This document shows, one piece after another, positions 1 through 34,387 of a stretch of DNA of 34,387 nt (the stretch's first letter is position 1; each line of letters begins with the position of its first letter). Where the stretch lies: NCBI GenBank assembly GCA_947451995.1, contig CANGCI010000003.1:1-34387 (forward strand). The letters are read 5' to 3'. The stretch comes from Comamonadaceae bacterium (GTDB lineage: Bacteria > Pseudomonadota > Gammaproteobacteria > Burkholderiales > Burkholderiaceae_C). The notes under the pieces were generated by a model. The model did not search any database. It was given only the letters and a program-made list of their open reading frames with translations, and was not told the origin of the DNA. The position numbers and the translations under genes are program-made.

Positions 1-93
1 AAGAACCACCTCAGGTTCGACACCAGCGTTGCGAATCAAGGCTAATGTATTGCGCGAAGTGCCGCACTTTGGGTTATGGAAGATTGTGACCAT
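1..93 (-). CDS. arsC: Arsenate reductase (glutaredoxin-type), N-terminal part, truncated by window edge
   Basis: Manual minus-strand translation from ATG at 93: MVTIFHNPKCGTSRNTLALIRNAGVEPEVVL, matching the ArsC N-terminus (NPKCGTSRNTL); RBS-like ggag upstream. Confidence 0.85.
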   Translation of the reverse strand, partial: MVTIFHNPKCGTSRNTLALIRNAGVEPEVVL

Positions 94-189
94 CAAGAAC
101 TCCTAATTCGTTCAACTTTATCATTTCAGAACTTCACATTGAGCAGGATAGCCTATGACCAATGAAGGACGATTGGGGGTCTTTTAGAG

Positions 190-311
190 TGGTGGGCCCA
201 CCAGGACTTGAACCTGGGACCAAAGGATTATGAGCAGGCTTAAGAAATAAAACCTATTACAAATCAATGATTTACAAGCGATCTACAGAGGTGTGGAAGT
301 AAATGTAGAAC
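190..311 (-). repeat. R1: 45-nt tRNA(CAT) 3' fragment (190..234) plus ~75-bp conserved element-end block (decayed copy)
   Basis: tggtgggcccaccaggacttgaacctgggaccaaaggattatgag is identical to 16778..16822; the following block aligns with those after 1242 and 8261. Confidence 0.9.
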
Positions 312-501
312 TTCAAATCAATGCATTTAATGGGTGACAAATCCACCCTCGGCCGTTAAAATTTAAGTCTAAAACCTGCACTGCAAGCCTATGTAGACGG
401 GGAAAAAACGACCGTCGATTTGATCAACGAAGTCAAAGCGAAGTATGTCGCGTTACAACGCGGATAATGTCTACGGCATCCCTAAAACTTAAACCAATTA
501 A

Positions 502-810
502 ATGCATTCTTCTATCGATCAGTACAAACTGGGTATATCCAATATTTGCAAACGCTACAGCGTTGCAAAATTAGATGTATTTGGCTCTGCTGCTAGGGAA
601 TATGACTTTAATCCCGCTAACAGTGATGCTGATTTTTTAATCGAATTTGCCTCCGAAGTGCAAGTCGGACTTAGTGAATTTATAGGTATTAAAACTGAAC
701 TGGAAAAATTACTAGGACGCAATGTCGATTTAATTGAGCCCGAAGCAATCGTCAATCCTTACGTTCTAGCCAGCATCAAGCGCAATCGCGAAACTATTTA
801 TGCAGCGTGA
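502..810 (+). CDS. mntA: MntA-like minimal nucleotidyltransferase (antitoxin)
   Basis: 102 aa with GSAAREYDFNPANSDADFLIEF (GSxAR...DxD motif); overlaps the HepT ORF by 11 nt. Confidence 0.85.
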   Translation: MHSSIDQYKLGISNICKRYSVAKLDVFGSAAREYDFNPANSDADFLIEFASEVQVGLSEFIGIKTELEKLLGRNVDLIEPEAIVNPYVLASIKRNRETIYAA

Positions 811-1150
811 CCCTCGCGCCTTCCTTTGGGACGTTCGGGAGTCAGCTTCAGCTATTCAATCGTTTGTTGCTGAATTGAACAGCGATACATATGCTTCGAA
901 TTCAATGGCTCAAGCAGCTTGCGAAAGAAAGTTTGAAATTATTGGCGAGGCCCTTAGTCAACTTTCAAAAGTTGATCCAAATTTGGCAGCAAGAATTCCC
1001 GAACTTTCACAAATTATTGCGTTTAGAAACCAACTCATTCATGGCTACGCCAAGATAAAGGCCAGCACAGTTTGGGCCACAATTCAAAGCTCACTGCCGC
1101 CACTGCTTACTTGCGTCAATGAATTACTCAATGAGTTTGGTGAAGTTTGA
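800..1150 (+). CDS. hepT: HepT-like HEPN ribonuclease toxin
   Basis: 116 aa with FRNQLIHGYAKI (RX4HXY motif), next to MntA. Confidence 0.87.
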   Translation: MQRDPRAFLWDVRESASAIQSFVAELNSDTYASNSMAQAACERKFEIIGEALSQLSKVDPNLAARIPELSQIIAFRNQLIHGYAKIKASTVWATIQSSLPPLLTCVNELLNEFGEV

Positions 1151-1160
1151 GGAAAAGAAA

Positions 1161-1188
1161 AAGCGCCTGCAATTTCTTGCAAGCGCTT
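1161..1188. terminator. Hairpin terminator between hepT and R2
   Basis: aagcgcctgcaa-tttc-ttgcaagcgctt, 12-bp stem with one mismatch. Confidence 0.6.
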
Positions 1189-1197
1189 GTTGACATG

Positions 1198-1320
1198 TGG
1201 TGGGCCCACCAGGACTTGAACCTGGGACCAAAGGATTATGAGCAGCTTTAAGATATAAAACCTATTGCAAATCAATAGGTTACACTTTGTTTACAGAGGT
1301 GTGGAAGCAAATGTGGAAGA
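1198..1320 (-). repeat. R2: tRNA(CAT) 3' fragment (1198..1242) plus conserved element-end block
   Basis: 45 nt identical to the intact tRNA, followed by aacctattgcaaatcaataggtt ... cagaggtgtggaagcaaatgtgga shared with R4. Confidence 0.92.
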
Positions 1321-1332
1321 CAACTATTCCAA

Positions 1333-1542
1333 TCACTTTTTTGTAAAACAATGCGCAACAATTGCATTGGCGTGCCCATGACCCAGACCATGTTCAATGT
1401 TGAGCCAATTGACAATTTCCATGTGCTTCATGCCTTTTTGTTTATGAACTAGTTTGATCCAATGGTCAATTGGCTGGCCATATTTCTTTTCAATGGATGG
1501 AAAATAAGAGGCTGGACCAGAAGCTTTTGTTTGTTCGCTCAT
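1333..1542 (-). CDS. DUF4287 domain-containing protein
   Basis: 69 aa; family resemblance (YFPSIEKKYGQPIDHWIKLV...GLGHGHANAIV). Confidence 0.75.
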   Translation of the reverse strand: MSEQTKASGPASYFPSIEKKYGQPIDHWIKLVHKQKGMKHMEIVNWLNIEHGLGHGHANAIVAHCFTKK

Positions 1543-1566
1543 CTGAATACTTTGAACAAAATTTAT

Positions 1567-1941
1567 CTAATTTGCAGACATACAAAAGACAGCCAATTTA
1601 TTGCCGTCTAAGTCTCTAAAGTAAGCGCCATAAAATTGGCCGCTCCTAGCACCAGGTGCACCTTCGTCTTTTGCACCTAGCGACAAAGCCTTGGCATGCA
1701 CAGCTTTAACTTGAGCTGGATCTGCAGCAGCAATGGCAACCATCGAACCATTGCCAATGGTGGCTGCATGACCATCAAAGGGCCTCATGACGCTAAACAT
1801 CGGTTTGTCGGCGGCAACTCCCCAACCCACACCCCGATCGCTTTTGAAAAAAGGTTTTGCATTCAGCAGAGCTAAGAGCTCACCGTAGAAATGAACTGCT
1901 TTTTCTAAATCGTTAGTTCCTACACATGTGTAACCAATCAT
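1567..1941 (-). CDS. VOC family (glyoxalase-like) protein
   Basis: 124 aa, MIGYTCVGTNDLEKAVHFYGELL...GAYFRDLDGNKLAVF, typical VOC fold pattern. Confidence 0.8.
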   Translation of the reverse strand: MIGYTCVGTNDLEKAVHFYGELLALLNAKPFFKSDRGVGWGVAADKPMFSVMRPFDGHAATIGNGSMVAIAAADPAQVKAVHAKALSLGAKDEGAPGARSGQFYGAYFRDLDGNKLAVFCMSAN

Positions 1942-2111
1942 GAAGTCTCCTGATGAAAATTTAAAATTAATGGTCGTTTGAAAAATTCATTGGGCAATTT
2001 AACGCGGTTTCCATCACTGGCCATTCCTGCAAGACTTAGCGTGACCGTCATATCGTCAAGCAAGTGGAATTCTTTGAAATAACCGACTTCGTATTTCTTA
2101 TTATTTTGATC

Positions 2112-3812
2112 TCAATGACTTGCACATTCAAAACTGGCAGCCAAATTCACTGGGCCTGCTTTATAACGAGGCCACAGAGGCCATTGGCACAGAGGAAGTG
2201 AGCGCGTTACTTGAAAAGGAGCTTTAACTTCCTGATCAACAACTTCTAAAGTTTCAGGTGCTTTTCCGCGTTCAACCCAATCCACCAGAACAGACAACAT
2301 GTCTACGTTTGAAGGCGCACCTGCGCCCACATGATCGACCCCTGGTGCCGCAAAAAGCCTAGCGAATTTCTTTGTATTTGCAGCTCCCATTTTCTCTTGA
2401 ACGGTCGCAAAGTATTGAATGCCCGCATAGGGGCTTTGTGCATAGTCGGCGAGATTCTCCAAAATTACCAACTTGCCGCCGTTGGCATTAAATTTTGACA
2501 AATCTGGATTTGTAGAGTCCATCAAATTTGATACCTCTAATACCCTGGATGCATTTGCTTGCACAGAATAGCGAGTCAAGTCAGCATTTGGATCGCGCGC
2601 ATAGAAATACTGAATAGCGCCTGCGCCATAAAACCATGCAATTCCGTTAGACATCTTTGGAGGGAATGCTGGAGGCTCTGTACCCAACCACCATGACTGC
2701 CATCCTCCAGTGGGCCCAAAAGATGGGATATTTTCTCCACTTGGACCTCGTGCAGGATATTCATTCACGCCATTCGCCAAGGTGATTGGCATCTTCATAG
2801 GGGAATGCAAAGTTTGCACAGCTTTAATTTGCGCGTCAGTCAAACATGAATTGCTGGCTTCGCCTTTGCAGCGAAGTTGAGTAACATCAAAGCGTTGCCT
2901 GCAACCAATAGGATCCGCAATCAATCCATCTACCAATCCATCTGAAGCATCACAAGCTGCTAAAACTGAATCATGAACCAGTTTTGTATGCGCAGGGCTT
3001 AGCCACGCCGCACCTCTAATGGCCATGCCGTCACGAAGTCCCGCATGCTGCAAACCCGTCCAAGAAATAACCGGGACGCGTGAAAAAATGCCATGAAAGT
3101 CATTTGGATAACGTTGTGCCATCGTAAGGCCTTCACGCCCACCTTCTGAACTGCCCATGAAATACAACTTATCTGGCTTTCGTCCATAGGCACGTTCTGT
3201 AATTACCACAGCAACATCGCGTACTTTTTTATACGAAGCGTGGGCAAAATTTAATAACGCTTCATCATTTAAAGCGAATGCTTGCGGAGGTTCATTCGGT
3301 GTATTTTGATGACCAGAATCCGTTCCCAACGTAACGAAGCCTTGGGCTAATGGCGAAGGTGTGTCAAAACGTTGTGCGGGAGGTAGACCTGTAGCGTTAA
3401 TGAGTGTTCCATTGAAACCGCCGCCACCGTATTGAACAGAGCGGCCGTTCCATTGGGAGGGTAAATTAACTTGAAACAAGATAGGCGGTGCTGTAGAACT
3501 GACGGGTGCAATTCGGCCTAAGATTTTGCAAAACGCTGGCGTGGCCGGCGAAACTCGGCTTGCAGGGGTTGGACCTCTTTCAGCAACAGCTAAATTTGTC
3601 GCAGCGACCCAAGTTGCCGAATCAATTGTTGCTGCACCACTTGGGATCCCAATTTCATTAGAAGCAACCCCCGCTGTTAAAGAGGCGCACCTGACTGCAG
3701 GATCATTCCCCAATGAGACATTTACTGGTACGGTATTTAAATGCGAACACGCACTCAAAAAAATGACTGCACTGAGTGGCACGTATAGGGTTTTTTGGAA
3801 AACATTTTTCAT
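2112..3812 (-). CDS. Tannase/feruloyl esterase family lipoprotein
   Basis: ORF given from 3929; the start at 3812 (MKNVFQKTLYVPLSAVIFLSAC) has an aaggag RBS and a lipobox LSAC; nucleophile motif GSSEGGREG. Confidence 0.8.
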   Translation of the reverse strand: MKNVFQKTLYVPLSAVIFLSACSHLNTVPVNVSLGNDPAVRCASLTAGVASNEIGIPSGAATIDSATWVAATNLAVAERGPTPASRVSPATPAFCKILGRIAPVSSTAPPILFQVNLPSQWNGRSVQYGGGGFNGTLINATGLPPAQRFDTPSPLAQGFVTLGTDSGHQNTPNEPPQAFALNDEALLNFAHASYKKVRDVAVVITERAYGRKPDKLYFMGSSEGGREGLTMAQRYPNDFHGIFSRVPVISWTGLQHAGLRDGMAIRGAAWLSPAHTKLVHDSVLAACDASDGLVDGLIADPIGCRQRFDVTQLRCKGEASNSCLTDAQIKAVQTLHSPMKMPITLANGVNEYPARGPSGENIPSFGPTGGWQSWWLGTEPPAFPPKMSNGIAWFYGAGAIQYFYARDPNADLTRYSVQANASRVLEVSNLMDSTNPDLSKFNANGGKLVILENLADYAQSPYAGIQYFATVQEKMGAANTKKFARLFAAPGVDHVGAGAPSNVDMLSVLVDWVERGKAPETLEVVDQEVKAPFQVTRSLPLCQWPLWPRYKAGPVNLAASFECASH

Positions 3813-3948
3813 ATTTTGATTCTCCTTATTAATTAAATAATTATTTCGGGACAAGCTAATCGCCACACTGGGTTTTACCCTATTCATGCTTGCTGTTTCG
3901 TTAAAGCTTGCATTCATCAATTGGCTCAAGGAGAGCGCAACATCTAAC

Positions 3949-3993
3949 TGACGCCCGATGACGGATTCGAACCTGCGGCTAAAGGATGATGGA
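3949..3993 (-). pseudogene. tRNA 3'-half-like relic
   Basis: Minus strand catcatcctttagccgcaggttcgaatccgtcatcgggcgtca resembles a variable region, T-loop (GGTTCGAATCC) and acceptor strand; T-stem imperfect, no 5' half. Confidence 0.35.
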
Positions 3994-4009
3994 TAGCGAC
4001 CGACATCAA

Positions 4010-5545
4010 TTAAACGGCAGGGCGCATTTCAAAGCTATCACTGATTCCATCGAATGCAGGTGGATGTGTGACAAGTTCTTTTAAGTCGGGACTAGTTTGC
4101 GTTAACATTTTGAGGTCAGGCATTGGTCTGCTACTGCCCTCCTGCAAAGTCCACCAACGCTCCATGGCTTTGGCCATAGACAACAGGCGCGCATCTTGGC
4201 GCAAAGGCGCAATGAGTTGGAGTCCAAATGGCATGCCCGTATCGTCCAACCCCATAGGTAAGGACAGTGCTGGGCACGTACTCAATGTAACCAAGTAAGT
4301 CAAACTTAGCCACTCGTAGTAATTTCGTTGCGGCACGCCATCTATCTGCTGGGCGTACGGCAACTTCCAAGGAAAGGGCGATAGCGGCGTCACTGGCGCC
4401 ACAATCAAATCAAAGTCTTCAAAATTGGTTTGAAACTTCTTAAATATTTGCGTTTGTGTCAGGTGAGCTTGCGCTCGATCGGCCAAGCCAAATTTTTCAG
4501 CAATCGTCAAGTTGGCTCGCACGTTAGCGCCAAGCGATTCTGGATGCGTTCGATTGACTTCTGCAAATCCTGCTAAAAAACTTTCGGCGCGAATCACGTC
4601 AAAACAATGATGGCCCTCGGACAAATCCCAATCTAACCACTGGCAACTTTTAACCTGCGACGACAACGCTTTGATCCTTTGATTAAAAGTGCTTCGAATC
4701 ATGGGATCTATTGCACAAGCACCAAAATCGGCAGTCACGCCAATACGCAGGTCTGAGAGGTCAAGCTCTGCCAATGGCCAAAAGTCACTGGCTGCAATGG
4801 GAATTCCAAGTGGGTCCATGGCATGACAACCCACACTGGCAGACATCATCAGCGCAGTATCTTCTACATTGCGGCCCATCGGTCCAAGAACAGAGATAGC
4901 AGACCAACCAAGACTGCGAGCATCGTTTGCAATCACGCCAGGCGATGGGCGAAGTCCTACAACACCACACAACGCAGCGGGCAAGCGCAATGAACCGCCC
5001 GTATCTGAGCCAGTACAGAGAGGCAACATGTCTGTGGCCAATGCTGCGGCCGATCCACCCGATGATCCTCCTGCATTGAGCTTTGGATTGAAAGGATTAC
5101 CTGTGGCACCCCAAACAGGATTGCGTGTGTTGCCACCTGCTCCCATGTCAGGCACATTAGTTTTGGCGGTCACGATGGCGCCAGCCTGTTTCAACCTTGA
5201 AACCAAAGCGTTATCTACTTTAGGCACATTACCTCGTAAGCGAACATTGCCGTAGGTGGTCAAGAGACCTGCGGTATCTTGCAAGTCTTTGACCCCCAGT
5301 GGCAGACCGTGCAGTGGTGCCAGCGCGTCTCCACTTCGCACTTTTTTTTCTGCCTCTAAAGCTGCGGCCTTGGCTCTAACGTCGTCTCTTGCGCAAATTG
5401 CATTGACCAAGGGATTCAATTGATCGATACGCGCCAAGCAAGCATCGAGCAATTCAACAGGCGAGATATCTCCGCTTGCAATCAGGTCACGCAATGCAAC
5501 AGCACTTTGCGCAACCAGGGCTGATTGTTGGTTTAGATCACTCAT
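4010..5545 (-). CDS. Amidase (amidase signature family)
   Basis: 511 aa with NAGGSSGGSAAALA signature and GSDTGGSLRLPAALCGVVGLRPS. Confidence 0.9.
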   Translation of the reverse strand: MSDLNQQSALVAQSAVALRDLIASGDISPVELLDACLARIDQLNPLVNAICARDDVRAKAAALEAEKKVRSGDALAPLHGLPLGVKDLQDTAGLLTTYGNVRLRGNVPKVDNALVSRLKQAGAIVTAKTNVPDMGAGGNTRNPVWGATGNPFNPKLNAGGSSGGSAAALATDMLPLCTGSDTGGSLRLPAALCGVVGLRPSPGVIANDARSLGWSAISVLGPMGRNVEDTALMMSASVGCHAMDPLGIPIAASDFWPLAELDLSDLRIGVTADFGACAIDPMIRSTFNQRIKALSSQVKSCQWLDWDLSEGHHCFDVIRAESFLAGFAEVNRTHPESLGANVRANLTIAEKFGLADRAQAHLTQTQIFKKFQTNFEDFDLIVAPVTPLSPFPWKLPYAQQIDGVPQRNYYEWLSLTYLVTLSTCPALSLPMGLDDTGMPFGLQLIAPLRQDARLLSMAKAMERWWTLQEGSSRPMPDLKMLTQTSPDLKELVTHPPAFDGISDSFEMRPAV

Positions 5546-6501
5546 TCAGTCGCAAGTCCCAGCTTGTCGATCAAGGGCTTCCAAACAGCAATGTCACGTT
5601 CTGCAAACGCCAAGACATCTGTGGGTTTACTATCGATCAAACTGACATTCATTCCCGTCATTCTTGTGCTGTAGGCACTGTCAGTACGGCACTTGTTAGA
5701 GGCCACATTCAGCTTTTGAATGGTTTCGGGAGGTGTCCCTTTTTTAGCCACGACCGCAATCCAAGCAGGGCGAGCGAGCACTGCAGGGCCTCCTGCTTCT
5801 GCAATGGTAGGGACATCTGGCATGAGGCTTGAGCGCTCTGAGGAAAACACAGCCAATGGCACTAACTTACCAGCTTTCACTTGCGCCGCCGCCGTGCCGA
5901 TTACAAGGGTCATCGTTTGAATTTGGCTACCCATCAAAGCAGTGAGACCAGCGGCTTCGCCCACAAAAGGAATATGAGTGGCGGGCCATTTCATCGACTC
6001 CGCAAGGGCCGTCGTTAGCAAGTGTGCAGGACTACCTTTGCCGGGGGAACCAAAATTAAGTCCACCATTTTGAGTGGCGGCAATTTTTCCCAAATCCGAC
6101 AAACGCTGAATGCCAGAGCCACTGGGGACTACAAGCACCAAGGGCGAAGTACCGATCACTGCAATACCGTCAAAATCTTTGAGTGGATCATAGGGGAGTT
6201 GGCGGTGCACAAAGGGGGTAATGGTCATCTGCGACATCCCGATAGTCATCACATTGGCGCCATCTGCAGGCAAACCTTTGAGCTGGTTGATGGCCAGGAT
6301 ACCGTTCGCGCCAGGTTTGTTGACAACAACCATAGGCTGTGCAACTTGTCTCGATACACATTCTGCCCAAGCCCTGGTCATCATGTCAGAACCACTGCCG
6401 GGTGGCTGCTGTGCAATCACTTGAAGAGGCGTCTGTGCAATCGCACCAAAAGTTTGTAATAAAACTCCAAGTGCTGCAATTTTGATAGCGGGTAATTTCA
6501 T
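5542..6501 (-). CDS. Bug-family tripartite tricarboxylate transporter substrate-binding protein (TctC-like)
   Basis: 319 aa, signal peptide then VIAQQPPGSGSDMMTRAWAE...VVVNKPGANG; 4-nt overlap with the amidase. Confidence 0.9.
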   Translation of the reverse strand: MKLPAIKIAALGVLLQTFGAIAQTPLQVIAQQPPGSGSDMMTRAWAECVSRQVAQPMVVVNKPGANGILAINQLKGLPADGANVMTIGMSQMTITPFVHRQLPYDPLKDFDGIAVIGTSPLVLVVPSGSGIQRLSDLGKIAATQNGGLNFGSPGKGSPAHLLTTALAESMKWPATHIPFVGEAAGLTALMGSQIQTMTLVIGTAAAQVKAGKLVPLAVFSSERSSLMPDVPTIAEAGGPAVLARPAWIAVVAKKGTPPETIQKLNVASNKCRTDSAYSTRMTGMNVSLIDSKPTDVLAFAERDIAVWKPLIDKLGLATE

Positions 6502-7130
6502 TGATTAGTCTCCGTTGTTTTAAGGAAAAATTTCAAAGTATCAGACAGCACACGCAGTTGAGGCTGTATCGTGCTTTCATCTGTGAAGGGTGTGAGTAGA
6601 CCTAGCCCGCGCAATGACGACAAAATGAATTGCATACGCTCTACCCCCTGAGCTTGTGTCGCCAACTCCGGAAAGCTTTCGCTCATTTTGCCTAGCAATG
6701 TTTGTCCTAGCTCAGCTCGCCTTGCTTTGATGTGCTCAGTCAACAGGGCGTCATCACGAACTGCAAGATAGGCAGCCCATGCCACCGTAAATCGAGGTTG
6801 GCCATACAACTGCTGCCACGCCTTGTCTACAAAGTGATTTGCACGTTTGGTTTTAGACCAACTTGCTGGCGGCCAAAAATCGCTGCCATCGCTGAGCTTT
6901 GTAACCAAATGCGCCACTACATCCAACATCAAAGCGGCTTTAGAACCGAAGTGATGCTGGACAGCGCCTGTCGTCATATGAGCAACACGTGCCACTTCAT
7001 GGATCGACAATTGACCATGTCCTTTAGACAGAAGAATTTCTTCCGCTGCATTCAACAATCTGGTTCTTGTTTCTGCGCTTCTAATTTGATGACGTGTTTC
7101 GCGAATGATTACGTTACTCATGTAATGCAT
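6498..7130 (-). CDS. TetR/AcrR family transcriptional regulator
   Basis: N-terminal HTH RTRLLNAAEEILLSKGHGQLSIHEVARVAHMTTGAVQHHFGSKAALM; possible start MSNVIIRE at 7121. Confidence 0.88.
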   Translation of the reverse strand: MHYMSNVIIRETRHQIRSAETRTRLLNAAEEILLSKGHGQLSIHEVARVAHMTTGAVQHHFGSKAALMLDVVAHLVTKLSDGSDFWPPASWSKTKRANHFVDKAWQQLYGQPRFTVAWAAYLAVRDDALLTEHIKARRAELGQTLLGKMSESFPELATQAQGVERMQFILSSLRGLGLLTPFTDESTIQPQLRVLSDTLKFFLKTTETNQ

Positions 7131-7145
7131 TATGTTCGTAATGCA
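7126..7145. promoter_or_regulatory. Candidate TetR operator
   Basis: TGCATTA-tgttcg-TAATGCA, perfect 7-bp inverted repeat at the tetR start. Confidence 0.5.
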
Positions 7146-7241
7146 ATTGAACTACGCTCGGATAAACCCTGTGTAGTGACGACACACATGCCTTCGGGTC
7201 AAAGATGCTCAGAGTGAGAGATTAAAAGAAGGAGACAAGAA

Positions 7242-7267
7242 AAAAGCGACTCGAATGAGTCGCTTTT
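7242..7267. terminator. Hairpin terminator just downstream (minus strand) of R3
   Basis: AAAAGCGACTC-gaat-GAGTCGCTTTT, perfect 11-bp stem. Confidence 0.75.
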
Positions 7268-7271
7268 AAAG

Positions 7272-7297
7272 TGGTGGGCCCACCAGGACTTGAACCT
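7272..7297 (-). repeat. R3: truncated tRNA(CAT) 3' fragment
   Basis: tggtgggcccaccaggacttgaacct (26 nt) identical to the tRNA 3' end; sequence beyond diverges until atgagcagg at 7315. Confidence 0.85.
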
Positions 7298-7310
7298 CAT
7301 TCAAAAAAAG

Positions 7311-8000
7311 TTACCAATGAGCAGGTTTTTGCGCAGGCTTCCTCTTTGTATTGACACTTTTAGGCAACTGAGAAAGTCCAAGTTCGATATCCAAAATATG
7401 CTGACGAACCCAATCTACTTTGTTAGTCAATCTCTTGTTAGAAACAGCACCTCCAGTTAACCCCTTATCTCGCAGAGGTACGACAAGGCCTAGTCGTACA
7501 TTGGGCGCATCCAATCGGACCAAATGCAACGCTGGCTCCAGATCGCTGTCGTTTGAACAAATGACTTGCTGATTGCATTCACCACGTATTGCATCTCTAT
7601 AAACTTGTAATGCCAAGTTCACGTCGGTTTGTTTCTCCTCGATCATCCAGACCGGTGTGAGGTTCTGTTTGTTAGGCTCTTCACCATCAACATGAGAAGG
7701 CACGTTGGTTGTGCCAAAGATGTGAAATCCCTGAATGATTTGAACCAACTCTCCATGAGTCGCTTTTAAGGCACGGTGATATTGCGTCTGCGCATGTGCT
7801 GATGCTTCACCATGCCGTGCGTAGGAAGCTTTGACTGGTGAAGTGAAGTACTTGATGCAAATGACGGTTGCACTGGGATCTTGAGGTCTGAGAATTTGGT
7901 CGCGAAACAAAGTCCCCAAATCTAACCATTTATAAGGCGTCCCCTTGAGCCTTGAGTAATAGAGGTTGTAGCCGTCTACATAAATGATTGTTGGTGACAA
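7311..8000 (-). CDS. NYN domain-containing protein (PIN-like nuclease fold)
   Basis: 229 aa, IIYVDGYNLYYSRLKG...EEKQTDVNLALQVYRDA...VICSNDSDLEPALHLV. Confidence 0.85.
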   Translation of the reverse strand: MSPTIIYVDGYNLYYSRLKGTPYKWLDLGTLFRDQILRPQDPSATVICIKYFTSPVKASYARHGEASAHAQTQYHRALKATHGELVQIIQGFHIFGTTNVPSHVDGEEPNKQNLTPVWMIEEKQTDVNLALQVYRDAIRGECNQQVICSNDSDLEPALHLVRLDAPNVRLGLVVPLRDKGLTGGAVSNKRLTNKVDWVRQHILDIELGLSQLPKSVNTKRKPAQKPAHW

Positions 8001-8019
8001 TTTGTGCGCCTAGAAAGTA

Positions 8020-8045
8020 AAAAGGCCATCTTTCGATGGCCTTTT
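8020..8045. terminator. Hairpin terminator-like structure
   Basis: AAAAGGCCATC-tttc-GATGGCCTTTT, perfect 11-bp stem. Confidence 0.7.
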
Positions 8046-8216
8046 CGCCCTAAGCCCGAGCCAACTAAATGACACTGCGAAGGGATTGTGCTTGTATTCT
8101 AGTGCGTTTGTTTGAAGTCTTGACGACTACATCTACTTTTGTAACTAAATGAAAGGTGCTAACAAATTGACCGGTACAAACTGTAAACGATGTCTCCAGT
8201 ATGTACCCTTTTAAAG

Positions 8217-8340
8217 TGGTGGGCCCACCAGGACTTGAACCTGGGACCAAAGGATTATGAGCAGCTTCAAGAAATAAAACCTATTGCAAATCAATAGGTT
8301 ACAAGTGATTTGCAGAGGTGTGGAAGCAAATGTGGAACTT
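8217..8340 (-). repeat. R4: tRNA(CAT) 3' fragment (8217..8261) plus conserved element-end block
   Basis: 45 nt identical to the intact tRNA; downstream block nearly identical to R2, including the 9-bp inverted repeat AACCTATTG/CAATAGGTT. Confidence 0.92.
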
Positions 8341-8346
8341 ATTAAG

Positions 8347-9117
8347 TCAATGAATATGCGTCCCACCGTTGACGTCGATGTTAGAGCCAGTCACGAATCC
8401 CGAAAGCTCTGACGACAAGAACAAACAAGCCCCCGCCATTTCACGCGTTGTGCCAACGCGCTTCAAGGGAATGGCGTCCACAATGCCTTTCAAGCGCTCT
8501 TCTGACAAGCCGTCCAACATGGGCGTTTCAATCATGGCTGGGCATATTGAATTGGCCCTAATTCCCAGCGCAGCAAATTCCCGCGCAATGCTCTTCGTCA
8601 AACTGAGCATGCCGCCTTTAGATGCTGCGTAATGCGAACCGCCCACCAGGCCACCGCCTCTCTGTGCAGCAGAAGAAGCGACATTCACAATGGTCCCTGA
8701 TTTTTTTTCGACAAATACTTTCAAAACACTCTGGCAAATGTAGAAAGCGCCTTTGAGGTTGATGTCAAACATCAAATCCAAATCTTTTTCTGCAAGCTCT
8801 AGGATGGGTATATTTCGAACTATGCCAGCAGAGTTCACCAAGCAGTCAATGGTGCCATGCAAGGCAACAACCTCACTGACCAACTTATCGCAGTCGGTCG
8901 GACTGCTGATGTCGCAACTGAATCCATGCACAGAAACTGAATTTCCAAGCTTGCTTTGAATCGATAACTTCACCGCGTTCAAAGTTTCAGCATCCATTTT
9001 CACATCGGCCACAACAACTTTGGCACCATGCTCAGCAAACAACTCAGCTGTGCCATACCCGATGCTGCGCAAGGATGCTGCGCCCAAAATCAAACAAACT
9101 TTATCTTTAAGCAACAT
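8347..9117 (-). CDS. SDR family oxidoreductase
   Basis: Start MLLKDKVCLILGAASLRSIGYG at 9117 preferred over 9264; motifs YAASKGG and NSAGIVRN. Confidence 0.87.
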   Translation of the reverse strand: MLLKDKVCLILGAASLRSIGYGTAELFAEHGAKVVVADVKMDAETLNAVKLSIQSKLGNSVSVHGFSCDISSPTDCDKLVSEVVALHGTIDCLVNSAGIVRNIPILELAEKDLDLMFDINLKGAFYICQSVLKVFVEKKSGTIVNVASSAAQRGGGLVGGSHYAASKGGMLSLTKSIAREFAALGIRANSICPAMIETPMLDGLSEERLKGIVDAIPLKRVGTTREMAGACLFLSSELSGFVTGSNIDVNGGTHIH

Positions 9118-9127
9118 AAATTTCCTA

Positions 9128-10051
9128 TCAGTGTGTGGGCGCTGGCATTTCAGTGACGGTCCATTCAAGTACCGACGAATGCTTTGGCAACCATCCCAAC
9201 TCTTGTCTGGCGCGCACTGCGCGGACTCGGCTGTTACTGCCCAAAGAGAAATAGGCCATACCAACTCCCCATTGCGACGCGGCCACTTCCGGCGCTAAGT
9301 GCTCGAGCTGAGAAAACTGAAGTCGCTGAGTGAGTGCTTGACCTAACTCCAGAAATGAGGCTTCGCCGTTGGCCGCAAAATAAAAGGCACCCGCAGGAGC
9401 TTTCTCTAAAGCCAAACAATACAGATCGACAACGTCGTCAATGTGAACGTTGGACCAAGTATTTTTTCCCTCACCCACAATTTGAACCACGCCATGCTTC
9501 ATCGCGTTGGTTACCAAGAAAGGGATTTGAACACTTGTGGTGTGAAGCCCTTTGCCAACGCCATAAATTAGGCTAGGACAAATGACCACAGATTTGACAC
9601 CTCGTGACGCCGCATTCAAAACCTTAAGGTCAATGTTGCGGCGAGATTGCTTCAGTTCATGCACAACCAAAGGTGTCGATTCGTCAAAAATCATTTCCGA
9701 CTTGATGCTGCCACGTGCATCGTCACCTACGATACTTGAACCGCTTGTATGTATGAATGGTTTTTGAGAATCCTCTATGGCTTTCAACATGACTTCGACA
9801 GACGCCGCATGGTCCGCACTTGCAGTGTTGATGACAGCATCGGCGTTGATTGCCTCACGCTCTAAAAGGGCTAGATCATCGAGATCACCCACTACAGGCT
9901 CAATACCTAGCGCAGTCAGTTGCGCAGCCTTATCAACATTTCGAACAAGGCCTCGCACAAGGCAACCATTGGCCACGAGTTTGATGGCCAAGGATCCGCC
10001 AATGAACCCACTGGCCCCAGTTAAGAAAACAGTTTTAACCTGGCTCATCAA
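9128..10051 (-). CDS. NAD-dependent epimerase/dehydratase (extended SDR)
   Basis: 307 aa, VFLTGASGFIGGSLAIKLVANG Rossmann motif. Confidence 0.85.
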   Translation of the reverse strand: MMSQVKTVFLTGASGFIGGSLAIKLVANGCLVRGLVRNVDKAAQLTALGIEPVVGDLDDLALLEREAINADAVINTASADHAASVEVMLKAIEDSQKPFIHTSGSSIVGDDARGSIKSEMIFDESTPLVVHELKQSRRNIDLKVLNAASRGVKSVVICPSLIYGVGKGLHTTSVQIPFLVTNAMKHGVVQIVGEGKNTWSNVHIDDVVDLYCLALEKAPAGAFYFAANGEASFLELGQALTQRLQFSQLEHLAPEVAASQWGVGMAYFSLGSNSRVRAVRARQELGWLPKHSSVLEWTVTEMPAPTH

Positions 10052-11943
10052 GTCCCAAATCCTGTTGAAAGTCCTGGAATAGCCGCCACGATGGCAGTTC
10101 CCACAACGAGAGACAAGATATAGCCCAGAATTGGCTTCATGCCCTTGCTAGGACTGACTCGGCTGATAGCACACGCTGCGTAATAGCCCACGCCAAATGG
10201 CGGTGCAAACAAACCAATGCCCATGGCCAAAACAACCACCATGGAGTAATGAACATCATTGATGCCAAATTGCTTTGCTATGGGAAACAGCAAGGGGCCA
10301 AACACCACAATGGCAGGAATGCCTTCCAGCACGCTACCCAAGATGATGAAGGCGATGATCGAAACAATCATGAATCCATTGGCGCCGCCTGGTAACTGAG
10401 ACATGGCCATGGCCAATTGACGCGAAAAGCCGGACTGCGTCAACGCCCATGCCATGCCAGTAGCTGTACCGATAATTAACAAAATGGCCCCCGACAATGC
10501 AGCAGTGTCTACAAGCGCCGGCCACAGCTTTCTGTAATCCAACTGTCGATACAAGAACGCACCAGCTAATATGGCGTAGGCAATGCCAATGGTAGAGACT
10601 TCAGTGGCGGTCGCCACACCCTCCACCACCGCAGCGCGAATGATGAATGGCAGTGCCAACGCCGGACTCGCAATTAGAAATGCACGTCCGATTTCGGGCC
10701 AACTGGCACGCACAACGCCCGTCATCTCAACTTTACGATTTCGCAGCCAAATCACAAAACAAAGCAATGCAGCCAATACAAGTGCAGGCACCAAGCCACC
10801 AGAAAACAAAGCCGCAATGGAAATACCGGTCACAGAGCCAATGGTAATTAGCACAATACTCGGGGGAATGGTTTCAGTTTGTGCGCCAGTAGCAGCAAGC
10901 AAAGCGACCATCTCACCTTCATCCACACCTTGTTTGCGCATTTCAGGGAAAAGCACAGGTGCAATAGCGGCCATATCAGCGGCCTTGGAACCTGAAATAC
11001 CAGACACCAGGTACATGCCACCAACCAATACGTAAGACAAACCACCCCTTACATGGCCTAACAAGGAGGCCAAGAAACGCACCATAGCCTTGGCCATGCC
11101 GCTCAACTCAAGCACTACACCCAAGAACACAAACAAAGGCACGGCCAATAAGACCAAATGCGACATGCCTTCATCCATGCGTCCCACAATGACACTGGTT
11201 GGTTTTGAGGTGGTCAACGCGATATAGCCAAAAGTAGCCAAACCGAATGCGAATGCGATGGGCACGCCCGTCAAAACCAAGATGGCGACGATGACCACAA
11301 AGAAAATGAACAAGTTCAAATTGCCCAAATCTTGAAACAAGGGGGTCATGGCATACAAAACACCCACGGAAACTACAGCAATTCCAATGGCTGTCAGCAA
11401 GCGCTTCAAACTGCTTTCTTCTGCAAACTTCAAAACAGCGCTGATGCCCATTAGAAAAATACCCACTGGCAGCGCAGAGGCGCGCCAAGCATTTGAAATC
11501 TCTAATGATGGTGAGGTGACGATGGCTTCATCAATCGCAAACTCTAATGCTGGATGGCCCACCAAGACCAGAAATGTGGCACCGGCCACCACGCCCAATA
11601 AATCAAAAAACACCCGTTTCTCTGGCGATGCCAAATCGACCAAGGCCGTCATGCGCATATGCGCCGAGCGTCTAAAGGCAATCACTGCACCTAACATTGC
11701 CAGCCACAAGAACATCACTGAAGCCAATTCATCAGACCAAGTGAGCGGACGGTGCAATGCATACCGACTGACCACTCCGCTGAAAAGCACAATGATTTCT
11801 AAGAAAACCAAAATGGCTGCAGGCACTTCTGTCACGAATTCCAATGCAGCTTCTAGCTTTGCAACAATGCGCAACCATGCGCTGTTTTGCTGCGCTGCCC
11901 TTTTTGACGCATCTGCGTCCTGTGTGTGAGCTGACGTATCCAA
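10048..11943 (-). CDS. TRAP transporter permease, fused small (DctQ) and large (DctM) subunits
   Basis: 631 aa; N-terminal DctQ-like (RYALHRPLTWSDELASVMFLWLAMLGAVIAFRR) followed by DctM-like (GVPIAFAFGLATF...GMYLVSGISGSKAADMAAIAP). Confidence 0.9.
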   Translation of the reverse strand: MDTSAHTQDADASKRAAQQNSAWLRIVAKLEAALEFVTEVPAAILVFLEIIVLFSGVVSRYALHRPLTWSDELASVMFLWLAMLGAVIAFRRSAHMRMTALVDLASPEKRVFFDLLGVVAGATFLVLVGHPALEFAIDEAIVTSPSLEISNAWRASALPVGIFLMGISAVLKFAEESSLKRLLTAIGIAVVSVGVLYAMTPLFQDLGNLNLFIFFVVIVAILVLTGVPIAFAFGLATFGYIALTTSKPTSVIVGRMDEGMSHLVLLAVPLFVFLGVVLELSGMAKAMVRFLASLLGHVRGGLSYVLVGGMYLVSGISGSKAADMAAIAPVLFPEMRKQGVDEGEMVALLAATGAQTETIPPSIVLITIGSVTGISIAALFSGGLVPALVLAALLCFVIWLRNRKVEMTGVVRASWPEIGRAFLIASPALALPFIIRAAVVEGVATATEVSTIGIAYAILAGAFLYRQLDYRKLWPALVDTAALSGAILLIIGTATGMAWALTQSGFSRQLAMAMSQLPGGANGFMIVSIIAFIILGSVLEGIPAIVVFGPLLFPIAKQFGINDVHYSMVVVLAMGIGLFAPPFGVGYYAACAISRVSPSKGMKPILGYILSLVVGTAIVAAIPGLSTGFGT

Positions 11944-12013
11944 GGGGGCGTCTCCAAACGTAAAAAAGAGGAGCCGGCCCTAGGGGACGGCTCCGAACAG
12001 AACTTACAAAAAC

Positions 12014-13063
12014 TTAGGCCATTTTTCCGGCGTACTTTTCAAGGATGGTCCATGTTTCTGGACCAAACTTTTTCTGCCATTCAGCAAAGTAACCTGCTTT
12101 TTGCAAAGCTTCGCGGAAAGGCTTGGTGTCAACACGATTGAACTGCATGCCTTGACCTTTGAGTTTTGTCTCAAGCGACGCATTCAAGACATCATGTACA
12201 TTTCGCTGTTTCGAAACATTGGCATCGATGATTTTGGTTGCCAATGCTCGCAAATCTTCTGGCAGAGCATTCCAGTTCTTTTTGTTACCCACCAATGCAA
12301 AGTACTCCCACATGTGGGATGTCAATGAGCAGTATTTTTGAACTTCGTACAACTTGACAGCATCGATGGTGGGCAATGCATTTTCTTGACCATCCACCAC
12401 CTTGGTTTGCAAGGCTGTGTACAACTCTCCAATTGGCACTGTTGCAGGTGATGCGTCCAGGCCCTTGAACATCGAAGTCCAGAGGGGTGTGGCAGGCACT
12501 CGAATTTTCATGCCTGCCAAATCTTTCGGTGAATTGATCGGTTTTGTGGAATGCGTAATTTGACGGAAACCGTGATCGAACACATGACCCACTTGCACCA
12601 AGTTCACCTTGTCAAAGGCGCCGCGAATGTGGTTGCCCAAATCCCCATCCATGGCTTTCCACACTGTGGCGTAGTCAGGGAATGCAAACGCAATAGAGTT
12701 GATGGCTGCAGTGGGCGTAAGGTTGCCGTAAATGGAGCCTGCAGTACATACAAAATCAATTGCGCCTGAACGAACTTGCGACAAGGTGTCAGTGTCGCTG
12801 CCCAATTGACCGCTTGGATAGACCTCAATGTTCAAGCGACCATTGGATTCTTTCAAAATTTCAGCACAAGCGGCTTTCAAGGCCACTGGTGTTGGATGGC
12901 TTTCCGGCAATGTAATCGCAATTTTCAAATTGAATTTGCCAGCACCTTGTGCCAAAGCAATGCTTGGTACAACCGAAGCTGCTGCCACGCTTGCCATCAC
13001 TTTCAATGCGCCGCGACGACCGGCTTGTGTTGTGGCCATTTCGCCATTCAGGGTTTGATTCAT
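12014..13063 (-). CDS. TRAP transporter substrate-binding protein (DctP family)
   Basis: 349 aa; signal with RR; LGSDTDTLSQVRSGAIDFVCT...KIRVPATPLWTSMFKGLDASPATVPIGELYTALQTKVVDGQENAL. Confidence 0.92.
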   Translation of the reverse strand: MNQTLNGEMATTQAGRRGALKVMASVAAASVVPSIALAQGAGKFNLKIAITLPESHPTPVALKAACAEILKESNGRLNIEVYPSGQLGSDTDTLSQVRSGAIDFVCTAGSIYGNLTPTAAINSIAFAFPDYATVWKAMDGDLGNHIRGAFDKVNLVQVGHVFDHGFRQITHSTKPINSPKDLAGMKIRVPATPLWTSMFKGLDASPATVPIGELYTALQTKVVDGQENALPTIDAVKLYEVQKYCSLTSHMWEYFALVGNKKNWNALPEDLRALATKIIDANVSKQRNVHDVLNASLETKLKGQGMQFNRVDTKPFREALQKAGYFAEWQKKFGPETWTILEKYAGKMA

Positions 13064-13098
13064 TTTGTGTCTCCAGTTAATTTAGGTCGGTGTATCAA

Positions 13099-13521
13099 TC
13101 AAAAAACGTTGGGTTGGTGCACTTCGATGCAATGACCATCTGGGTCATATAAAAACACTTGGTGCCAACCAGGAATGGCCCAGCAGCCGTAATCTGCGTA
13201 CCGAATGCCTAAGGCATCGCACTTGCGCATAAAGCCTTGAATGTCGTCAGTACGAAAGCAGAAGTGGCCGTGTCCCATCGGGTTCACAAACTTCTTCATC
13301 TTGAAACCAGTGTCCAGATCACGCTCTGACCAGTGGAATTCAATGTCACCATCAGTCAAAAAGTCGACCTTACCGGTGTAAGCGCGGTCATCGCGCTGAC
13401 GGCTAATGACGGTGTGCTCGTTGTCCGTGATCGTTCCCAGCTCAAACAAGGTTTTGTAAAACTTGGTCAAACGGGATAAGTTGTCGGTACAAATGTTCAT
13501 GTGGTGAAACTTGAATTCCAT
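13099..13521 (-). CDS. VOC family protein
   Basis: 140 aa, HHMNICTDNLSRLTKFYKTLF...HFCFRTDDIQGFMRKC...FLYDPDGHCIEVHQ. Confidence 0.85.
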   Translation of the reverse strand: MEFKFHHMNICTDNLSRLTKFYKTLFELGTITDNEHTVISRQRDDRAYTGKVDFLTDGDIEFHWSERDLDTGFKMKKFVNPMGHGHFCFRTDDIQGFMRKCDALGIRYADYGCWAIPGWHQVFLYDPDGHCIEVHQPNVF

Positions 13522-13733
13522 AGCGCTTTCTTTCAGTTAGGTTGTTTTTTTCACCTTCAAAAGGCCCTTCAAAGGACCTCCTGTTTCAGTGTTCTGGGAG
13601 CTTTTTCTCAGCTCTGGGTTGAAGATAAACCAAACCACATATGAAGTAAACAATTCGCCAATGAAATTTAATAAGTGTTATCCCTAGTTTTTTCCGCCTT
13701 AAATTTATCAAACCACACTTTATTGAATTACCT

Positions 13734-13751
13734 ATGAATGGTACGATTCAT
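13734..13751. promoter_or_regulatory. Inverted repeat immediately upstream of the MaoC-like gene
   Basis: ATGAAT-ggtacg-ATTCAT. Confidence 0.35.
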
Positions 13752-13753
13752 TT

Positions 13754-14620
13754 ATGGAAATAATTGAAGAAGATGCACCTTTGGTGCTAGCCCCCTCCAC
13801 TAGCAGCGTTCGTACAGAAATCTGCAGCATTGCTTCGGTCAGAAGAGTTGCGGCCATGCTCGACATCGAACCCGACACCATCGCAGAGGGTGACCCTTTG
13901 CCAAGAGGTTGGCAATTCATCTTGATGGCAGCAGACACGCGTCGTTCGTCACTCCGTGCTGATGGTTTTCCAGGGCTTGGCGTGACCATGCCAGACCTTG
14001 GTTTGCCACGATTGTTGTTAGGCAGCAGATCAGTTGATTACCTCAAAGACATTCCCATTAGCGCCAGTCTCATTCGCCAGAGTGCGATTAAAGACATCAC
14101 TCAAAAAATGACCAAGTCAGGACCGATGGCTGTCGTGTCTATTCAACATGAGTTGCGCTTAAAAGAATCAGTTCAAGCCGCACTGATCGAGACACAAACC
14201 TATTTGCTACTGCCAGCAACGAAAGGCGCCCCAGCATCCAATGCTTCCGATTACGCCGGGCCGATCAAAGGGCATGTCATGAAGACGGTTGTGCCCGATG
14301 AGACCTTCCTCTTTCAATATTCAGCACTTGGCTTTAACTCACACAAGATTCACATTGACAGAGCACACGCCAGAAACGTGGAAGGCTTTCCCGACCTGAT
14401 CGTGAATGGCGGCCTGGTCACCTTGCTTTTGACTGAATTTTTGCGAAATGAAATTGGTGTGAAGCCGTCCGCATTGCGAGTTCGCCACATGGCGCCGCTT
14501 TACTGCGGCAGTCCCATCACCATGGTGGCCAATCAAGTGGATTCGAAATGGCACCTGCAAGCCTTCGACAACCGATCAATTCTGAGTGTAGACATGGAAG
14601 TAGAAACTCATGACCTTTAA
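13754..14620 (+). CDS. MaoC/HTD2-like acyl-CoA hydratase (FAS1-like dehydratase domain family)
   Basis: 288 aa; FLFQYSALGFNSHKIHIDRAHARNVEGFPDLIVNGGLVTLLL resembles the mesaconyl-C4/itaconyl-CoA hydratase family; next to a CoA-transferase. Confidence 0.7.
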   Translation: MEIIEEDAPLVLAPSTSSVRTEICSIASVRRVAAMLDIEPDTIAEGDPLPRGWQFILMAADTRRSSLRADGFPGLGVTMPDLGLPRLLLGSRSVDYLKDIPISASLIRQSAIKDITQKMTKSGPMAVVSIQHELRLKESVQAALIETQTYLLLPATKGAPASNASDYAGPIKGHVMKTVVPDETFLFQYSALGFNSHKIHIDRAHARNVEGFPDLIVNGGLVTLLLTEFLRNEIGVKPSALRVRHMAPLYCGSPITMVANQVDSKWHLQAFDNRSILSVDMEVETHDL

Positions 14621-15815
14621 AGCATTGGCTGGCATTCGTGTCTTAGACCTCACCAGTGTTGTGGTGGGTCCTGTTTGCACATGGCGCTTGGGGCAATACG
14701 GCGCAGAAATCATCAAAGTAGAAAATCCTGAAGGCGACCTGATGCGTGGACTGGGTGGCCAATCCCCTACTGGCCAGCACTCTGGCGCCTACTTGCACTT
14801 GAACCGAGGAAAACGCAACATTTGCCTCGACCTCAAAAAAGAAGGTGCGATGGAGGTCATGAATCGTTTGATCGAATCAGCTGATGTGATTGTGGCCAAC
14901 ATGCGGCCACAAGCTTTGAAAAAATTGGGTATTGATTCAGAAACAGTTCGAAACAAATACCCTAACAAAATTTACTGTTTGATCACAGGCTACGGCACTG
15001 ACGGCCCCTACGCAGGTATGCCTACATACGATAGTGTGGTCCAAGGTGTAACAGGAATGGCTGGCTTGTTTTTACAACGCGATGGTCAGCCCAACTACGT
15101 CCCGATGCTGATTTGCGATCACGTGGCCGGTGAAATTTCTGCGGGTGCTATTTTGGCGGCCATTGCCGAGAGAAATGTAAGCGGCAAAGGTTGCAGCATT
15201 GAAGTGCCTATGTTCGAAACCATGGCCACATTTGTTTTGCAAGAACACTTAGCAGCACAAAGTTTTGATCCGCCTGTTGGCCCTGTTGGTGATTTGCGCT
15301 TATTGAGTCCGCACAACAAACCTGTTCAAACTGGTGATGGTTGGATTTCATTTACGGTCAATACAGACCCGCAAGTGCGCGCGTTTTTGACAGTGACAGG
15401 ACGAAATGACTTGCTCAGCGATGAGCGTTTTAACTCTGTTGCTGCACGCGCTACTAACGTGAAAGAATGGTTTGCCATTCGTGGTGCGCCACTGACACAT
15501 AAATCAACGCAAGAATGGCTTGACTTACTCCAGTCGGCAGACATCGCAGCACAAGCTTGCCACACGCTGGCAACACTTCCGAACGACAAACACCTCAAGG
15601 CTGTGGGCTTGATTCAGTATGAAGATCACCCAACGGAGGGTAAGACTGCAGCCATTCGATCATCTATCAAAGTTGACAGTGCGCATCCTCAACTTCGGGA
15701 ACCATCGCAACCCAAAGGTTGGGAAACACGCAAATTATTAGAAGAAATGGGCTACTCAACGGATGAAGTGGCAGTACTCTTTGCAAAAGGTTCTGCAGTG
15801 ACTGCTGCTATTTAA
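14610..15815 (+). CDS. CaiB/BaiF family (type III) CoA-transferase
   Basis: 401 aa; LAGIRVLDLTSVVVGPVCTWRLGQYGAEIIKVENPEGDLMRG, LNRGKRNICLDLK. Confidence 0.93.
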   Translation: MTFKALAGIRVLDLTSVVVGPVCTWRLGQYGAEIIKVENPEGDLMRGLGGQSPTGQHSGAYLHLNRGKRNICLDLKKEGAMEVMNRLIESADVIVANMRPQALKKLGIDSETVRNKYPNKIYCLITGYGTDGPYAGMPTYDSVVQGVTGMAGLFLQRDGQPNYVPMLICDHVAGEISAGAILAAIAERNVSGKGCSIEVPMFETMATFVLQEHLAAQSFDPPVGPVGDLRLLSPHNKPVQTGDGWISFTVNTDPQVRAFLTVTGRNDLLSDERFNSVAARATNVKEWFAIRGAPLTHKSTQEWLDLLQSADIAAQACHTLATLPNDKHLKAVGLIQYEDHPTEGKTAAIRSSIKVDSAHPQLREPSQPKGWETRKLLEEMGYSTDEVAVLFAKGSAVTAAI

Positions 15816-15834
15816 TTGTTAGCTCAATAACCGG

Positions 15835-16674
15835 CTAGGCGAAGGGCGAACTTTTGGCAGTTCCGCCCACTTTGGACGAGACTGCACGTGCCGCTAGGCC
15901 CAATGCCGCGGTTACTTCTGGAATAGATTTCCGTTGATTTTGATCAATGCGCTCTGCATAAGGCACAGTCAAAGCAGCGAGCGCTCTTCCTTGTGTATCC
16001 AAAATGGGAAAACTAACAGCATACAAACCACGCACTTGCACGCTTGGGATAGATTCGAAACCAACTTTTCGAATCGTCTCCAAAATGGTATTGATCTGAG
16101 GGTCAGAGTGCTCGGGGCGTCTTTGCACCGACTCTTCAAGCCATAGCTTAGAAGTTTCTGGTGTTTGAAAAGCCACAAGAACTCGTCCAGATGCAGAGAT
16201 AAGGACATCTAACTCTGAACCAGTACGCACACTGAATCCCATGCCACTAGGCGCATCCACTTTAGCCAAGACCAATTGTTTGCCTTGAGAATAAACGGTC
16301 AAATGGCAAGACTGATCTAAATCTTTGGCCAGTCTTTGCATGACTGGCAATGCTTCGGCCAACAAACGCTGCGTGGGGGGACTAATATGCGCCAACTCGA
16401 AGAGCTTGGTTGTAATAGCGTATGAGTTTTCATCAACTTGCGAAACATAGTTGCGATCGACCAAGCAATTCACCATTCGGTAAATTTCACTGACGCTTCT
16501 ATCAAGGCTTTTTGCTATCTCTTTTTGGCTTAAAGCGCGGTCACTTTTGCAAAGCATTTCAAGAATATCAAGACCTTTTTCTAGCGCCGGTGCGGAGTAA
16601 ACCCTACGTTCTGATTCACCCGCGTCATCTTGAGTCTTCAATTGTTTAGCCATTCTGAATTCACCAATAAACAA
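15835..16674 (-). CDS. IclR family transcriptional regulator
   Basis: 279 aa; YSAPALEKGLDILEMLCKSDRALSQKEIAKSLDRSVSEIYRMVNCLVDRNYV; alternative start MAKQ at 16653. Confidence 0.9.
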   Translation of the reverse strand: MFIGEFRMAKQLKTQDDAGESERRVYSAPALEKGLDILEMLCKSDRALSQKEIAKSLDRSVSEIYRMVNCLVDRNYVSQVDENSYAITTKLFELAHISPPTQRLLAEALPVMQRLAKDLDQSCHLTVYSQGKQLVLAKVDAPSGMGFSVRTGSELDVLISASGRVLVAFQTPETSKLWLEESVQRRPEHSDPQINTILETIRKVGFESIPSVQVRGLYAVSFPILDTQGRALAALTVPYAERIDQNQRKSIPEVTAALGLAARAVSSKVGGTAKSSPFA

Positions 16675-16734
16675 GTTTTTTTACTGGAGCAATCATAACG
16701 GGCTGGACAGCGGCTTCAAGCTCTAACGGTTCTC

Positions 16735-16770
16735 CCAAAACAAAACCCCCGACATTTCTGAAGGGGGTTT
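16735..16770 (-). terminator. Rho-independent terminator of the tRNA(CAT) gene
   Basis: Minus strand AAACCCCC-loop-GGGGGTTT followed by TGTTTTG. Confidence 0.75.
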
Positions 16771-16777
16771 GATGTAT

Positions 16778-16854
16778 TGGTGGGCCCACCAGGACTTGAA
16801 CCTGGGACCAAAGGATTATGAGTCCTCTGCTCTAACCAACTGAGCTATAGGCCC
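16778..16854 (-). tRNA. tRNA with CAT anticodon (tRNA-Ile2 or elongator tRNA-Met)
   Basis: GGGCCTATAGCTCAGTTGGTTAGAGCAGAGGACTCATAATCCTTTGGTCCCAGGTTCAAGTCCTGGTGGGCCCACCA, full cloverleaf with encoded CCA. Confidence 0.95.
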
Positions 16855-16907
16855 TTGGGCGCTGATTGTACTTTGCCCAAAAGCCTCTCTTAGAGCGTCA
16901 GCGGCCT

Positions 16908-17873
16908 TTATGCCGCAACCGGCTTGAACTGATACCCGTTGCCACTGACTTCCATCGTGCCAAACGCTGGGAAGGGGAAGTGGAAACCACCGGCCATCAT
17001 TTTGTCTTTGACCAGCATGTCAAAGATGCGGCGGCGTGACATGCGTGCCATGGCGGGGTTCATGTCAAACAACACAGACCAATCTGGCGCACGTGCAAAC
17101 AAGGATGGCACGTTGGTGATGTCGGCCACGTAGGCAAACGACTGACCTTCTGAATCCATGCGGAACAAGGTGTGACCCGGTGTATGACCGAACGCAGCCA
17201 CGGATGTAATGCCTGGCGCCACAACAGCACCCGATTCAAACTTGACCAACTGATCGCCACCCAAATTGCCCAATGCACGGCGCACGCCCATGAAGGCGCC
17301 TTTCATGGCGGGGGGTGCAGCTTCCATGCGCGCATCGTCCATCCAGAATGCATGCTCTGTGGCGGGCACGTGGACACGCGCGTTGGGGTACACCAGTTCG
17401 CCGGCTTTGTTGCGCAAACCGTTGATGTGATCACCATGGTAGTGGCTCAACACCACGTTGTTGATGTCGTTGGGTTTCAAGCCCACAGCTGCCAAGTTGG
17501 CGGCCAGTTTGCCTGTAGTCGGCGGGCCGTTGTCGGCAAAGCCGGTGTCAAACAAGTAGCGTTGATCGCCATTGATCAACAAGAAGGGGGTGTAAGGCAC
17601 ATCGATGTAATCGGTGGGCAGGTTTTGGCTGGCCAGCAAGGCTTTGACTTGCTCGAGGGGAGCATTGGTCACAAACTCTTCGCCCAGTGGACGGCGCACG
17701 GCACCATCGTTCAAGGCGATGATTTCCATCTTGCCTAGCTTCATGCGCTTGTGGCCAACGGCAGGCAGGTCGGGCAAGCCGAAGTTGGGGGCCGACTGTG
17801 ACCACACCGATGAGAAAGTAAGAGCGGATGCGCCGGCAATGCCAGCACCCAAAAACAAGCGTCTGTCCAACAT
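16908..17873 (-). CDS. MBL fold metallo-hydrolase, exported
   Basis: 321 aa with signal peptide; LSHYHGDHINGL and GHTPGHTLF motifs. Confidence 0.9.
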   Translation of the reverse strand: MLDRRLFLGAGIAGASALTFSSVWSQSAPNFGLPDLPAVGHKRMKLGKMEIIALNDGAVRRPLGEEFVTNAPLEQVKALLASQNLPTDYIDVPYTPFLLINGDQRYLFDTGFADNGPPTTGKLAANLAAVGLKPNDINNVVLSHYHGDHINGLRNKAGELVYPNARVHVPATEHAFWMDDARMEAAPPAMKGAFMGVRRALGNLGGDQLVKFESGAVVAPGITSVAAFGHTPGHTLFRMDSEGQSFAYVADITNVPSLFARAPDWSVLFDMNPAMARMSRRRIFDMLVKDKMMAGGFHFPFPAFGTMEVSGNGYQFKPVAA

Positions 17874-17969
17874 GATGAGGTCTCCTCAGTTTTATCAAAC
17901 GTCAATATACCAATGGCGTTCTAGAGCACGCACCGCTCTTTCAGAATATCCCTTCCAGGGGTATGACAC

Positions 17970-18257
17970 TCACAAGCCCTGAACGGCCACCAATCTGGCG
18001 CGGCTGCATTCATCGCGAATGCTTTTAAGGCCCTGGTAGATGGGCCCGTTGTAAAAGCTTTCAAACGCGGCAATGTCGGGAAATTCCAAAATGACGATGC
18101 GCCTAGGCTCCCAATCGCCTTCGTAAACACGATGCTCGCCGGCACGCGCCAAGTACTTGCCACCTGCAGCTTCTAAGGCAGGCTTGACGCCCGCCATGAA
18201 TTCTTGGTAGCGGGTTAAGTCAAAAATTTCCACGTCAAAAATCACATAAGCGCTCAT
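17970..18257 (-). CDS. DUF1330 domain-containing protein
   Basis: 95 aa; AYVIFDVEIFDLTRYQEFMAGVKPALEAAGGKYLARAGE...VILEFPDIAAFESFYNGPIY. Confidence 0.88.
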   Translation of the reverse strand: MSAYVIFDVEIFDLTRYQEFMAGVKPALEAAGGKYLARAGEHRVYEGDWEPRRIVILEFPDIAAFESFYNGPIYQGLKSIRDECSRARLVAVQGL

Positions 18258-18282
18258 GCGGTCTCCTTGTGTTTAATCAGCT

Positions 18283-18621
18283 TTATGTCTGTGTCATTTC
18301 AATGCATCCTTGATTCTGGTTGATCAAGACGTCATGAATTAAAGGCTGTTGATCCAATAAGATTTTCAAAATTGCAGATCGCGATGGATGCGTTGTTTTG
18401 ATCCAAATGACATTGGGCGGATGTCCTTTAATCAAGGACAGTTCTTCAAAATCTGCATCTTGCGTGACGATCACAAAATCGTTTGATTTGGCATATTCCC
18501 AAATTTGAACATCGCTTGCAGCTTCCAACCCCACCAACACAACTTGTGTGGATTCTGGGTAAGCCGTCAACAAAAAAGGAACTAGTCTTCTAGACAGGTT
18601 CTCATCTAGCAACAGCTTCAT
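18283..18621 (-). CDS. DUF5615 (PIN-like) family protein, putative toxin
   Basis: 112 aa; MKLLLDENLSRRLVPFL...FVIVTQDADFEELSLIKGHPPNVIWI. Confidence 0.87.
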   Translation of the reverse strand: MKLLLDENLSRRLVPFLLTAYPESTQVVLVGLEAASDVQIWEYAKSNDFVIVTQDADFEELSLIKGHPPNVIWIKTTHPSRSAILKILLDQQPLIHDVLINQNQGCIEMTQT

Positions 18622-18836
18622 CAGACTGCAACTGAATAAACTTTGCGCTCGCGATCGGCTGCAAAAGAGAGTGCAGCCAAGATGTCTTCTGGTTCTAACT
18701 CGGGAAAGTCTTCGAGGATTTCTTGTTGCGAGGCACCTTGTGACAGCTGCGACAAGATGTCATAAACCGTGATGCGCAACCCACGAATACATGGTTTACC
18801 ACCACGTTTGCCTGGTTCTAGAGTGATTCTGTTCAT
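18621..18836 (-). CDS. DUF433 domain-containing protein, putative antitoxin
   Basis: 71 aa; MNRITLEPGKRGGKPCIRGLRITVYDILSQLSQGASQQEILEDFPELEPEDILAAL; 1-nt overlap with the DUF5615 gene. Confidence 0.9.
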   Translation of the reverse strand: MNRITLEPGKRGGKPCIRGLRITVYDILSQLSQGASQQEILEDFPELEPEDILAALSFAADRERKVYSVAV

Positions 18837-18911
18837 CTAGCGCCCTTTCTTCGTTGGGATTGGATGGATTGACTTTGTAAAACCTCGAGTTGCCATTGTA
18901 GGTCTGGCAAC

Positions 18912-18940
18912 TTGCGAAGTGGTATTTTGCTGACTATACT
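18912..18940 (+). promoter_or_regulatory. Predicted sigma70 promoter of umuDC
   Basis: TTGCGA (18912..18917), 17-nt spacer, TATACT (18935..18940). Confidence 0.55.
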
Positions 18941-18954
18941 GTATTTTTATACAG
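18939..18954. promoter_or_regulatory. LexA (SOS) box
   Basis: CTGTATTTTTATACAG fits CTGT-N8-ACAG and overlaps the predicted -10. Confidence 0.88.
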
Positions 18955-18966
18955 TATATTTGCAGC

Positions 18967-19407
18967 ATGCCTACAACTGCTTTCATCACACCTAAGCCAA
19001 TAAACCCCTCCGCCCCCAAGCTGTGGCTCAACATGTGCGCCTGGAAAGTGCCCGCTGGCTTTCCCTCGCCCGCTGCCGACCACACCCAAAAACGCATTGA
19101 CCTCAACGACCACCTCATTCGCAACAAAGAGGCCACGTTCATTTTCAAAGTGAAGGGCGACTCGATGGTGGGTGCCGGCATTTACGAAGGCGATGCCTTG
19201 GTGATTGACCGCTCGATTGAAGCCAAACACAACAACATTGTGTTGGCCGTGCTCAACAACGAGTTCACCGTGAAGCGTTTGTACAAGCGCGGTGGCGTGG
19301 TGAAGTTGGTGGCCGAGAACAATTTGTACCCGCCCATTGTGGTGAAGAGCGGCGAGGAGCTCAGCGTTTGGGGCGTGGTCACTTACAACTTGCACAAGCT
19401 GTATTGA
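18967..19407 (+). CDS. umuD: UmuD-like S24 peptidase, translesion polymerase accessory protein
   Basis: 146 aa; GDSMVGAGIYEGDALVIDRS and VLNNEFTVKRL (Ser/Lys dyad regions); followed by umuC. Confidence 0.9.
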   Translation: MPTTAFITPKPINPSAPKLWLNMCAWKVPAGFPSPAADHTQKRIDLNDHLIRNKEATFIFKVKGDSMVGAGIYEGDALVIDRSIEAKHNNIVLAVLNNEFTVKRLYKRGGVVKLVAENNLYPPIVVKSGEELSVWGVVTYNLHKLY

Positions 19408-19434
19408 CACCTCATCAACCTGTCGTGCATCGCT

Positions 19435-20718
19435 ATGAGTTCTGCCCCACAAGCACCCGTTCAACAACTGGCCCTGGTGGATTGCAACAACTTCTACGTC
19501 AGTTGCGAACGGCTGTTCCGCCCCGACCTGCGCAACGTGCCCGTGGTGGTGCTGTCCAACAACGATGGTTGCGTGGTGTCGCGCTCCAACGAGGCCAAGG
19601 CTTTGGGTGTGCGCATGGGCCAGCCCTGGTTTGAGTGCAAAGCTTTGGTGGCCGAGCACGGTGTGTTTGCACTCAGCAGCAACTACGCCTTGTACGCCGA
19701 CTTGTCCAACCGCGTGATGCAAATTTTGAGCGAGTACTCGCCGCGCTCGGAGGTGTATTCCATTGACGAATGTTTTGTCGACCTCACCGGCACACCCAAC
19801 TTGCGCGAGGTGAGTTACGCCATGCGCCAGCGCGTGGTGCAGTGGACAGGCATACCGGTGTGCGTGGGCATTGGGCCCACCAAAACACTGGCCAAGCTGG
19901 CCAACCATGTGGCCAAGAAGCATCCACGCTCGCAAGGCGTTTTCAATTTCAACGCGCTCACTGAAGCGCAAAAAGACAAGCTGCTCACACAATTGCCTGT
20001 GGAAGAAGTGTGGGGCGTGGGCCGCAAGCTCACCAAGCGTTTGGCCGAGTACAACATTCACACGGTGCAAGATTTGAAAGTTGCACACACGCCCACACTG
20101 CGCGCCGACTTTGGCGTGGTGATCGAAAAAACACAACGTGAGTTACAAGAAGTTCCGTGCGTCGATTTGCAAGAAATCACACCCGACAAACAGCAAATCA
20201 TTTCCAGCCGATCGTTTGGCAACATGGTCACCGAACTACCTGTTTTAAAAGATGCCTTGTCGACGTTTGTGGCCAACGCCTGCGCCAAACTGCGCGCGCA
20301 AAACAGCCAGGCGGCCGTCATTCAAGCGTTCTTGCACACCAACCGGTTTAGAAAAGACTTGCCGCAGTACTCGCCCAGCTTGGCCGTGCCACTGCCCTAC
20401 CCCACCAACGACAGCTTGGTGATTTTCAGATGGGTGGACGCGCTCTGTGAGCGCATGTACAAGCCCGAATACCAATACAAAAAAGCCGGCATTGTATTGA
20501 GCGACATCAGCCCCGTCACGCACTACCAAGGCGACTTGCTCGAAGAGCCTGCGCCCGCGCAAGGCACGCTCATGCAAACCCTGGATGCCCTGAACCAACG
20601 CTTTGGCAGGGGCGCAGTGAAGGTGTCCACGCAAGGCGCCTACAGCGGGTGGCAAATGCGGCAAGAAAGAAGGTCACCCAACTACACCACCGATTGGACC
20701 GAGGTGCCGGTGGTCTAG
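19435..20718 (+). CDS. umuC: Y-family DNA polymerase V catalytic subunit
   Basis: 427 aa; [58 protein letters not shown]. Confidence 0.96.
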
Positions 20719-20748
20719 AATGAATTTTTCGTCACTGAAAACACCACC

Positions 20749-21684
20749 ATGTCCACGTTGCCCGCCACTGCCATCGTTCGAGAAGTCGGTCTGCGCGACG
20801 GTCTGCAAAGCATTCAAACCATTTTGCCCACAGCGCAAAAAATAGAATGGATTCAACAGGCCTACGCCGCCGGTCAACGTGAAATTGAAGTGGGCTCTTT
20901 CGTGCCGCCCAAACTCATGCCGCAACTGGCAGACACTTGGGGCGTGCTGGCCTTTGCCAAAACACTGCCCGGCCTCACGGCCTCTGTGCTCATCCCCAAT
21001 TTGAAAGGTGCCGAACGCGCATTGGAAGGCGATGCAGACCTGATGGTCTTGCCTTTGTCGGCCAGCCATGCACACAGCTTGGCCAACTTGCGCAAAACGC
21101 CCGATGAAGTGGTGCAAGAGCTGGCGCGCATTCGCGCCGCACGCGACGCCTCTGGCAAGAAGACCCTCATTGAAGGTGGCGTGGGCACGGCATTTGGTTG
21201 TACCTTGCAAGGCGAAGTGAAAGTCCAAGAAGTGCTGCGCCTCATGCAGGCCTTGTTAGACGCTGGCGCAGACCGCGTGAGTTTGGCCGACACCGTAGGC
21301 TATGCCGACCCGCACTCGGTCAGTGTGCTGGTAGAAAAAGCCTTGCGCATCGCTGGCAACAAACTCTGCTGCGGCCACTTTCACGACACCCGTGGCTTGG
21401 CACTGGCCAACGCCTATGCCACCCTCAGCTTGGGCATTCAACGCTTTGATGCGTCGCTCGCCGGCATTGGCGGCTGCCCGCACGCACCGGGCGCCAGTGG
21501 CAATGCCGCCACCGAAGACTTGGCCTTCATGCTGGAAGCTTCCGGCGTGAAGACAGGTATCGACATTCCCAAACTGTTGGCCTTGCGCCAGCAAGTGGCT
21601 GGATGGCTGACAGGGGAACAAACCAATGGCACTTTGTGGCGCGCTGGCTTACCCAAAAATTTCAAAGGAGTACTTCATGGCTGA
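20749..21684 (+). CDS. Hydroxymethylglutaryl-CoA lyase-like (HMGL) protein
   Basis: 311 aa; [28 protein letters not shown]...[24 protein letters not shown]. Confidence 0.92.
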
Positions 21685-22756
21685 TTTGTTTGAAAACCCA
21701 ATGGGTTTGTGCGGTTTCGAGTTCGTAGAGTTTGCATCTCCTGTCGCGGGTGTCATCGAGCCCTTGTTTGAAAAAATGGGCTTTTCTTTGGTGGCCAAAC
21801 ACCGCTCCAAAGACGTGGTGCTGTACCGCCAAGGCGATATCAATTTCATTGTCAACCGCGAGCCCAGAAGCTTGGCGGGCTACTTTGCGGCAGAGCATGG
21901 TCCTTGCGCGTGCGCGCTGGCGTTTCGGGTCAAAGACTCGCACAAAGCCTACGCTCGTGCGCTAGACATGGGCGCGCAACCCGTCGAGGTACCGACAGGG
22001 CCAATGGAGTTAAGACTGCCCGCCATCAAAGGCATCGGCGGTGCGCCTCTGTATTTGATCGATCGTTACGAAGACGGCCGAAGCATTTACGACATCGACT
22101 TTGAATTCATTGAAGGTGCAGACCGCCACCCCGTAGGCCATGGCTTCAAAATCATCGACCACCTCACCCACAATGTGTACAAGGGTCGCATGGCGTTTTG
22201 GGGCGCTTTTTACGAGAAGATTTTCAACTTCCGAGAAATTCGCTACTTCGATATCAAAGGCACACACACGGGTCTGACCAGCCGAGCCATGACGGCACCC
22301 GATGGCCTCATTCGCATTCCTTTGAACGAAGAATCTGGCAAAAATGGCGGGCAAATTGAAGAGTATTTGATGCAGTTCAACGGAGAAGGCATTCAGCACA
22401 TTGCTTTGCGCACAGACGATCTAATGAAAAGCGTTGACGCGCTGCAAATGGCCGGCATTCCACTCATGACAGCGCCCAACGACATCTACTACGAGATGCT
22501 AGAAGATCGCCTCAAAGGCCATGGCGAACCAGTGGCAGAATTACAGGCACGCGGTATCTTGTTGGACGGCTCCACCGCCAATGGCGAAAAGCGTTTGTTG
22601 TTGCAAATCTTCTCGCAAACTTTGTTGGGCCCCGTGTTTTTTGAATTCATCCAGCGCAAAGCCGACGAAGGCTTTGGCGAAGGCAACTTCAAAGCATTGT
22701 TTGAGTCCTTAGAACGTGATCAAATTAGACGTGGCGCCATTCAAGTCGACGCCTAA
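21677..22756 (+). CDS. hppD: 4-hydroxyphenylpyruvate dioxygenase
   Basis: Start [19 protein letters not shown] at 21677 preferred, with aaaggag [11 protein letters not shown]...[12 protein letters not shown]-terminal [19 protein letters not shown]. Confidence 0.93.
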
Positions 22757-22765
22757 AGGAATGTC

Positions 22766-23293
22766 ATGAAAATTAGCAGAATTCACCACGCGGCTTATCG
22801 CTGCAAAGACGCCAAAGAAACCGTCGAGTGGTACGCCAAAAACTTGAACATGGATTTTGTGCTGGCCATTGCCGAAGACTTGGTGCCCTCCACCAAAGCA
22901 CCCGATCCGTACATGCACATCTTCTTGGATGCAGGTGGCGGCAACGTGCTGGCCTTCTTTGAGTTGCCCAACTCGCCCGAAATGGGCCGTGATGAAAACA
23001 CCCCTGCGTGGGTGCAGCACATGGCCTTTGAAGTCGACAGCATGGAAACCTTGCTGGCCGCCAAAGCCAAGCTAGAGGCCAATGGCGTTGAAGTGCTGGG
23101 CCCCACCAACCACACCATCTTCAAAAGCATTTACTTCTTCGACCCCAATGGTCACCGTTTGGAATTGGCCACCAACACTGGCACACCCGAGATGTACAAA
23201 ACCTTGGACGAGGTGAAGTGGGACATGCTGAACGAGTGGAGCAAAACCAAGCGCGCACCCAAGCATGCGGCTTGGATGCATGAACCTTCTTGA
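22766..23293 (+). CDS. VOC family protein
   Basis: 175 aa; ISRIHHAAYRCKDAKETVEWYAKNLNM...FFDPNGHRLELATN. Confidence 0.87.
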   Translation: MKISRIHHAAYRCKDAKETVEWYAKNLNMDFVLAIAEDLVPSTKAPDPYMHIFLDAGGGNVLAFFELPNSPEMGRDENTPAWVQHMAFEVDSMETLLAAKAKLEANGVEVLGPTNHTIFKSIYFFDPNGHRLELATNTGTPEMYKTLDEVKWDMLNEWSKTKRAPKHAAWMHEPS

Positions 23294-23314
23294 TTGAAAA
23301 ACGAGTCAGTCGAT

Positions 23315-24319
23315 TTACTTCGACTGACTTAAAGCGTTGCCCACCATCTTGGACGTGATGTCCACAATTTGAATCATGCGCTCGTAGGGCATGCGTGTAG
23401 GACCAATAACGCCTAACGTGCCCACCACATGGCCGTCCACCTCGTAAGGTGCACTGACCACCGACAACTCTTGCATCGGCACAAACTGGCTTTCGCCGCC
23501 AATGAAAATACGCACACCATCGGCCTGACTAGACACATCGAGCAGTCGCATGAGCTGCGTTTTTTGCTCAAACAAATCAAAGGCCTGACGCAAGTTGCCC
23601 ATGTCGCTAGAAAAGTCGCTGACCGACAACAAGTTGCGCTCACCCGAAATCACCACATCGCCTTCGTCTTCACTCAAGGCCTCTGAGCTCATTTGCACTG
23701 CAGCCTGCATGAGGCTGGCAATTTCAGACTGCAAGTTGACCAGCTCTTGCTTCACACGCATGCGAACTTGTTCGATGGCCATGCCCGCGTAATGCGCGTT
23801 CAAATAATTGGAAGCTTCGATCAGCTGACTTTGCGAGTAATCGGCCTCGGTGAAGATGACGCGGTTTTGCACATCCCCTTCGGGCGAGACAATGATCAGC
23901 AACACGCGTTTTTCAGACAAACGCAAAAACTCAATGTGCCTGAACACCGACGCACGTTTAGGCGCCATCACCACGCCCACGTAATGCGACAAACTGGACA
24001 ACAGGTTGGCGGCGTTGGCAATGACCTTTTGCGGTTGGTCAGGCGCCAGCCTTTGGGTGGGCAATTCGCCCTTTTGAACCGTCAACATGGTGTCGACAAA
24101 TAGGCGATAACCCCTATTGGTGGGCACCCTGCCAGCCGATGTATGCGGGCTGGCAATGAGGCCCAACTCCTCGAGGTCGGACATGACGTTTCGAATGGTG
24201 GCAGGGGATAATTCAAGCCCCGACGCCTTGGACAGCGTGCGGGAACCCACAGGCTGGCCGTCCGCAATGTAGCGTTCAACCAGCGCTTTGAGTAATAACT
24301 TGGCACGATCATCTAGCAT
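23315..24319 (-). CDS. hrcA: Heat-inducible transcriptional repressor HrcA
   Basis: 334 aa; [68 protein letters not shown]. Confidence 0.95.
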
Positions 24320-24347
24320 TCGGTCATTTTAATGATGTAATTTGCGA

Positions 24348-25244
24348 ATGAAGTCTAAATTTCGTCACGTTGCGCTTTTTGGCAAGTACCACGCCGTGGT
24401 TTCTGGCGCGGCTTTGGAAAGCTCGCGTCGGGTACTGGACGATGTGGCCCAATTCATCAGCCGTATCGGTGCCGAAGTGGTGCTGGAAGCCGGCACCGCC
24501 GAGCACCTGGGCCTCAACCTCTACCCCACGCTCAAAATGGCCGAGATCGGCCAGCAATGCGATTTGGGCGTGGTGATTGGTGGCGACGGCACCATGCTGG
24601 GCATTGGCCGCCAGGTGGCGCAATACGGATTGCCGCTCATTGGCATCAACCAAGGTCGCTTGGGCTTTATCACTGATATTCCCATGGGCCAGTTTGAGCA
24701 AACCCTCCAGCCCATGCTACTGGGCCAATTTGAAGAAGAGCAGCGCAGCATGTTGCACGCCAAGGTGTGGCGCGACAAGCATTGTGTGTTTGACACCTTT
24801 GCCATGAACGACGTGGTGGTCAACCGCGGCGCCACCTCGGGCATGGTGGAACTTCGCATTGAAGTCGATGGCCGCTTTGTGGCCACGCAGCGTGCCGACG
24901 GCCTCATTGTGGCCACGCCTACAGGTTCCACCGCTTATTCCTTGTCGGCTGGTGGCCCGCTCATGCATCCCACTTTGGGCGGCTGGGTCATTGCCCCTAT
25001 TGCGCCGCACACGCTGTCCAATCGTCCCATCGTGTTGCCGGACACCTCGCACATCAGCATCGAAATTGTGTCGGGCCGCGACGCCAGTGCCAACTTTGAC
25101 ATGCAGTCTTTGGCCAGCCTGTTGTTGGGCGATCAAATTACCGTCGAGCAGTCAATTCACAAAGTGCGGTTTTTGCATCCTCAAGGCTGGAACTACTTTG
25201 ACACCTTGCGCAAAAAAATGCACTGGAACGAGGGAGGCGTTTAA
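24348..25244 (+). CDS. nadK: NAD kinase
   Basis: ATG at 24348 preferred over TTG at 24342; [33 protein letters not shown]-like motif. Confidence 0.95.
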
Positions 25245-25247
25245 GCC

Positions 25248-26912
25248 ATGGCGCTGCGTCACATCAGCCTGCGCGACTTTGTCATCGTGCGCCAACTCGA
25301 CCTTGATCTATCGCAAGGCTTCAGCGTGCTCACAGGCGAAACAGGCGCTGGCAAATCCATCCTGATTGATGCCCTGCAATTGGCGCTCGGCGAACGCGCA
25401 GATTCCAGCGTGGTGCGCGAAGGTGCTGCGCGTTGCGAAGTGTCAGCTGAATTTGACTGCCCGCCGCAAGCGAACGCTGTTTTAGAAGAAGCAGGATTCG
25501 AAGTCGCCGACACACTTTTGCTCAGACGCAGCGTCGACCCTCAAGGCAAAAGCCGTGCATGGGTCAATGGCAGCCCAGCCACCGCCACCCAATTGCGCGC
25601 TTTAGGCGAAATGCTGCTCGACATTCATGGCCAACACGCCTGGCAAAGCCTCACGCGCCCAGATGCAGTGCGCGGCTTGCTTGACGCCTATGCGGGCATC
25701 AGCACCGATGCCCTCAAAACTGCTTGGCAAACTTGGCGTCAAGCCCAGCAAGCGGTGCAACAAGCCAAGAGCGCACAAGATTCCTTAAGCCGCGAGCAAG
25801 AGCGCTTGGCCTGGCAAATTGGTGAGCTCGACAAACTGGCACCCGCCTTGGACGAATGGGAAGAGCTCAACACGCAGCACACGCGCCTGTCGCATGCGCA
25901 AGCCTTGATTGATGCCGGCCAGTCGGCCTTGGCCGCCCTGGATGGCGACGAATCAGCGCGCATGGGCAGCCTCAGCGGCGCCATTGCTTTGCTGTCCCAA
26001 GCCAGCAGCAATTTGCAAGATCAAGCCCACGTCGAACCCGAATTTCAAAGCATTGCAGAAGTGCTGCAGTCGAGTTTGGCCCAAGCCGAGGATGCCGTGC
26101 ATTCGCTGCAAAGTTATTTGCGCAAAACCGATTTAGACCCCGATCGTTTGAACGAGTTGGACCAGCGCATGTCGCAGTGGATGTCTTTGGCGCGCCGCTA
26201 CAAACGCCCCCCCGAAGAACTCGCTGGCTTGTTGGCAGGCTGGAAACAAGAGCTCAATGCCTTAGAGGCTGCAAGCGATTTAGAAGGCTTGGAAGCACAA
26301 GCCAAAGCGGCCGGTCAGGCCTATCAAACCGAGGCTAAAAAACTGTCGCAACAGCGCAAAAAAGCGGCGCCAAAATTGTCGCAAGCTGTGACGCAGGCCA
26401 TGCAAAACTTGGGCATGCAAGGCGGCCGATTTGAAGTGGCCCTGATTGCATTAGACGATGCTGCGCAGCATGGCTTGGAAGACATTCAGTTTTTGGTAGC
26501 GGGTCACGCCGGCAGTACACCTCGCCCTGTTGGCAAGGTGGCGTCTGGCGGTGAACTCTCGCGCATTGCCTTGGCCATTGCCGTCACCACCAGCGAGCTG
26601 GGCGAAGCAGGCACCTTGATCTTTGACGAGGTTGACTCGGGTGTCGGCGGTGCTGTGGCCGAAACGGTCGGCCGCCTCATGAAGCAATTGGGCGTGCACC
26701 GCCAAGTAATGGCCGTCACCCATTTGCCCCAAGTGGCCTCTTGCGCAGACCACCATTTGCTGGTGAGCAAGTCGAGCAGCAAAGAAGGTGTAAGCAGCAA
26801 CGTGTCGCCCATTGCCGGCGAGCAGCGCGTGACCGAAATTGCACGCATGCTGGGCGGCGAAAAACTCTCTGCCACCACCTTGGCGCATGCGCGCGAAATG
26901 CTGACCAAGTAA
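25248..26912 (+). CDS. recN: DNA repair protein RecN
   Basis: 554 aa; LTGETGAGKSILIDALQLALGERAD, ASGGELSRIALAIAV, IFDEVDSGVGGAVAETVG. Confidence 0.96.
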   Translation: MALRHISLRDFVIVRQLDLDLSQGFSVLTGETGAGKSILIDALQLALGERADSSVVREGAARCEVSAEFDCPPQANAVLEEAGFEVADTLLLRRSVDPQGKSRAWVNGSPATATQLRALGEMLLDIHGQHAWQSLTRPDAVRGLLDAYAGISTDALKTAWQTWRQAQQAVQQAKSAQDSLSREQERLAWQIGELDKLAPALDEWEELNTQHTRLSHAQALIDAGQSALAALDGDESARMGSLSGAIALLSQASSNLQDQAHVEPEFQSIAEVLQSSLAQAEDAVHSLQSYLRKTDLDPDRLNELDQRMSQWMSLARRYKRPPEELAGLLAGWKQELNALEAASDLEGLEAQAKAAGQAYQTEAKKLSQQRKKAAPKLSQAVTQAMQNLGMQGGRFEVALIALDDAAQHGLEDIQFLVAGHAGSTPRPVGKVASGGELSRIALAIAVTTSELGEAGTLIFDEVDSGVGGAVAETVGRLMKQLGVHRQVMAVTHLPQVASCADHHLLVSKSSSKEGVSSNVSPIAGEQRVTEIARMLGGEKLSATTLAHAREMLTK

Positions 26913-26932
26913 ATTTCTGAAGTCTGGAAATC

Positions 26933-27790
26933 ATGGAAATCGTATTGATCACTGGCATGTCGGGTTCCGGAAAGTCCGTGGCTTTGCACGCGCTGGAAGA
27001 TGCAGGTTTTTATTGCGTCGACAACCTGCCACCCGAACTGCTCATTCCGTTTGCAGAACTAGAGCGTGATCAAAAAGAACAGCGCGTGGCCATTGCCATT
27101 GATGTGCGCAGTGCCACCTCTTTGCCCATGATGCCGGGTCAATTGGAAGTCTTGCGCAATTTAGGCTTTCAAGTCACGTCCATTTACCTCGATGCTGCGT
27201 CCGACACTTTGCTGCGCCGCTATTCCGAGACACGACGTCGCCACCCTTTGTCCGGCAGAAACGCGGCTGAAGGCGAACGCGCGCTGACCGAATCCATTGA
27301 GTACGAACGCGAGCTTTTGTCCAATCTGCGCGAATCTGCGCACATCATCGACACCAGCTTGCTGCGCGCCGCACAGCTGCAAAGCTATGTGAAGTCTTTG
27401 GTCAGCTCGCCCGCTGCCAAACTCACCTTGGTGTTTGAATCCTTTGCCTTCAAGCGCGGTATTCCACTCGATGCCGATTACGTGTTTGATGTGCGCATGT
27501 TGCCCAACCCGCACTACGAGTCGGCGCTGCGCCCCATGTCGGGCAAAGACGAGCCTGTGCAAAAGTTTTTGCAAAGCTATTCCGAAGTCAATTTGATGCA
27601 AAGTCAAATTGAAAGTTTTTTAGACCAATGGTTGCCTGCGCTTGAAAAAGACCACCGCAACTACATCACCGTGGCCATTGGGTGTACGGGTGGCCAACAC
27701 CGTTCTGTTTATTTGGTCGAAAAACTCAGCCAGCGCTTTGCTGCCAATTGGCTGACGTTAAAGCGTCACAGAGAACTCGACAGCAAGTGA
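26933..27790 (+). CDS. rapZ: RNase adapter protein RapZ
   Basis: 285 aa; [47 protein letters not shown]. Confidence 0.96.
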
Positions 27791-28842
27791 CGTACGGGCT
27801 GTGGCAAGCCCAACGAGGTCCATTCTTTTTCTGACCACCACGCGCCCTCGGACAACACAGGCGCACCTTTGACTGCTTTGAGCTTGACCACGTGACAATG
27901 CAAATCTTTGTGCGTCAGCACATGTTTGAAAGCTGGCAACACGTCCCACTTCAAAGCGCCAGCAACCGAAGCCTTTTGCAATGACGGCGTTAAAGCAGCT
28001 TGCATCGCTTGCTCTGAATCAAAGACAGGCAAGCTGTAAAGGCTGGCCCAGATGCCAGACGCAGGTCTTTTTTCCAACCACACTTCACCCCGCGCGTTTT
28101 GCGCCAGCATCAGCCAAAGCACTTCGCTGCTGCGTTTGAGCTTGCGCGTTTTGACAGGAAACTTTTCGGGCTCGCCAAGTGCATAGGCTTTGCATTGAGT
28201 TTGCACAGGGCACTCAGCGCAATGGGGTTTGCGCGGCAAGCACACCGTGGCCCCCAAATCCATGATGGCTTGTGAGTAGCGTGGCATGGCGGTTTGGAGC
28301 TTCTGGGTGGGCAGCGCCTCTTGCGCCATTTGCCACAACACTTTTTCGTTCTTGGCCACCGACAAATCATCTGCGTAGCCCCACACGCGTGTGAGAACTC
28401 GCTTCACATTGCCATCCATGATGGCCACACGTTCCGAAAAACAAAACGACGCCACAGCGGCCGCAGTCGATCTGCCGATGCCTGGCAAACTGATCAAGGC
28501 TTCTGAATTGTTTGGAAACTCACCGCCAAAACGTGACACCACATCTTTGGCGCATTGATGCAAATTGCGCGCACGGCTGTAATAGCCCAAGCCACTCCAC
28601 AAGCCCATCACTTTGTCTTGGGGCGCTGCCGCCAAATCGGCCACCGTGGGGAAGTTTTCTAAAAACTTGGCGTAGTACGCCAGCACGGTGCTGACCTGCG
28701 TTTGCTGCAACATGATTTCAGACAACCACACCCGATAAGGGTCGCGCGTGTTTTGCCAAGGCAAGTGGTTGCGGCCATGCACCTTCTGCCAAGCCACCAA
28801 GGTCTCGGCCAAACTTGCTGCAGGTTTTATCGCTTTTGGCAT
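27766..28842 (-). CDS. mutY: A/G-specific adenine glycosylase
   Basis: 358 aa; [48 protein letters not shown], four-Cys FeS motif. Confidence 0.96.
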
Positions 28843-29642
28843 ACGGGGCAGTAAAAAGTAGAGCGCTGCCCCTGCACAATTTGCTTGATGGGCGTTTCAC
28901 ATGTCCGGCAAGGCAAGCCCGTTCGGCCATACACCGCGGCTTCCAATTGAAAGTACCCGGTGTTGCCCTGCGCATTCACAAAATCTTTGAGGCTGCTGCC
29001 GCCCTGTTCGACGGCGCGTGCCAACACTTGGCGAATGGCCGCGTGCAACTTGGCCACCCGAGGGCCGCTCACTTTGTCGGCTTTCACAGTAGGTTTGATA
29101 CCGGCCATGAACAAGGCTTCCGATGCATAAATGTTGCCAACGCCCACCACCACATCTCCCGCCAACAACACTTGTTTGATGGGCGCAGAGCGCTTTTTAA
29201 GCCCTGCTTGAAACAACTTCAATTCAAAGCCATCGGTCAGGGGTTCCATGCCCAATTTGCTGAGCAATTTCAGGGCAGGCTCGTGATGTTCTGACGCCGA
29301 CCAAACGGCAGCGCCAAATCTTCGGGGGTCGTGCAAGCGCAAAGTACCTTGGGTGGTGACCAAGTCCATGTGATCGTGTTTGCCAGCCGCAACCTGAGTT
29401 GGGGCGAAATTCAGACTGCCCGACATGCCCAAGTGCAGCATCAACACGCCGCGGTCCATGTCCAGCAGCAAGTACTTGCCGCGTCTGCGCACCCGCAAGA
29501 CGCTTTGGCCCACCAAAACCGAAGGGGCCACACCCAAAGGCCAACGCAATGGCTTGCCCATGTGCAGAGCCACAACGCGCGCGCCTTCAATCCGGCTGGC
29601 AAAACTGAGCCGGGTGACTTCTACTTCGGGCAATTCAGGCAT
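28827..29642 (-). CDS. mutM: Formamidopyrimidine-DNA glycosylase
   Basis: Start [11 protein letters not shown] at 29642 preferred over 29681; C-terminal zinc finger [25 protein letters not shown]. Confidence 0.96.
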
Positions 29643-29719
29643 CGAATCGGCAAACAGGACAGAGTGAAAATAAAGGGCCAAGCCCTGCGTCGCAAGGGCT
29701 CGTGGATTATGATGCCTCT

Positions 29720-31420
29720 ATGAAGTATTGGTTTTCATCGATTGCATTGGTCTGGGCCACAGCGGGGGTATGCGCAGAACCGCCTGTTGAAAACTCCAAC
29801 CTCAATGCCGTTTTGTTTTACCAACTGTTGTTGGGCGAACTCAATGTGCAAGCAGATGAGCCGGGTGCTGGCTTTGCCATCATTTTGGATGCAGCGCGCA
29901 AAACCAAAGACGAAGCGCTCTACCAACGTGCCACCGAATTGGCATTGCAATCTCGCTCAGGCGAGGCAGCGTTGCAAGCCGCCAGAAGCTGGAAATCCAG
30001 CTTGCCTGAATCACAAGAGGCCAACCGCTACATCTTGCAGATTTTGTTGGCCCTCAATCGCATTGAAGAAGCCGGCCGGGCGCTCAAAACCAGCATTGCA
30101 AGCCTTCCGCTGAACGAGCAGTCCAACGCCATCGGCTCTATCCCCCGTGTCTTCAGCCGCGTACAAGATAAAAACTTCGCCGCCAAAATTGTAGAACAGG
30201 CACTGTCGGGCGCCATTCAAAATCCCGAAACAGCCGCGACAGCTTGGACCACCATTGGCCGCATGAAGCGTGAAGCCGGCGAAATTCAACCGGCCGCCGA
30301 AGCAGCACGCGCAGGTCACGCTGCCAATCGCCGAGCGCCAGGCCCCATCATGTTGGCTTTGAGTTTGCTCAATTTGGTGCCCGACGAAGTTCAGCCCATG
30401 ATTTCGCAGTACATGTCGGGCGACGCCTTGCCCGATTTGCGTTTGGGCTATGCCCGCACCTTGATTGACTTGGACCAAATGCAGCCTGCTTTGGCTCAAC
30501 TCTCTCAACTCACCAAACAACATCCTGAATTTGCACCGGGCTGGTTGTTTTTAGGCTTGCTGCAAAGTGACTTGTCGCAAGTCCTGCAAGCAGAGCAATC
30601 GCTTCAGCAATATTTGAAGTTGGCCACCAACGCCAATGATCCCGACCGCATGGGCGGTGTTTCAGAGGCGTATTTGGCTTTGTCTCAAATGGCCCAAAAG
30701 CAAGGCCGTTTTGCAATCGCAGACGAATGGTTGGCCAAAATTCCAGCCGAAGCCGACCCCTTGAAAGTGGCCAGTCGCCGCGCCACTTTGTTGGCACAAC
30801 AAGGCCGCAAAGCAGAAGGCCTGAAAGTGCTGGAGCAAGTCAAAACCAGCAACCCGCAAGAAGTCCGACTCAAAGCCTTGGCGCTCTCTCAGTGGTTGCG
30901 TGAAGACAAACAAATTCCCGCAGCATTTGCCACGATTGAAAAAGCTTTGGCTCAATTTCCAGCCGATACCGATTTGCAATCCGAAATGGCCATGCTGTGT
31001 GAAAAGTTGGGCCGCTTCGAGCAGATGGAAAGTCTGCTGCGCGGCATGATCAAAGCCAAACCCAACGATCCCCATGCTTACAACGCCCTCGGTTACTCTT
31101 TGGCCGACCGCAAAATTCGTTTGGATGAAGCCCGCGAACTCATTTTGAAAGCGGTGCAACTGGCCCCGCGCGACCCCTTCATTCAAGACAGCTTGGGTTG
31201 GTTGGAATACCGCGCAGGCAATCCTCAAGAAGCGCTGCGAATTTTGGAAGCTGCATTCAAAGTCCGACCCGATGCAGAAATTGCAGCGCATTTGGGCGAA
31301 GTGCATTGGAGCTTGGGTCAAAAAGACCAAGCGGGCACCATCTGGCGTGAAGGCCTGATGCTCAAGGCCGACAACGAAACCCTGCTTGAAACCCTCAAGC
31401 AATTCAACTTCAAACCCTGA
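29720..31420 (+). CDS. Tetratricopeptide repeat protein, exported
   Basis: Start MKYWFSSIALVWATAGVCA at 29720 preferred; TPR-like repeats such as NDPHAYNALGYSLADRKIRLDEARELILKAVQLAPRDPFIQDSLGWLEYRAGNPQEAL. Confidence 0.85.
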   Translation: MKYWFSSIALVWATAGVCAEPPVENSNLNAVLFYQLLLGELNVQADEPGAGFAIILDAARKTKDEALYQRATELALQSRSGEAALQAARSWKSSLPESQEANRYILQILLALNRIEEAGRALKTSIASLPLNEQSNAIGSIPRVFSRVQDKNFAAKIVEQALSGAIQNPETAATAWTTIGRMKREAGEIQPAAEAARAGHAANRRAPGPIMLALSLLNLVPDEVQPMISQYMSGDALPDLRLGYARTLIDLDQMQPALAQLSQLTKQHPEFAPGWLFLGLLQSDLSQVLQAEQSLQQYLKLATNANDPDRMGGVSEAYLALSQMAQKQGRFAIADEWLAKIPAEADPLKVASRRATLLAQQGRKAEGLKVLEQVKTSNPQEVRLKALALSQWLREDKQIPAAFATIEKALAQFPADTDLQSEMAMLCEKLGRFEQMESLLRGMIKAKPNDPHAYNALGYSLADRKIRLDEARELILKAVQLAPRDPFIQDSLGWLEYRAGNPQEALRILEAAFKVRPDAEIAAHLGEVHWSLGQKDQAGTIWREGLMLKADNETLLETLKQFNFKP

Positions 31421-31443
31421 ACGTGCTGAAAGCCGGACTGCGC

Positions 31444-31986
31444 ATGAAACGCTTGGGGTTAATGAGTTGCATGGCCAGCGTCTTGCTGTCGGCTTGTGCT
31501 GCCAGCACTGTGGCAACCCCAACCTACACACCACCCGCCTCTGCACCTGCAGACAATCAGGTGGTCACGGTGCAAGCCGATACCCCTGCGCCAGCCTTCA
31601 AAGCAGGTCGCTTTGCATTGCAAATTGACACGCAACCGCCCCAGTCCTTCATCTCCTCCTTTGATTTGACAGGGGGGTGGCCCGATGGCACCTTGAACAT
31701 CTACAACCCACTGGGCCTGCAAATGGCACGCTTGGAGTGGACAGCACAAAGCGCCAAACTGATTCAGGGCAGTCAAGTGGGCTATGCAGCCAACCTTGAA
31801 AGCTTGGTCTACAAATTGACCGGTACGCCTTTGCCCACGGCCGCATTGGTCGATTGGCTGGGCGGCAAGCCCACACCCGCTGAGGGCTGGAACGTCGATG
31901 TCAGCGAATGGCATTTGCGACGCCTGGTGCTTGAACGTGTTCAACCCGCACCCCGCACGGTGCTTCGCATTGCCTTTGAACCATGA
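31444..31986 (+). CDS. lolB: Outer membrane lipoprotein insertion protein LolB
   Basis: Start MKRLGLMSCMASVLLSACAAS with lipobox; LPTAALVDWLGGKPTPAEGW; directly before ispE. Confidence 0.87.
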   Translation: MKRLGLMSCMASVLLSACAASTVATPTYTPPASAPADNQVVTVQADTPAPAFKAGRFALQIDTQPPQSFISSFDLTGGWPDGTLNIYNPLGLQMARLEWTAQSAKLIQGSQVGYAANLESLVYKLTGTPLPTAALVDWLGGKPTPAEGWNVDVSEWHLRRLVLERVQPAPRTVLRIAFEP

Positions 31987-32861
31987 AGTCGCTGCATAAC
32001 GTTTTGGCGCCAGCCAAACTCAATTTGTTCCTGCACATCACGGGGCGCAGGACAGACGGGTACCACCTGCTTCAGTCGGTTTTCATGCTGATCGATTGGT
32101 ACGACACCCTGCACTTTGAGGTTCGACCCAACGGGCAAATTAGCCGAGAAGACCTCAGCGTTCCCCTGCCCGCCGATGACCTGATCACCCGAGCCGCACG
32201 CTTGTTGCAACAAACCAGTGGCACCTCAATGGGCGCTCACATTGCCATCGACAAATCCATCCCGGCCCAGGCGGGCATGGGCGGCGGCTCATCTGATGCA
32301 GCCACGTGCTTGCTGGCTTTGAACAAGTTGTGGAACCTGAATTACTCAGTGAACCAATTGGCCCAGTTGGGACTTCAATTGGGCGCCGATGTGCCCTTTT
32401 TCATCAGGGGCCACAACGCATGGGTCGAGGGAATTGGCGAGATCATGACCCCCGTCACCTTGCCACCTGCCCAATTTGCGGTGGTCAAACCACCTGATGG
32501 TCTTGAAACTTCTAAAATTTTTGGGGATCAGGCTTTAAAGCGCGATACAAAGCCTGCTACAATTTCGGTCTTTGCAGCAGACCCGTATGGCTTTGGCCAC
32601 AACGACCTGCAACCAGTGGCCCAGCGCCTCTGCCCCCAAATCAGCGAATCCATCGCCTGGCTTGAAACAGCCAGACTGGCTTCAGCTGTTGTGAAAGGCA
32701 GAATGACGGGCTCCGGGAGTGCAGTGTTTGCGCAAGTGCCACGCGGCACGGATTTAAGTCAAATGCCTCAAGTTCCAGCAACTTGGCAAAATTGGAAAAT
32801 CCGAATGTGTGGCAATTTGGAAGTTCACCCCCAAAAGGGATGGGCCTCCAGCGACGATTGA
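31983..32861 (+). CDS. ispE: 4-diphosphocytidyl-2-C-methyl-D-erythritol kinase
   Basis: 292 aa; APAKLNLFLHITGRRTDGYHLLQSVFMLID, IPAQAGMGGGSSDAATCLLALN. Confidence 0.95.
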   Translation: MKSLHNVLAPAKLNLFLHITGRRTDGYHLLQSVFMLIDWYDTLHFEVRPNGQISREDLSVPLPADDLITRAARLLQQTSGTSMGAHIAIDKSIPAQAGMGGGSSDAATCLLALNKLWNLNYSVNQLAQLGLQLGADVPFFIRGHNAWVEGIGEIMTPVTLPPAQFAVVKPPDGLETSKIFGDQALKRDTKPATISVFAADPYGFGHNDLQPVAQRLCPQISESIAWLETARLASAVVKGRMTGSGSAVFAQVPRGTDLSQMPQVPATWQNWKIRMCGNLEVHPQKGWASSDD

Positions 32862-32902
32862 TCGGTCGTCAGCTTTGGTTTTCTAAAGCTGGTAACCCGT
32901 GT

Positions 32903-32979
32903 AGGGGAGTCGCCAAGTTGGTTAAGGCACCGGATTTTGATTCCGGCATGCGAAGGTTCGAGTCCTTCTTCCCCTGCCA
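32903..32979 (+). tRNA. tRNA-Gln (TTG anticodon)
   Basis: AGGGGAGTCGCCAAGTTGGTTAAGGCACCGGATTTTGATTCCGGCATGCGAAGGTTCGAGTCCTTCTTCCCCTGCCA, full cloverleaf with encoded CCA. Confidence 0.95.
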
Positions 32980-33101
32980 AATGATTCATGTGCAGTCGTC
33001 CAAAAACGACTGCACGATGCTTCTAAGCGCGGTCATTCGCGTCTTGATAGAAATTTATGCGCTAACCCGCATCGGCCCATCATTTGATCGCTGAGACGCT
33101 C

Positions 33102-34079
33102 ATGCTGCCATCCAACACAAATTCAACATCAGACTTCATGGTCTTTACGGGCAATGCCAATCCTGTGTTGGCGGCCGAAGTGGCCTACGAGTTGGACATT
33201 TCGCTGGGCTTGGCCGATGTCGGCCGTTTCTCAGACGGTGAAGTCACTGTCACCTTGAACCAAAACGTGCGTGCGCGCGACGTGTTCATCATCCAGTCCA
33301 CTTGCGCGCCCACCAACGAAAACCTGATGGAACTGCTGATCATGGTCGACGCTTTGAAGCGCGCCTCAGCCGGTCGCATCAGCGCCATCATCCCTTACTT
33401 CGGCTACGCCCGCCAAGACCGTCGCCCGCGCTCTACGCGTGTGCCCATCACGGCCAAAGTGGTGGCCAACATGTTGCAAGCGGTGGGCGTCAATCACGTC
33501 CTCACCATGGACTTGCACGCCGACCAAATTCAAGGTTTCTTCGACATTCCCGTCGACAACATTTACGCCTCGCCCGTGCTCTTGGGTGACCTGCGCCAAA
33601 AGAACTACGAAGACCTCATTGTGGTCTCCCCCGACGTGGGCGGTGTGGTTCGCGCACGTGCTTTGGCCAAACAACTCAACTGCGATTTGGCCATCATCGA
33701 CAAGCGTCGTCCCAAGGCCAACGTGAGCGAAGTGATGCACGTCATTGGCGACATCGACGGCCGCAACTGCGTCATCATGGACGACATGATTGACACCGCT
33801 GGCACCTTGGTCAAAGCCGCTGAGGTTTTGAAAGAGCGCGGCGCCAAAAAAGTTTACGCATATTGCACACACCCTATTTTCTCGGGCCCCGCCATCGACC
33901 GCATTGCCAAAGGCTCTGCCCTCGATGAAGTGGTTGTGACCAACACCATTCCGTTGTCACAAGCCGCTGCGGCTTGCCCCAAAATTCGCCAACTCACTGT
34001 GGCGCCGCTGTTGGCCAAAACCATCCAGCGCATTGCCCACGGCGAGTCGGTCATGAGTTTGTTCACAGATCAAGACTGA
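33102..34079 (+). CDS. prs: Ribose-phosphate pyrophosphokinase
   Basis: Start [73 protein letters not shown]. Confidence 0.96.
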
Positions 34080-34166
34080 TCTGGAACATCAATGTGGGCT
34101 GCTGTTCGGCAGTCCTTTTTAAAACAGAGTCGTACTGGTCGCGGTCGATTCAACTTGGAGTGAGTT

Positions 34167-34387
34167 ATGAAATTTGTCGCTTTTGAGCGCTCTATGCAAG
34201 GTACGGGTGCGAGCCGCCGTCTGCGCAATTCAGGTAAGACACCTGGTATTGTTTATGGCGGTGTGGATCAACAACCCCAATTGGTCGAACTCGACCACAA
34301 TGCCCTGTGGCACGCCCTGAAAAAAGAAGCTTTCCACGCAAGCATCTTGGACATGGAACTGAACGGTAAAGAAACCAAAGTGTTGCT
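34167..34387 (+). CDS. rplY: 50S ribosomal protein L25/Ctc, truncated by window edge
   Basis: Manual translation [73 protein letters not shown]; directly after prs. Confidence 0.9.

Follow-up and report, generated by a model that had tools for sequence, protein, structure and literature searches.

What does a conserved block of DNA do beside a fragment of a tRNA gene? In a 34,387-nucleotide stretch of a Comamonadaceae genome (the window), such a block lies at 8262-8340 on the minus strand and adjoins a 45-nt tRNA fragment, R4 (8217-8261, minus strand), which is identical to tRNA positions 33-77. The original prediction had located this block and had seen it again at R2 and, decayed, at R1. 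Both observations were reproduced: the 133-nt stretch that includes the tRNA part recurs at 1189-1321 (R2) and, decayed, at 181-313 (R1), with identities to R4 of 94% (122 nt) and 90% (133 nt), respectively. The tRNA 3' halves of these copies, again positions 33-77, occupy 1198-1242 and 190-234 on the minus strand, and a further fragment, R3 (7263-7297), has no block beside its tRNA piece. We propose, with a probability of roughly 0.85, that the block is the L-arm of the attachment (att) site of integrative elements that insert in a lambda-like manner into one essential gene of freshwater Limnohabitans, a CAU tRNA gene (probably tRNA-Ile2), and that serial insertion of such elements built the window.

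Layout and conservation of the block

In the R4 block, the two minus-strand TTCCACA copies begin at 8337 and 8325 and form direct repeats 12 bp apart, as predicted (arm-type-like site 1, 8331-8337; site 2, 8319-8325). The corresponding sites of the R2 block lie at 1312-1318 and 1300-1306 on the same strand. The 34-kb window contains nine copies of TTCCACA, eight on the minus and one on the plus strand, and five of the nine are inside blocks. The pairing of the repeats thus stands, but the 7-nt unit was drawn too short, for in relatives the unit spans 12 bp, (G/T)TTGCTTCCACA.

An alignment of 33 block copies, 32 of them non-redundant, was used to analyze the layout. Conservation among the non-redundant copies sets in sharply at the first repeat and continues up to the core, with the ~30-40 bp upstream unconserved. 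Read on the tRNA strand, the order is TTGCTTCCACA, TTTGCTTCCACA, spacer, AACCTATTGATTT, spacer and CTCATAA, and the spacing among the two 12-bp repeats, one IHF consensus and the core is fixed. Site 1 is near-invariant, and its distance to the core is 76 bp in 30 of the 33 copies. In 31 of 33 copies, the strand opposite AACCTATTGATTT matches the IHF consensus exactly, compared with 1% of shuffled blocks. This site lies at 8288-8301 (minus strand) in R4, where the opposite strand AATCAATAGGTTA fits WATCAANNNNTTR, and at 1269-1281 (minus strand) in R2. The core CTCATAA, which is the anticodon loop, occupies 8255-8261 (minus strand) at the junction of the block and the tRNA 3' half; tRNA identity begins here at most junctions, and it would be the crossover segment. 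Direct-repeat arm-type sites at a fixed distance from the core, and an IHF site between arm and core, are the features of a lambda-type att site, and both are found here, the latter by consensus. The consensus and the conservation together suggest that the arms would be bound by an integrase and the IHF site by IHF. The conserved spacing and the matching layout in the L-arms of integrase-bearing elements also support the predicted role of the TTCCACA pair, as arm-type-like sites.

The distribution of the block was analyzed with a 76-bp version (the minus strand of 8262-8337). It is present in 30 of 90 genomes of the genus (Limnohabitans) and in 11 of 84 from another Comamonadaceae genus, and in a family-wide sample it was found in only 5 of 401 genomes, one of them a weak match. 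Nine public contigs carry it, including one of Limnohabitans sp. MMS-10A-178. Recurrence on this scale is not due to chance. Searches of phages and plasmids for the block returned no match, and viral contigs searched with three patterns yielded unrelated sequences only. The block usually adjoins a tRNA 3' half that begins at the 7-nt anticodon loop CTCATAA, and about 34 of 43 copies are followed by a 3' half that is intact, intron-bearing or recognisably decayed. Although nearly all genomes of the genus match the tRNA, 60 of the 90 have no block match, and the block is therefore not part of the native locus. These counts disagree with the two pictures that had been set against the original prediction, namely a block spread widely without tRNA fragments and a native part of the tRNA locus. 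Separately, a subset of loci (L008, L020, L086, L089, L266 and L268) shares the sequence AGTCCGCAGCTTGGTC...AATAAACG about 30 bp before arm 1.

Integrase-bearing relatives and the target tRNA

The complete genome G408 revealed an integrase-bearing element in the same tRNA, which is split after position 41. The order is tRNA 1-41, an IHF consensus, the pair CTACACACCGTCTACACAC (R-arm), a promoter-like region and a complete new tRNA that contains a group I intron, followed by a 208-aa ORF, a 466-aa integrase (P0001), cargo that includes restriction-modification-like genes, the L-arm (CACTACACACTTTGCTACACACC ... TTGATTT ... CTTCTCATAATCC) and the native 3' half. Homologues of P0001 with arm-like pairs nearby were identified in G407 (98%), G190 (95%), G185 (95%), G261 (81%), G344 (66%), G174 (55%) and G539 (49%). 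The homologues near an R-arm-type pair are 437-473 aa long and 48-98% identical to P0001. Most of the integrase elements sit at the CAU tRNA and one (G174) at tRNA-Lys. A partial homologue was found in G524, and more distant ones (~30-37%) have tRNA-Phe, Lys, Leu, Asn, Cys and CAU tRNAs as neighbours. L-arms were recovered for six related elements (G408, G407, G190, G261, G344 and G174); their first arm is 76-77 bp from the core, counted in G261 from the second of three arms, and CTACACAC and CTTACACAC are examples of the variant repeats. Some of the integrase-bearing relatives match the IHF consensus imperfectly. The integrase gene lies near the end opposite the L-arm, beside the R-arm. Several of the elements split the old tRNA gene and bring a complete substitute for it, which is often interrupted by a group I intron.

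P0001 alone matched nothing in Pfam or NCBIfam. A 95% homologue reaches the PF00589 cut-off when its neighbouring pieces are summed, and 13 of 16 members of the integrase family match PF00589. The best match of the integrase profile in the PDB is Tn1549 Int, a weak one (E 0.013). An AlphaFold model built from 16 sequences (pLDDT 80, pTM 0.53; pTM 0.34 with an input of 8 close sequences) matches Tn1549 Int, lambda Int, XerH and Cre with E values from 8e-8 to 6e-4, the first two being the best PDB matches. By profile and predicted fold, the P0001 family is a lambda/Tn916-type tyrosine recombinase, and the N-terminal strands and helix of the model suggest an arm-binding domain. Searches with the integrase returned no match in phages and one distant match in plasmids.

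No integrase with TTCCACA-type arms was found among the genomes searched, and a close TTCCACA pair is likewise missing near the 345-350-aa integrases of G486, G490 and G491. We infer the cognate enzyme of the window blocks from the relatives above, whose arm letters differ. Some genomes (G417, G429, G436 and G448) carry a 197-bp unit upstream of the tRNA that consists of tRNA 1-39, an IHF consensus, GCTTCCACACCGCTTCCACAC, a promoter and the next tRNA; this unit is the R-arm side with TTCCACA letters. Short tyrosine recombinases of ~190-230 aa occur in integrase-bearing elements (L121:11462-12034 and other loci), sometimes on the contig of the 450-aa integrase, and are possibly a second recombinase. 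A second arm pair (TCTTCCACAC TGC TTCCACAC TCTTGGTTCG) lies ~210 bp downstream of the tRNA T-arm in other arrays (L134:5034, L120:6537, L125:10226 and L081:11340) and resembles the arm-like site that precedes the integrase gene of G408-type elements.

The intact tRNA of the window (16778-16854, minus strand; core CTCATAA at 16816-16822) has a CAT anticodon and was called 'Met' by ARAGORN. In Azoarcus, tRNA-Ile(CAU) is known to harbour a group I intron in its anticodon loop, and such introns occur in the tRNA of relatives (Rfam RF00028; E 1e-11, 49.3 bits against a gathering score of 50 bits in one, and E 3.5e-6, 31 bits in a second). Since this precedent exists and the loop and the variable region of the window tRNA fit tRNA-Ile2, we read it as probably tRNA-Ile2, which reads AUA. 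One L-arm type is found next to 3' halves that derive from several alleles of the tRNA and show paired (compensating) differences in the T-stem. In several loci hrcA is directly upstream of a CAU tRNA that belongs to another allele (GGGGCGTTAG... type, which is decayed in L090), and the window hrcA is ~6.5 kb from the tRNA.

At L121:6015-6301, L119:5563-5893 and L135 ~9320-9655 (minus strand), CAU tRNAs of an element or of the host are interrupted in the anticodon loop, at the position of the att core, by group I introns of at least two types. That the intron protects the new tRNA against insertion is made less likely by the L-arm of L012 (the site of L090 and G453), which adjoins an intron-bearing 3' half. 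Our literature search found no description of an intron combined with an attachment site.

Units of the window and their mobility

The window is arranged as tRNA, E4, E3, E2, E1 and E0, the last being an ArsC-type unit. E4 (8262-16777, minus strand) carries SDR, epimerase, TRAP transporter, CoA transferase, IclR and other genes but no recombinase and ends in the L-arm block; a related unit is present in G329. E3 (7263-8216, minus strand) consists of an NYN-like ORF (7311-8000; PADLOC HEC-09 match) and the truncated, blockless fragment R3. E2 (1243-7262, minus strand) carries TetR, a TctC receptor, an amidase, a tannase and others and ends in the R2 L-arm. E1 (235-1197, minus strand) holds an MNT/HepT-like pair (502-1150, plus strand) and a decayed L-arm (sites at 310 and 298) and is shared with G329 at ~95-98%. 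The first gene of the E1 pair matches PDC-S09, and the start of E3 (~8170-8210, minus strand) carries a GTACATACTGGAGACATCGTTTACAGTTTGTACC motif that is conserved after the tRNA 3' half in L014, L023, L124, L042 and L096 as well. Both ends of the window units carry the core repeat, but of the two arms only the L-arm is present, and none of the units encodes a recombinase, their cargo being metabolic or defence-like. With regard to a prophage or satellite, neither phage genes nor phage relatives were recognised: the block and the integrase had no match in phages or viral contigs, and the cargo is metabolic. The shared att layout beside unrelated cargo agrees with the earlier suggestion of a single element family.

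How could such a row arise? The complete att site would consist of two direct-repeat arm-type sites, an IHF site, the 7-bp core CTCATAA, an opposing IHF site and the second arm pair (R-arm). An integrase with separate arm- and core-binding parts would bind the arms and the core, IHF would bend the DNA, and the integrase would recombine the core of the element with the tRNA by crossover at the anticodon loop. The element would replace the broken gene by bringing a complete promoter-plus-tRNA copy or, in the other layout, would bring the 3' part only. Later elements would insert into the newest tRNA copy, and the old 3' halves would pile up downstream of one working tRNA, each with an L-arm before it and the remains of the previous element after it. 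The window units would have lost, or would never have had, an integrase and would need the helper integrase of a related element to move; to this extent they may behave like cis-mobilizable elements.

A unit of this kind was found in the isolate Limnohabitans sp. MMS-10A-178 (G417), where 14.8 kb with both arm regions contain only metabolic ORFs among those listed and no recombinase. The region of the unit has no PF00589 gene and the P0001 homologues of this genome are only distant (~34%), so that its movement would need a helper. With both arm regions and no recombinase among its listed ORFs, the unit corresponds to a CIME, an att-flanked element that lacks an integrase and transfer genes of its own. 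A unit with both arm regions is also present in G436. We tentatively propose, at somewhat less than even odds, a cassette system in freshwater Limnohabitans, in which units without an integrase of their own retain complete lambda-like att arms, rely on the helper integrases of related elements to move them in trans and repeatedly replace the host CAU tRNA (probably tRNA-Ile2) with an element-borne copy, in some cases one with a group I intron at the core.

The arrays may instead be purely fossil, in which case the L-arms mark past insertions, the integrase was later lost by deletion and nothing moves now. This differs from the serial-insertion model above only in present mobility, and we regard it as a serious possibility that falls short of an even chance. 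Several observations agree with it. Beside the tRNA, no R-arm can be recognised for E4, the newest unit of the window, and the units may thus be remnants that no longer move. Decay is seen in R1 and in some other copies. Searched with P0001 at E 0.1, the arrays showed no remnant of an integrase apart from matches in G408 and in two loci retrieved because of other integrases, and the window genome (81% complete) has no P0001 homologue and only two PF00589 proteins, both of the XerC/XerD type. However, the spacing of arm, IHF site and core is nearly perfect in many copies with different cargo, the G417 and G436 units keep both arm regions, and integrase elements that look intact occupy that very tRNA in related genomes of the genus.

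Spread of the arrays by homologous recombination between the repeated tRNA pieces and the cargo, with the block as a passenger, is unlikely as the sole process. E3 and the ArsC-type E0 occur in G471 in the window order with E4, E2 and E1 absent, as deletion between repeats would give, and homologous recombination may act in addition to integration. Yet the precise core junctions, the att layout common to integrase-bearing elements and the 3' halves of different tRNA alleles would all be left unexplained, and serial integration at the tRNA is the reading that we retain.

The inverted repeat and comparison with known systems

The original prediction had also described a conserved 9-bp inverted repeat, AACCTATTG-ATTTG-CAATAGGTT (8278-8300, minus strand), as a possible accessory binding site or terminator of a lost integrase gene ending just before it. 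The repeat is perfect in R4 and R2 and complete in 6 of the 33 copies. Its left arm, which lies in the IHF-consensus site, is conserved at 78-100% per position, and its right arm, unconserved in the family, at 56-94%. The pairing amounts to 76.3% against 75.1% after random re-pairing, and the observed value was reached by 216 of 2000 re-pairings. On this comparison the inverted repeat is not maintained in the family, and only the left arm is conserved as the IHF-consensus site. The accessory-site alternative thus survives as a predicted IHF site in the left half. A covarying hairpin was rejected together with the terminator, for the pairing is not above shuffles and the right arm is free to vary. 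In R4 and R2 a T-rich stretch follows the perfect repeat. A role as rho-independent terminator, whether for the cargo or for an integrase gene since lost, with the TTCCACA pair being incidental, is highly improbable, because so few copies keep it, the left arm is near invariant whereas the right arm varies, and the integrase genes of relatives adjoin the opposite (R) arm. Likewise, an integron attC site, which would involve a folded strand and IntI, is not indicated by a repeat that is not maintained and by PF00589 genes of the window genome that are only of the XerC/XerD type and on other contigs.

The att site resembles those of lambda Int and Tn1549/Tn916 Int in the fixed order of its arm-type sites, which are direct repeats, its IHF site and its core, and the integrase family of the relatives resembles lambda Int and Tn1549 Int by fold and by PF00589 in most members. 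In contrast to the lambda/Tn916-type systems, the core here is the anticodon loop of a CAU tRNA, the elements bring a whole tRNA gene and the window units are integrase-less. At ssrA of Dehalococcoides, tandem islands are bounded by RNA-gene repeats and many units are without an integration module, for which the authors invoke cis-mobilizable elements and accretion (PMC3146451). The window is similar in these respects, but the recombinase at ssrA is a serine recombinase (PMC3146451), whereas the present family keeps tyrosine-type att arms and has its tRNA exchanged for a copy that the element brings. Among aquatic bacteria, additive flexible islands are described at tRNA genes in Alteromonas (PMC4119200) and, as fGI-2 with tRNA-Lys repeats, in Methylophilaceae (PMC10872708); in the portions consulted they likewise have rows of cassettes after a tRNA that are delimited by tRNA-end repeats and carry metabolic genes. 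Those portions do not describe an att arm architecture, integrase-less units with shared arms or tRNA replacement (PMC4119200, PMC10872708). Tycheposons, compared here by their description (PMC10872708), are also cargo islands at tRNA genes with tyrosine recombinases, but the window units carry no recombinase. Within the literature searched, the family itself, the retention of att arms in integrase-less units and the exchange of the tRNA for a complete, sometimes intron-bearing copy appear to be new.

Collectively, a repeat that had no explanation beside tRNA fragments becomes a defined attachment-site arm, linked to a family of integrases that is hardly detected by Pfam and NCBIfam. The array shows how metabolic gene clusters can accumulate at a single tRNA gene in abundant freshwater bacteria, and it provides a testable case of mobile elements that would swap out a host tRNA, in several cases for an intron-bearing copy.
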